Source: a virus
Strand: one strand, 5' to 3'
DNA: 40,605 nucleotides
IMG/VR virus record: IMGVR_UViG_3300044731_000338
Coordinates: 1 to 40,605 of that record
Below the pieces are notes generated by a model. That model had not been told where the DNA came from, ran no database searches, and was given only the letters and a program-made list of their open reading frames with translations. Both the position numbers and the translations under genes were made by a program. Below are positions 1 through 40,605 of the stretch, in pieces (the stretch's first letter is position 1; the number at the start of each line of letters is the position of its first letter).

Positions 1-187
1 CTCCAAAACCAATCAGTATGCTTTTTGTTTCAATGCTGAAGGTCAGCATGCTGATCATTCACCAAAATTCACCGACGACCCCCCAAAACCCCGCGAATCG
101 TTCATCGGATTTGATGAATCGCCACAGAATGCGACGCATTCGCATCCATCGAGCGTGCTTTGCCCCTTAATCGGTCCAATCAGGCTC
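1..187. other. Terminal non-coding region with three inverted repeats (candidate packaging region)
   Basis: No convincing gene lies here. Three small inverted repeats are visible. ATGCTGA (33-39) pairs with TCAGCAT (43-49), and the second arm also forms the perfect palindrome TCAGCATGCTGA (43-54). TTCATC (101-106) pairs with GATGAA (113-118). GAATGC (127-132) pairs with GCATTC (136-141). If the genome is circular or has cohesive ends, this region lies next to the terminase small subunit promoter at the right end. That is where cos or pac sites usually lie in HK97-type phages. A cos role is inference only. Confidence 0.4.
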
Positions 188-598
188 TCATCCCCCTATC
201 TGTCCCTGGTAATCTCTCAGGGTCCAGTCTTTGACCCCGTATTCCCGCATCACTCCCCGGCTTTCAAGTCCGGTCTTCACGCTGTGACAGTCGGGACACA
301 AGGATTGAAACCGGTTGACCCTGAATGCATCGGGTCCAATGGATCGCCAAGGCCAAACATGGTCGACCACGCTAGCAGCGCGAATCAGTCCTTGATCCTT
401 GCATGCTGCACACAATGGAAAGCGGGAAAGCTGCGCCTGCCTCATCGTTTGCCATGCCCTAGTCTTGTAAAGGTGCAAGTCTTCCCGGCTTGGAGCTTGC
501 CTGCGAGTCGGGGCATGGTCTGCACACAAAGATGATCCGGGCGCACTAGAGTGAGTGCAGCGAAGGACAGAACACCTAGCACGGGGGACTGTTGGCAT
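188..598 (-). CDS. HNH endonuclease, terminase-adjacent type
   Basis: This 136-residue protein has a Cys-x2-Cys pair (63-66), an HNH core with Asp-His at 79-80, and a second cluster CPDCH at 101-105. That is the usual zinc-stabilised beta-beta-alpha-metal HNH nuclease arrangement. It ends about 300 nt ahead of the terminase small subunit gene if the two window ends are joined, and it points the same way. In many HK97-type cos phages an HNH protein beside the terminase assists specific cleavage of cos DNA during packaging. That role is known for the family and inferred here. The ATG at 598 is preceded by AGGTG and by a copy of the TAGGG motif that overlaps the leader. Confidence 0.85.
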   Translation of the reverse strand: MPTVPRARCSVLRCTHSSAPGSSLCADHAPTRRQAPSREDLHLYKTRAWQTMRQAQLSRFPLCAACKDQGLIRAASVVDHVWPWRSIGPDAFRVNRFQSLCPDCHSVKTGLESRGVMREYGVKDWTLRDYQGQIGG

Positions 599-612
599 AG
601 GGTAAACACCTA
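598..612 (+). promoter_or_regulatory. TAGGGWWWWCACCTA motif, copy A
   Basis: The sequence is TAGGGTAAACACCTA. It shares all 11 fixed positions with copies at 3364-3378 and 6211-6225. It lies between the divergent HNH gene and the rightward operon that starts at 687, with its right end 75 nt before that start codon. It overlaps the HNH start codon by one base. The bases TAGACT that follow CACC could act as a weak -10 element. It could be a phage promoter element or a regulator-binding site. Confidence 0.5.
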
Positions 613-649
613 GACTGCGGTTGTTCTGGATGTTCTACCATCGGGGCAT

Positions 650-668
650 CGCACCAATCCCTGGTGCG
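650..668 (+). promoter_or_regulatory. Leader hairpin before the first early gene
   Basis: CGCACCA (650-656) and TGGTGCG (662-668) form a perfect 7-bp stem with a 5-nt loop. The stem ends 8 nt before the GGAG ribosome-binding site (676-679) of the small membrane protein gene at 687. No T-run follows, so it is not a terminator. It may affect mRNA stability or translation. Confidence 0.3.
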
Positions 669-686
669 TCAACGTGGAGTCCTAGC

Positions 687-803
687 ATGATTGACAAGGC
701 TTTCAACATCATCGGGCTGGCTTGCCTAGCCGTTTTTGGCGCTGGCTTGCTGGCGATGATGGCAATTCTTGGTGCGACCTATATCAGCATGTTCGTGCTG
801 TGA
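687..803 (+). CDS. Small single-pass membrane protein
   Basis: This 38-residue protein begins MIDKAFNIIG and is almost wholly hydrophobic from residue 5 to the end, with no charged residue after Lys4. That fits one transmembrane helix. The ATG at 687 is chosen because GGAG (676-679) sits 7 nt upstream; the open frame extends further 5' but has no ribosome site there. It is the first gene of the rightward operon behind motif copy A. Tiny early membrane proteins in phages often affect superinfection or the cell envelope, but I cannot assign a function. Confidence 0.55.
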   Translation: MIDKAFNIIGLACLAVFGAGLLAMMAILGATYISMFVL

Positions 804-805
804 CT

Positions 806-886
806 ATGAAAACCCGTCCCATTGACATCGTTTTTGCTTGCCTATTCGGTATCGCTCTAGGATGCTTGATAGGCTTTTCCCTTTGA
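806..886 (+). CDS. Tiny membrane peptide, 26 residues
   Basis: The frame starts ATG at 806, two bases after the preceding stop, and ends at 886. After a short basic start (MKTRPID) the rest is a hydrophobic stretch rich in Gly, Leu, Phe and Ile with two cysteines, which looks like one short membrane segment. There is no clear Shine-Dalgarno, so translation would depend on re-initiation after the neighbouring gene. It fills an otherwise empty gap in a compact operon and matches its neighbour in character. It remains a prediction. Confidence 0.35.
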   Translation: MKTRPIDIVFACLFGIALGCLIGFSL

Positions 887-914
887 TCTTTTCTAACTTT
901 GATGGAGTCTAAAC

Positions 915-1673
915 GTGAAAAACCCGTATCGTTCAATCCTTCGCTCGCTTGGTTTGTCCTATCGTCCTATTCTTGGTGAGTCTTCCACAAAGACAATCAA
1001 GGGAGAAAAACTAAATTTTCTCACGGGGATTCTGTACCTCACCCCAGACGACGAATTGTGCCCCCATGCTAGGTTGGCGGGCTGTATGGAAGCTTGCCTG
1101 AAATCTGCGGGTCGTGGGGCTTTCAATTCTGTACAGAAAGCCCGCGCTGCAAAAACTGCATTTTTTCGGGAGCATCGGCAAGCTTTCATGCTGTCACTTT
1201 GTGCCGATATTTGGACACTAGTTCAGAAAGCCCGCCGGATTGAAATGTTCCCCCTTGTCCGTCCTAACGGTACGTCAGATATCCCATGGGAGAATATCGA
1301 AGCTTACGATGGAAAGACAATTTTCCAATTGTTCCCTGACGTAATGTTCTATGACTATACGAAGCATCCATCCCGCAAGCTTGCGACGAAAACAATAGGT
1401 AATTATGACCTTACCTATTCGTTTTCTGCGATAACCCCTAAGCCGATTTCAATCAAGGGGCTGACGAATCCTGATAACAAACGGGTTGCGGTAGTCTTTC
1501 ACAAAAGGGAGGACATCCCGTCATCTTTTAGGGGATGGCCTGTAATTGACGGGGATGACACCGATGTTAGGCATATCGAACCCCAAAAAGTTGTTGTTGC
1601 CCTGTACGCTAAGGGCAAAGCCCGTCAAGATCAATCCGGGTTCGTTCAAATCAAGGGGGTGCACTATGCATGA
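915..1673 (+). CDS. Gp88-like / DUF7227 family protein
   Basis: This 252-residue protein carries the hallmark of the phage Gp88 family. Residues about 46-90 contain a Cys-Pro-His start, a GCMEACL cysteine cluster, AGRG, and a block ending KARAAKT followed by an aromatic pair. The family is widespread in phage genomes and its molecular role is not established; the conserved cysteines suggest metal or iron-sulfur binding, which is inference. The start is GTG at 915 with GGAG at 904-907. It overlaps the next gene by 8 nt, indicating coupled translation. Confidence 0.75.
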   Translation: MKNPYRSILRSLGLSYRPILGESSTKTIKGEKLNFLTGILYLTPDDELCPHARLAGCMEACLKSAGRGAFNSVQKARAAKTAFFREHRQAFMLSLCADIWTLVQKARRIEMFPLVRPNGTSDIPWENIEAYDGKTIFQLFPDVMFYDYTKHPSRKLATKTIGNYDLTYSFSAITPKPISIKGLTNPDNKRVAVVFHKREDIPSSFRGWPVIDGDDTDVRHIEPQKVVVALYAKGKARQDQSGFVQIKGVHYA

Positions 1674-1794
1674 TGCTGATTACGTTCAAAGCCTGAAAGA
1701 TGCTCTTCTATGGGCACTCACTCAGATAGAAGACTCACTTGATCCAGATCATCAGGCAGCTCTTGAGGCTTCCTATGCATTGTTGGAGGGTTGA
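1666..1794 (+). CDS. Small early protein, unknown function
   Basis: This 42-residue, acidic, helix-prone protein starts with ATG at 1666 inside the end of the preceding gene and has a purine-rich AAGGGGG ribosome site just upstream. It runs to a stop six bases before the ribosome-binding region of the next gene ends. No motif is recognised. Its support is position: it is sandwiched tightly between two genes of the same operon and has its own ribosome site. Confidence 0.5.
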   Translation: MHDADYVQSLKDALLWALTQIEDSLDPDHQAALEASYALLEG

Positions 1795-1796
1795 CC

Positions 1797-1973
1797 ATGC
1801 ACACAATCAAGCCCGGTAGCATTGGCGTAATGCTTGACGACGATGTCCCTACGATGTGGGAATTTTTGGGCTACCGCAGCCCGTCCATCGGTCACTTTCG
1901 CAACATCGTCAACGGCGGACAATGGGACCGAGACACTAGTCTTTTTTGGCCCTTGATAGACTCCCTCCCCTAG
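1797..1973 (+). CDS. Small early protein, unknown function
   Basis: This 58-residue protein starts at ATG 1797, which has GGAGG (1785-1789) at a good distance; an in-frame TTG at 1791 is too close to that site. The chain is rich in Gly, Trp and aromatic residues (for example WEFLGYRSPS) and has no known motif. It could be a small regulatory or host-takeover protein. It is the last gene of the first rightward operon and is followed by a strong terminator. Confidence 0.5.
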   Translation: MHTIKPGSIGVMLDDDVPTMWEFLGYRSPSIGHFRNIVNGGQWDRDTSLFWPLIDSLP

Positions 1974-1985
1974 TCTTTCCCTCTC

Positions 1986-2016
1986 AAAAATGCCCGGACC
2001 CGATCCGGGTTTTTTT
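1986..2016 (+). terminator. Rho-independent terminator of the first early operon
   Basis: CCCGGA (1993-1998) and TCCGGG (2004-2009) form a perfect 6-bp GC stem with a 5-nt loop, followed at once by seven Ts (2010-2016). A run of As lies on the left side. It sits 12 nt after the stop of the gene ending at 1973. Confidence 0.9.
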
Positions 2017-2031
2017 GCGAGTGAAAACGAA

Positions 2032-2043
2032 GTGAGCGCTCAC
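2032..2043. promoter_or_regulatory. Perfect 12-bp palindrome
   Basis: GTGAGCGCTCAC is a perfect dyad in non-coding DNA, just downstream of the terminator. Palindromes of this size are typical dimeric repressor sites. No promoter is evident around it, so the role is unknown. Confidence 0.3.
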
Positions 2044-2071
2044 ATCTTATCGGTCAACCATGCCCCTATGG

Positions 2072-2137
2072 CAAGCCCGCCAGCAAGCCCCGCCAGATCA
2101 AGCCCGCAAGCCCGCCCGCTAGTCCTATCAAGCCCCG
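2072..2137. repeat. Cluster of CAAGCCC(C)GC repeats
   Basis: CAAGCCCGC occurs at 2072-2080, 2099-2107 and 2107-2115. The one-base-longer CAAGCCCCGC occurs at 2084-2093, and CAAGCCCCG at 2129-2137. Further AAGCCCGC copies are scattered from about 1.1 to 3.3 kb, including inside the Gp88-like gene. Irregular spacing rules out a CRISPR. The cluster may be low-complexity drift or a set of protein-binding sites. Confidence 0.45.
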
Positions 2138-2310
2138 AATCCTCCCCTTTCCCCATGTCCGATGCCATGAAAGCCCGCCACGATGCCCCGTTGCCAGAAT
2201 GCCCCGAAAAGCCCATTGGAGCCCCTATGCGGCCCTGTCGCGGTTTTGCATACCCGTATACCTCAAAACCCACTCGGTCAACCTGAGCGATTCTGGCGCG
2301 TTTTAGGCGG

Positions 2311-2339
2311 ATTAGGGTTTACCCTATTAGGGTTTACCC
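2311..2339. repeat. Two tandem 14-bp repeats ATTAGGGTTTACCC
   Basis: Identical 14-mers occupy 2311-2324 and 2326-2339, a 15-bp period separated by one T. The first forms TAGGGT-TT-ACCCTA, a dyad with 6-bp arms. The sequence resembles the TAGGGWWWWCACCTA motif but is one base shorter. It looks like paired protein-binding sites in a convergent intergenic region. Confidence 0.5.
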
Positions 2340-2435
2340 GATGTTAGTGGTTACTGACGTACCTAGCAAATATGGTTACCCCACTACGCATTCTTAAAAG
2401 AAAAAATTGAAAAATAAAAACTGCCTTACTTTTTC

Positions 2436-2648
2436 TTAGCTAGGCACACTTTTTTTGCAGACAGCCGGTTCTGGATAATCTTTTTTCTCACCTTTGTACC
2501 CAGAAGCGTACGATGCTCTAGCAACCTGTAGAGCCTTTGCTTTTGTTGGGAATGGGCCTTGAGTGCCCCACATCCAGCCTTTGACTGTCTTTCGTAGTGG
2601 CATGGTCAGCTTTGCGTTTGTTGCGTTTGGTGGCGATCTTTCCACCAC
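2436..2648 (-). CDS. Small protein of unknown function
   Basis: This is a lysine-rich 70-residue frame starting with GTG at 2648. An alternative start is ATG at 2603, giving 55 residues beginning MPLRKTVKG. The central part, KGWMWGTQGPFPTKAKALQV, resembles a short domain seen in small phage proteins, but I cannot name it with certainty. It overlaps the upstream leftward gene by 43 nt if the GTG is used, and neither start has a strong ribosome site, so coupled translation is likely. It is encoded opposite to the early operons, as regulators often are. No function is assigned. Confidence 0.5.
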   Translation of the reverse strand: MVERSPPNATNAKLTMPLRKTVKGWMWGTQGPFPTKAKALQVARASYASGYKGEKKDYPEPAVCKKSVPS

Positions 2649-2851
2649 TTAATCACTGATTTGGGCTCATACCAAACTCTGTTCTTGCCAGCAACGCAGT
2701 GCCCAAGTGACTTCGCCGTGATCTTCCCAGGCGCTGATTCATGCGCTAAATCATGCAACAGTTTCTGAGAAGTTATCCACAAGATATCCGCGATCTCAGT
2801 GACAATCTTCAGAGGCTTTCTGCCTTTTGGGGGATATTTATCTAGCCTCAT
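2606..2851 (-). CDS. Small possible DNA-binding protein
   Basis: This is an 81-residue basic protein. The N-terminal half (KIVTEIADIL and following) is helix-prone. The end, NRVWYEPKSVIKWWKDR, resembles the closing beta-hairpin and helix of AlpA/Xis-type winged helix proteins, so a DNA-binding role is plausible but unproven. The start is ATG at 2851 with only AAAAAAGG adjacent as ribosome site. It is the first gene of a two-gene leftward unit that diverges from the replication operon, the usual place for an early regulator. There are no matching hallmarks of a CI-type repressor. Confidence 0.5.
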   Translation of the reverse strand: MRLDKYPPKGRKPLKIVTEIADILWITSQKLLHDLAHESAPGKITAKSLGHCVAGKNRVWYEPKSVIKWWKDRHQTQQTQS

Positions 2852-3173
2852 GCCTTTTTTACTCTGAAAAGATAAGGACTCTTTTTAGGCATAGCTCCCC
2901 CAAGGGTGATAGCACGGAGTCTATCTTCCCTCTCCCGGTCTTTGATAGACCATCAACATAGAAGAAATAAAAAAAAGACCCAAAGTCCCCTGGAGGCAGC
3001 GATTCCTTCGATAGCTTGTTTGTCTCACCACTTGCCAAGCTATCTTCTGCGGTCCCTCACTGACAGGCCGCTCGGCTACGCTTCCGGGTGGAGGAAGGCC
3101 GGTGTTTCTCGGGTTCAGCCCATGCAGGCCAATCAGCTAACGCGCCCTGACGGGTGTGGCGCATCAAGCAAAA

Positions 3174-3277
3174 AACCCTTATTGAGAGATACGGGCCTTA
3201 GGCTTGGTTTGCCGCAACATGGTTGGTCACAACACCTTCCATGCGCTTTGACGAAGCCCGCCCCCTCAATAAGGGTT
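3174..3277 (-). ncRNA. Candidate structured RNA or attenuator: long nested hairpin
   Basis: AACCCTTATTGAG (3174-3186) pairs perfectly with CTCAATAAGGGTT (3265-3277). Inside, GGGC (3193-3196) pairs with GCCC (3260-3263), GGCTT (3201-3205) with AAGCC (3254-3258), CATGG (3218-3222) with CCATG (3239-3243), and GGT (3225-3227) with ACC (3234-3236). All are nested. On the minus strand the closing stem runs into six Ts (complement of A3170-A3175), like an oversized terminator upstream of the leftward regulator genes. It may be a small RNA, an attenuator, or a folded origin. Confidence 0.4.
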
Positions 3278-3352
3278 CGGATGTCGCAGTTGTGTGCTTC
3301 TATCGGGTTACCAATCCGACAGATGCGCGAAGTCTAAGGAAGTCCACAGAAC

Positions 3353-3382
3353 TTGTCAAGCACTAGGGTTTTCACCTATGTT
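3353..3382 (+). promoter_or_regulatory. Promoter of the replication/recombination operon with internal motif copy B
   Basis: TTGTCA (3353-3358) matches a -35 element in 5 of 6 positions and TATGTT (3377-3382) a -10 element in 4 of 6, with an 18-bp spacer. The 15-mer TAGGGTTTTCACCTA (3364-3378) fills the spacer and overlaps the -10 box. Its right end lies 35 nt before the ATG at 3413. A factor bound there would directly control this promoter. Confidence 0.55.
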
Positions 3383-3412
3383 CAAGGTCTTTGACAATGC
3401 CAGAATTTAACC

Positions 3413-3745
3413 ATGGACGCACTACCACCTTGGGTTGATAGAGAAGCCTGGGAAGGCTTTGTAGAGATGAGGAAGGCGATGAAGCGCATTCCTTTTACCG
3501 GCAGAGCAGCAATGCTGGTGCTTAAAGAACTCTACGCATTGAAGGCCGCTGGGCATGATCCCAATGCCTGCCTGGATCAATCAACAGTCAACGGCTGGAG
3601 GGATGTGTTCCCGCCCAGGCACAAGGACATCCAGAAGGTTAATCAACCTGACAATGCTTTGTTGAAGATTAAAGAGGATGAAAAACTGTCGGCTCCGATG
3701 CCTGACAAGGTTCGTGAAATGCTGAAGATCAAGAGGGTTGCCTAA
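3413..3745 (+). CDS. NGW-motif replication-associated protein
   Basis: This 110-residue protein carries a pattern familiar from phage replication initiation proteins. It has an aromatic/charged start (LPPWVDREAWEGFVEMRKAMK), a middle helix with VLKELYALKAAGHDP, and the signature LDQSTVNGWRDVFPP at about 53-67. In larger phage replication proteins this block is a C-terminal module; here it stands alone as the first gene of the DNA-metabolism operon. I infer a role in replication initiation or helicase loading. The ATG at 3413 lacks a good ribosome site. The stop overlaps the next start as TAATG. Confidence 0.6.
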   Translation: MDALPPWVDREAWEGFVEMRKAMKRIPFTGRAAMLVLKELYALKAAGHDPNACLDQSTVNGWRDVFPPRHKDIQKVNQPDNALLKIKEDEKLSAPMPDKVREMLKIKRVA

Positions 3746-3960
3746 TGCAAGTTGTTTATCAAGGTGTTAAGTTTGAAGTCGAGTTCTACGCTGACAAAGG
3801 CCACCCAGGTTCGTATTGGGAGCCTCCTGAGCCTCCTGAGTTTTACATGACATCGATTCAAATCAACAATGTTGAGATGATTGATTGGTTTACTGTTGGG
3901 TTTGTCAGTGAGTTTGAGAACTTCTTAATTCAACTTTTGAAAGAGCCAGATGAGTACTAA
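3745..3960 (+). CDS. Conserved small phage protein, unknown function
   Basis: This is an acidic 71-residue protein beginning MQVVYQGVKFEVEFY, with a PEPPE segment and an aromatic middle; a small beta-rich fold is likely. It starts on the last base of the previous stop (TAATG), so it is translationally coupled, and it overlaps the next gene by 11 nt. I recognise the general type (a short protein whose N-terminus reads like Y.G..YEV.F) from phage early regions but know no function for it. Confidence 0.6.
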   Translation: MQVVYQGVKFEVEFYADKGHPGSYWEPPEPPEFYMTSIQINNVEMIDWFTVGFVSEFENFLIQLLKEPDEY

Positions 3961-4441
3961 CTTGAGAACCGCCGCCCAGCAGGCGCTGGAGGCGTTGGAG
4001 AACAGTTCGCCGGACCAGTACCCAGAAGACGCTGGCGTGTTCTACGATGCTAAGGACGCCCTGCGCGCCGCGCTGGAGCAGCCGGAGCCATGTCAATACC
4101 CAGACTGCGTGGACAACGGGCCCGAAGGCAAATGCACACGCTGGCTGCTGGCTGAGTGCTCAAAGAGCGAAGACTACAAACCCCATCGCCCAGCAGAGCC
4201 GGAGCAGGAGCCGGTGGCTTGGATCAATCCCAAAAATTTGCAGGGGTTGACGTTGGGGCTCTACGGGTATGCCGAAATCTACACGGATGAGTCACAAGGG
4301 CGCGTGCCTCTCTTCACCCACCCACCCCGCCGCGAATGGCGCTCGTTGAGCGAGGAGGAGATTGAAGACCTGCGAGATGACCGTTATTTCAGATTCGCCC
4401 GCGCCATCGAGGCCGCTTTAAGGAGCAAGAACCATGACTGA
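3950..4441 (+). CDS. Conserved phage early protein with EPVAW...PP segment
   Basis: This is a 163-residue protein in two parts. The N-terminal helix (TAAQQALEALE, then a second copy-like KDALRAALEQP) resembles the repeated helices of many betaproteobacterial phage early proteins. After a cysteine-containing stretch (CQYPDC) comes EPVAWINPKN and, near residue 134, VPLFTHPPRREW, a familiar but functionally unassigned pattern. It overlaps both neighbours (11 nt upstream, 8 nt downstream). GC content is somewhat higher than in the flanking genes, suggesting modular exchange. Function unknown. Confidence 0.65.
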   Translation: MSTNLRTAAQQALEALENSSPDQYPEDAGVFYDAKDALRAALEQPEPCQYPDCVDNGPEGKCTRWLLAECSKSEDYKPHRPAEPEQEPVAWINPKNLQGLTLGLYGYAEIYTDESQGRVPLFTHPPRREWRSLSEEEIEDLRDDRYFRFARAIEAALRSKNHD

Positions 4442-4697
4442 ACAACCCGAAGCACTTCGTCTTGCCGACATCATTGAGCAAGACCCAACAACCACTTGGG
4501 GCTACCGAGAAGCATCACATGCTGCCGCTGCGGAACTGCGCCGCCTGCATTCGGTGAATAACGAACTCGCTGCTGCATTGCGCCGCCTCATTAGCTACTG
4601 CAACACGCTGGAGAACCGACTGATGGAAGCAGATGGAGAACACCCTGCAATGCAAGAAGCAAAGGAAGCGTGCGCCAAAGTGGAGGGGAAGGCATGA
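4434..4697 (+). CDS. Helical early protein, unknown function
   Basis: This is an 87-residue, Ala/Glu/Leu-rich protein that should form one long helical hairpin or coiled coil (HAAAAELRRLHSVNNELAAA). Proteins of this kind are common fillers in phage early operons and have no assigned role. The start lies 8 nt inside the preceding gene, and the stop forms an ATGA overlap with the next start. No metal-binding or catalytic motif is visible. Confidence 0.6.
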   Translation: MTEQPEALRLADIIEQDPTTTWGYREASHAAAAELRRLHSVNNELAAALRRLISYCNTLENRLMEADGEHPAMQEAKEACAKVEGKA

Positions 4698-4939
4698 AAT
4701 ACGACATCACCCGCATGGCGCGGGAGGCTGGGTTTCGGTTTTCTGATGAGGAAGGCCCGCTAATGGCGAATCACGCCGAGTGGCAACGCCAACTGTTTGA
4801 ACTCTTGGCCGCCCTTGTCCGTGCAGATGAAAGAGAAGCCTGCGCGAAGGTATGTGAAAGCCTGTTTGATCTTGATGATGATTCATGCAGTGAGGCCGAA
4901 CAGTGCGCCGCCGCCATCCGCGCAAGGGGCAACCCATGA
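4694..4939 (+). CDS. Conserved small phage protein with EREACAKVCE segment
   Basis: This is an 81-residue protein starting MKYDITRMAREAG at ATG 4694, supported by GGAGGGGAAGG just upstream; an in-frame earlier ATG has no such support. It includes LVRADEREACAKVCES and ends AAAIRARG, a combination often seen in small proteins of betaproteobacterial phages and prophages. Function is unknown. It is linked to both neighbours by 4-nt ATGA overlaps. Confidence 0.65.
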   Translation: MKYDITRMAREAGFRFSDEEGPLMANHAEWQRQLFELLAALVRADEREACAKVCESLFDLDDDSCSEAEQCAAAIRARGNP

Positions 4940-5130
4940 AAATATTTACAGTCCAATGGTCAAGTTCTGGAAACGCAGAAAGCGGCACTGTAGTTGTAAA
5001 AGCAAATAATATCGTAGAGGCTCAAAATAAGTTTTGGGCGTGGTTACAAAAGCGTCCAGTGTTTGAGCATATGTGGAATCTTACGTTTCAGTTTGCAGAA
5101 GTTGCCAAGGAACAAGAGGTTATTGAATGA
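4936..5130 (+). CDS. Small early protein, unknown function
   Basis: This is a 64-residue protein from ATG 4936 (ATGA overlap with the previous stop). The alternation of small and hydrophobic residues in FTVQWSSSGNAESGTVVVKA suggests a beta-hairpin, followed by a helix with aromatic residues (AQNKFWAWLQ). No known family is recognised. It ends in another ATGA overlap with the next gene. Confidence 0.55.
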   Translation: MKIFTVQWSSSGNAESGTVVVKANNIVEAQNKFWAWLQKRPVFEHMWNLTFQFAEVAKEQEVIE

Positions 5131-5378
5131 TCTCCTGCATGGGCGGTTGGTGCCATAAACGAGATCAGTGTTTTTACTACCACAATGAGTCAAAAATTCT
5201 TATTGAGCGAGTATGCGAGTACAACAAGTTCCATCTTTATTGGACTGATTCATTTCTGCCACTAACACCATGTACCGTGAATTTGTACTCCGAAACCCGG
5301 ATGTCTGGACAGGATTCTGTGCAATCATCAAAGGAAACGCCCAGGCTTTTGCAGATAAAGGAACCCCAATCCGACTGA
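5127..5378 (+). CDS. Cysteine-rich small protein (CxGGWCxxRxxC type)
   Basis: The N-terminus, MISCMGGWCHKRDQCFYYH, with ERVCE further on, matches a small cysteine motif common in betaproteobacterial phage early genes and probably a metal site. The frame then runs 109 nt into the NinB-like gene in another frame. The part after about residue 48 does not look like the usual family end, so this may be a copy whose original stop was lost or a natural long overlap. Function unknown. Confidence 0.5.
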   Translation: MISCMGGWCHKRDQCFYYHNESKILIERVCEYNKFHLYWTDSFLPLTPCTVNLYSETRMSGQDSVQSSKETPRLLQIKEPQSD

Positions 5379-5674
5379 TAGTTACTACTGAAGAAGCCAA
5401 ACGCAATACTGCTCAGAATGCTAGGTTGTGGGGTTATCTGTACAAGACGATTTCTCAGCAGGCATTCGTCAATGGCAAGCAATATGACTCAGACGTTTGG
5501 CATGAAATGTTTGCGCGTAAGTTTGGCGTATGCGATGAAGTAACTCTGCCTGATGGTGAAATAATCACCCGCAGAAAGTCAACTACTCAAATGTCTGTAA
5601 CTGAGTTTGGTGAGTATATGGAGAATGTGCAGAGTTATGCGGCTATGAATCTAGGAGTTGTGTTTGAACAATAA
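5270..5674 (+). CDS. ninB: NinB / lambda Orf-like recombination mediator
   Basis: This 134-residue protein matches the NinB pattern. There is a charged central block with TAQNARLWGYLYKTISQQ (about 46-63) and then YDSDVWHEMFARKFG. After that come a LPDG turn, STTQMSVTEFGEYMEN and a GVVFEQ end. Lambda Orf binds single-stranded DNA-SSB complexes and helps load annealing protein in phage recombination. The same operon has ERF, an exonuclease and SSB, which fits. The ATG at 5270 has no good ribosome site and lies inside the preceding frame, so coupling is likely. Confidence 0.85.
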   Translation: MYREFVLRNPDVWTGFCAIIKGNAQAFADKGTPIRLIVTTEEAKRNTAQNARLWGYLYKTISQQAFVNGKQYDSDVWHEMFARKFGVCDEVTLPDGEIITRRKSTTQMSVTEFGEYMENVQSYAAMNLGVVFEQ

Positions 5675-5924
5675 ACTCAATCCTGCCGAGCGTAGGCACC
5701 TTGCTATGGTTAAGGTTCTACCTTGTAGTGTCTGTGATGCGCCTGGGCCTTCAGAGGCTCACCATATCGTCCAGGGGCTTCAGTACACCTGCGTAGCCCT
5801 CTGTCCTGAATGTCATACTGGTCCGCGAATGGGCTGGCATGGACAGCGGTTTGCCTGGAAGATTCGCAAGATGGAAGAGATTGATGCTTTGAATATAACG
5901 ATTAAGCGGCTATGTCTAACTTAG
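5664..5924 (+). CDS. Ref-type (RecA-dependent) HNH nuclease
   Basis: This 86-residue protein has CSVC (21-24), EAHH (31-34), CPECH (47-51) and a trailing MGWHG with a basic helix. That is the zinc-bound HNH layout of the P1 Ref family (recombination enhancement, RecA-dependent nuclease), which nicks DNA targeted by RecA. I choose TTG at 5664 because GGAG (5654-5657) is 6 nt upstream; TTG at 5658 is too close. It overlaps the NinB-like gene by 11 nt and the next gene by 13 nt. It is shorter than P1 Ref, lacking the long basic N-terminus. Confidence 0.75.
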   Translation: MNNKLNPAERRHLAMVKVLPCSVCDAPGPSEAHHIVQGLQYTCVALCPECHTGPRMGWHGQRFAWKIRKMEEIDALNITIKRLCLT

Positions 5925-6244
5925 AACTTCTACTCCTCGACCAACTCCGCGCAGCAGGCATAGAAGAGCCTGGGCTTGAGCACAAGTTCCACCCTAAACG
6001 CCGCTGGAGGCTGGACATGGTTTGGCCTGCTCACATGCTGGCCGTTGAGGTCGAGGGCGGAACATGGATTGGGGGTCGCCATACCAGAGGTTCCGGTTTC
6101 GAGAAAGACGCCGAGAAGTACGCCGAAGCTATGTGCCTGGGCTGGAGGGTTCTCCGAGTTACAGGCTCTCAAGTCTGCACTGGAAAAGCCCTGAAGTGGA
6201 TTCAACAACTTAGGGAAAACACCTACTCTCACGTTAAAATTTAA
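5912..6244 (+). CDS. PD-(D/E)XK-fold nuclease
   Basis: This is a 110-residue protein. RWRLDMVWP (Asp35) followed by LAVEVEGG (Glu46, Glu48) and then GRHTRGSGFEKDAEKYAEA matches a group of small restriction-fold nucleases encoded in phage recombination operons, related in fold to Vsr and Holliday-junction enzymes. The conserved GWRVLRVT strand near residue 77 supports the fold. A Holliday-junction resolvase role fits, since no RusA homologue is visible, but it is inference. It overlaps the Ref-type gene by 13 nt. Confidence 0.75.
   Translation: MSNLELLLLDQLRAAGIEEPGLEHKFHPKRRWRLDMVWPAHMLAVEVEGGTWIGGRHTRGSGFEKDAEKYAEAMCLGWRVLRVTGSQVCTGKALKWIQQLRENTYSHVKI
6211..6225 (+). promoter_or_regulatory. 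TAGGGWWWWCACCTA motif, copy C
   Basis: The sequence is TAGGGAAAACACCTA, in the same orientation as copies A and B. It lies in the last codons of the nuclease gene, 60 nt before the ATG of the HTH/H-NS gene, ahead of one of the few true intergenic gaps in this operon. TAAAAT (6235-6240), 5 of 6 to a -10 box, follows; so does the dyad GTTAAA-A-TTTAAC (6233-6245). It may drive a second promoter. Confidence 0.5.
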
Positions 6245-6285
6245 CCTCCACAATCTAACCGTCACAAGACACGAAAGGACACAAG

Positions 6286-6597
6286 ATGTTTCTATCTATC
6301 AATGGTGTTTGCGCTTTGCTGGGGACTACTCGCGGCAAGGTTCATAAGTACATGAAGCAGGGCCAGTTTCCGCTTCCTATCCAGACCGATACCAAGATGG
6401 TCTTTTGGGACAGGGAAGTTGTATGTACCTGGGAAGAGCCTAAGAAGCAACCCAAGGTAAAGGTCGCCAAAGAGCGTAAGCCTGTAGTACCCAAGTACCG
6501 TGACGGTGAGAACACTTGGTCTGGTCGCGGCATCATGGCTAAGTGGCTGAAGACTCACATTTCCAATGGTCGCTCTATTGATGAATTCAAGGTATGA
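6286..6597 (+). CDS. Hybrid regulator: AlpA/MerR-like HTH plus H-NS-type DNA-binding motif
   Basis: This 103-residue protein has two parts. Residues 1-50 read as a small winged helix-turn-helix of the AlpA/excisionase type (SINGVCALLGTTRGKVHKYM, then FPLPIQ and a basic strand). After a basic linker, residues 70-102 (YRDGENTWSGRG, then WLK and a small acidic end) match the C-terminal DNA-minor-groove domain of H-NS proteins as found in Burkholderiales. The normal H-NS oligomerisation coiled coil is absent. It has a good ribosome site (AAAGGA) and probably its own promoter (copy C). Its target is unknown; it may silence genes or compete with host H-NS. Confidence 0.7.
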   Translation: MFLSINGVCALLGTTRGKVHKYMKQGQFPLPIQTDTKMVFWDREVVCTWEEPKKQPKVKVAKERKPVVPKYRDGENTWSGRGIMAKWLKTHISNGRSIDEFKV

Positions 6598-7190
6598 AAG
6601 TCTACAAAGCAATCAATCAGGTTCAGAAGTCTTTAGCCAAAACAGGCATCACTAAAGACCGCAAGAACCAGCAGCAGAACTACACGTTTCGCGGCATTGA
6701 TGATGTCTACAACGCTTTGTCCCCTCTGCTTGCAGAAGCTGGACTTTGCATCCTCCCTCGCGTACTAAGCCGAGAGGTTGCCGAGCGTCCGTCTTCCAAG
6801 GGAGGGATTCTGTTCTACGTTACTGTTGAGGTCGAGTTTGACTTCATCAGCGCAGAGGACGGATCAAAGCACATCGTCAAGACCTACGGCGAAGCGATGG
6901 ACTCAGCAGACAAAGCTACCAACAAGGCAATGTCTGCTGCCTACAAGTACGCTGCGCTCCAGGCTTTTGCGATACCCACTGAAGGCGATAACGACTCTGA
7001 GTCTGATTCACATGAAGTAGATGCGGTCTACAAGGCTTTCGAGGACGAACACCTACCCAAGCTTAGGGATGCCGCTTTGGAGAGCGTAAAAGCCCTTCAG
7101 AAGGCTTTTGGAGCCATTCCTGCCAGCCCGATGAAGGCGAAGCTCTGGGCCACTCACGGTCAGTCACTGAAGAATGCAAACAAGAACTGA
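6594..7190 (+). CDS. erf: ERF-family single-strand annealing protein
   Basis: This 198-residue protein has the ERF signature. YTFRGIDDVYNALSPLLAEAGL (about 31-52) is followed by strands and then GEAMDSADKATNKAMSAAYKYA (about 100-121) and IPTEGDND. ERF proteins anneal complementary single strands and form rings in recombination-dependent phage replication and genome circularisation. The gene starts in an ATGA overlap with the HTH/H-NS gene and precedes the YqaJ exonuclease, its expected partner. Length is normal for the conserved domain with a short helical tail. Confidence 0.93.
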   Translation: MKVYKAINQVQKSLAKTGITKDRKNQQQNYTFRGIDDVYNALSPLLAEAGLCILPRVLSREVAERPSSKGGILFYVTVEVEFDFISAEDGSKHIVKTYGEAMDSADKATNKAMSAAYKYAALQAFAIPTEGDNDSESDSHEVDAVYKAFEDEHLPKLRDAALESVKALQKAFGAIPASPMKAKLWATHGQSLKNANKN

Positions 7191-7431
7191 GTGGTTCACT
7201 ACTGTCAGCCCCGTCCGAGTAGGAGTCTATGAAAGGAAGTTTCAGACATGGAAAAACGAACCATTGCTGAGATTCTCCTACTGGGATGGAAAGCATTGGT
7301 ATCTAGGTGCCGAGACTCCAGGCGAAGCAGCGCTGAGAGTCAACCTCGGACCAACCCTTGCACAGAACCTCCCGTGGAGGGGTGTTGTACGGGACATTGC
7401 AATCAAGGAAGAACATGCAACAGACGCCTGA
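7174..7431 (+). CDS. Conserved small phage protein (PVRVGVYE...WDG type)
   Basis: This 85-residue protein contains SPVRVGVYERKF, then FSYWDGKHWYLG and a closing PWRGVVRD. The order P-R-x-G-x-Y-E, Y-W-D-G-x-x-W and W-R-G recurs in short phage proteins of betaproteobacteria, and a small beta-sheet fold is likely. Function is unknown. It overlaps the end of erf by 17 nt and the start of the exonuclease by 17 nt. Confidence 0.65.
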   Translation: MQTRTEWFTTVSPVRVGVYERKFQTWKNEPLLRFSYWDGKHWYLGAETPGEAALRVNLGPTLAQNLPWRGVVRDIAIKEEHATDA

Positions 7432-8032
7432 ATGGTTTCAGCAAAGGGTAGGCAAGGCAACTGCGTCTCGGATTAAGGACATCGTTGCCAAGACCAAAAC
7501 TGGAGCATCAGCTTCTCGAAAGAACTACGCTGTCGAGTTGGCTCTTGAGCGACTCACCGGGTCCAAAAGAGAAGGCTTCACCAACGCGGCGATGCAGCAT
7601 GGGATCGATCAGGAGCCTTATGCAAAACTTGCATACGAGAACCGCACTGGTCAACTGATTCAGGACGTAGGGTTTATTGACCACCCGACGATTCCAATGT
7701 CAGGCGCGTCTCCTGATGGTTTCCCAGGGGAAGGCCTGATTGAGATCAAGTGCCCTAACTCAGCGACTCACCTAGACAACCTGCTTCGCGGATCGGCTGA
7801 CCCCGAATACCTGCCTCAGATGTATTGGCAGATGGCTGTGACGGGTAGACCTTGGTGTGACTTCGTGTCCTTCGATCCAAGGTTCCCTGAGCACCTCCAG
7901 TTGGCGATCTATAGGGTAAACACTGATGCCCAGAAGATCAAAGAACTTGAGAATGAAGTCTCTCAGTTCTTGACTGAGGTTGATTTGATTGTGGAGAAAC
8001 TTAATGGAATCACAGTGCCATCAAATAGTTGA
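7415..8032 (+). CDS. YqaJ / lambda-type 5'-3' exonuclease
   Basis: This is a 205-residue protein of the viral recombinase YqaJ family. After QTPEWFQQRVGKATASRI it has Glu67 in HGIDQEPYA, Asp101 in MSGASPDGF and the Glu110-x-Lys112 pair in IEIKCP, the PD-(D/E)XK catalytic set. Such enzymes resect double-strand ends so the partner annealase (here ERF) can pair strands. The ATG at 7415 follows AAGGAAG; the longer upstream frame lacks family sequence. A partial copy of the TAGGG motif (7912-7926) lies inside it. Confidence 0.93.
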   Translation: MQQTPEWFQQRVGKATASRIKDIVAKTKTGASASRKNYAVELALERLTGSKREGFTNAAMQHGIDQEPYAKLAYENRTGQLIQDVGFIDHPTIPMSGASPDGFPGEGLIEIKCPNSATHLDNLLRGSADPEYLPQMYWQMAVTGRPWCDFVSFDPRFPEHLQLAIYRVNTDAQKIKELENEVSQFLTEVDLIVEKLNGITVPSNS

Positions 8033-8201
8033 ACTTCTCCGACAGGGGCCTGTCACGCCACAGGATGCCCTGCAAAAAGTTGGGTGTTTTCGTCTTGCTG
8101 CGCGTATTCATGAACTACGCAAAGCAGGATACGACATCCGGCAGGTTATGAAACAACGCAATGGCAAGCAGTTTGCCGAATATCACTTGAAGGAAGAATG
8201 A
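8004..8201 (+). CDS. Winged helix DNA-binding protein (HTH_39-like)
   Basis: This is a 65-residue protein. HQIVELLRQGPVTPQDALQ, CFRLAARIHELRKAGYDI and the final KQFAEYHLKEE form the small winged-helix pattern common in phage genes near SSB. It probably binds DNA, as regulator or replication accessory. The ATG at 8004 is chosen since GGAGA (7993-7997) is 6 nt upstream. It overlaps the exonuclease gene by 29 nt and SSB by 4 nt. Confidence 0.8.
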   Translation: MESQCHQIVELLRQGPVTPQDALQKVGCFRLAARIHELRKAGYDIRQVMKQRNGKQFAEYHLKEE

Positions 8202-8584
8202 TGCGATTGATTGGAAATTGTCGTTTGGGTAAAGATGCCGAGATTCGCTCTACCCGTAGTGGCGTGACCGTGGCAAACTTGGTGCTGGCTTACAACTACG
8301 GTCAGAAGGATCGTGACGGCAAGAAGCCTTCGCAGTGGATTCAAGCCTCGTTATTTGGTGAGCGGGCTGACTCTCTTGCGCCGTTTCTTGGCAAAGGGAC
8401 GCTGATCTTTGTGGACATGCGAGACATCCACATTGAGGTCTACGAGGGGAAAGACGGCAAGACCTACCACAACATGCGCGGCACCATCGATGCCTTGGAG
8501 TTTGTGGGCAAAGCAGAGAAGACCGCTGGGGCTAAGAAAGGCACCCGCGATGATGATTGGGATGACATGGACACGCCTTTTTAG
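8198..8584 (+). CDS. ssb: Single-stranded DNA-binding protein
   Basis: This is a 128-residue OB-fold SSB. Its start LIGNCRLGKDAEIRSTRSG, the block SQWIQASLFGERADSL and GTLIFVDMRDIHIEVYEGKDGK are typical. It ends in an acidic tip DDDWDDMDTPF, the conserved SSB tail that recruits partner proteins. It coats single strands in replication and recombination with ERF, NinB and the exonuclease. The linker between OB fold and tip is short compared with bacterial SSB, as usual in phages. Start codons at 8198 or 8201 are both possible. Confidence 0.95.
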   Translation: MMRLIGNCRLGKDAEIRSTRSGVTVANLVLAYNYGQKDRDGKKPSQWIQASLFGERADSLAPFLGKGTLIFVDMRDIHIEVYEGKDGKTYHNMRGTIDALEFVGKAEKTAGAKKGTRDDDWDDMDTPF

Positions 8585-8592
8585 GATTGATC

Positions 8593-8724
8593 ATGTTCAC
8601 TAAACCTGACGGAACCAAATCCAAGAACGCCCCGCCTTGCTGGCCTTTCGGTACGGTAAAACCTCCGACCAAGAAAGAACTGCAAGACCAAATATTGAGG
8701 GAAGCAGATGAAGCACTTCTATGA
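8593..8724 (+). CDS. Short early protein, unknown function
   Basis: This 43-residue protein starts MFTKPDGTKSKNAPPCWPFG and ends in a helix with acidic and leucine residues. TAGGA sits 6 nt before the ATG, and the gene fits exactly between SSB (8-nt gap) and the next gene (17-nt overlap). The order proline-rich segment then helix (PPTKKELQDQI) looks like a peptide that docks on another protein. No family name is known to me. Confidence 0.5.
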   Translation: MFTKPDGTKSKNAPPCWPFGTVKPPTKKELQDQILREADEALL

Positions 8725-8911
8725 CGCAGCCACAGGAGAGATGTGCTTCAGCATGGCTCTGCTGGCGATGAAAAACGGAAAGCAAGTCCGTCGAAAAGCA
8801 TGGCATGGAACAGAATTCATCAGCATCAATTTCCTGATGCATCTTTCTTACTGCAACCTGCGTTCTGACGACATCCTGGCTATTGATTGGGTGGAACTCT
8901 ATGACTACTAA
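8708..8911 (+). CDS. DUF2829 / Tad2-like protein (possible anti-Thoeris)
   Basis: This 67-residue protein has FSMALLAMKNGKQVRRKAWHG (about 14-34), a strand FISINF and a closing DDILAIDWVEL. That is the order of the DUF2829 domain (helix, GK-x-V-x-R-x-x-W, then A-x-D-W). Proteins of this family include Tad2, which sequesters the cyclic ADP-ribose-type signal of Thoeris immunity. Sequence supports the family; an anti-defence role here is inference, and many members are untested. The ribosome site is GAGGGAAG. It overlaps the next gene by 11 nt. Confidence 0.6.
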   Translation: MKHFYDAATGEMCFSMALLAMKNGKQVRRKAWHGTEFISINFLMHLSYCNLRSDDILAIDWVELYDY

Positions 8912-9059
8912 AGCACTTCTACGACACGCCAAAACTCTTTTCCACTGCGGTATTCCTCACTTGGATCGCCACAACCAACGCGCCTGGGTGCGCTCGGTTA
9001 TCCGCCTGGGGGACCGCTGGTTACTCAAAAAGCATGTTCACCGCATCCAACATCTATAA
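8901..9059 (+). CDS. Small basic protein, unknown function
   Basis: This is a 52-residue protein from ATG 8901 to TAA 9059, overlapping the Tad2-like gene by 11 nt and the next gene by 26 nt. It is rich in Arg, His and Lys (LRHAKTLFHCGIPHLDRHNQ, then RLGDRWLLKKHVHRI), so nucleic-acid binding is possible. Without it there would be an unexplained 122-nt hole in a gap-free operon. No homology is recognised. Confidence 0.5.
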   Translation: MTTKALLRHAKTLFHCGIPHLDRHNQRAWVRSVIRLGDRWLLKKHVHRIQHL

Positions 9060-9276
9060 GTATCCTCCTATGCCAGCAACAGGAACTGAAAGCCGAGTCT
9101 GCGTAGACATCGTTAGGCGTCAGCAGATGGGCATCGCTAAGTACGGCACTACCGTATCTGAAAACCCTCTGGAGTTGCGCCAATGGGTCCAACATGCCTA
9201 TGAGGAAGCATTGGATCAGGCGATCTACCTCAAAAGAATCATGGAGAAGCTGGATGAATCCAATCGAATCGGTTGA
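9034..9276 (+). CDS. Conserved phage protein (possible nucleotide-metabolism accessory)
   Basis: This is an 80-residue protein. ESRVCVDIVRRQQMGIAKYG, NPLELRQWVQHAYEEALDQAIYLKR and MEKLDE match a compact helical protein often encoded next to MazG-like pyrophosphohydrolases in phages, as here (23-nt overlap with one). The helix with EEALDQAIYL resembles half of the all-alpha NTP-pyrophosphohydrolase fold. An alternative start is ATG 9070. A role in nucleotide pool control is inference from sequence style and position. Confidence 0.6.
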   Translation: MFTASNIYKYPPMPATGTESRVCVDIVRRQQMGIAKYGTTVSENPLELRQWVQHAYEEALDQAIYLKRIMEKLDESNRIG

Positions 9277-9682
9277 GCAGTGGGTCGAGGGTGTAGGACA
9301 CCAGTTCCACACAGAACTCTACACATCCCTAGTTCTGGAAGAGGCTAAAGAGATGCTGGAGTCGCTCCAGTGTCCTTCTCTATCCGTAGAGCTTCGCAGA
9401 GCCATAGGAGTCCTAGATGGCGCGTCTTTTTCCATTAGGAAAGAACCGATTGACATGGATGCGAACCCTGTCGAGCTTCTTGATGCATCACTTGATCTTG
9501 CTTGGGTATCTCTTTGTCTGGCTTATACGCTTGTTGGGCCTCGCCTTGGTAGTGCCTGGGCAGAGCTTCATCGATCTAACATTTCGGATAAGCAGGTGGA
9601 TGGACGATTTCAGAAGGCACCATCGGGGAAGGTTCTGAAGCCTGAAGGATGGAAGCCTCCTAACTTCGAGCAATTCCTATGA
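9254..9682 (+). CDS. MazG-like NTP pyrophosphohydrolase
   Basis: This 142-residue all-alpha protein has LVLEEAKEM (Glu29, Glu30, Glu33) and ELLDASLDLAWVSLCLAY (Asp77, Asp81), the paired acidic helices that hold magnesium in MazG/dUTPase-type enzymes. A later WAELHRSNISDKQ and GKVLKPEGWKPP are characteristic of phage members. Such enzymes hydrolyse (d)NTPs to monophosphates, cleaning nucleotide pools or lowering alarmone signals. ATG 9254 is chosen because the upstream extension is a shadow of the preceding gene. It overlaps the next gene by 4 nt. Confidence 0.8.
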   Translation: MNPIESVEQWVEGVGHQFHTELYTSLVLEEAKEMLESLQCPSLSVELRRAIGVLDGASFSIRKEPIDMDANPVELLDASLDLAWVSLCLAYTLVGPRLGSAWAELHRSNISDKQVDGRFQKAPSGKVLKPEGWKPPNFEQFL

Positions 9683-9888
9683 AGGTCATCATGCAGTTCA
9701 ACCTGCCAGATGAGGCTTTACAGGTCGAGCAAGCCTTCAAAGCAGGCATTGCATGGGCAGCACTCTGGTCTGCTGACAATCGGCTTAGAAACGCTCTAAA
9801 GCACCTTGATGACCCTGAGCAGTTTCGAGATGCAATGATCGAAGTCAGAGAACTCATCCAAGACGCACTGGGGAAGATTGATGAGTAA
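9679..9888 (+). CDS. Small helical protein, unknown function
   Basis: This is a 69-residue acidic protein starting MKVIMQFNLPDEALQVEQAF and containing WSADNRLRNALKHLDD, then a helix EVRELIQDAL. The DNRLR segment followed by an acidic helix recurs in short phage proteins near SSB and nucleotide genes. It is joined by ATGA overlap to the MazG-like gene and by 8 nt to the next. No function is known to me. Confidence 0.6.
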   Translation: MKVIMQFNLPDEALQVEQAFKAGIAWAALWSADNRLRNALKHLDDPEQFRDAMIEVRELIQDALGKIDE

Positions 9889-10117
9889 CGTAGCAAGATG
9901 TGATGGAATTAAATACCATGATGAAAACTGGGGATCGTGGCTTGATGACAGATGTTTCGGCTGCCAAAGAAGGTCCTTTCCGTCTGGGCAATGGCAAGTT
10001 TGGATGTCGCCTTTCACAGGCTCCGGCCCCTGTCCCTATAAGATTGAGAATCCTGACTCTCCTGCAAGAACTTGGCCCCATGACAGCCAGAGAGTTGGCA
10101 GAACAGTTAAAGATTAA
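9881..10117 (+). CDS. Cys-containing zinc-ribbon-like protein
   Basis: This 78-residue protein reads MSNVARCDGIKYHDENWGSW, then CFGCQRRSFPSG, WMSPFTGSGPCPYKIE. The spacing of Cys7, the CxxC pair and the final GPC fits a small zinc-binding protein common in betaproteobacterial phage early operons. The C-terminal third (after PYKIE) is unlike the usual family end and lies over the next gene in another frame. Function unknown. Confidence 0.55.
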   Translation: MSNVARCDGIKYHDENWGSWLDDRCFGCQRRSFPSGQWQVWMSPFTGSGPCPYKIENPDSPARTWPHDSQRVGRTVKD

Positions 10118-10403
10118 GCACGTTAATCAGATAGCCGCCGCTCTTCAGGGATGTGACCACTATCACATCTCAGGCTATCGGCGTGACGAAGACGGTGGGA
10201 GGCTGTATCCTCGCGCACTCTACGCTTATGGCCCAGGTAAAGAAGCTAAGAAGCCTCCTAAACTGAGCAGACAAGAGTACAACAAACGCTCAAAAGCAAA
10301 GATGCGGAAAACTGTGTCTAGCGTCTGGGACTTGGGAATCTTTTACGAGGATCGAAGAAAACATGCGCTGTCCAACATGCGGAGTCTGGACGTTTGTACT
10401 TGA
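10044..10403 (+). CDS. Winged helix protein, start uncertain
   Basis: The frame encodes LRILTLLQELGPMTARELAEQLKIKHVNQIAAALQ (quoted here as its two parts LRILTLLQELGPMTA and RELAEQLKIKHVNQ), a clear winged helix-turn-helix. A strand-turn YHISGYRRDEDGGRLYPRAL and a basic tail follow. The start is not fixed: TTG 10044 keeps the whole first helix, ATG 10080 truncates it, and GTG 9900 would double-code most of the preceding gene. No start has a good ribosome site. It is probably a DNA-binding regulator. It overlaps the NrdR-like gene by 41 nt. Confidence 0.6.
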   Translation: MRILTLLQELGPMTARELAEQLKIKHVNQIAAALQGCDHYHISGYRRDEDGGRLYPRALYAYGPGKEAKKPPKLSRQEYNKRSKAKMRKTVSSVWDLGIFYEDRRKHALSNMRSLDVCT

Positions 10404-10581
10404 AACTCGAGGGGAAAAGAGGAGGCGTGAGTGCGCGAATCAGCACAGGTTTACGACAGTCGAGAGCATCACCGAGCAGAGTGTGAAGCCAGATTCGTCC
10501 TCTCAATGCCAAAGGGAAACCGTAAAACGTACCTTGAGGGTATTGAAAAAGCTAGAGGTAAATCTGGCCGTGAGTATCTAG
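10363..10581 (+). CDS. NrdR-like zinc-ribbon protein
   Basis: The 72-residue protein begins MRCPTCGVWTFVLETR and continues RRRECANQHRFTTVE, the zinc ribbon of NrdR-type proteins (CPxC...C...H). The ATP-cone of true NrdR is absent. Phage versions of this stand-alone ribbon are common and untested; binding to DNA near ribonucleotide reductase genes is a guess. Beyond about residue 40 the sequence overlaps the next gene in another frame for 151 nt and looks unconstrained. Confidence 0.6.
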   Translation: MRCPTCGVWTFVLETRGEKRRRECANQHRFTTVESITEQSVKPDSSSQCQRETVKRTLRVLKKLEVNLAVSI

Positions 10582-10634
10582 AGAAGTACATCATGGCCGA
10601 GTGGGCGAAAAAAAAGCCTCCGAAGAGGCTTTAA
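10431..10634 (+). CDS. DUF7696-like small phage protein
   Basis: This 67-residue protein starts with GTG 10431, with GGAGG (10421-10425) 5 nt upstream. The core HHRAECEARFVLSMPKGN and RKTYLEGIEKARGKSGREYL matches a short family (RAECEAR then a Lys/Arg-rich helix) frequent at the end of phage early operons. Function is unknown. The last codons form the left arm of the convergent terminator, so the gene ends exactly where the late operon stops. Confidence 0.6.
   Translation: MRESAQVYDSREHHRAECEARFVLSMPKGNRKTYLEGIEKARGKSGREYLEKYIMAEWAKKKPPKRL
10608..10632 (-). terminator. Terminator of the late operon, UUCG tetraloop
   Basis: On the minus strand AAAGCCTC pairs with GAGGCTTT around a TTCG loop closed by C-G, the very stable C(UUCG)G tetraloop. 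The U-run comes from A10608-A10615. It lies 26 nt after the endolysin stop and stops leftward late transcription from running into the early operon; on the plus strand no T-run follows. Confidence 0.9.
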
Positions 10635-10657
10635 GGCTTTGCAGCCGACAGGAGAAG

Positions 10658-11122
10658 TTACAGCATAGCGGCTTCTGCCTGTCGGCGCAAGGTCAGTCCT
10701 CGAAGAACTCTACCTGCTGCCTTGTTCCATTTCACTATCTCTTCCTTGGCACCTTGCCAATCCTGCGCGTCAACTCTCTTCTTCAGAGTTGAGACACGAT
10801 AGTTGCCAAGCCCGCAGTTGTAGCAGAACGAGATGATGGCAGCGAACTGGCGAGGTTGTGCGTTTCTCAAGCCGGGTGACATCCTAAGCGCACCAACAGC
10901 AAAGTGAGCCACCTCGGCAGATAGCCTAGAACGTGCCGCCTCAAGGCTCCAAACGGTGCCTGGGCGGATATCTGGGCCTGTTGAGCCCCAACCTATCGTC
11001 CAAGGTTCTGCGTTCGTTCCTGGATCAGGATAAGCAAGGCAACCACCGTCAGGTAGCTTTTTGTGATAGCCCTCGAAAGGCTTGATCAAACCCTCCGTCG
11101 CTAGGTCAATCGCCTCTTTCAC
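10658..11122 (-). CDS. Endolysin, GH24 lysozyme
   Basis: This 154-residue glycoside hydrolase family 24 enzyme cleaves the peptidoglycan backbone. After EGLIKPFEG (catalytic Glu17) come LAYPDPG (Asp33) and WTIGWGSTG (Thr42), the Glu-Asp-Thr triad of the T4-lysozyme superfamily. Then come an aromatic/cysteine stretch AIISFCYNCG and a C-terminal RRQAEA. I choose GTG 11122, which overlaps the holin stop as GTGA and has AGAGAAG upstream; a longer TTG frame is less likely. No signal peptide or SAR domain is seen, so release depends on a holin. Confidence 0.92.
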   Translation of the reverse strand: MKEAIDLATEGLIKPFEGYHKKLPDGGCLAYPDPGTNAEPWTIGWGSTGPDIRPGTVWSLEAARSRLSAEVAHFAVGALRMSPGLRNAQPRQFAAIISFCYNCGLGNYRVSTLKKRVDAQDWQGAKEEIVKWNKAAGRVLRGLTLRRQAEAAML

Positions 11123-11601
11123 TTCTGGTACTTCTCTAGACTTCTTCCAACGTACCAAAATGCCAAAATCATGTTGAGCATGGCAAAGTCATCTGGGCTC
11201 CAACCCTTGATGACCACATCCTGCCAGGGCGCACCAGAAGAGATAGCGATAGACAAACCCGCAATCTTTACCGCTGCGTACATCCCAAAGAGCGCCCAAG
11301 TGATCCCAGGTCGAACTAGGGCAGACACCGCAGACACAAACTTACCGGCTTCTCTGGCTGTGGTGGACTGTTCCTTAAAAGCCTCTTGGATAGCCTTAAG
11401 TTGCTCAGTCGAGTAGTCCACATACTTCTCTTCCATTCGGAAGTTACCCTTGACCTTTTCGAGGTCGGTCTGAAGCGTGAACATGGCAAGCTCATGCTTG
11501 CGCTCATCTTTTTTGTCTAGCCACTTAAGAACCTCTGGAGCGAGTCGGAATAGCCCACCAAAGATGGAACCTATAACTCCGCCGCCGACCATCTCAATCA
11601 T
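11119..11601 (-). CDS. Holin, 3TM type
   Basis: This 160-residue membrane protein has a glycine-rich hydrophobic N-terminus (MVGGGVIGSIFGGLF), a long charged amphipathic middle (KKDERKHELAMFTLQTDLEK) and two C-terminal hydrophobic segments (GITWALFGMYAAVKIAGLSIA and FAMLNMILAFWYVG). That is the layout of the three-transmembrane holin family. It would form membrane lesions that let the endolysin reach the wall. It overlaps the endolysin start by 4 nt and its own start overlaps the upstream gene by 4 nt. Confidence 0.8.
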   Translation of the reverse strand: MIEMVGGGVIGSIFGGLFRLAPEVLKWLDKKDERKHELAMFTLQTDLEKVKGNFRMEEKYVDYSTEQLKAIQEAFKEQSTTAREAGKFVSAVSALVRPGITWALFGMYAAVKIAGLSIAISSGAPWQDVVIKGWSPDDFAMLNMILAFWYVGRSLEKYQK

Positions 11602-11903
11602 GCTAACCCCGTTTTCTTTGCCACGAACATGCAGAGCAGTCCGATAGCCCCCCAGGTCGCTCGGTCCATCCAAACGCTCACACGCTTGTTTGCAGGGACG
11701 TAAGCCTCTAGGGATGAGACTCGCTGTTCGACGCGCTCTAGAGCCTGGAAAGCCCGTTCCTGAGCCGCTGCTGCTTGAGTTTGGCGCTCTTCAATCAGAG
11801 CCAGTTTCGTAATCGCCGCCGTCAGGTCTTTCAGAACAGATTTCATTTCCCCCACATCTTCGTGGAGAACCTGCAATTTGTGAGAAAGCAAATCTTCTGA
11901 CAT
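11598..11903 (-). CDS. XhlA-like lysis-cassette membrane protein
   Basis: This 101-residue protein has a long coiled-coil region (residues about 5-75, with ALIEERQTQAAAAQERAFQ) and a C-terminal membrane segment WGAIGLLCMFVAKKTG. This is the shape of XhlA/hemolysin-type accessory lysis proteins, which sit between tail-fiber and holin genes. It may assist holin function or act as a spanin-like factor; no lipoprotein signal is visible. ATG 11903 is chosen since the upstream extension is unlike the family. ATGA overlap with the holin. Confidence 0.6.
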   Translation of the reverse strand: MSEDLLSHKLQVLHEDVGEMKSVLKDLTAAITKLALIEERQTQAAAAQERAFQALERVEQRVSSLEAYVPANKRVSVWMDRATWGAIGLLCMFVAKKTGLA

Positions 11904-11904
11904 A

Positions 11905-12216
11905 TCACGCCCACATACGTACAGGGTTTTTGGGGAAGACTTGGAATGGCTCCAATTCCGGCACAGGCTCAGTATGCCGCACATTGACATGCCAACCATC
12001 AATCGGATCCATTTCAGGCACCGCATCTCCGCTGCTATCCTCAGCAGGCAGCACGTTGCCCGTGGGCTTGTAGATGGTGCCGATAACATCCACCGCCGCG
12101 TACTTGGGCACCAAGACCGTCTCGACCACGTCGCCCTGGACGCTGGTCTGCTCGGTAAACAGCACCTCGTTGGCCTCGGCTTCGTCGGTGAATTTCAGGA
12201 AGTAGTCCGTGTACAT
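11905..12216 (-). CDS. Conserved protein downstream of tail fibers
   Basis: This 103-residue protein starts MYTDYFLKFTDEAEANEVLF and continues with KYAAVDVIGTIYKPTG and DGWHVNVRHTEP. It matches a small protein often placed just after the fiber genes in betaproteobacterial phages, perhaps a fiber-assembly factor. I prefer ATG 12216, with GAGG at a proper distance, to ATG 12255, which only shares an ATGA overlap with the homing endonuclease. This suggests the nuclease was inserted upstream of a pre-existing gene. GC content is higher than in the late operon average. Confidence 0.65.
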   Translation of the reverse strand: MYTDYFLKFTDEAEANEVLFTEQTSVQGDVVETVLVPKYAAVDVIGTIYKPTGNVLPAEDSSGDAVPEMDPIDGWHVNVRHTEPVPELEPFQVFPKNPVRMWA

Positions 12217-12251
12217 GGGCACCTCGTTGAATGGGTCGAAGGGGTCGGGGG

Positions 12252-12878
12252 TCATGTTGTGATGGCCTGAATGTGTGACGGCAAGTCGCCTCTGCGGCGC
12301 ATTCCAAGCACTTGCGACGGGTGAATACCTAACGCCCGAGCCACATCAGCTTGGATCATTCGTTCATCACCAACCTGATACCAGACATTTGTGCGCTGGT
12401 TGCGGGCTTGTTCCGAAACTGACGCCCAACGGCAGTTTTCAGGGCTGTAGTCTGCGTTGACATCAATGCGGTCAAGCGTATATCCGTCTGGGCGCTCCCT
12501 CATGTCCGCAAAGAAGTTCTCAAACGAATCACGCCACCTGTCGCACACCTTGATGCCGCGTGCGCCGTAGGCATAGAAGCGATTGTTGTCCTCGTTGTAA
12601 CACCTGTCTTTCATAGTGCGCCACGAACGGTATGCGCCAGTTAGGTCATTACATGAAGCCGCGCCATGTTTGTAATTGACCTTTGCGATTTTTTCGTCCC
12701 GAAGGCAGCCGCATGACGTTGTATTGCCTGTCTGAAGATCAGAACCGTTCAAGGTAACTTCTTTGCCGCACTCACAAGCGCAGACAAAGAGCGTCCGTCC
12801 TTTAAGTGGAACAATCCTGCTCTTGACCGTCAAACGGCCAAACAAGCGCCCAGTAAGATCGATGCGTGGTTTTGCCAT
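12252..12878 (-). CDS. Homing endonuclease, HNH-like, free-standing
   Basis: This 208-residue protein contains an N-terminal zinc-finger-like part (CACECGKEVT, SCGCLRDE), the conserved YRSWRTMKDRCYN, YAYGARGIKVCDRW, and the core YTLDRIDVNADYSPENCRWA. The C-terminal helix-turn-helix (MIQADVARALGIHPSQVLGM) is probably for DNA recognition. Such genes are mobile: the enzyme cuts cognate DNA without the gene so that repair copies it. It sits between the fiber genes and a small conserved gene in the late operon. Confidence 0.85.
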   Translation of the reverse strand: MAKPRIDLTGRLFGRLTVKSRIVPLKGRTLFVCACECGKEVTLNGSDLQTGNTTSCGCLRDEKIAKVNYKHGAASCNDLTGAYRSWRTMKDRCYNEDNNRFYAYGARGIKVCDRWRDSFENFFADMRERPDGYTLDRIDVNADYSPENCRWASVSEQARNQRTNVWYQVGDERMIQADVARALGIHPSQVLGMRRRGDLPSHIQAITT

Positions 12879-12880
12879 GA

Positions 12881-14095
12881 CTAGCTCGTTATGCTGACCA
12901 ATTCGGCATTGCTCAGACGGCGGGGGTAGTAGGTGATGCGGCGGAGGTAGCCGTTAAGGTTGTTGCCAGCAACGCGTTCACCCAATCGCAGGCGATCTAC
13001 TGTTGGAATTGTCCCGAGGGTGTCAGTTGCTACTGTTCCACCATTGGTTGATACAGCAAAATCGTTGACTTTGTAAGCGCCTGCCGTGCGGCGATTTACT
13101 GCCGCATTGCTGGGGTATAATGCCGCTTGAGAAGCGCCTCCCGCATTTACTTCAAAAGATGCCAAACTGGCTGTTACATAGCCAATTTGCATTGCGTTGT
13201 TTACGGTCCCATCAGTAAATGCCGCAGTAATCGGAAACGAAATTGCCGGCACGGTGTAAGCGATAGCAACATCTGCAAACAAAGTCCCCTCTGTCGCGTT
13301 ATACCAAGGGCTCAGCGTATTCACTGAAGCCAAATCAACTGCACGGGTCAGCGCGGTGGTGGTGGTGGGGATGACGGAGGTGGCAAACGCACCGAGTTCT
13401 AGCTGGGGCAGGCCGATGCGCAGGGTGATGTCGATGGCGACGCCGGAGGAAAACGAAACAGACACCCCTGGCTGTAAGTTCGCAGTCGTCGCATCAGCAA
13501 GCGTGATCGTGCTTGAAAACCTTTGCAGCGTTGACGTCAGCGAGGCCTTGTTGTCACCGCTGGTGCCGCTGTCAGCAGACGCAGCGCCACCGCTTGTGCG
13601 GCCCGTCAGTCGCACAGCGTTGATTGCCGTGATGTTGGTTATGCTTCCAGCCACAAGCGCCGTGTAAGTGCTCCCGGTCCATGTCTGACCAGAGGACGCC
13701 GAAATACCGCCTGTTGATGGTTCACATGCGTATACGACGCCGGTTGTGGACGTTGTGCCCGAAAGCTGGATGTCCACGTAAGTGATGCCATTGGTTGTGC
13801 CAGTACCAACCACGGTCTGTGTCAACGTACCAAGCCCTGCACCAGTGACAACCCAGTTCGTAGGCAACGTCCCCGGCGTCCCAGCCACCGCACCCACCAT
13901 CGTGTTATTGCGGATGGAATTGGTGCGGGACTCCTCAATCAGCAGCCCCTGAGCCGCCAGCGTGCTGGGGTCGTAGTCGAAGCGTGGGGCGTCAACGGCT
14001 GCTGATGTCAGCACACCAGCCGAGTTGAAGAACGTTGCCGTGCTGGCACGGGTGAAGGTGATGATGTCGGAGAAGTTTTTCGTGACGAGTGCCAT
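12881..14095 (-). CDS. Tail fiber/receptor-binding paralog 1
   Basis: This 404-residue protein starts MALVTKNFSDIITFTRASTA, then FDYDPSTLAAQGLLIEESRTN and a long Ser/Thr/Gly beta-rich middle. It ends with YLRRITYYPRRLSNAELVSI. The FTRAST...LIEESRTN block and the YYPRRLSN end are hallmarks of phage virion proteins with a concanavalin-like beta-sandwich. It is paralogous to the gene just upstream: the ends are alike and the middle differs. A receptor-binding or adhesin role is inferred. Confidence 0.75.
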   Translation of the reverse strand: MALVTKNFSDIITFTRASTATFFNSAGVLTSAAVDAPRFDYDPSTLAAQGLLIEESRTNSIRNNTMVGAVAGTPGTLPTNWVVTGAGLGTLTQTVVGTGTTNGITYVDIQLSGTTSTTGVVYACEPSTGGISASSGQTWTGSTYTALVAGSITNITAINAVRLTGRTSGGAASADSGTSGDNKASLTSTLQRFSSTITLADATTANLQPGVSVSFSSGVAIDITLRIGLPQLELGAFATSVIPTTTTALTRAVDLASVNTLSPWYNATEGTLFADVAIAYTVPAISFPITAAFTDGTVNNAMQIGYVTASLASFEVNAGGASQAALYPSNAAVNRRTAGAYKVNDFAVSTNGGTVATDTLGTIPTVDRLRLGERVAGNNLNGYLRRITYYPRRLSNAELVSITS

Positions 14096-14107
14096 GATGT
14101 TTCCTCG

Positions 14108-15274
14108 TCAGGTGGTGATGGCCTGGAGATCAGCGTTACTGAGCCTCCGAGGGTAGTAGGTAAACCGCCTGAACCACCCATTCAGTGCAAAACCATCAGT
14201 ACCCGTAAATCCAAGGTTTACATCTGTGATTGTGGGCATTGGGCTAAATGATGTTTGCGTGGCTACAGCCTGACCACCACCAGACAGAGCGCAGTCATTA
14301 ACTTTTACACCTAAAGCCACTTTTATTATTTGACCTTCTGTCAGTGCTGGTGATGGTGTTATGGCTATGTCTTTAGTCGCTCCGTCGCGCAACACAGCGA
14401 CGTATTGATTGGTGCCGCTTTTTCTTATCCTGTAGCCAACGCCAGCAGCGCCTGAAAAAGTCACAGGGGTCTGCGTTACATTCAATCTGGCAGTGAACTC
14501 CGCATACAACGTCCCAGCACTCGCGTTATACCAAGGCGACAACGTATTCACCGACGCCACATCAGCAGAGCGCGTGAGGGCTGTGGTCGTGGTGGGGATG
14601 TAGCTGGTGGGGAAGGCTCCGGCTTCGACCTGAGCGCCCCAGAGGAAGATGCTGCTGTTGATTGATGACGAACTGTTGTCTGTGTTGGTGGCAAAGATAT
14701 TTACCCCAAGCGTTGTGATCGTGGTTGTCGTCACTGTCAAAATACAGCGATACCAACCATTGCTTATTGCTTGGATTGACTTAGCACTGAACAGGACGTT
14801 TCCAGAGCCCGCGCTGTTTGTGCCTGTTACGCCTGTGTTTAGGTCAAACCAACAATTTACCAATCCACCAACCTCAAACCGTAAAAAGTTAGAGGCATTC
14901 TTCTTTCCAAACACCGACACAGTTATTGTCGATCCCGCGGTGAATGATTGCGAGGTTTGAGATGTTGTCGCCCCAGCAACATTAATCAGCAGCGTGTCGC
15001 CGTTTGTTCCGCCGTCAGGCGATGCGGTGGAATTTGCGGTAATGGTGACGTTTGTTTGTGTCCACGTTGTCGTGAAGTCCGCGCTCTGCAACAGCAGATT
15101 CGTCCTCGACTCCTCAATCAAAATGCCTCTTCCAATATACGTTGACGGGTCGTAGTCGAATCTTACTTCGTTAGTCGCCGCTGTCGTCAAAATGCCATTA
15201 GCCGCAAAATACGTTGCCGTACTCGCACGGGTAAACGTGATGAGATTTGAGAACGATTTTGCTATCAGAGGCAT
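14108..15274 (-). CDS. Tail fiber/receptor-binding paralog 2
   Basis: This 388-residue protein shares the FTRASTATYF, FDYDPST, LIEESRTN and RFTYYPRRLSNADL blocks with the gene at 12881-14095, as well as TTTTALTR and ASVNTLSPWYNA near the C-terminal third. The central region is unrelated at sequence level (WTQTNVTITANST and a lectin-like beta stretch). The pair looks like a tandem duplication that kept particle-attachment and end modules and diversified the surface. Its stop is separated from paralog 1 by 12 nt. Confidence 0.75.
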   Translation of the reverse strand: MPLIAKSFSNLITFTRASTATYFAANGILTTAATNEVRFDYDPSTYIGRGILIEESRTNLLLQSADFTTTWTQTNVTITANSTASPDGGTNGDTLLINVAGATTSQTSQSFTAGSTITVSVFGKKNASNFLRFEVGGLVNCWFDLNTGVTGTNSAGSGNVLFSAKSIQAISNGWYRCILTVTTTTITTLGVNIFATNTDNSSSSINSSIFLWGAQVEAGAFPTSYIPTTTTALTRSADVASVNTLSPWYNASAGTLYAEFTARLNVTQTPVTFSGAAGVGYRIRKSGTNQYVAVLRDGATKDIAITPSPALTEGQIIKVALGVKVNDCALSGGGQAVATQTSFSPMPTITDVNLGFTGTDGFALNGWFRRFTYYPRRLSNADLQAITT

Positions 15275-15275
15275 A

Positions 15276-15533
15276 TTACACCTGTACCAAGAACAAACCT
15301 TGTTCTGTCGGAAGTTCCCATCTTTGATAACTCAAATTGATGAAATCTAGATTCAACGCAACACCAGTGGCGTATGAGTTATCCATGTTGGAAAACTCAA
15401 GCACTAAAGTTCTATCAACAGATGGTCCGAGGATTGGATCGGCTTCAGACACCAATCCAGTAATTCCAACCGTTGCAACCGGATTGGTTACAACAGGCTG
15501 AACAGTTGGTCGAACTGCTGCTTTGACCAGCAT
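15276..15533 (-). CDS. Small tail-associated protein
   Basis: This 85-residue protein has a beta-type sequence (PTVQPVVTNPVATVGITGLV, then VDRTLVLEFSN). It lies between two fiber genes and starts one base after the stop of its upstream neighbour. No family is recognised; a structural role in the tail fiber complex is inferred from position only. There is no strong ribosome site, so translation is probably coupled. Confidence 0.55.
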   Translation of the reverse strand: MLVKAAVRPTVQPVVTNPVATVGITGLVSEADPILGPSVDRTLVLEFSNMDNSYATGVALNLDFINLSYQRWELPTEQGLFLVQV

Positions 15534-15534
15534 A

Positions 15535-15819
15535 TCAAGACTCGGTAAAGACGCCTACGTTCACACCACCAGAAGTAATATCTGGTCGAGCAACAAAGAA
15601 AGTCCCAGGACTAGTCAACGAAAGCGAAGGGACTTCAGCGCTCAAGGTTGCTACCTTCACGCTTGCGCTCGGAGTCTTCTGATACAGCGTAAAGCTAAAT
15701 GCAGAAGGAATCGTTGAAGCAGAGAACATAGCCACCGTGAATGCCGTGTACTGAGGAACAACGATGTCCACAGAATTTGCAGCACTTTGACCAGCAGCAA
15801 GAATAGTCGTTTGAGGCAT
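15535..15819 (-). CDS. Small tail-associated protein
   Basis: This 94-residue protein, MPQTTILAAGQSAANSVDIV, is rich in Ser, Thr, Val and Ala and probably all beta. A good ribosome site (AAGGAAAG) precedes the ATG at 15819. The chain resembles small virion proteins that decorate fibers. It is coupled to the 85-residue protein downstream. No functional motif is seen. Confidence 0.6.
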   Translation of the reverse strand: MPQTTILAAGQSAANSVDIVVPQYTAFTVAMFSASTIPSAFSFTLYQKTPSASVKVATLSAEVPSLSLTSPGTFFVARPDITSGGVNVGVFTES

Positions 15820-15828
15820 TTTCTTTCC

Positions 15829-17295
15829 TTACACCGTCGCTTTGATGACGACAAATCCTAAAGTGATTGATTGCGCCAAAGGAGCGCCACTGACGTTTTC
15901 AATGCAAATTCCACAAGAACCCGCAGAAACACTGTCGGTCCACACATGATACGAGGAATCACCGCCACCAGATTTTCTGTTCACTACAACAACATCGTTG
16001 GCTTCAATCGATGTGTTGTTAAGTATAAACCTAGCAATCGCTCCAACCAAGAGATTTGAGGCATTCACTACAACCTGACCGCTTGGGGCATTGAGCGTTA
16101 CGGCAGTCGTCTTGCTGGTAGCTTGAGTGACAGTCCCACCAACAGAATAGCCTGTCTTGGCTAGGAAGTAACTCTGGTTCTGCCACAGAGTCCCGTTGTA
16201 GATCAGAATCTGACCAGATGTCGGAGCAGTGATCTGGACATCGTGAATCTCATCTAGCTCATATCCGTTCTGGGCGCGGACATAGATTTGGCCGTTGCCA
16301 GCGTTAGCCCTCTCGACCACACCAAGATAGACAAGATGGTTAGGCGCAGCAGGCTTAACTCTTGTCAGAGAACCTGGGCTAGAGCCGAGATATAGGGTGT
16401 CGCCTTCAGCGTAAGCACCGGTATTGACTCCTTCCAAGACACCTTGACACATCACAAAGCCAGCCTGATTGGCAGGAATGTTCTCGGCGGCAAGACCCAA
16501 TGTCTTGGCAGAGGTCGGGTCTCCAGTGTTGTTGGCTAGTTTTACTGAAGCCTTGTTGCCTTGAGCCTGGAAGAGATAGACCGCTTGTCCCTTACCGATT
16601 GTGGTGGACTCAGCGTTGACCACATACGCAAGAAGACTCTGGCCGATCTGGCTGGTTACGTTGCCACCAACCATGCCCATCTGAGCGGTTCCCGTGGCTC
16701 CATTCCAGTAGAGTCTGCCAACAGCGTTAGCGACAGTCGCTCCAGTGTCTAGGTCGTAGTAGTCCGCAGTCCCTACACCACCAGTAACCCCCAGGAGAGA
16801 GGTGATGTCAGTGTTCGCTCCAGAAGCAGCAGCACCGAGGTTAGTCCTTGCTCCAGAAGATGTAGTCGCTCCAGTGCCACCTTCAGAGACTTGAACCTGA
16901 TCACCCGTGAGCGAGAAGGCTCCTGTAGCACTCAGCGTAGCTACAGCGACAGACCCGCCAGTGATCGCAACCGAGTTAGCCGCCTGGAGAGACAGACTTC
17001 CCAGACCTAGATTCGTCCTGGCAGTAGCCGCGTCTGTCGCACCAGTACCGCCCAAAGCAATAGGCACCGTGTTCAGCGAGATCACCGATCCCGTGATGTT
17101 GATCGGAGACGTACCAGAATAGACCGAATAGCCCACAGGACCGAGCGTTTGGGTCGTCCCGTCTGAGTAGGTCACCACCCAGTTGATATTCGCTCCTGAG
17201 CCCGTTTGAGCGATGTTGCTGACCCCTCGGCCTGCAACACCCCGATCTATCGTTACGGACACATCCTGTCCGCTGACGGTCACTTCGTAACTCAT
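15829..17295 (-). CDS. Tail fiber protein with GGTGATDAATARTNLG repeats
   Basis: This 488-residue fiber has a short N-terminal domain (EVTVSGQDVSVTIDRG). It then has two phage fiber repeats, IALGGTGATDAATARTNLGL and VSEGGTGATTSSGARTNLGA. A long beta-rich shaft and a C-terminal domain with GGGDSSYHVWTDSVSAGSCG follow. The GGTGA...RTNLG repeat is a recognised fiber motif. It probably attaches near the J-like tip and contributes to host binding. It overlaps its neighbour at 17292 by 4 nt. Confidence 0.85.
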   Translation of the reverse strand: MSYEVTVSGQDVSVTIDRGVAGRGVSNIAQTGSGANINWVVTYSDGTTQTLGPVGYSVYSGTSPINITGSVISLNTVPIALGGTGATDAATARTNLGLGSLSLQAANSVAITGGSVAVATLSATGAFSLTGDQVQVSEGGTGATTSSGARTNLGAAASGANTDITSLLGVTGGVGTADYYDLDTGATVANAVGRLYWNGATGTAQMGMVGGNVTSQIGQSLLAYVVNAESTTIGKGQAVYLFQAQGNKASVKLANNTGDPTSAKTLGLAAENIPANQAGFVMCQGVLEGVNTGAYAEGDTLYLGSSPGSLTRVKPAAPNHLVYLGVVERANAGNGQIYVRAQNGYELDEIHDVQITAPTSGQILIYNGTLWQNQSYFLAKTGYSVGGTVTQATSKTTAVTLNAPSGQVVVNASNLLVGAIARFILNNTSIEANDVVVVNRKSGGGDSSYHVWTDSVSAGSCGICIENVSGAPLAQSITLGFVVIKATV

Positions 17296-17768
17296 GTGTT
17301 CACCACCCCGTCAGAACGTACAAGGAACATCAGGAAGATGATCACATCCTCCGCAGGGCTTGTGCCAGCAGGAAAACTGATCTTGATCCTGCCTGTGAAA
17401 CAAGCAGGGTTCTGGTCGTTGATCTCGAGATCAGGATCACCAACCAGCACCCAGGTTGTGTCGTCAATGGCAACCGTGAACGTGCCAGCCGCATCCACGC
17501 GGTTAGAGATCGTCAGGTTGATTGGAGTCGGAGTCGGCGTGTAGTCGCTCAGATCAAACGACAGACCCCTACGGGTATCCTGAAGGTTTGAGACGACTCG
17601 ACGAACGATCTGAGCGTCAATCGTGCAACCAGTGAGATTGGTTGCAGTGCCAGCGTTCTTAATTGACAGATTCCAGTAAATCTTTTGCTGGTAAACCAAC
17701 TCAGAAGACAGAATCTGATTGTTGAACCCTGAGACTTGGTTCAGGGTGTTCTGGGAGAAAACTGCCAT
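17292..17768 (-). CDS. Tail protein, baseplate/tip type
   Basis: This 158-residue protein starts MAVFSQNTLNQVSGFNNQIL and has the pattern WNLSIKNAGTATNLTGCTID, with a beta-rich domain and a C-terminal hydrophobic segment VIIFLMFLVR. It resembles the N-terminal strand-swapped domains of baseplate proteins, but that is not certain. ATG 17768 is chosen as GGAG is 7 nt upstream; a GTG at 17792 would lengthen it by eight residues. It sits between the J-like gene and the fibers. Confidence 0.6.
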   Translation of the reverse strand: MAVFSQNTLNQVSGFNNQILSSELVYQQKIYWNLSIKNAGTATNLTGCTIDAQIVRRVVSNLQDTRRGLSFDLSDYTPTPTPINLTISNRVDAAGTFTVAIDDTTWVLVGDPDLEINDQNPACFTGRIKISFPAGTSPAEDVIIFLMFLVRSDGVVNT

Positions 17769-17826
17769 CCCGGTACTCCGGTTAACCGCCACCTACAGAC
17801 TTGCAGGCCAGCGAGGCTAATTGATT

Positions 17827-18159
17827 CTATTGCCTTGATCTGATCAAGTCAACGAAGTGCCAAAGGTCTTCTTGTCGGAAGACTCCAACAGGCTTGTTAG
17901 GTGCCCATGATGGATTAGCGCTCATCAACTCTGTGTAGTCTAGTTGATCTGCTTTGATCACTTCGCCTGTCATGGAGTTTGTTTGCCCAGGCGTATCACA
18001 GATGACATAGGGCTCATAAGTCTGCGATGGAAATGGTTGGAAGACTCCATCAACAACTTGTCCTTTACCGACCAAAAGCCTGACAAATGAATTGATGTTG
18101 TGCTCAAAAGAAATGATGTCTTCAGTGACTGTTTGCTCTGGAATGGTTTGTGTTCTCAT
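17827..18159 (-). CDS. Small tail-module protein
   Basis: This is a 110-residue protein with mixed helix and strand, no signal peptide, and a proline-rich middle (QPFPSQTYEPYVI). The end WAPNKPVGVFRQEDLWHFVD is aromatic. It is separated from its neighbours by short gaps in the tail-fiber region. I find no known family. A role in fiber assembly or as a virion component is position-based inference. Confidence 0.55.
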   Translation of the reverse strand: MRTQTIPEQTVTEDIISFEHNINSFVRLLVGKGQVVDGVFQPFPSQTYEPYVICDTPGQTNSMTGEVIKADQLDYTELMSANPSWAPNKPVGVFRQEDLWHFVDLIRSRQ

Positions 18160-18168
18160 GTTGTCCTC

Positions 18169-21100
18169 TTAAACGTAACCAGGGAACCACACAACGGCCC
18201 CACTGTTTGTACTTACTTTAATCCAGGCCGCACGATTGTTTGGATCAGTTGGAGCGGTATTGTTGTTTACATAATAAAGATATTCGCTATTAGTAGTTCC
18301 TGATGCAATTTCCACAAATGCCGACGCGTGTTTTCCATCCAACTGATCTGCGTTTAGGTTAGTGACCAATGTTGTATTGGTCATCGTCATTGGGCCTTCA
18401 ACAGAAAGCGCAGTACCTGAACCCGTGTTTTTAGCTACAACTCCAATTGCGGTAGATGTTGTTGCTATACCCTGAACACCAACACTTGCTCCAGAGCTAT
18501 TTGTGTATCCATAAACACCAAAACTTACACCAGTTGTTTTGGATTGACCTAGCACACCAATGTCAGCAGTCCCAGTTGCGTTGGCTTTTAATGCCATACT
18601 CAACGCAAACGCTGTGCTTGTATTGCCTGTAAATTCTCCCGCGCCGTTACAGTAGACATTTCCTGTAACAGTCATGGCCGATCCATCCCAAGTCAAAGAC
18701 TGAGTTGATGAACCGATTGAGAACTTATAAGCAGCACCTGAATAACCAAGGAAAAAGCCAGTTCCTGTGTTGTATGCGGTCTGGCCGCCCTTGATGTGGC
18801 CTGACGTATTAATAGTCAGAGCATCTTGAACCGTCAAAGCTCCGGTGTTCACCGTGATGGCAGAAAGCGATCCAACCTTCAGAGTAGACAGGTAAGGCAC
18901 ATTCCAAACCGTGTTTCCTGTTGTTGGATCATATACACCATCACTTTGATAAACAGATTGACCAGCAATAATAGTCGGCGCAGTCGCAACCCAGTTTTGA
19001 TTTACACCACCAATAGTCGCGCCCCAAGAACCAGCAGGGGGGAAACTTGTGCTACCAGATGTTGTTATCGTGGTTGGTGTTGAATTGAGACTTGTAAGAT
19101 CAGTTGAGGTATAGCAAATACGAGAAGATGCGCCGTTAGTACCTGCATCACTAAATACAAATTGAAGCTGGGCTGTTGCGGCTTGAATAACACTACCAGA
19201 CAAATCTTTATATCGAACAGGAACAGTTAAAACCGCAGGGGAACTTGTCATCGATGACGGTATTCCCCATTCCGCATATGTACCGCCATCAGTAATAGAA
19301 CCTAGAGTTAAACCACCAGTGGTTGTTATGTCTGCGTTGCCCGTAGTTGAACTAGCACCAATTCTCCAAGAATTATTTACAAATGATCCAGCCGAATCTG
19401 TTTGTGCAGTGACGAAATTTACTGCGCCACCAGCATTTGAACCATAAAGCCTTGTAATTATTCCAGTAAAAGTTGGAGTTACGCCAGACCTTGGGACTTG
19501 AATTGCCGCAGGAGCAAAGGAAGTAACAAAAGAAGTCGCCGCTAAAGTTGCCCAAGAAAAAGCAGAAGATATGGTGGACAACTCTGATGACCCATACTCA
19601 TTAGATACGCTAAAAGCAAAATAATATGTATCAGTTCCTAAAATTACATCAGTAAATTTAATAGACGCACTAGGAGTAAATGGCTCAGAGTTGGGTGATA
19701 CTTGAGTAGCCCAGATTTTCCAATCTGCTTGAGATGGAGAAACAACTGTTGTATAAAAAAGGCTAATTGAAGTTACTCGCCCAGATGAAGGGAGTTGGCA
19801 AGAAACACTAAATGTTGGAGGATTGTCTGCTGGAAGCTGATCTGAAAATGTAGGAGAAGAAAGAGAGGGAAAATAATAAACGCTTGCCATTAAAGAATTG
19901 GATGCAGGCGCAAATTGAGCAACACTTCCATCGTCATAGACGCTTGCGTTGTATTCTGCGGCTTCTAGTCTTGCTCCAAGGTTGCCATCAGGAAGAGAGG
20001 CTTCTTGTACCTTGGTGACTCGGAAAAGTTTTGCTGACCAACCGTAGTCTGCATTTGTTACGGATATCACATCTCCCGCGTCTACTTGAATACCTGTGTA
20101 AGCAGTAGAGAAAGAAACAATCAGGTCTTCTCGAGCCTGCTCAAGAATACGGTTAGCCAGATAACTAGCTTGTACTGAGTCATTAACCAGATCAAAGCTG
20201 GTTGAGTATTTGTTTACTGGCTCATTAGGATAGAGAAGCCCAGCGGGCGTCTGGAGGAAGACGTACTCGGGTTGGTCTTTGTTGTCCTTGAATGGGAATG
20301 AAACTTCGATCTGGTTAATAGAAGACGCCAGATCAACAACAGAGACTTTGATTTCTCCAATAATATTGGAGTCATTAAAAGCAAAACTTGTCGATTCTGC
20401 CTTGTTGATTACTGGTGCCCACTGACCAGTAGAGGCTTGGTAAGACAACCAAGAGTCACACGCTGTCAGAATGTTGTCTACGTTTTCTAGGACCGATCTT
20501 CCGGTGTCAATGACTCCGTTGATTCGATACCTAGCTTGAGTAGAAGAGCCACCACCAGAGGGAGTATAGGTGATCGTGGCGTCCGAGTAAGTGTTTAGAG
20601 CGTTGCAGGCAGTCGTATTGACTGAAGCCGCAGGAACAGCTCCACCATAGGTCGTAGAGGTCAGGTAGTCATAAAGCGCATCCCCAGGCTTTGCAACACC
20701 AGTTCCGTTCAGTGCGTGTTTGACCTTGAAGGTGACAGGCTGGAGAGAGGTCGTCCCAGCATCCCGGTTATAGATGAGTTTGACGATGGCAAACGCCAGA
20801 CCATTCATCTGCCGAGTGCCGGTCCAACGTAGGCCAGCAGCAATGTCACTGCCCCCCATGAACGTGGACGGGGAGGTGCCTGTAACGTTGGTGATGGTGC
20901 CAGCAGCAGTCGAGGTGTAGAGATTGATGTAGAGGTTTCCAGAAACCTTGGTGTCTACATTTCCATCACCATCAGTCAGGGATATAACTTTAGTTGGATC
21001 AGTACCATCAAAAGCGACAAGCCGATCACCGTAGTAGAACTTGGTCCGATCATAAGTGAACTGTCCGTTCGGCGAGATATTGGAAATCGCCAGGACGTAG

Positions 21101-21363
21101 TACATCGTTTTTTGATCTGTGGACAGCACTGCATCCACAAACGTGCCACCCATCCAGGCGTCACCATAAACGACAGGGATTGAGTTGGTAGAGCTAGGAG
21201 GTACTTGTTGCCTAACTCCGTTGTCTACTTGATTTGGAGCCTTCTGGCCGAAGACTCGAGTGATGACATAAGACGCAGCAAAGTTGATCGCAAATGTAGC
21301 TACAGCTAGAGCAACCCCAGTAAGTTGAGCACCTACCGCTGCCAATACTATCGATGCTGGCAT
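18169..21363 (-). CDS. Central tail-tip protein, J-like, with fiber-type C-terminus
   Basis: This 1064-residue protein has a hydrophobic N-terminus (about 5-38) and, from about 50, NSIPVVYGDAWMGGTFVDA and the KMYYVLAISNISP-type region of lambda-J-like tip attachment proteins. A large beta-rich part is followed by a C-terminus with GVYGYTNSSGASVGVQGIA repeats and QLDGKHASAF. That C-terminal part looks like a fiber end-module. It anchors the fiber complex at the tail tip and probably determines host specificity. A good ribosome site (AAGGAAT) precedes ATG 21363. Confidence 0.85.
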   Translation of the reverse strand: MPASIVLAAVGAQLTGVALAVATFAINFAASYVITRVFGQKAPNQVDNGVRQQVPPSSTNSIPVVYGDAWMGGTFVDAVLSTDQKTMYYVLAISNISPNGQFTYDRTKFYYGDRLVAFDGTDPTKVISLTDGDGNVDTKVSGNLYINLYTSTAAGTITNVTGTSPSTFMGGSDIAAGLRWTGTRQMNGLAFAIVKLIYNRDAGTTSLQPVTFKVKHALNGTGVAKPGDALYDYLTSTTYGGAVPAASVNTTACNALNTYSDATITYTPSGGGSSTQARYRINGVIDTGRSVLENVDNILTACDSWLSYQASTGQWAPVINKAESTSFAFNDSNIIGEIKVSVVDLASSINQIEVSFPFKDNKDQPEYVFLQTPAGLLYPNEPVNKYSTSFDLVNDSVQASYLANRILEQAREDLIVSFSTAYTGIQVDAGDVISVTNADYGWSAKLFRVTKVQEASLPDGNLGARLEAAEYNASVYDDGSVAQFAPASNSLMASVYYFPSLSSPTFSDQLPADNPPTFSVSCQLPSSGRVTSISLFYTTVVSPSQADWKIWATQVSPNSEPFTPSASIKFTDVILGTDTYYFAFSVSNEYGSSELSTISSAFSWATLAATSFVTSFAPAAIQVPRSGVTPTFTGIITRLYGSNAGGAVNFVTAQTDSAGSFVNNSWRIGASSTTGNADITTTGGLTLGSITDGGTYAEWGIPSSMTSSPAVLTVPVRYKDLSGSVIQAATAQLQFVFSDAGTNGASSRICYTSTDLTSLNSTPTTITTSGSTSFPPAGSWGATIGGVNQNWVATAPTIIAGQSVYQSDGVYDPTTGNTVWNVPYLSTLKVGSLSAITVNTGALTVQDALTINTSGHIKGGQTAYNTGTGFFLGYSGAAYKFSIGSSTQSLTWDGSAMTVTGNVYCNGAGEFTGNTSTAFALSMALKANATGTADIGVLGQSKTTGVSFGVYGYTNSSGASVGVQGIATTSTAIGVVAKNTGSGTALSVEGPMTMTNTTLVTNLNADQLDGKHASAFVEIASGTTNSEYLYYVNNNTAPTDPNNRAAWIKVSTNSGAVVWFPGYV

Positions 21364-21366
21364 GTC

Positions 21367-21807
21367 TTATTCCTTAACAAATGTCGTTTCGATCTTCTTG
21401 AAGCCTGGAAGACTTTGCACAGAACTTGTGTGCATGAGCGATGCACATACGATGTCCGCACGTTTCTGTCTAATCAGTTCTTCCGAATGCTTCACAAACT
21501 CGAAGAATAGTCTTCCGCCGATTGTGCCCTGTCTGTATTCAGGATGAACCCACCAAGCGACTTCTTTGATCTCTGCGACCTGTGGGCACCAGAAGTTAGG
21601 CGTGATGATGGCAGCTAACATGCCTCGCATCTGATCATCCAGCAGGACAAATCCTCTTCCAATGATCAGACTTTCAATCAAACCTTTTACATGATCTCTA
21701 TTTTGTACTTTGTGATCTCTTAGGGCATCAATAAGTGACTCTTCCGCGTACTTCTTCATCATCTCCGTACAAGCCGGGACGTCGAATTTGGACGCAAAGC
21801 GGATCAT
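21367..21807 (-). CDS. GNAT-family acetyltransferase
   Basis: This 146-residue protein shows the GNAT layout: an N-terminal helix, a mid strand RGFVLLDDQMRGMLAAIIT and the acetyl-CoA motif EVAWWVHPEYRQGTIGGRLF (V.PE.R..G.GG.L). A helix and a final strand follow. Enzymes of this fold move acetyl groups to amines. In several phages such a gene lies in the tail-tip module, as here. The target is unknown; modification of tail or host proteins is possible. Confidence 0.8.
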   Translation of the reverse strand: MIRFASKFDVPACTEMMKKYAEESLIDALRDHKVQNRDHVKGLIESLIIGRGFVLLDDQMRGMLAAIITPNFWCPQVAEIKEVAWWVHPEYRQGTIGGRLFFEFVKHSEELIRQKRADIVCASLMHTSSVQSLPGFKKIETTFVKE

Positions 21808-22463
21808 GCTCCTGAGCCTTCAATATAGTTTGGCTCAATAACATTATTGCTAGGATCGCTAACGCTTCCTGTTTGAGGCGGCGCTCCAAAGTCAAAGTAT
21901 TGATTGGAGATCGCAGAAACCCGGTTCATGGATGTATCACTAGGATAGTAGAACTGCCAGGACTTCTGGTTAGTCCTGAGTCCTGCAATACGGTTCTCGA
22001 GAACCTTCCTCATTGAGGTGCAGGAAATCGTGCAGGTAGCTACGCGAGTCCTAGCCTGATCGTTAAAGTCTTCAGAGATGCCTACAGAGTTGATGATCCC
22101 TGTGTATCTCTTAAAGAACTGAGTCGTCGGGCTGGTGATGATCTGGTTGTTTGAATCTAGGAAGCCTCGCCAGATTTCTACCGTGGAGCCTTTGATATTA
22201 GAAGACAGGATTAAGCCTACGTTGGTAGGGTCAATACCAGTCAGACTAATCGTGATGTCGTCGGATGTGCTTTTGATGTCTTGAGGAATATCCCCAAGCT
22301 GGAGCAGCATCCCGAGGTTAGAGAAGGTGATGCCACTAACCGTAATCGGAGCGGCAGCATTGCAGAATGAGTAAGTCGTCGTTACTGGATTGCCAATCTG
22401 AAGCCTGACAAACTCAGCGTGTCTTATATTTGCGCTCGAAAGCGCGTTCATTGTCGTACTCAT
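21804..22463 (-). CDS. Tail assembly / minor tail protein
   Basis: This 219-residue protein has a beta-rich middle and SMRKVLENRIAGLRTNQKSW followed by YPSDTSMNRV. That end pattern (R..GLRTN..W....P.D.SM.RV) is typical of a tail-tip component found between the tape measure and J genes. Its partner is likely the 216-residue protein it overlaps by 4 nt upstream. A role in forming the tail tip is inferred from this order. Confidence 0.65.
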   Translation of the reverse strand: MSTTMNALSSANIRHAEFVRLQIGNPVTTTYSFCNAAAPITVSGITFSNLGMLLQLGDIPQDIKSTSDDITISLTGIDPTNVGLILSSNIKGSTVEIWRGFLDSNNQIITSPTTQFFKRYTGIINSVGISEDFNDQARTRVATCTISCTSMRKVLENRIAGLRTNQKSWQFYYPSDTSMNRVSAISNQYFDFGAPPQTGSVSDPSNNVIEPNYIEGSGA

Positions 22464-23110
22464 GGAGCCACGTTCTCCCTAAACACAAAAGGACCGTCCC
22501 AGTTCACAAAAGCACCATTGGTCATTGGAGTCAGAGTGTAAGTCGGGCACTGCTCCGCGTACACAGGAAAACTCACCGCAGAGCCAACAGCTGTCAGAGT
22601 ACCAGTAGAAGGAACGCCGATTACAGGACGGTGGATAGTAGCGTTCACAGTGGCCGCGCCGCCCCTTAGAACGTCCGCAGTGACCTTATAAACGTAAGAC
22701 CCTAGTTGGATGAAGTCTCCAGCCGCCAGGACGACTACAGAGCTTCCTACAGCGGGTAAGTTTCCAATAGAGATCGTCGTTGCGTTAGCCGCAGGCACAG
22801 AAGCCAGAGTCAGCGCCGCCGCCTGGGCACCAGATAGGCCACCGCGATAAGCAGTAAACCAAGAAAGATTGCTGCTAGAAAAAGTGATGTTTGCAGCAGT
22901 TTGACGGTCAAGGTTGTCAATCGTCTGAATAACATCTCGGACCTGTGGGTAGTACAGATAGTTATGCGGGACGATGGTGAACACCCAAGGCACTGCTGTC
23001 AGGTACTGAGCAGTTCTAATCTGTCCGCCTCTAGAGACTTGTTGTCCTACAGTACGCCGGTTATTCACAGTCATTGACTGCTGAATATCGACTATCGATT
23101 GAAACGACAT
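22460..23110 (-). CDS. Distal tail / minor tail protein
   Basis: This 216-residue protein starts MSFQSIVDIQQSMTVNNRRT and is beta-rich throughout, with VPWVFTIVPHNYLYYPQVRD at about 40-59 and VVVLAAGDFIQLGSYVYKV at about 125-143. It lies directly after the tape measure gene and shares the TAATG-type one-base overlap with it. This is where distal tail (Dit)-like or minor tail proteins sit in siphoviruses. Sequence alone does not identify it. Confidence 0.65.
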   Translation of the reverse strand: MSFQSIVDIQQSMTVNNRRTVGQQVSRGGQIRTAQYLTAVPWVFTIVPHNYLYYPQVRDVIQTIDNLDRQTAANITFSSSNLSWFTAYRGGLSGAQAAALTLASVPAANATTISIGNLPAVGSSVVVLAAGDFIQLGSYVYKVTADVLRGGAATVNATIHRPVIGVPSTGTLTAVGSAVSFPVYAEQCPTYTLTPMTNGAFVNWDGPFVFRENVAP

Positions 23111-25539
23111 TATGCGCGTCCTCTTCCAATGGCAAGAGACTTGTTAGCGTAGGCATTAGCCGCCCACACCGCTGTACTACTTCCCATGATCCTATCCTCA
23201 AAACTTTTTACGTCAATCGCTTGAATGTTGTAGTTGTTAATAACCTGGGAACCACCAACAGAGGATAGAGCGTTATTGGGAACAATAGTCCCAGATGTGC
23301 GAGGCACAAACATCTCTGGTCCCTTCTCTCCAACCATGTAGGAAGTCCCCGCGCTAACAGCGCCTCCAGAAGCGCGAGGAATAAGCCCAGAACCTCCTGT
23401 AATGGTTCCGCCACTGGCCGACCCAAATGAGAATCCCATAGACCTCAAGAAAGAGTTGAACAGCATCGTTGCCGAGGCTTTCAACTGAATCATGATCAAA
23501 TCTTGGATGATCGACCTAGCCAAGTCTTTGAACGATAGCTTTCCAGTGCGGACAAAGTTCTCGAGTGCCTTTTCCATGTTCCCAAACACTGCATCGTAGA
23601 CACGCTGGGTGGCCTTCAAAGAGTCCTGCATAGAGATGAACATCTCTTGCATACCTTGGTTCCTTCGAGCCTGGGAGATCAATAGATCGCGCTTCTCAGG
23701 GCTGAGATCAGGATTAGCCATGATCTCTGCGATCTTTCTCTGAGTTTCCAACTCCAGCATGGCAATCTGAAGTGCTTTGTCAGAGGCTCCGATCAGAGAA
23801 CCTTTGAGTTGCAGTTTCTGCATTTCGTACTCAAGGCTTTCCTTTTCTACTTGACCCGTCTGAACTAACTGGTTGTAAATCTGATCCCTGCGAGATTGCT
23901 CTTGAGCAAGATCATTCATGGCCTCATCAGCAAGTTTCTGACGGTCAGCCATTTCATCTGCGTAACGCTTTCTTGCAAGGTCACGTAATTGCTTTTGCTT
24001 ATCCTGCTCAATTTGAATTAACTGTTGAGAAAGTAGTTTTGCATTTTGCTCAACAAATACATCAGCTTCTGCTTGGTTCTTTTTTGCCATTTCGTTTCTG
24101 GCAAGGAATATCTTTTCTTGAGCGTTTAACTCAATAGTCATCATGTCATTCGCAGTCATCCTACGAAGATCATATTGATTCTTGACTATTGCTTGATCAA
24201 TCTCAAAAGCAAGCTGTCGGCGCTTTTCGCCAAACTTAACCTCATCGTTGATTGCTTGCGTATCCTGTTGTGATTTCTTTGCTGCTTCTTCACCGGCTTG
24301 CATCTTGTCAAGAATTGCTTGACGTTTGGATACAAACTCCTGAAAGCTCTGCAATAGTTTCCCGTAGTAAACAGAGTCAGGATTGGCTTTATTAAGTTGA
24401 TTTGCCGCAGCAGTGATGAACTGGTTTATCTGATCCAGTTGCTCTTCAAGTGTTTGTGGCCGCCCTATATTAAGAAGAGCATTCCAAGCCGCACTAGCCG
24501 CGTTCTTAAGTTTCGTCCACGCGCCCTCAAGCGTTCCCACTTGGCGCTCTTGGTCTTGAAGTTTCTTATACAGCGCATCAGCAGCAACCTTGGCCGCTTC
24601 TTGAGCCTTGCCTTGCTTATCAAGCAGAACAATGTGCTTGTATTGCTCAAGCGTAAGGAAATTCATCCTGTCATTGAGCGACTTGATAGAGGACGCGCCG
24701 CCATCAAAAGCAGGGATTAATTTTTGTGCAACCTCAGTAGCAGTTTCACCAGACAACTTGGTGACGTTAGCAATAGCCTGGGCGACAGAACCTAGAGATT
24801 GATCTGTGAACTTCCCAGACTTGACCAACTCCATCAAGATGTCTTTGGTTTTGCCAATAGACAAGTTGGTCTTTGTGCTGACCGTATCGGCCAGATCAAG
24901 GAAGGTCTTTTGAGTCAGGTTGGCGTAATTGCCTGTCAGGATCAACTGATCTCTGAGTTCTGCTGCGTCTCTAGCGCCTTGATAAAACGCAACTCCTAGT
25001 ACACCAAATCCCGCAGCAAGCCCTGTGATCGCCACCTTCATCGGCGTGATCATCGCTGCCAGGGCTTTGAACATATTGCCTATGCCGCCGAACTGATCCT
25101 TCAACTGACCACCCTGCTGAAGCAGAGCGATCATGGCGTTTTGTCCTGATGCGATCTGAGTTACAAGGTCGGTAGTTTGGTAGGTGATAGCAAGTTTCTG
25201 CTGCTCAGACAGAACCCCCATCGTCCGCTTGCCTGCCGCAGACACTTCATCGTAAGCCTTAGCCTGGGCAAGAAGCTGTTGCTGAAGAGCAGGAGCCGCG
25301 TTCTTGAATCTACCTGCGGCAATCTCACGCTCAATCTGCGTTACCTTGGAAACCTCTTTGCCGTAGTCCTCAGTGGCGTATTTAAGAGCAACAATCTCTT
25401 TAGCCGCAGCATTAGATTCCCGAGTAATGGCCGCCTTGAGATTTCTAGTCTCAGCAATAGCCTTGTCAACGTCAGCAGTAAATGACGCAGTATCAAGACC
25501 AAGAACGACACCAAGTCGAGCAATGTTGCTGGATGCCAT
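23110..25539 (-). CDS. Tape measure protein
   Basis: This 809-residue protein starts with helices DTASFTADVDKAIAETRNL and a region with AMIALLQQGGQLKDQFGGIG. A hydrophobic stretch (MITPMKVAITGLAAGFGVLG) follows, then a very long coiled coil. The end is Gly-rich, with ASGGAVSAGTSYMVGEKGPE near the C-terminus. This is the usual layout of siphovirus tape measures, which set tail length and enter the host envelope. The size corresponds to a tail of moderate length. One-base TAATG overlaps link it to both neighbours. Confidence 0.93.
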   Translation of the reverse strand: MASSNIARLGVVLGLDTASFTADVDKAIAETRNLKAAITRESNAAAKEIVALKYATEDYGKEVSKVTQIEREIAAGRFKNAAPALQQQLLAQAKAYDEVSAAGKRTMGVLSEQQKLAITYQTTDLVTQIASGQNAMIALLQQGGQLKDQFGGIGNMFKALAAMITPMKVAITGLAAGFGVLGVAFYQGARDAAELRDQLILTGNYANLTQKTFLDLADTVSTKTNLSIGKTKDILMELVKSGKFTDQSLGSVAQAIANVTKLSGETATEVAQKLIPAFDGGASSIKSLNDRMNFLTLEQYKHIVLLDKQGKAQEAAKVAADALYKKLQDQERQVGTLEGAWTKLKNAASAAWNALLNIGRPQTLEEQLDQINQFITAAANQLNKANPDSVYYGKLLQSFQEFVSKRQAILDKMQAGEEAAKKSQQDTQAINDEVKFGEKRRQLAFEIDQAIVKNQYDLRRMTANDMMTIELNAQEKIFLARNEMAKKNQAEADVFVEQNAKLLSQQLIQIEQDKQKQLRDLARKRYADEMADRQKLADEAMNDLAQEQSRRDQIYNQLVQTGQVEKESLEYEMQKLQLKGSLIGASDKALQIAMLELETQRKIAEIMANPDLSPEKRDLLISQARRNQGMQEMFISMQDSLKATQRVYDAVFGNMEKALENFVRTGKLSFKDLARSIIQDLIMIQLKASATMLFNSFLRSMGFSFGSASGGTITGGSGLIPRASGGAVSAGTSYMVGEKGPEMFVPRTSGTIVPNNALSSVGGSQVINNYNIQAIDVKSFEDRIMGSSTAVWAANAYANKSLAIGRGRA

Positions 25540-26021
25540 TACTTCTTCCTTCGATTCAGTCGCTTCGCGTAAGCAGGGATTATGTAAGCTAACTCGCTCT
25601 TCAGTGCGCTAAGTACAGTCTCTACTTGAGCATCCAAAGACGGTCTTAGAAACGGTTGAGGGTTGAGCTTACTTGTCCCAAACTCCTGAGCCAGAGACAC
25701 TGCGCTCTTCTTGACCGAAACAATCGCAATAGCCGCGTCCGTCTCGTTGACGTACTTGGACATCTTGTCCCTACCGTGAGGGATTCTGGCGTCTAGCTTG
25801 ACCGTGTCTCTGAGGTGGATTGGTCCGGTGTTGCTTTCATCATAGGGAGCAGTCTGCTCAACCCGCTGATACACCGGCACCATAGCATTACGCGCCGCCT
25901 TTACGAGGGTGTTTCTCGCAACTAGGTCAGCGCGATAGCCTTGAGCCAAGTCCCGAAGTTGCTGCTCAAACTCAGCAAATCCCTCTAACTTGACCCCTCG
26001 CTCATTGGGTATGTACGCCAA
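25539..26021 (-). CDS. HK97 gp10-like tail component
   Basis: This 160-residue protein begins (TTG start) with AYIPNERGVKLEGFAEFEQQ and has ARNAMVPVYQRVEQTAPYD, IHLRDTVK and LAQEFGTSKLNPQPFLRPSL. These are the R.....AP...G.L..S.....E.GT....PFLRPA features of the HK97 gp10 family, which joins tail and head or completes the tail. The start is TTG with GGAGAAG upstream. Its place, after the tail chaperones rather than between connector and major tail, is unusual. Confidence 0.8.
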   Translation of the reverse strand: MAYIPNERGVKLEGFAEFEQQLRDLAQGYRADLVARNTLVKAARNAMVPVYQRVEQTAPYDESNTGPIHLRDTVKLDARIPHGRDKMSKYVNETDAAIAIVSVKKSAVSLAQEFGTSKLNPQPFLRPSLDAQVETVLSALKSELAYIIPAYAKRLNRRKK

Positions 26022-26783
26022 ACAACTTCTCCGCGCCTGGGGCCTGAGCCATGAAGGAAATCAGATTGTTGTTGACGGCAACCTTTTGTTCCTCTTCCGT
26101 CAACGGAGGAACAATGTACTCATGGGTTGAAGGAAGAATATCCTTCATCTCAAACGCTTTGTTCCCTTGTCGGAGTTTAGCGTTTAGGTTCCCAGTAGCA
26201 AAGCCACTCAAGGCTAACAGCATAGCCTTGTTCCCCAGATAACCGTCATGCAGCATGATCTCAATGTTCCGCATGTCGTCTGCTGGGATGTTGTCAGGAC
26301 ACCCACCGTGAGCCCAGACGTAAGCCCGAGCCTGTGAGTAAGTGTCCCTTAAGAGTTTTTTCGGGAGTCCCCGTAGGAAGGCTGGATAGCCTCTTGGATG
26401 CCCTTGATCATTTCCAGTTGAACAGTGAAGGGCATTTCCTCTTCAATCTGCTCATAGGTCAGATCATCAAGATTCCCTTCGATGGGAACCAAGAGCCGGA
26501 ACATCTCGACAATGCGGTTCTCGACCTGCATAGCGGTGCGTACAAGCTCTTTTGTGGACCGACCATCCACATATACGTCCCCGTCCTTTTCCTCGCCTTG
26601 TAGGCCATTTACAGCCTTCTCGTAGCGGGTTTGGAACTTGGACTCATCAACCTGTTCAATCCTAGCTTGCATGTCCTCCATCTCTTTGGACAGAGGAACA
26701 CGAACCTTGAAGGTCTTGCTCGCCAGGACGAACGACTTGATGCGAAGGGATGACGTATCCCCGAATGCTTGGGAGAGCTTCAT
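26002..26783 (-). CDS. Tail chaperone GT, -1 frameshift fusion
   Basis: Ribosomes translating the 144-residue G protein can slip -1 on A AAA AAC (minus strand 26361-26355, zero frame CGA AAA AAC TCT TAA). After the slip they read KKLLRDTYSQARAYVWAHGG and continue into the downstream frame, ending at 26002. The fusion is about 260 residues: join of 26783-26355 and 26355-26002. In lambda such a GT fusion is needed for tail assembly around the tape measure. The zero-frame stop lies right after the heptamer. Confidence 0.88.
26349..26783 (-). CDS. Tail assembly chaperone G
   Basis: This 144-residue, acidic, helical protein (for example DMQARIEQVDESKFQTRYEK) ends SYGDSRKNS at a TAA that lies just beyond a slippery heptamer. 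It stands between the major tail gene and the tape measure, where lambda G lies. It should bind the tape measure protein during tail assembly, in two forms (G and GT). No other domain is visible. Confidence 0.85.
   Translation of the reverse strand: MKLSQAFGDTSSLRIKSFVLASKTFKVRVPLSKEMEDMQARIEQVDESKFQTRYEKAVNGLQGEEKDGDVYVDGRSTKELVRTAMQVENRIVEMFRLLVPIEGNLDDLTYEQIEEEMPFTVQLEMIKGIQEAIQPSYGDSRKNS
26355..26361 (-). promoter_or_regulatory. A AAA AAC -1 ribosomal frameshift site
   Basis: The minus-strand heptamer AAAAAAC is in the correct phase (A AAA AAC within CGA AAA AAC). The zero-frame stop follows one codon later. In the -1 frame an open reading frame of 117 codons follows without an AUG close to its beginning, showing that the two parts work as a fusion. 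Confidence 0.9.
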
Positions 26784-26784
26784 A

Positions 26785-27006
26785 TTATCTTGGCTTTATG
26801 ATGTGTTGATAGATGGAATCGTTGACACGAACCGCGAAGTCCACCACTTCCTCGGGGCTCATCGTGTTGGCGTGGTTCTTTGCGATCTCATGTGCAAGGC
26901 TCACCGCAGTAAGCCTTTGCTGAGTAAAACCAAACCAATCTTTTCTTGTCTCTGCTTGGGCGATTAAGAACCCAAGCAGATCATTCGTGTTTTGTATTAC
27001 TGTCAC
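26785..27006 (-). CDS. Small protein between major tail and chaperone genes
   Basis: This is a 73-residue helical protein with GTG start (27006) and QNTNDLLGFLIAQAETRKDW, then SPEEVVDFAVRVNDSIYQHI. No family is recognised. It starts one base after the stop of the long major tail gene and ends one base before the G start, so it belongs to the tail operon. It may be a chaperone or a small tail part. Confidence 0.55.
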   Translation of the reverse strand: MTVIQNTNDLLGFLIAQAETRKDWFGFTQQRLTAVSLAHEIAKNHANTMSPEEVVDFAVRVNDSIYQHIIKPR

Positions 27007-27007
27007 T

Positions 27008-27724
27008 TTAGTTGTTCACCCAGTTGTAGAGACCAGCCCTCGGATGGATCGTGAACATGGCTTTTGCTTCTGCTCCAGGCTGAGAATCAATCTGGAAATT
27101 AGAAGCCCGCCCAGTAAATGAATAATACACAGTGTTGCTTCCTTCTGTGGCGGCAATCACATAGGTGCGATCAATCGTACCGCTATAGGAATCTGCCCTC
27201 ATCTGCAACAAACCGGCATCAGAAGGATTCCAAGTGGCAGTAATGGTCATTGATGTTCCAGCCGCTTGAGTAGGCATCTTGTCTGATTGCCTTGCCCCAG
27301 CAACAGGGAATGAAACTGAAGCATCATCTTGACCAAATGCTGGAATAGTCTGGATGTTCAAAAGATTAGTAGCAAATGTAATTGCTTGCACTTGTGCCAG
27401 CGTTCCCATCTGCGCTGCGGTCAATGCAGTAGGCGTACCTCCAGCAGACGTATACAGCACAAATGATTGAGTGCCAGCAGGAGGGGTTCCAGTTACAGTC
27501 AATGCGCGAGTGCCCCCGTTGTATGAAACGATGGGGTATGAGGTGCCAGCAATAAAAATTGCGCCAGTGTAGAAATTAGTTACTGCGCTGGCAGTCGTGC
27601 CGTCAGCAAATGTTGTTGGCAACGTAATTACTGATGCGGCAACAGTGCCACTACCAGTAACTTGGTTGTACTGAAAATACATGGATGCCGAGAAACCCGG
27701 CAAAACCTTGTTTGGCAGAGCCAT
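27008..27724 (-). CDS. Major tail protein, long paralog
   Basis: This 238-residue protein shares MALPNK.LPGFS, IPAFGQDD, VAGARQSDKMPTQ, TITATWNPSDAGLLQMRAD and the QPGAEAKAMFTIHPRAG end with the 164-residue upstream gene. It differs by an insertion of about 74 residues after MYFQ (about residues 19-92), beta-rich with FYTGAIFIAGTSYP and YNGGTRALTVTG. The family is the siphovirus tail tube protein. The insert may be exposed on the tail surface, or this may be a second specialised tube subunit. Confidence 0.8.
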   Translation of the reverse strand: MALPNKVLPGFSASMYFQYNQVTGSGTVAASVITLPTTFADGTTASAVTNFYTGAIFIAGTSYPIVSYNGGTRALTVTGTPPAGTQSFVLYTSAGGTPTALTAAQMGTLAQVQAITFATNLLNIQTIPAFGQDDASVSFPVAGARQSDKMPTQAAGTSMTITATWNPSDAGLLQMRADSYSGTIDRTYVIAATEGSNTVYYSFTGRASNFQIDSQPGAEAKAMFTIHPRAGLYNWVNN

Positions 27725-27733
27725 GATTTTCCT

Positions 27734-28228
27734 TTAGGCGTTGTTAGACCAACCGTACTGGTTCCCACGGGGATGAATCGTGAAAACAGCCTTGGCTTCT
27801 GCACCGGGTTGAGCATCGATCTGCCACTGAGACACGCGACCGTTGAAGGCGTAATAAACGATGTTTGCGCCTTCAGTAGCAGAGATCACGAACGTGCGGT
27901 CAATAACACCGCTGTACGCATCAGCACGAAGCAACAGCAAAACCGAGTCAGTCGGATTCCACGCGGCAGTGATCGTGAGCGAGGTCGGAGCGCTCTGGAC
28001 AGGCACCTTGTCGGACTGACGCGCACCAGCAACCGAGTAGTTCGCCACAGCATCGTCTTGACCAAACGCAGGAACTGCCTCGACGTTCATCAAGTTACCA
28101 GAAACCGCCAGAGGGCTGACGCTTGCAACCAGAGCAAGCTGTGCAGTGGTCAGAGGAGTGGGGGTGGCCGAAGGTTGTGCGTACATCGCAACACTGAACC
28201 CAGGCAGAATTTTGTTTGGCAGAGCCAT
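27734..28228 (-). CDS. Major tail protein, short paralog
   Basis: This 164-residue protein has the tail tube sequence without the insert: MALPNKILPGFSVAMYAQ, VAGARQSDKVPVQ, AAWNPTDSVLLLLRADAYSG, QPGAEAKAVFTIHPRGN. It precedes the long paralog by 9 nt and both have a ribosome site within GGAAAATC. Since it is nearer the tail terminator gene, it may be the original tube gene. One protein may be the main tube subunit and the other a minor variant; sequence alone cannot tell which. Confidence 0.8.
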   Translation of the reverse strand: MALPNKILPGFSVAMYAQPSATPTPLTTAQLALVASVSPLAVSGNLMNVEAVPAFGQDDAVANYSVAGARQSDKVPVQSAPTSLTITAAWNPTDSVLLLLRADAYSGVIDRTFVISATEGANIVYYAFNGRVSQWQIDAQPGAEAKAVFTIHPRGNQYGWSNNA

Positions 28229-28238
28229 GATTTTCCTT

Positions 28239-28658
28239 TCAAGTTGGGATATCTAGTGTGCAGTCCAGAAAGACCTGGGCCATCTTTTCTTTGTCGTCAT
28301 AGGAATTGTATAGCCAAAACACATCTGCCTTGGCAATCCAAAACCCATAAGTCGACCCACCGAAGATTCCGGTGTAGCCATGCAAAGATTGTAGTATCTG
28401 GTTACTGATTGTGAAACCGTCTTCCATTCCCTGAGTGAAAATAGAGATTTGGAAGACAGGTCGATCTATACCTTTGTTTGCTTGGTTTCCACCTGTATAC
28501 ACTTCTTGGTGGACGTTCCTAAGCTGCCAAGTAAGGAACTTAGGCTCTAAGGCAAAGTTACGGTTGAAAGCAGAATAGACAGGAACCGGCGTGACGATGC
28601 TAGTCAGGTGAGCCTGAATCGCCTTAGCGTAGTCAACCGGGTTCTTTTGCGATGCCAT
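28239..28658 (-). CDS. Tail terminator protein (DUF3168-like)
   Basis: This is a 139-residue protein with helices, PVPVYSAFNRN, GGNQANKGIDRPVFQISIF, ISNQILQSLHGYTG and a final YNSYDDKEKMAQVFLDCTLD. This is the tail-terminator/tail-completion pattern that caps the tail at the head end. It lies between the head-tail adaptor and the tail tube genes, the normal order. It overlaps the upstream gene by one base. Confidence 0.75.
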   Translation of the reverse strand: MASQKNPVDYAKAIQAHLTSIVTPVPVYSAFNRNFALEPKFLTWQLRNVHQEVYTGGNQANKGIDRPVFQISIFTQGMEDGFTISNQILQSLHGYTGIFGGSTYGFWIAKADVFWLYNSYDDKEKMAQVFLDCTLDIPT

Positions 28659-29002
28659 CAGACTGCCGTTACAGGATCATTGCGGAAGCACATCAACCGG
28701 ACATGCTGCCTGCTGTTGTCTGACTTTGCGTCTTCAATCCGCCAAGAATCTCCATCATAGGTGATGGAATAGTTACCTGGGTCTTCAACGATGGTTCTGG
28801 CGTTTGGAGAGTAGTTAATCTCAAACTCAGTAATATCGTGATAGTCACGATACTTGTCTGAAATCTTGATTGCACTGTTGACTTCGTGAATCTTTGCTCG
28901 AGTCTTGAACCATAAAGTCTGCGTTACGCCTTGCTCACCAAATGCCGACTTGGTGAAGGAAAGCGTATTGATGCTGATAGTTTCAAAACGAACGATAGTC
29001 AT
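28658..29002 (-). CDS. Head-tail joining (head closure) protein
   Basis: This 114-residue, beta-rich protein contains TQTLWFKTRAKIHEV, then FEINYSPNARTIVEDPGNYS and DGDSWRIEDAKSD. The strand order and place between the gp6-like connector and the tail terminator fit a stopper/head-closure protein. It would close the portal channel and receive the tail. There is no strong motif; identification rests on gene order and general fold pattern. Confidence 0.65.
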   Translation of the reverse strand: MTIVRFETISINTLSFTKSAFGEQGVTQTLWFKTRAKIHEVNSAIKISDKYRDYHDITEFEINYSPNARTIVEDPGNYSITYDGDSWRIEDAKSDNSRQHVRLMCFRNDPVTAV

Positions 29003-29622
29003 TAAAGTACAAGTGATTTATAGGGCCTGAGCAAAGAAGAGACTCCGAACGGAATCTCCCGAATGATCTTCTCAGTAGTGTTTGACCTGTTGTTGTACAG
29101 GTGCATCAGCATCAGAAGACTTGCCTGCTGCACAACAGGATAGTTCGCTAGGTGACTCGCATCTACGGTGTATTCACAATAGACCGGGCTAGTTCTTCCG
29201 GTGTTCAGGTCAGTCGGCAGAGTTGCAACAACTACCTTGTTACCCGAATCATCGTAGTAATAACCATTGCTTGCTACTGTTTGCAGCGTGTTTGAGGCAT
29301 CCCAGTACTTCACCGCATCCACGGTAACAGACTGCGACACCTCGGGCAGATCAAGCGTCAGCGGAGTCCCTGAGAGACTTCCTGCGTTGTAGTAGACCCG
29401 GTACTGGCAAGGAAACATCGATTGACCGATGTAGTCCTCAATGACCATTCGTGAAGCCAACTCCAACCCATACAGAAGATCGTCCTGGGACGTATCACCG
29501 TACAGGTTAAGTTGGTCAGCAACAGTGGTCAAAGGAATCCAAGTGGTCGAGACATCCCGACCAATCTGCTCAACCTTTTGATAGTTGAACGGATTTCGAT
29601 TCCCGCCAGTTTGGTATTCCAT
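29002..29622 (-). CDS. Head-tail connector, gp6-like
   Basis: This 206-residue protein has helical ends and a middle of strands. The N-terminal part includes LLYGLELASRMVIEDYIGQ, and the end includes VQQASLLMLMHLYNNRSNTTEK and IPFGVSSLLRPYKSL. That pattern (helix then HLYNNR...PFGV..LLRPY) is typical of the HK97 gp6 / SPP1 gp15 adaptor family, which binds the portal. One-base TAATG overlap with the short capsid paralog. Confidence 0.85.
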   Translation of the reverse strand: MEYQTGGNRNPFNYQKVEQIGRDVSTTWIPLTTVADQLNLYGDTSQDDLLYGLELASRMVIEDYIGQSMFPCQYRVYYNAGSLSGTPLTLDLPEVSQSVTVDAVKYWDASNTLQTVASNGYYYDDSGNKVVVATLPTDLNTGRTSPVYCEYTVDASHLANYPVVQQASLLMLMHLYNNRSNTTEKIIREIPFGVSSLLRPYKSLVL

Positions 29623-30626
29623 TACGCACTCATCCGAACGCCAGCAAACGGATCACGCACCGTGGAGACAACCTTCTTCTCCGCGTACATCGTAATGAAA
29701 CCTGGGGCGCTTTGTTCCATCATCTGCACTGAGAACTCGTTGGAGTCGCCAATACACAGGAACCGAGGCCAGTTGGCTAGGTAAATCGGGAATGCGGCTG
29801 ACAGGTAAGGATTAGGAATAACAGGCCAGCCAAAAATCCGACCAACAGCACCACCGTCATCTTCACCTACCTCCAGCAGGACAGGAAGACCCTGCAAGTC
29901 TTTCATCTCGCGCAGAGACTCAATCATTGAAGGCCGGATGTGCCATGCAGTCCCAGGCATAGCCCAGTACTGTCCTGGCAGGCGAGTCGTCAAGGCAGCG
30001 ATGTCGTTGTAGACAACACCACCAGCAGTCTGTGCTTGGGTGGACAGGGAGTGAATGCCGTTCGTTATGGCCGTTCCAGACGTTCCAAAAGCCGCCGTAG
30101 CAGCACTGGTATACATATCCAGCCCACGTAGCCCAGCAGTGGCTCCTGTGGCCGTTGTGGTCGATCCTGCTTGATCGTTGTTGACTGCCATCGACGCGGC
30201 TTCCACCTGACTCCACTCCATCATCAGGTCTTCAACCAGAGCCGCCTCAAGAGCGTTTACATCGCTCAACACAGCAGACCGGATAGGGAGGGTGGCCGAT
30301 ACAGACCGAACAGGAAGTTGCCAAATACTGGTATCCACGTTAGGACTACCAGCATTGGAACCTGGGGTGTAGCCCCAAGGGGTTGAACTCAGCGCATTGC
30401 CTACCTTAGCGGCAAACAAAGCATCTGAGCCCACAATTGGAAGGGGCCGGTATGCCATCCGGAAAGGATTGACATACCGGGCCGCTGCAAAAGCATCATC
30501 GAAAGTCGTCCGTCCACCTTTTCCGGTGCCAGAACCAGTAAGTGCCGAGGCTTCAGAGATGTCAATCTTGACCTTCCGTTGCTCATGGATTGATTTCTTG
30601 ATTCCGTCTAGGACTTTTTCGATCAT
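29622..30626 (-). CDS. Second major capsid-like protein, without scaffold domain
   Basis: This 334-residue HK97-fold protein is a clear paralog of the capsid protein just upstream. Shared blocks include EASALT.G.GKGGRT, LPIRSAVLSDVNALEAALVE, MAVNNDQAG, GLRGLDMYTSAA and APGFITMYAEKKVVSTVRDP. Its shared part begins at about residue 25, against about 99 in the other, so it lacks the long N-terminal delta (scaffold) domain. It may be a minor capsid, vertex or assembly-modulating subunit. The ATG at 30626 follows AAAGGAAA; a hairpin lies in the leader. Confidence 0.8.
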   Translation of the reverse strand: MIEKVLDGIKKSIHEQRKVKIDISEASALTGSGTGKGGRTTFDDAFAAARYVNPFRMAYRPLPIVGSDALFAAKVGNALSSTPWGYTPGSNAGSPNVDTSIWQLPVRSVSATLPIRSAVLSDVNALEAALVEDLMMEWSQVEAASMAVNNDQAGSTTTATGATAGLRGLDMYTSAATAAFGTSGTAITNGIHSLSTQAQTAGGVVYNDIAALTTRLPGQYWAMPGTAWHIRPSMIESLREMKDLQGLPVLLEVGEDDGGAVGRIFGWPVIPNPYLSAAFPIYLANWPRFLCIGDSNEFSVQMMEQSAPGFITMYAEKKVVSTVRDPFAGVRMSA

Positions 30627-30642
30627 GGCTTTTCCTTTTAAC

Positions 30643-30658
30643 GGGGGCCTAAGCCCCC
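30643..30658 (-). promoter_or_regulatory. GC-rich hairpin between the two capsid genes
   Basis: GGGGGC (30643-30648) and GCCCCC (30653-30658) form a perfect 6-bp GC stem with a 4-nt loop inside the 38-nt gap between the capsid genes. On the minus-strand mRNA it is followed by AAAAGGAAA, the ribosome site of the second gene. There is no T-run, so it may tune mRNA stability or translation ratio. Confidence 0.5.
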
Positions 30659-30664
30659 TTCCCA

Positions 30665-31996
30665 TTAGGCCGCTGCGGTGGCAGTCGAGCGATAACGGAT
30701 CAGTGCGTTGGGATCGCGCACCGAGGTTCCCAGACGCTTCTCACCGAAGAATGTGATGAAGCCAGGAGCAGTCTGGTCGTAGCGACGAACCACCATGCTC
30801 AGACGATCAATGATGGTATGGGACTTCTGCCAATCGCCGAAGTACATCGGGTAGCGAGAAGCAGTACCTGCGGCAGCGGTCGTCGGCTGGCTCGGGTTGT
30901 CGAGGTACTTGTTAACCACCACATCAAAGCCCAGCAACTGACCCACGATACCGTCAACGCTCAGACCTTCATTACGATTGAAGATCGGTGCGCCTTGGGT
31001 ATCACGCAGAGCGCGAATGCCGTTCAGCAGGATCGGGTTGACCATGATCTTGCAAGCAGGAGTCCAGTATTCCTGAGGCAGTGCGTAGATCATGTTGATG
31101 ACGTCGGTATAGATGACGCTGTTAGCGCCAACCGTATTGACGTTGGAGGTCAACTGGTCGTAGGTAGCAAGGTTATGCAGACCAGAGGTCGAACCCGTAC
31201 CGGACGTACCGAAACTTGCTGCCGAGGTTGTGCCACCAGCGTAGGTAGCATTCGCACCAGCGTACTGATCCAGACCGCGCAGACCGTCAGCACCACCAGT
31301 GGTCACCGAGGTGCCAGTGCCGCTTTGGTCGTTGTTCTGCACCATCGACTGAGCTTCAGCCTGGGCGAACTCCATCAGCATGTCGTCAACGACAACCGCT
31401 TCCAGACCATCGATGTCGTCCAATGCGGAGGTTCTGATGGGGAATTGGACGTTGATGTCCTTCAGCACGATTTGCCAAATGGTCGTATCTTCCGTAGTGG
31501 AAGCGCCGTTGTTCTGGATGCCGTAGCCCCACTGAACGCCAGCGTTGCCGGTCTTCACGCGGAACTGATAGGACGAACCATCAGTCGTCACCGTGCGAGA
31601 CAGGCCGCGCATGGGGTTAGCCAGACGCAGCGCAGCGAACACCGGGTCATAAGCGGTACGACCACCCTTGCCATCACCACCAGCGGTCAGCGCAGATGCT
31701 TCCTTCAGGTAGGCATTCATCTGCTCTTCGCTCTGGAACATCACCAGTTCTTTTTCAAACTGGCTCTTGCCATTCGCGATGGTCTTCAGTTGCTCACGCA
31801 CATGACGGTTCACATCCTGGCGAATCGTCTTGGCAGGAGCCTTGATGATGCCGGGGGCCTGAACGGAGGCGACCTTAGCTTCCAGCGCAGCAATCTTCTC
31901 GCTGACTTCAGCCTTCACCGACTCAACGGCGCTTTCGAGCTTGGCGGTTTGCTGGGCTTCGATCTGATCCAGCTTTTCGAGGATAACGGTAGACAT
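30665..31996 (-). CDS. Major capsid protein, HK97 type with N-terminal scaffold domain
   Basis: This 443-residue protein has an N-terminal coiled coil (about residues 1-90, with QIEAQQTAKLESAVESVKAE) as in the HK97 delta domain, which the neighbouring protease would remove. The capsid fold follows from about residue 99. Typical blocks include GLRGLDQYAG, IVGQLLGFDVVVNKYL and APGFITFFGEKRLGTSVRD. ATG 31996 is chosen over TTG 32002, because AAAGG fits it. It follows the protease gene by 2 nt. Confidence 0.92.
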   Translation of the reverse strand: MSTVILEKLDQIEAQQTAKLESAVESVKAEVSEKIAALEAKVASVQAPGIIKAPAKTIRQDVNRHVREQLKTIANGKSQFEKELVMFQSEEQMNAYLKEASALTAGGDGKGGRTAYDPVFAALRLANPMRGLSRTVTTDGSSYQFRVKTGNAGVQWGYGIQNNGASTTEDTTIWQIVLKDINVQFPIRTSALDDIDGLEAVVVDDMLMEFAQAEAQSMVQNNDQSGTGTSVTTGGADGLRGLDQYAGANATYAGGTTSAASFGTSGTGSTSGLHNLATYDQLTSNVNTVGANSVIYTDVINMIYALPQEYWTPACKIMVNPILLNGIRALRDTQGAPIFNRNEGLSVDGIVGQLLGFDVVVNKYLDNPSQPTTAAAGTASRYPMYFGDWQKSHTIIDRLSMVVRRYDQTAPGFITFFGEKRLGTSVRDPNALIRYRSTATAAA

Positions 31997-31998
31997 CT

Positions 31999-32787
31999 TC
32001 AACCTTTCAGTTTTTGGGACAGGACGCGGAGCAACTCACGCTCTTCAAGAGCCTGGAGGATTTCCGCTTCATTGGTCACTTCCGCGTCAGACTCACTCTG
32101 GTGCGGCGCAGTAAGCTCCTCTTTCACAGCATCACGCTGCTCCAAGACTTGCTTAAAAGTAGACGCGGCAGTGACCGCATCTTTTCGGGATAGCCCTGCC
32201 TCACGCAGAGCCGACTCCAGAACCTTGAGATCAGCAGAACCGTCAGGCCGGAAGAACTCCAGCTTCTTGACTTCTGCCATCGGGTTATTCGGATACATCA
32301 CTACGGACACCTCCCGCAAACCACCGTTGGTGATCTGGAAGTACCCTTCGCCCATGTCGTCTTGATTGCACATGGACCCGTCTTCTTTGACCATGCAGTA
32401 TTCGTCTGCATAGGCACCAACAGACACGCCACCAAACATATTGGGGCTTTCGGTCATGATCTGATACAGGTCAGAGCCACTGGTGGTGTTGACGAACAAC
32501 CTGCCACTAGCGTTCATGCCCTCATCATCGAACTCAAAGTTTGTCCACTCACCAACAGGCATACTGTCGCTGTTGTGATTCAGGAACATAGGCAAAGGCT
32601 TGCCCATCTTCTGGAACTCTTGGGCCCAGGCAGAAAAGCCTTCAGGACGGTAGTAAAACTTACGACCGTCCGCGCCCTCGCGGGCTCCCCACGTAGTGAC
32701 GCGGGCTTCAATCTTTCCGGTCTGCTCCTCGGACTTTTTTTCCGGCAGGTTTAGACTTGCTTCGCAGACCAGTTGGACTTGCTTCAT
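31999..32787 (-). CDS. Prohead protease, HK97 U35 type
   Basis: This is a 262-residue protein. MFLNHNSDSMPVGEW (His71), a strand FEFDDEGMNASGRLF, then GGVSVGAYADE (Ser122), and a domain with REVSVVMYPNNPMAEVK match the U35 caseinolytic-type prohead protease fold. It would cleave the capsid delta domain during maturation. A long charged C-terminal tail (from about 205) may be self-cleaved. It is upstream of the capsid gene with a TTAGGGG ribosome site. Confidence 0.9.
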   Translation of the reverse strand: MKQVQLVCEASLNLPEKKSEEQTGKIEARVTTWGAREGADGRKFYYRPEGFSAWAQEFQKMGKPLPMFLNHNSDSMPVGEWTNFEFDDEGMNASGRLFVNTTSGSDLYQIMTESPNMFGGVSVGAYADEYCMVKEDGSMCNQDDMGEGYFQITNGGLREVSVVMYPNNPMAEVKKLEFFRPDGSADLKVLESALREAGLSRKDAVTAASTFKQVLEQRDAVKEELTAPHQSESDAEVTNEAEILQALEERELLRVLSQKLKG

Positions 32788-32899
32788 TGATTGCCCCTAA
32801 CTTGATGACTTGATTATCGTCTTTTATCTTGTGGGCAATAACTTTTGACCTATTCGCAACTGATGCCGCCAAGATGCGAAGATAGTTCACTGATTGCAT
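32708..32899 (-). CDS. Small basic protein upstream of the protease
   Basis: This 63-residue, lysine/arginine-rich protein starts at ATG 32899 (or 32902), with AAAAGG right behind the preceding stop. It covers the otherwise empty 122 nt between the 121-residue protein and the protease, and overlaps the protease by 80 nt. The sequence (QSVNYLRILAASVANRSKVI) has no known relatives that I can name. Support is the ribosome site and the gap; it may not be real. Confidence 0.4.
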   Translation of the reverse strand: MQSVNYLRILAASVANRSKVIAHKIKDDNQVIKLGAINEASPTGLRSKSKPAGKKVRGADRKD

Positions 32900-32909
32900 C
32901 ATACACCTT

Positions 32910-33275
32910 TTACATCATTGCCAACAATATGGCAAATTCTTCGTCATGTAGATTTTTAGTAGATGATGTAATCGCAAGTCCTACACCCGACGCCAAATTA
33001 TTGCCATACACCACGCATTCTGCATCTACTCCAATTGACCCGATTGCAGATGGTTTACCAATATTTGCCTTTACTTTGACAGGCTGAACGTAGACGCTTG
33101 CATCTTGTTGTTCTTCCTTTTTCTTGGGCTTGTTATAAGGTTCAATGAACCTATAAGAGCCGCCGCCACCTTGAGGAGGAGCAGGAGGCTCTTCCTGCCC
33201 ACCGAAAAGCAAGCCTGAAAATAGCGCTCCACCAAGAAGACCGTTTCTAAGCAGCATCGATGATAGGCGTCCCAT
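32910..33275 (-). CDS. Head-module protein with hydrophobic N-terminus
   Basis: This 121-residue protein starts MGRLSSMLLRNGLLGGALFS, a Gly-rich hydrophobic segment that may be membrane-inserting or packed in the particle. A Pro/Gly hinge (PPAPPQGGGG) follows, then a basic middle (NKPKKKEEQQ) and a beta-rich C-terminal half. It overlaps the preceding gene by 29 nt. It lies within the cassette between portal and protease. The function is not recognised; a virion part or internal protein is possible. Confidence 0.5.
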   Translation of the reverse strand: MGRLSSMLLRNGLLGGALFSGLLFGGQEEPPAPPQGGGGSYRFIEPYNKPKKKEEQQDASVYVQPVKVKANIGKPSAIGSIGVDAECVVYGNNLASGVGLAITSSTKNLHDEEFAILLAMM

Positions 33276-34116
33276 TGCCCTGCGCGTCTGGGCTAAAGGT
33301 AATTCTCGGCGTGACTCCGTCTTGACCAAGATATTCTTCTGTGCCCGAGCCAAGCCCAGAACGGGCACCAGCAAGCGCAGCTAGAACTACGCGCATGATC
33401 TCCTCTGCCGTGAGCGTCTCAAGAGGCGTTGACCATACCTCGGCAGCAATCGTGGCAGGGCTGGCTCCACCTCCAGCGCTATTCAAAAGTTCCCCCATGC
33501 TGCCTGGAGTGTTGTAAACACTAGCTAGTGATTCCCAAACGGCGGCAGACAGCGATTGCGGACTCAACTCTGTAAAGGGTGTGATATTCCCAGATAGATT
33601 GCCCGTGGCTCGAGGTGTTGCGCTGGCCGTGAACTGCACCAGAGTAGTTCCAATGGCATCAACGATGGCCCCAAGCGTGGCGTTGTTGACCGTAAACGAG
33701 AAGGACGTACTGCCAGATGCGGACAGGGCACCAGCCAAGTTGGCTGCAAGGCTAAACGTGATGGACGTTGAACCTGACGCCGAGACGATCAGTTGCCCAT
33801 CTGCCGGGTTGACAGTAATCGTGACCGTCGAGTCGCCGCTGATGTTGACGCCCGCCGCGAGGTTCAGCGTACCCGGCGTGACCGTCACCACGCACTGCGT
33901 GAACGACGACATCGCCCCCGGCTTGTACGGCAGCACCCACGACGATGGAGCCAAGTGCCCGCTGGGGATGCCCGCCAGCTTGGACGGAATGCCCTCGCCC
34001 ACGGACTGGTTCATCCGGTCACCACGCCCCCACATGCTGCGGAAAGTTCCAGGCGAGCCGCCGATCTGGCGCAACGGAAGCTGCGCCAGGAGCGTGGTGT
34101 TTGTCTTGAGAGCCAT
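33247..34116 (-). CDS. Head-cassette virion protein with Ig-like/beta stretch
   Basis: This 289-residue protein starts MALKTNTTLLAQLPLRQIGG and has a repetitive beta-rich central region (SASGSTSITFSLAANLAGAL, then SASGSTSFSFTV, a near-repeat). The C-terminal AAEVWSTPLETLTAEEIMR with DGVTPRITFSPDAQGNGTP is seen in many phage structural proteins. The gene lies in the GC-rich cassette between portal and protease. It may decorate the head surface. The upstream in-frame extension is rejected. Confidence 0.6.
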   Translation of the reverse strand: MALKTNTTLLAQLPLRQIGGSPGTFRSMWGRGDRMNQSVGEGIPSKLAGIPSGHLAPSSWVLPYKPGAMSSFTQCVVTVTPGTLNLAAGVNISGDSTVTITVNPADGQLIVSASGSTSITFSLAANLAGALSASGSTSFSFTVNNATLGAIVDAIGTTLVQFTASATPRATGNLSGNITPFTELSPQSLSAAVWESLASVYNTPGSMGELLNSAGGGASPATIAAEVWSTPLETLTAEEIMRVVLAALAGARSGLGSGTEEYLGQDGVTPRITFSPDAQGNGTPIIDAA

Positions 34117-34124
34117 GAGCCCGA

Positions 34125-35003
34125 TCAACCCCAGCCGACCTCGACCGCGCCGTAGAAGTTGGTGCTTGCCGCCGTGGCCGCGCCCGCGAAGTAGAGCCAC
34201 GTGAGGCAGGCACCGTCCATCACCCGAGGAAGGCTCGGCAGTTGGTTCAGCAAATCACGCTCGGCAGCGACGGACACGGTGGTCAGCGGCAGCGTGAGCA
34301 GCGGGCGGGCAAGGCACAGCGCACCGGTGCCGGTGTTGGCAGCAGAGAACGTAACCGTCGCCACCGTGGACACGCCCGTGTCGCCCGAGGCCAAAGGAAG
34401 GAATGGGCCGTAGTTGTTGGCCGCCGTGCCGCTGTGACTGATGTGCCCCACGATGCCGGAAGCCGTCATGGCGACCGTGACCGGCAGGCTGCGCCCCGAA
34501 GTCGGCACCGTGTTGCTGTAGCTCAGCGCAATGTTCTGCGCCGTGGCGCCCGCTGCAGCGGTTTGCACCCAGAACAACCTGCACCCGGCCCCTTTGGTGT
34601 AGCGCAGAGTGGGCGTGCCCGTGAGGGTTTGTGCCGTGGCGCTGTTATTGCTGATACCGGGCCAGTAGCCCTGCAAGTCCACCAGCATCAACTGTGCCGG
34701 GACACCCGTGGCAACGGAGGTGATGGCGCTGACGTTCAGGACGTGCTTCGTGTCAGGCGAGACATTCCCGCCATGCGGCAGGCCGAAGATCTGCGTGCCG
34801 TTGCCGGTGGTTTCGTCGCAAGTTCTCCACGCCAGCGCAGTGCCCGCAAAGGCGTTGGCGACAGGCGTTCCGGCCAGTCCGCTGAAGTCATACCAACGGC
34901 CTGCGGTGTAGGCTGAACCGCCCGTGAGTTTGTTCCAGTCGGCGCGGTTGAACTTGCCGCTTGTGATCTCGTTGACGAGATCGTCCATTGAACTGAATGG
35001 CAT
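34125..35003 (-). CDS. Head-cassette virion protein, paralog A
   Basis: This 292-residue protein starts MPFSSMDDLVNEITSGKFNR. It has the same overall plan as the protein encoded just upstream: a short helical start (MPF.S...V), a domain with YTKGAGCRLFWVQT against YTDGEGVRMLMMMQT, GPFLPLASGDTGVSTV against GPFFPLADGDRGVRSV, and LPRVMDGACLTWLY against LPRILDGAFLNYIY. It is probably a beta-rich surface protein of the particle. Its ribosome site is AAGGAATC. Confidence 0.65.
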   Translation of the reverse strand: MPFSSMDDLVNEITSGKFNRADWNKLTGGSAYTAGRWYDFSGLAGTPVANAFAGTALAWRTCDETTGNGTQIFGLPHGGNVSPDTKHVLNVSAITSVATGVPAQLMLVDLQGYWPGISNNSATAQTLTGTPTLRYTKGAGCRLFWVQTAAAGATAQNIALSYSNTVPTSGRSLPVTVAMTASGIVGHISHSGTAANNYGPFLPLASGDTGVSTVATVTFSAANTGTGALCLARPLLTLPLTTVSVAAERDLLNQLPSLPRVMDGACLTWLYFAGAATAASTNFYGAVEVGWG

Positions 35004-35012
35004 GGTGATTCC

Positions 35013-35876
35013 TTACGGTGTCCAGATGAATTGCGCCTGCCCCACCATCGGCAACAAGGCGCTTGTATTGGTGGACAGGTTGTAGATGTAGTTGAGGAAC
35101 GCGCCGTCCAAAATGCGCGGCAACGCCGCCTGCTCGCGCAAAAAGTTTTTCTCGACCGTTGACGACAACTCGTTGGCGGACATCGTGAACAGCGGCTTGG
35201 CCAACAACATCACGCCGAACCCGCCCACGCCTGCCGCAAGCTGCACAGACTGCACAGACCGCACGCCTCGGTCACCATCGGCCAGCGGGAAGAACGGCCC
35301 TGCAGAGCCCCCGGAGGTGCTGATCATGTTGGGTCCAATGACACCAATGCCGCCCGAGGCTCTGTACGCTGTCGTAATGGTCTTGGCAACGCCGTCTTGG
35401 TTGGTGTAGTTGATGGTGATGTTCGTGGCAGTGCTTGTTCCAGGCGTTTGCATCATCATCAGCATCCGCACACCCTCGCCGTCTGTGTATCGCGGCAAGG
35501 TCACATCGTTGGTCAAGTCTTGCTGGTCGGTGTTGTCCAGGTCGATGTACGGGTAAAACAGCAGGTAGTCCAAAAAATACACCGAGGCCAGAAAGCCCCC
35601 GGTGCCGCCATGCGTCAACGACATGCTGAGCAGATACCGCTCCGTGCTGATGCCAGGGCCGACATAGATGCTGTTGTTGCGCTGGCCGATAAGTTGCGTG
35701 GCCTCCAGCGCCGCGCCTAGGTAGGCGTTGTAGGACGGCAGGCCGGTGCCGACGCTGAAATCACCAAACGGGTTGGTGCCGAAACCACCGTAAACCGATG
35801 TGCGAATGAAATGCTGGATGTGATGCCGCCCTTGCTCGACGGCAGCAGCCACCTCGGCAACGGACCTAAACGGCAT
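35013..35876 (-). CDS. Head-cassette virion protein, paralog B
   Basis: This 287-residue protein (MPFRSVAEVAAAVEQGRHHI) is paralogous to its downstream neighbour, with the shared blocks listed there. The middle has INYTNQDGVAKTITTAYRAS and GPFFPLADGDRGVRSVQSVQ; the end has ILDGAFLNYIYNLS. Its 5' end overlaps the small zinc-ribbon gene by 11 nt. A coat decoration or appendage is inferred from the position between portal and protease and from the beta-rich sequence. No enzymatic motif. Confidence 0.65.
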   Translation of the reverse strand: MPFRSVAEVAAAVEQGRHHIQHFIRTSVYGGFGTNPFGDFSVGTGLPSYNAYLGAALEATQLIGQRNNSIYVGPGISTERYLLSMSLTHGGTGGFLASVYFLDYLLFYPYIDLDNTDQQDLTNDVTLPRYTDGEGVRMLMMMQTPGTSTATNITINYTNQDGVAKTITTAYRASGGIGVIGPNMISTSGGSAGPFFPLADGDRGVRSVQSVQLAAGVGGFGVMLLAKPLFTMSANELSSTVEKNFLREQAALPRILDGAFLNYIYNLSTNTSALLPMVGQAQFIWTP

Positions 35877-36012
35877 CAGGGTTCTCCAGCGGGGCCCACT
35901 CCACCTCGTCGGGTGACCACTCCACGCCCCCGTCAGCGTGCTCTGAGCACTGAGACAACTCGGTGTCGGTCAGCGTCAGCAGCTCACGGCAGTGGGCGCA
36001 GCGGTACACCAC
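35866..36012 (-). CDS. Tiny zinc-ribbon-like protein
   Basis: This 48-residue frame starts with GTG at 36012, one base after the upstream stop, and overlaps the next gene by 11 nt. The sequence begins VVYRCAHCRELLTLTDTELS, then QCSEHADGGVEW. The CxxC plus later Cys and His could bind zinc. It ends WAPLENPDAV. The gap would otherwise be 137 nt with no gene in a packed operon. No family is named. Confidence 0.5.
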   Translation of the reverse strand: MVYRCAHCRELLTLTDTELSQCSEHADGGVEWSPDEVEWAPLENPDAV

Positions 36013-36013
36013 A

Positions 36014-36454
36014 TCAGTCCACCGTGGCGGTCATGGCACCAGCAGCAAACTGCGGCTGAATGCCGTTGGAGATCGACAGGCTGGCGTTCAACGCACCCTT
36101 CAACAGCAGGTTGCCGGTGCCTGTGGAGTCCGTGCCGATGCCGAAGTGCGTGGCCGTGGCGGTGCCCGCCGTACATTGACCGAACTGCACCAGCGCGGTG
36201 TTGGCGATGGTGGAGGTTGTCCGCGTCCAACCGCCTGCCGTGCGGTTTACAGCCACGCGGGCGTAGCCGGTGTAGCTGATCTCGTTGGTGCTCTGGTTGC
36301 CCGCCTCGCCGGGGTCTGCGCTGTGCAGCGAGATGTAAAACGAACCCGCCGTGGCAGAGTTCTGCAAGCCAGCAGCGTCCCCAATGTTCGCCCAATCAAC
36401 GTTGAGAAACAAGAGATCGAGGAGTGCCTGCTCGGCAGCGTTGGTCATGCTCAT
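36014..36454 (-). CDS. Head-decoration/fiber-like protein
   Basis: This 146-residue protein has AAEQALLDLLFLNVDWANIG, then FYISLHSADPGEAGNQSTNE, SYTGYARVAVNRTAGGWTRT and a GTDSTGTGNLLLKGAL stretch. It is a common beta-rich phage virion type (LHTADPGE...EI.Y.GYARV) encoded near capsid genes. I infer an attachment to the head or neck. Good ribosome site AAAGGG before ATG 36454. Confidence 0.7.
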   Translation of the reverse strand: MSMTNAAEQALLDLLFLNVDWANIGDAAGLQNSATAGSFYISLHSADPGEAGNQSTNEISYTGYARVAVNRTAGGWTRTTSTIANTALVQFGQCTAGTATATHFGIGTDSTGTGNLLLKGALNASLSISNGIQPQFAAGAMTATVD

Positions 36455-36479
36455 AGTGGACCCTTTCGATGTTTAATAT

Positions 36480-36878
36480 TTAGCCTATGCTAAACCAATG
36501 TGTTGGGTAGGAAACGGAAAATTTACCGTTGATGCTCTTTGTTGCATTTGGAAAAGCAAACACAGCAACAGCACGATTTTCCTTGCTTGCGTTATACACA
36601 AGACAGCCTTGGGCCTGAATGCTGCAATTCTCCATAACCACATCAGCGAACTTGACCGCGACACCGTGCTGCGTAGGAGTTAACTGCATGTCCTTTAGGA
36701 CTACTCCACCGGGCGCATAACCCTGACCAGAGCATTCTCCCATAGGATCATAGGCTTTTGTGTCTTTGTTTAGCTTCGCACCTGTCTTATAAAGTGCCAT
36801 GCGGTATTCGTCCTTTGATGAATGAACTCCATCCATCAATTCCATGATGAAACTTCTGCAAGTAGCAGAGTTAATCAT
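36480..36878 (-). CDS. Head-module protein, decoration-like
   Basis: This 132-residue protein (ATG 36878, overlapping the portal stop by 8 nt) contains FIMELMDGVHSSKDEYRMAL. The block SGQGYAPGGVVLKDMQ and ADVVMENCSIQAQGCLVYNA follow, then RAVAVFAFPN. Such short beta-sandwich proteins are encoded beside portal genes in several phages. The role may be capsid decoration or stabilisation. It is the first gene after the portal. Confidence 0.6.
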   Translation of the reverse strand: MINSATCRSFIMELMDGVHSSKDEYRMALYKTGAKLNKDTKAYDPMGECSGQGYAPGGVVLKDMQLTPTQHGVAVKFADVVMENCSIQAQGCLVYNASKENRAVAVFAFPNATKSINGKFSVSYPTHWFSIG

Positions 36879-38445
36879 GCTCGAAGGTCTCCGCACCAAC
36901 AACCACACCATCCTCGTTGCGGATCAGTTTGATCGTCTTGGGTTTTGACGGCTTATCCTCTTGCTTCAGGTTCATCTTGATCTCCATCGGCTCACTTTTC
37001 ACAGTGATGTTGGGATTCATCGTGAACTCTGGTTGAAGAGCAATAACCTGTTCCGTAGAACCGATGTTCATCCTAGACCGCTGATTTCCGCCGCCGCCTC
37101 CAGTGTCTTGAGGGCTTGAGCCTGGGATGGTTTCGTCCTTCTTGTCCTGAACCAACTCATCGCCGCCTTCGATGTTGGACATTCCGAGGTATTCCCGAGC
37201 TTCGTTAGGCGTCAGGATGCCACCAGTGACACCAGCCTTGGCGAAGTTCATCTGATCCAGCGGAGCGCCCTTCAGAAAGTTCCGGGTGTCAAACTCGATG
37301 CAAAGGCTAGGGTACTGGGACAGCAGATGCTGCTTCAGCTTCTGTTGGATGTTGACAATGATCGGATAGATAGCCGACTTGTAATACTCATCCAGCATGG
37401 TCTGAGTATTGTTGTACTTGGACTCTCCAATTCCGATCATGGACGGAGGCACACCAAAGATGCCGCAAATCCGCTTCATCGTTTGGAGCTTCAACTCTCG
37501 CGCATCAGCGTCCTGAAGAGTCAGCATCTCTAGCGGCATGTACTTCATGCCTTGATCAAGCAACATGCCCTGACCCGGCTTGGAAGCATCAGTCTTTTGG
37601 GAGCCTGTCATGTTCGCCCAGGCTTCCTTCAGCCGAGCAGCTATTTCCTTGTACTTGCCATCAGGGATAACCGACTCGGTTACGAACATGCCCGACGGTT
37701 TAGCCCCGTTGAGCATGACGTAGTTAGCGTACAGGTCGATGTCTTGATCAAGGGAGACAAGTTCCGTCGCCAGGATGCCTTTGTTAAAGCCAGCAGAGCC
37801 TTGCCACGCCATGTCCTTCATGTGCATGACCTGATGCGAGGCCAGAGGTTCATCCTTAGAAAACCCATACGAAGGAGTAGACAACCTGTAGGACGGATAC
37901 CGCGTAGGAGTGACCTGAACAGCAATCAGAGTGCTGTCCAAGATGTACATCTCAATCGGAGTCTGGCTAGGATTGCCTTGATCCTTTCTCCACCACAGAG
38001 TAAAGGCTTCGCCAGACAACTCATGCCACATCAACCACTGATACCAGAACTCATACTGACTTTGGAAGGCATTAGGGTTCTGAATCAGGTTCATCACCTG
38101 AATTGCTTTGGCCTTATTGCGCTCAGAAACACCTTCGCCTTCAATAGCGTCAACGTACTTTCCATCCTCAGTGCGGCACATCACCCGCAGCGGAAGTTGA
38201 GCAATAGACCGAGCTTTAGCACCAATACATGACATAACCGTCGAATTTCTCGACAGCATGGACATATCAACAACTCGACCAGCATCATTGACAGAACTGG
38301 TCGTTACATACAGCAGTTGGCTGTTTACGACCGAGCCTTGCTTAGTCGCGCCATAGGTGATCTGGTTGCCTAGGGCGGTTTGCCCGAACAACGTATTGGC
38401 TTCTTTTGCCGATGTTTTCTTACGAAATACGTCGAAAATGCCCAT
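36871..38445 (-). CDS. Portal protein, HK97 family
   Basis: This 524-residue protein has the portal pattern. After a variable N-terminus come VVDMSMLSRNSTVMSCIGAK and IAQLPLRVMCR. The block QWLMWHELSGEAFTLWWRK follows, then LYANYVMLNGAKPSGMFVTE, a stem with RICGIFGVPPSMIGIGESKY and a C-terminal tail rich in Gly and charged residues. Twelve copies form the ring through which DNA enters and to which the tail joins. It follows the terminase gene by 22 nt. Confidence 0.93.
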   Translation of the reverse strand: MGIFDVFRKKTSAKEANTLFGQTALGNQITYGATKQGSVVNSQLLYVTTSSVNDAGRVVDMSMLSRNSTVMSCIGAKARSIAQLPLRVMCRTEDGKYVDAIEGEGVSERNKAKAIQVMNLIQNPNAFQSQYEFWYQWLMWHELSGEAFTLWWRKDQGNPSQTPIEMYILDSTLIAVQVTPTRYPSYRLSTPSYGFSKDEPLASHQVMHMKDMAWQGSAGFNKGILATELVSLDQDIDLYANYVMLNGAKPSGMFVTESVIPDGKYKEIAARLKEAWANMTGSQKTDASKPGQGMLLDQGMKYMPLEMLTLQDADARELKLQTMKRICGIFGVPPSMIGIGESKYNNTQTMLDEYYKSAIYPIIVNIQQKLKQHLLSQYPSLCIEFDTRNFLKGAPLDQMNFAKAGVTGGILTPNEAREYLGMSNIEGGDELVQDKKDETIPGSSPQDTGGGGGNQRSRMNIGSTEQVIALQPEFTMNPNITVKSEPMEIKMNLKQEDKPSKPKTIKLIRNEDGVVVGAETFEHD

Positions 38446-38467
38446 GTCAGACCCCTTTGGCTACACT

Positions 38468-40147
38468 TTACCACTCTAATGATCTAAAACCAAATGAATC
38501 AGATACAAATACGTTATCTAGGTGGCCGTGGACTGCCATGATCATGGCGATGATACCGTCAACCTTAGCGGATGGGTCCGCTTCGTTCTTCCTAACCTTG
38601 ATGTTGTCGTTTACATCTTTGTAGACTTCGCAGTTTCCTAACTGCCAACCGACAAAAGGATTGCCATCGTGGTTAATAGCCTTCTTCATAATCAACTCTT
38701 CTGTGGCCTTACTTGGGCTTGACAGCATTGCCATGCCCTGGCCGACCTTGACTACAGGAAGTCCGTCCGCGTACAAGTTAGCGACCAGATTAGCCGCGTT
38801 GTACGGGTCATAGTTGATCTGTTTCACCTCATACTTTTCACATAGGTTGCGGATATATTTCTCGATTTCCCCGTGGTCGGTGACGTTACCCGGAGTGAAC
38901 TTGAGAATCCCACTAGCCGCAGCCTGTAGGTAGGTAGGTCGGTAGTGATTTGGAACGAGGTCAAGCGAGTCTTCCGGCAGGAAGAACTGAAACTCCGCAA
39001 AGAACCTCTCTTCAGAATACCTGTGTAACGTGCAAATTGCGTTGAGGTCTCGGGAGTGCGCCAAGTCAAAAGCCACAAAGGTGGACTCTGGTTTATCAGT
39101 TGGTTTGGCGGATACGGATGCATCCCAGAACCGGCGATCCACCCAAGCAGCGTTTGCAGAGACGTATACATTCAACTGCTTGCAGAGGAACTCGTTGAGG
39201 CTTGCAGGCTTTGCTGATGCCTCATCTGCCATATGCTGGATGTGATCAGTAGACACCGAAATCCCGAGCATTGGATTGGCCTTCGCCCAGGTCTTTTGGT
39301 CTTGCCAGTTGTCTCCAGCATCGATGGAGTACAGGAGCCCAAACCACCGCCCATTGTCTTCCGCAGCACCCCGAAGGACCGTCCTGAAGTAGTTGAGGTC
39401 TTCATAGAACTTGGTTTCCTTAGTGAAGCTGGCAGTCGTCAGATATATCCGAAGAGGATTCTTCCGAGCACCCATGCCCGAATGAAGAACCTCAATAGAC
39501 GCTCTCTCAGTGATCTGTGCCGCTTCATCTACCATCGCGCAAGATGGGTTCTTGCCGTCGCCTGTTTTCCTATTCTCGCGGGACAGGGCTCGGTAGGTGG
39601 AAGTCGAGTCGCCCTGCTTCTTAATCTCGTTCCTGTAGACCAGATACTTCGCGGCCAGATTGGGGTCCATAGACTCCACAATCGCCTTGGATGAGTCAAA
39701 GCAGATGGATGCCTGTTCCCGGCTCGTAGCGAGCGTAAATACTTCAGCGCCAGCATCACCAAACATCAACTCATACAGAGCAATGATCGACGCAATCGTC
39801 GTCTTGCCTGACTTTCGAGGCACATACAGGATTACGTCCGTCACCCAACGCTTACTGTGATCTGACTTGGCTCGAAAGCCATACAGGCCACAGAGGAACA
39901 TGACCTGAAACGGCTGAAGCTCAATCGGCTTCCCAGCATCCGGCCCCTTAACGTGGTTGCAGAACTTGACGAACTTGAGGATGTGCTCCGCTTTGGCAGG
40001 CACAAACTCATACGGAGCATCCTTGCGTTCCGCCATGTCGAGGAAACGCTGGCAGGCTAGTTGTACGTCCTCGCAAGCCTGGATGTCGCCTCGGGTTACT
40101 CCTGCTGCGTATTGGAATGCAGGTTCAAGCAGGCTGGAAGAGTTCAT
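38468..40147 (-). CDS. terL: Terminase large subunit
   Basis: This 559-residue motor has a Walker A at about 109-117 (VPRKSGKTT), a Walker B at about 203-210 (CAMVDEAA) and a nuclease domain with Asp361 in FVAFDLAHSRDLNAI. It is the HK97-type terminase large subunit, which cuts and pumps DNA into the prohead. It overlaps the small subunit by 23 nt, and ATG 40147 is the start. Confidence 0.95.
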   Translation of the reverse strand: MNSSSLLEPAFQYAAGVTRGDIQACEDVQLACQRFLDMAERKDAPYEFVPAKAEHILKFVKFCNHVKGPDAGKPIELQPFQVMFLCGLYGFRAKSDHSKRWVTDVILYVPRKSGKTTIASIIALYELMFGDAGAEVFTLATSREQASICFDSSKAIVESMDPNLAAKYLVYRNEIKKQGDSTSTYRALSRENRKTGDGKNPSCAMVDEAAQITERASIEVLHSGMGARKNPLRIYLTTASFTKETKFYEDLNYFRTVLRGAAEDNGRWFGLLYSIDAGDNWQDQKTWAKANPMLGISVSTDHIQHMADEASAKPASLNEFLCKQLNVYVSANAAWVDRRFWDASVSAKPTDKPESTFVAFDLAHSRDLNAICTLHRYSEERFFAEFQFFLPEDSLDLVPNHYRPTYLQAAASGILKFTPGNVTDHGEIEKYIRNLCEKYEVKQINYDPYNAANLVANLYADGLPVVKVGQGMAMLSSPSKATEELIMKKAINHDGNPFVGWQLGNCEVYKDVNDNIKVRKNEADPSAKVDGIIAMIMAVHGHLDNVFVSDSFGFRSLEW

Positions 40148-40493
40148 CGACCGTTGTGACCTTGTTGTTTAGTTTCGGGCGTCCTCGAGCAACAAGCCCA
40201 AGTTCGCCTAGTATCTTGATAGCCTTGTCGGCCATTTCTGTCCTGATCTTGTACCAAGGACTAGTAGCCGTTCCAGAGTTGTACTGAGTAGTTAGACCCA
40301 GTTCTCTGATCATCAGTTCTGCCTCAATCAAACTGTTGACCGTCATCGACAGCGAGCCAATCATAAATTCATCGCTTGGGGTCAGCGGGCCTGTAGACGC
40401 CTCGACCTCTTCCCGAATGGCAGTCTCAAACACAGACTTGTCCCAGGTGTTTGGATCGTCCAGATAACCGATGATGTAGCGAGACTTTTTCAT
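40125..40493 (-). CDS. terS: Terminase small subunit, P27-like
   Basis: This 122-residue protein is helical: it has LTPSDEFMIGSLSMTVNSLI and YKIRTEMADKAIKILGELGL near the C-terminus, with a basic stretch RGRPKLNNK. This is the P27-type small terminase which recognises the packaging start and hands the DNA to TerL. Start ATG 40493 follows AAGGAATTAAC. It is first in the late operon in this window. Confidence 0.82.
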   Translation of the reverse strand: MKKSRYIIGYLDDPNTWDKSVFETAIREEVEASTGPLTPSDEFMIGSLSMTVNSLIEAELMIRELGLTTQYNSGTATSPWYKIRTEMADKAIKILGELGLVARGRPKLNNKVTTVDELFQPA

Positions 40494-40605
40494 GTTAATT
40501 CCTTACGCATTTTGGCGTATCTTGTTAAATAGTACACCCAAAATCTAACACAAACGCAGGGAAGTGTTACAGATACTGCTTAGTTTGGTCCCGTGAGAAA
40601 TTGAC
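40494..40605 (-). promoter_or_regulatory. Upstream region of the late operon with leader hairpin
   Basis: This 112-nt stretch carries no gene. It includes an inverted repeat TACGC (40504-40508) / GCGTA (40515-40519) directly in front of the small terminase ribosome site, able to form a short leader hairpin. TACTAT on the minus strand near 40530 could be a -10 box, but no good -35 is found. If the genome is circular, the region joins position 1. Confidence 0.4.

Follow-up and report, generated by a model that had tools for sequence, protein, structure and literature searches.

Position of the motif in the window

What does a short motif that stands before successive rightward genes of a phage genome do there? 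The question was raised by the 40,605-nucleotide viral DNA analysed here (the window), in which a sequence-only reading had noticed three same-direction copies of TAGGGWWWWCACCTA and proposed either a phage-specific promoter element, for an activator or an altered polymerase, or an operator for an early regulator. A scan of the window confirmed three exact copies, all on the + strand (598-612, 3364-3378 and 6211-6225), and found no other exact copy; 100 dinucleotide shuffles gave 0 exact matches. The copies end 74, 34 and 60 nt before the ATG of genes 687, 3413 and 6286, respectively; the first two gaps, previously given as 75 and 35 nt, are hereby corrected, and the third stands. Scanning of related phages showed that the site is kept at the same gene boundaries. 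The 15-letter motif represents one version of a broader promoter element, the semi-palindrome TAGGG-N4/5-(C/A)CCTA.

The first copy, TAGGGTAAACACCTA (598..612, +), is the candidate promoter for 687 and 915, the latter (915..1673, +) encoding a GP88-family protein (Pfam PF17338), and at the same time it borders on the ATG of the leftward HNH gene 188-598. Counterparts are found in relatives L152, where the box reads TAGGGTAAACCCCTA, and L375. The candidate -10 hexamer TACCAT (636..641, +), 30.5 nt from the box centre, corresponds to TAACAT in L152 and TATGAT in L375.

The second copy, TAGGGTTTTCACCTA (3364..3378, +), precedes gene 3413..3745 (+), whose product resembles the C-terminal part of O-like replication initiation proteins; its counterparts read TAGGGTTTCCACCTA in L013 and TAGGGTTTTCCCCTA in L016 and L018. 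This copy had been placed between a -35-like and a -10-like box, and these are indeed present (TTGTCA and TATGTT), but these bases also serve as the -35 in a better promoter, leftward and sigma70-like, TTGACA-17-TAGACT (3331..3359, -), which adjoins the box, is kept in the same three relatives and faces genes 2606-2851 and 2436-2603. Gene 2606..2851 (-), divergent from the box, encodes an 81-aa protein with no family match and with an 80% identical counterpart in G216; it is a candidate regulator. The candidate rightward -10 is CAGAAT (3401..3406, +), 29.5 nt from the box centre, with GACAAT (3393-3398) as an alternative; in L013, L016 and L018 it is GACAAT that stands at 29.5 nt. A start set by the 3364 box at that distance would leave gene 3413 nearly leaderless.

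The third copy, TAGGGAAAACACCTA (6211..6225, +), precedes gene 6286..6597 (+), another candidate regulator, in which an AlpA-like domain is fused to an H-NS C-terminal DNA-binding domain. As this copy falls within the 3′ end of ORF 5912-6244, a promoter there would be internal. L004-L012 and L014 keep the box before the 6286 homologue; in L013 it is broken, and L016 and L018 lack it. Its candidate -10 is CACAAT (6249..6254, +; 30.5 nt from the box centre), with GAAAAT at this place in L012 and CAAAAT in L009. All three -10 candidates of the window are weak (4/6 each) yet positioned, and nearer alternatives exist for the 3364 box (GACAAT, and TATGTT at 3377) and for the 6211 box (TAAAAT, 6235-6240). 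That the motif marks every rightward unit, as had been said, was an extrapolation: one copy is intra-ORF and another also abuts a leftward gene.

Recurrence of the element in other phages

The element was then counted in 80 IMG/VR loci (0.69 Mb) selected solely for encoding GP88. It is strongly enriched there at two spacings, N4 and N5, with ~25 N4-CCCTA, ~33 N5-CCCTA and ~29 N5-ACCTA sites, where control palindromes average 0-2. Sequence outside ORFs of at least 60 aa makes up 20% of the bases and holds 70 of the 87 sites. Sites mostly stand 45-75 nt 5′ of the start codons of many unrelated genes. Six N5-form sites were found in each of G423 and G426, both without GP88, and 0 of them in structural blocks. 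The cultured Limnohabitans phage DC31 carries two exact N5-form boxes, centred at 20014 and 45030, which makes it a test case for the box. We conclude that the promoter element is common to several unrelated, mostly freshwater phage lineages. The coexistence of N4 and N5 spacings is unusual for a single dimer.

Judged by capsid protein, the nearest relative in culture is Methylophilaceae phage P19250A, in which no box was found, and megablast of the left end of the window against cultured phages gave no match. Literature searches for TAGGGTTTTC and TAGGGTAAAC returned only unrelated papers, and none was found on Limnohabitans phage promoters.

Distance between the box and -10 hexamers

A TAnnnT directly after CACC had also been pointed out. 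It is present in the three window copies but is not conserved elsewhere: 37 of 172 other contexts have it, which corresponds to chance; we rejected it as the -10, the -10-like boxes lying ~23 nt further on. In two independent sets a sigma70 -10 hexamer recurs 29.5-30.5 nt past the motif centre. Independent 15-mer scans yielded 35 cases at 29.5/30.5 nt, where 7.2±2.7 were expected and the shuffle maximum was 17 (n=1000). The same geometry in reverse orientation was scored 12 times. It is seen in only ~1/5 of the contexts found by the 15-mer alone, many of which are therefore chance matches. Among non-redundant sites upstream of genes, 10 of 34 have a -10 at 29-31 nt (2.05 in shuffles, the observed value being reached in 0 of 2000). 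The composite of box and -10 occurs 29+15 times, against 0+0 for reversed controls. On the -10-positive sites no excess of -35 was detected, with 2.90/6 matches versus 2.59 in shuffles.

A -10 at 29.5-30.5 nt from the centre would put the motif at -41.5/-42.5, as reckoned from the -10 boxes, which is the position of a class II activator. Probably, then, an activator of transcription binds the box as a dimer, and the box stands in for the -35 of sigma70 promoters. The dimer would bind TAGGG-N4/5-CCCTA, one half of which is often relaxed to ACCTA. From there the activator may contact host RNA polymerase beside sigma region 4, as in class II activation, and transcription would begin at the -10 boxes that follow ~23 nt after the box. 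The window units driven in this manner would be those of GP88, replication and recombination.

The suggestion of a phage-specific promoter element for an activator is therefore supported by the conserved boundaries in relatives, the many different genes concerned in other phages, and the class II position before a sigma70 -10. The other suggestion, an altered polymerase, finds no support: ordinary sigma70 -10 hexamers stand downstream, and the window proteins scanned include no recognised polymerase or sigma factor, so that a promoter for a phage polymerase or sigma was rejected. The signature TAGGG-N5-MCCTA-N22/23-TANNNT can be searched for in environmental phages, where gene regulation could not otherwise be read, and offers predictions of where transcripts start and operons begin in phages not yet cultured.

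Comparison with known systems

At phage middle promoters such as Mu Pm, with Mor, and lambda PRE, with CII, an activator sits over the -35 region. These have in common with the present promoters a phage-specific box replacing the -35, an ordinary -10, and use before several early or middle units. The box sequence differs, however, the window proteins scanned include no recognised homologue of Mor, C or CII, and the box here is common to several unrelated lineages. Stoperators of mycobacteriophages of cluster A, phages that also carry GP88, are repressor sites located also inside transcription units. They too are short and asymmetric, are specific to the phage and recur along its genome, whereas the sites described here stand at promoters with a fixed -10 spacing.

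Among bacterial systems, the CrbR ACTU box of acs is an imperfect inverted repeat at -52 to -36, upstream of a sigma70 promoter, needed for activation and read by a LuxR-family protein (PMC5715377). As at such class II FixJ/LuxR-type promoters, the phage box lies just upstream of a sigma70 -10, but ACTU sequences (TACTACCATCGTCGAAT and similar) differ from TAGGG-N5-CCCTA.

Candidate readers of the box

A single box serves phages that have no recognisable regulator in common, so its reader has to be an activator of the host or else a hidden phage regulator that can be exchanged. Capture, by many phages, of a host activator with a small carbon-uptake regulon would refine the activator explanation and is a real possibility. 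Unrelated phages share the box and share no regulator gene. In chromosomes of one Burkholderiales family, matching composite promoters numbered 16 versus 5 and 5 versus 1 in controls (21 versus 6 in total), several of them preceding TRAP, Bug, acetate transport or catabolic genes, and the same locus came up in different genomes (L427/L428/L497/L503; L426/L434; L437/L438). However, the element is ~3000-fold denser in phages than in these chromosomes, and the plain box is hardly enriched in host chromosomes (22 N5-CACCTA boxes versus ~15 in the control over 399 genomes; ~30 N4 boxes versus 14 over 200 genomes). These near-control counts give little support to a general bacterial regulon for the plain box, and all chromosomal copies except 2 lack the -10 geometry. 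The genus of G720 offered 3 genomes, too few to be informative.

DctP and DUF485 promoters are also generally devoid of the box. Allowing 1 mismatch, it was found in 0 of 30 TRAP (DctP) promoters, below control palindromes, so that these were discarded as general carriers, and upstream of 0 of 20 Burkholderiales DUF485 (acetate permease) loci; the latter result and the different ACTU sequence led us to reject the CrbR/ErdR acetate regulon. A MarR-type protein beside three host sites was likewise rejected as reader, as orthologues of its gene are usually without the box (a near copy at 1 of 24). That unrelated, mostly freshwater lineages converged on one host activator of a few Burkholderiales carbon-uptake promoters, and made its box their standard early/middle promoter, seems rather unlikely to us; if true, phage gene expression would be coupled to the host's nutritional state.

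Quite conceivably, the box is read instead by a phage protein, small and evolving fast, which is expressed from a constitutive promoter and works a switch of middle promoters, as Mu Mor or lambda CII do. A possible example in the window is 2606-2851, with its leftward promoter 3359-3331. Such a reader would agree with the strong phage specificity of the box, with the conserved divergent sigma70 promoter adjoining the 3364 copy, and with the several HTH proteins encoded in the window. In one subfamily, c8, RHH-like by eye and without a Pfam match, adjoins sites, and it occurs in 24 of 47 site-bearing loci versus 3 of 33 others. Nevertheless, at the sequence level no protein family is common to all site-bearing phages, and none of the proteins from 2606, 6286 and 8004 is present in all of them; the last is a winged-helix HTH_39 protein (Pfam; 8004..8201, +), also a candidate regulator. 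Pfam gave no match to the Mor/C, CII or Ogr families among the window ORFs scanned, a subset, and small proteins can escape Pfam.

Repression and chance

The box could alternatively be a repressor operator, which we hold to be improbable. A dimer over -35 to -50 would shut the rightward promoters and, at 3364, also affect the divergent leftward one, in the manner of a lysis-lysogeny switch. The earlier suggestion of an operator, taken in this sense, agrees with the palindrome overlapping the -35 region and with the 3364 box standing between TTGTCA and TATGTT, beside the conserved TTGACA-17-TAGACT. It fits poorly with the lack of a conserved -35 able to drive the promoter unaided: no -35 accompanies the -10, which argues for activation over repression. 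The distance from box to -10 is moreover fixed in many unrelated phages, and this counts against a repressor because repression does not require such a distance. Neither an integrase nor a CI-like repressor was found among the window proteins scanned. Finally, that the three copies arose by chance, or are kept only through coding or shared ancestry, can practically be dismissed: the 6211 copy does overlap coding sequence and its relatives are for the most part very close ones, but shuffles contain no copies, the element recurs in unrelated phages, flanked differently, ahead of unrelated genes, and the enrichment of the element already refutes this explanation.

Related sites in the window

The earlier list of copies was right for the three exact ones and missed their relatives. 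A tandem N4 form, TAGGGTTTACCCTA T TAGGGTTTACCCGA (2313..2341, +), consists of a 14-bp relative at 2313-2326 and a near-copy at 2328-2341, and corresponds to a perfect tandem pair in L009. A possible fourth, degenerate box, TAGGGTAAACACTGA (7912..7926, +), falls within the exonuclease gene and precedes 8004 by 77 nt. It is no more than suggestive: GAGAAT (7949-7954) stands 29.5 nt from it, and its codons TAT AGG GTA AAC show no synonymous variation in 15 relatives.

Extent and spacing of the box

The window is an IMG/VR virus record whose gene content suggests a tailed phage, with late genes oriented leftward (portal, terminase, major head, tape measure) and early genes rightward (GP88, O-like replication fragment, NinB, AlpA/H-NS fusion, ERF, YqaJ exonuclease, HTH_39, SSB). 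The sequence-only reading had described three copies of a 15-bp box, TAGGGWWWWCACCTA, all in the same direction. A scan of the 40,605-base window returned exactly these, at 598, 3364 and 6211 on the + strand, and none was found in 100 dinucleotide-preserving shuffles. Sites at corresponding places were also found in relatives, but the motif as first described proved too narrow: where a homologue of 6286 is encoded, the surrounding loci have TAGGGTTTCCACCTA and TAGGGTTTTCCCCTA in these places. Spacings of TAGGG-Nx-CCCTA and -ACCTA (x = 0 to 11) were then counted in 80 loci picked solely for encoding GP88, CCCTA forms being counted on both strands and halved. N4-CCCTA occurred at 25 places in 22 loci, N5-CCCTA at 33 in 27, and N5-ACCTA at 29 in 25; all other spacings gave counts near 0, and ten control palindromes of equal composition averaged 0.4 to 1.8. 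Only these three forms rise above near-zero counts, which makes the element a semi-palindrome whose spacer has 4 or 5 bases, most of them A or T.

The window also holds an N4 copy at 2313, adjoined by a near copy. The stretch 2100-2341 has few genes and repeated AGCCCGC words, ends in a tandem TAGGGTTTACCC pair and lies downstream of a strong rightward terminator (1992-2010); it could be an origin.

Predicted promoter anatomy

Box sites lay outside ORFs of at least 60 aa in 70 of 87 cases, versus 20% of bases outside such ORFs, and ordered tables placed the start codons of many different genes mostly 45-75 nt downstream (contig genes being from our own simple calling). In a set of 34 sites, non-redundant and each followed by a gene, 10 had a good -10 hexamer 29-31 nt from the box centre, versus 2.05 expected (0 of 2000 shuffles). 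The test was repeated on two sets picked by the 15-mer alone, ignoring genes. Among the matches listed (168 non-redundant contexts), 35 -10 boxes were found at 29.5 or 30.5 nt, versus 7.2±2.7 in shuffles (maximum 17 in 1000); the opposite orientation gave 12. Taking the -10 as -12 to -7, the box centre therefore falls at -41.5 or -42.5. No conserved -35 was found at -10-positive sites (2.90 of 6 matches, 2.59 in shuffles). Fixed -10 distance, box centre and unconserved -35 support the proposal of a promoter element for an activator, and the predicted anatomy is that of a class II activator-dependent promoter, whose activator site overlaps the -35 region. The TAnnnT noted directly after CACC in the three window copies is not conserved elsewhere, occurring in 37 of 172 other contexts listed, which is chance level.

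The box would work like a class II activator box, comparable both to boxes of FixJ/LuxR type and to the middle promoters of phages, for example Pm of Mu and PRE of lambda. Identity with the CrbR ACTU box was rejected on comparison (PMC5715377), and no published box of the same sequence was found in the literature.

Sites of the window

The window's own sites agree weakly with the predicted offset, the candidate -10 boxes being TACCAT (598), CAGAAT (3364) and CACAAT (6211). At the same place, relatives carry TAACAT (L152) and TATGAT (L375) for 598, GACAAT at 29.5 nt for 3364 (L013, L016, L018), and CAAAAT (L009) and GAAAAT (L012) for 6211. For the degenerate copy at 7912, GAGAAT lies at the 29.5-nt offset; the codons of this copy, TAT AGG GTA AAC, are invariant in 15 relatives, where 24% of all codons lack synonymous change; both features are only suggestive of a further box. 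In L007 the exonuclease segment with a 7912-type box is present twice (4046 and 6761), perhaps an assembly artefact.

Just 4 nt from the 3364 box lies the -35 of a leftward consensus sigma70 promoter, TTGACA-17-TAGACT (3331-3359, - strand), kept in L013, L016 and L018, which would drive 2606-2851 and 2436-2603. Inverted repeats TTGTCAA...TTGACAA flank this box (3353-3400), and similar TTGTC/GACAA pairs surround it in L013, L016, L108 and L112; they are perhaps a second operator.

Candidate readers

The protein that reads the box may come from the host or from the phage. No protein family common to the site-bearing phages was found. GP88 is missing from contigs G423 to G426; the 3413 family, among others, is patchily distributed. 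The window's candidate regulators, AlpA/H-NS 6286, HTH_39 8004, ArsR-like 9918 and 2606 (no assigned family), are none of them shared throughout. Because the leftward promoter beside the 3364 box would express it, 2606 is the most attractive phage-encoded candidate in this phage. The 6286-6597 product fuses an AlpA-like HTH to an H-NS C-terminal DNA-binding domain, and stand-alone mini-proteins resembling that domain occur in G423, G425 and G426. For the 8708-8911 product, the Pfam match to a Tad2-like domain (Thoeris anti-defence) exceeds the cut-off.

Other phages and bacterial chromosomes

The element can be abundant in contigs without GP88: G423 (31.8 kb) and G426 (40.7 kb) each have six N5-form sites, outside structural blocks. 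The 76-kb isolate DC31, a Limnohabitans phage, carries two exact boxes, both intergenic. In L180, L181, L188, L191, L192 and L378, several boxes and half-sites (AAGGGTTT, TAGGGTAAACCCTA) cluster within 100-300 nt, perhaps marking a control region or origin. The labels 'freshwater' and 'Burkholderiales' are based on the host of DC31, on relatives at protein level and on those bacterial genomes that were open to sampling.

Across the chromosomes of bacteria, counts of the plain N5 box were near control (22 versus about 15, 399 genomes) and those of the plain N4 box at most twofold above it (about 30 versus 14, 200 genomes); the -10 geometry was absent from chromosomal copies, with two exceptions. 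Composites (box plus -10) in one Burkholderiales-order family numbered 16 versus 5 in control (301 genomes) and 5 versus 1 (401 genomes), at a density about 3000-fold lower than in GP88-selected phage loci. By our reading of translations, several of these few composites lie upstream of genes for transport or catabolism (TRAP, Bug, DUF485, ring-hydroxylating enzymes), and some occupy one same locus in different genomes. As classes, DctP and DUF485 genes had no upstream box within one mismatch (0 of 30 and 0 of 20). In two Burkholderiales genomes (L243, L244), TAGGG-N4-CCCTA separates an isocitrate lyase-like gene from a LysR gene, with similar downstream sequence.

Follow-up and report, generated by a model that had tools for sequence, protein, structure and literature searches.

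A delta-less paralogue of the major capsid protein as a candidate penton protein in a family of freshwater phages with genomes near 40 kb

Introduction

It is assumed that phages with genomes near 40 kb, having little genome space to spare, form both the hexamers and the pentamers of their heads with a single protein; a separate penton protein is described as rare and T4-like, and small phages usually lack one (PMC13185644). In HK97 and RcGTA one capsid gene gives both kinds of ring. The window analysed here, a phage sequence of 40,605 nucleotides, carries two capsid genes side by side, and the question is what the second protein would do. We examined the anatomy of the two proteins, the history and distribution of the gene pair, and the spacer between the genes.

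Results and Discussion

Two capsid genes and their surroundings

Both proteins, here called MCP1 and MCP2, score above the cut-off of 24.2 bits for PF05065 (Phage_capsid; 109.8 bits for MCP1 and 52.0 for MCP2), and they are 38% identical over 341 aligned positions (BLASTP, E 1e-72). MCP1 also matches PHROG 10, major head protein (E 6e-32). A preliminary description of this DNA had reported two tandem paralogous HK97-fold capsid genes, and the pair was found where that description had placed it (Table 1); the minus strand and the hairpin between the genes had not been mentioned. For MCP2, an alternative ATG at 30665 is open in frame and would give a protein of 347 aa whose reading frame crosses the hairpin; the start of the 334-aa form is the one used by relatives.

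Table 1. Positions of the features discussed, numbered along the window
Feature	Position	Strand	Basis or remark
Terminase large subunit	38468..40147	-	PF20441 E 2e-42, PF03354 E 1e-23
Portal protein	36871..38445	-	PF04860 E 6e-59
Prohead protease (peptidase S78)	31999..32787	-	PF04586 E 1.6e-8
MCP1, full-length HK97-fold major capsid protein with delta domain, 443 aa	30665..31996	-	PF05065 E 2.1e-31
Helical delta (scaffold-like) region at the MCP1 N-terminus (residues 1-96), none in MCP2	31709..31996	-	alignment and model secondary structure
MCP1-only loop 1, A-domain half, residues 248-256	31229..31255	-	joint alignment of 79+79 sequences
MCP1-only loop 2, A-domain half, residues 282-289	31130..31153	-	joint alignment of 79+79 sequences
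MCP1-only loop 3, A-domain half, residues 367-379	30860..30898	-	joint alignment of 79+79 sequences
Hairpin GGGGGC-TTAG-GCCCCC in the spacer from the MCP1 stop to the MCP2 start	30643..30658	-	local form of the family-wide hairpin
MCP2, delta-less MCP paralogue, 334 aa	29622..30626	-	PF05065 E 8.4e-14
Head-tail adaptor, directly 3' of MCP2	29002..29622	-	PHROG 40 head-tail adaptor Ad1 E 5e-11
Tape-measure protein	23110-25539		among tail genes past the head-tail adaptor

The genes run in the order terminase, portal, several other genes, protease, MCP1, MCP2, head-tail adaptor and tail genes. HK97 gp5 and the RcGTA capsid protein resemble MCP1 in fold, in having a delta-type N-terminal region and in the protease-MCP gene order, and the delta region of MCP1 is the expected target of the prohead protease. 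Four single-MCP outgroup phages (Bcep176, Azospirillum Cd, VW-6S and RHph_X2_25) have the order terminase-portal-protease-MCP, then small genes and, where annotated, the adaptor; no second MCP was found after the MCP in any of the four. Therefore, set against these outgroups, MCP2 appears as an additional gene inserted directly after the MCP. In the gap between portal and protease, positions 33247-34200 of the minus strand hold a 317-aa open reading frame whose match to an Ig-like family is weak (Big_9, E 0.009, under the cut-off); its product could be a decoration or surface protein.

The MCP2 gene is flanked by MCP1 and the head-tail adaptor and shares an expression segment with the neck genes. 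On this basis its protein might occupy a single special site, such as the surroundings of the portal vertex, where it would link shell and neck. However, what gene order shows is co-expression, and a full HK97 fold suits a position in the lattice. We also know of no HK97-fold portal-ring protein derived from an MCP paralogue, and we consider such a restricted placement improbable.

Distribution of the gene pair

A tblastn search with MCP2 of 50,697 phage records matched one phage, the cultured Methylophilaceae phage P19250A (KX815270), a siphovirus of the freshwater LD28 clade (PMC8163748). Its MCP1 and MCP2 genes are adjacent, in the same gene order and with a hairpin between them, and the proteins are 57% (MCP1) and 49-52% (MCP2) identical to those of the window; the portal proteins are 70% identical. 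The P19250A annotation names the first gene 'gene transfer agent capsid protein' and MCP2 'hypothetical protein'. Relatives are far more numerous in IMG/VR, with at least 590 for MCP2 (590 of the 600 pattern matches examined) and at least 523 for MCP1 (523 of 600). MCP1 is followed by MCP2 in 177 of 187 loci, a set that includes the window and P19250A, contains some loci on the same contig and comes from scans that give the closest relatives first; the remaining 10 end at a contig edge within or beside the pair. Among these 187 closest-first loci, no complete family member was found to lack either gene. Seven matches were obtained in MAG contigs, five of them long enough to judge, and all five carry both genes with a hairpin between them. 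The plasmid collection yielded no relatives of either protein. The two-MCP phages form a large freshwater family with genomes of roughly 40 kb, and we found no earlier description of its tandem or duplicated HK97 capsid genes among the open-access papers searched.

Two members deserve separate mention. In one locus (L156:3998-5347) MCP1 is split into two open frames and MCP2 is intact, owing either to an error in sequencing or to a genuine break. The other member, L193 (JAHEYD010000010.1), is a 38.9-kb phage contig that was binned in an archaeal (Nitrosotalea) MAG; because its MCP1 clusters with the P19250A protein, the contig was probably mis-binned.

Origin of MCP2 and selection on the pair

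In a maximum-likelihood tree of 52 proteins with the four single-MCP outgroups, MCP1 and MCP2 together form one clade against the outgroups (support 100/100), within which all MCP2 sequences group together (100/100) behind a stem 1.41 changes per site in length; where exactly the root falls between MCP1 and MCP2 is uncertain, given the long outgroup branches. This topology fits one old duplication before the family radiated, with fast change and a shift of role in MCP2 and subsequent constraint. Horizontal acquisition of MCP2 from another phage was considered and rejected, as its nearest kin is MCP1.

T4 also has a paralogous pair, and a common origin with T4 gp24 has to be weighed. There was no T4-like record among the tblastn matches to MCP2 in the 50,697 phage records and no T4 chain among the best 50 Foldseek matches of MCP2 in the PDB. 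By fold, RcGTA and HK97 come nearest among solved structures, so the duplication was probably independent of that in T4; the position of MCP1 as nearest kin likewise argues that MCP2 probably has a separate origin.

Comparison of 582 close pairs gave a median dN/dS of 0.12 (MCP1) and 0.11 (MCP2), and both proteins are under strong and similar purifying selection. The preliminary description had reasoned that loss of fold-critical residues in relatives would speak against a structural role for one of the two proteins; MCP2 is instead strongly conserved and has the HK97 fold. A place for MCP2 outside the virion, either as a decaying duplicate or as a protein with another intracellular job, is very improbable, given a dN/dS of about 0.11 that equals that of MCP1, its presence in every complete locus and its intact HK97 fold.

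Anatomy of the two proteins

The most conspicuous difference lies at the N-terminus. MCP1 has approximately 96 additional residues with predicted long helices (H2-44, H58-75 and H90-105), in agreement with the earlier proposal that only the first protein has the delta-type helical region, whereas the model of MCP2 has a single short helix (H2-15) ahead of the N-arm. In the joint alignment of 79 sequences of each paralogue, MCP2 starts about 74 residues later than MCP1, that is, with a shortened N-terminal region. We also asked whether the MCP2 N-terminus derives from the initial portion of the MCP1 delta region, left over after an internal deletion. The segments EKILDGIK and EKLDAIEA are alike by eye, yet the top 14-residue matches reached a score of 16.0, compared with 14.6 in shuffled sequences, with scattered offsets, and the idea is unsupported.

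Alignment and structure prediction, which the preliminary description had proposed for both proteins, indicate that MCP2 retains the N-arm, E-loop, spine helix, P-domain and A-domain of the HK97 fold, with domain borders placed by secondary structure and by the order of elements known for HK97 rather than by coordinates. The single-chain models have a pLDDT of 71.6 (moderate) for MCP2 and 57.9 (low confidence) for MCP1. By Foldseek, the MCP2 model matches RcGTA 6tb9 (E 1e-15) and HK97 8fqk (E 2e-14), and HK97 and RcGTA chains in general with E values of 1e-12 to 1e-15 and TM scores of 0.5-0.6 by query. MCP1, on its weaker model, matches the same structures, the RcGTA capsid 6tb9 best (E 7e-14). 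Against predicted viral proteins, the best 50 matches of MCP2 include proteins named major capsid protein, the two best being family-like with 36-38% identity, and none of these 50 is named a vertex protein; this comparison gives no indication of position. With these elements intact, MCP2 should fit into an HK97 lattice. Foldseek ranks for HK97 chain G (penton) against chains A-F were tried as a means of placing MCP2 and set aside, since MCP1 has the same preference; both paralogues resemble the penton chain and the hexon chains to about the same degree, and comparison of monomers therefore does not pick the vertex.

The A-domain half of an HK97-fold protein packs around the capsomer centre. 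In the joint alignment, the three internal segments that only MCP1 has, in addition to its delta region, all fall in this half (Table 1), and the N-arm is the best-kept region, with 15 of the 16 positions conserved in both paralogues identical. An almost unchanged N-arm and an intact fold mean that contacts to neighbouring capsomers could be shared, as they would be in a mixed lattice in which MCP2 sits within hexamers, at chosen or random positions, and tunes stability or curvature instead of filling vertices. We regard this arrangement as unlikely, because the A-domain loops that meet at the capsomer centre differ systematically, which speaks against the sharing of one capsomer, and because the solved precedents, T4 gp24 and SaPIbov5 Ccm, are found only in pentamers.

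A hairpin between the two genes

A G+C-rich hairpin is present in all 82 distinct MCP1-MCP2 spacers of ordinary length, and 63 of these have a T-run, defined as at least 5 T within the 8 bases after the hairpin. Control regions gave far fewer hairpins, 8 of 95 in the 70 nt upstream of MCP1 and 19 of 110 in the 70 nt around the MCP2 stop, and no T-run hairpins in either. Thirty-four versions with a tetraloop show compensatory (double) changes at 8 of 9 pairs, although these 34 were picked for a tetraloop hairpin, which favours the percentage paired and makes the pair counts lean likewise somewhat. Their covariation score of 0.563 compares with 0.281 for shuffled alignments (none of 500 as high) and is far above that of slid registers. 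From stem and T-run, the hairpin would be an intrinsic terminator or attenuator in most members of the family. The form in the window has a weak T-run at best; it seems to have lost this element and may act weakly or differently.

The median distance from the stem to the MCP2 ATG is 24 nt, which leaves little room for a promoter between hairpin and MCP2. A covarying hairpin at this place, mostly with a T-run, suggests that MCP2 is made at a lower level than MCP1, and expression of MCP2 is probably the lower of the two. However, several unrelated single-MCP phages also have a hairpin directly after the MCP, so the hairpin by itself is no pointer to pentons; it is more naturally read as a general post-capsid attenuator that would keep MCP1 in excess and MCP2 on the low side. 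Ribosome-binding strength was also considered as a sign of stoichiometry; the median duplex energies of -3.8 kcal/mol for MCP1 and -4.2 kcal/mol for MCP2 are similar and uninformative.

Other elements were noted in individual loci. One contains another strong terminator-like hairpin at a later point of the head-tail operon (L014:7517-7540; 10 pairs, ATTTTTT tail), possibly a further attenuator after an abundant structural gene. In two others (L079:3456-3995, and L059 at the same position) a 179-aa open reading frame lies between hairpin and MCP2; its motif YTYIHF...PFYVGKGKG reads like that of a GIY-YIG homing endonuclease.

A proposed role for MCP2 at the vertices

To our knowledge, there are two solved cases of HK97-fold MCP paralogues with a shortened N-terminal region, T4 gp24 and SaPIbov5 Ccm, and both fill pentamers. 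T4 gp23 and gp24 resemble MCP1 and MCP2 in being HK97-fold paralogues that arose by duplication, the minor one with most of the cleaved N-terminal region gone; gp24 loses 10 N-terminal residues compared to 65 for gp23 (PMC9958956). The split between hexamers and pentamers is that of gp23 and gp24, and a like split is proposed for MCP1 and MCP2. T4 differs as a large myophage whose head is prolate and whose paralogues are about 20% identical; the two-MCP family, in contrast, has genomes near 40 kb, a capsid protein of the HK97/RcGTA type, and adjacent paralogues that are 38% identical with a hairpin between them. Ccm is, like MCP2, an MCP homologue with a shorter N-terminal region, starting at residue 88 compared to 129 for CP, and it occupies pentamers where phi12 CP makes hexamers (PMC8569155). 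Its authors suggest that the short N-arm explains the inability of Ccm to close a shell alone (PMC8569155). However, Ccm is encoded by a satellite and redirects the assembly of its helper, whose CP alone can make pentamers, whereas MCP1 and MCP2 are both the phage's own and always occur together.

Ccm, as a CP homologue with a shorter N-terminus, redirects assembly from prolate to isometric (PMC8569155), and MCP2 might in the same manner regulate head size or shape, possibly giving two head sizes. This is improbable for a gene that is the phage's own and never absent, with no second genome size or satellite seen, and Ccm itself acts by filling pentamers, so that the mechanism would partly be the same as that of a penton protein. 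Of the arrangements named in the preliminary description, namely a mixed lattice, a special vertex and a changed T-number, precedent and anatomy thus favour the vertex, and a change of T-number has no support here.

Taken together, it seems likely, with a probability of roughly 0.65, that MCP1 builds the hexamers and that MCP2 is a dedicated penton (vertex) protein. The intact fold, the missing delta region, the altered A-domain, the obligate pairing and the lower expected expression all fit this role. An ancestor of the family would have duplicated its HK97-type capsid gene. MCP1 would have retained the delta domain as a built-in scaffold and would form the hexamers, with 360 copies in a T=7 head, a geometry that we infer because the genome is near 40 kb (HK97 and P22 are cited as such, PMC13185644). 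MCP2, having lost the delta domain and the three A-domain loops, would have become the penton protein; we infer its presence in the shell, at the 11 non-portal vertices and in about 55 copies. The hairpin or terminator between the genes would cut MCP2 expression relative to MCP1, and such attenuation would suit a minor component of the shell.

A broader proposal, which we put forward tentatively and hold at somewhat less than even odds, is that a widespread siphophage lineage with genomes of about 40 kb came independently to build a shell with two obligatory proteins, one of them a delta-less penton protein. The hexon protein may then no longer form pentamers, and the vertices would be set by a separate, attenuated gene, possibly further modified by fused N-terminal domains in some members. 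Nine loci encode an MCP2 with an additional in-frame N-terminal domain of about 100-115 aa (L068:3674-4996, L080:3671-5005, L070, L098, L099, L102, L103, L106 and L124), and MCP2 of L011 carries a truncated remnant of it. The same domain (PHROG 2859) starts the large annotated major capsid proteins of Synechococcus phages S-CBS1 and S-CBS3 and of Roseobacter phage CRP-821.

Conclusions

A separate penton protein is of a known kind, that of T4; what appears to be new is an apparently independent and family-wide case in a lineage of siphophages with small genomes. If the proposed role is correct, the split between hexon and penton arose again in a small phage, in a large freshwater family that always carries both genes. 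P19250A would then be a compact cultured system in which to study how the choice between five-fold and six-fold rings is made and what the delta domain contributes to it, and hundreds of genes now listed as 'hypothetical protein' would gain a likely role.
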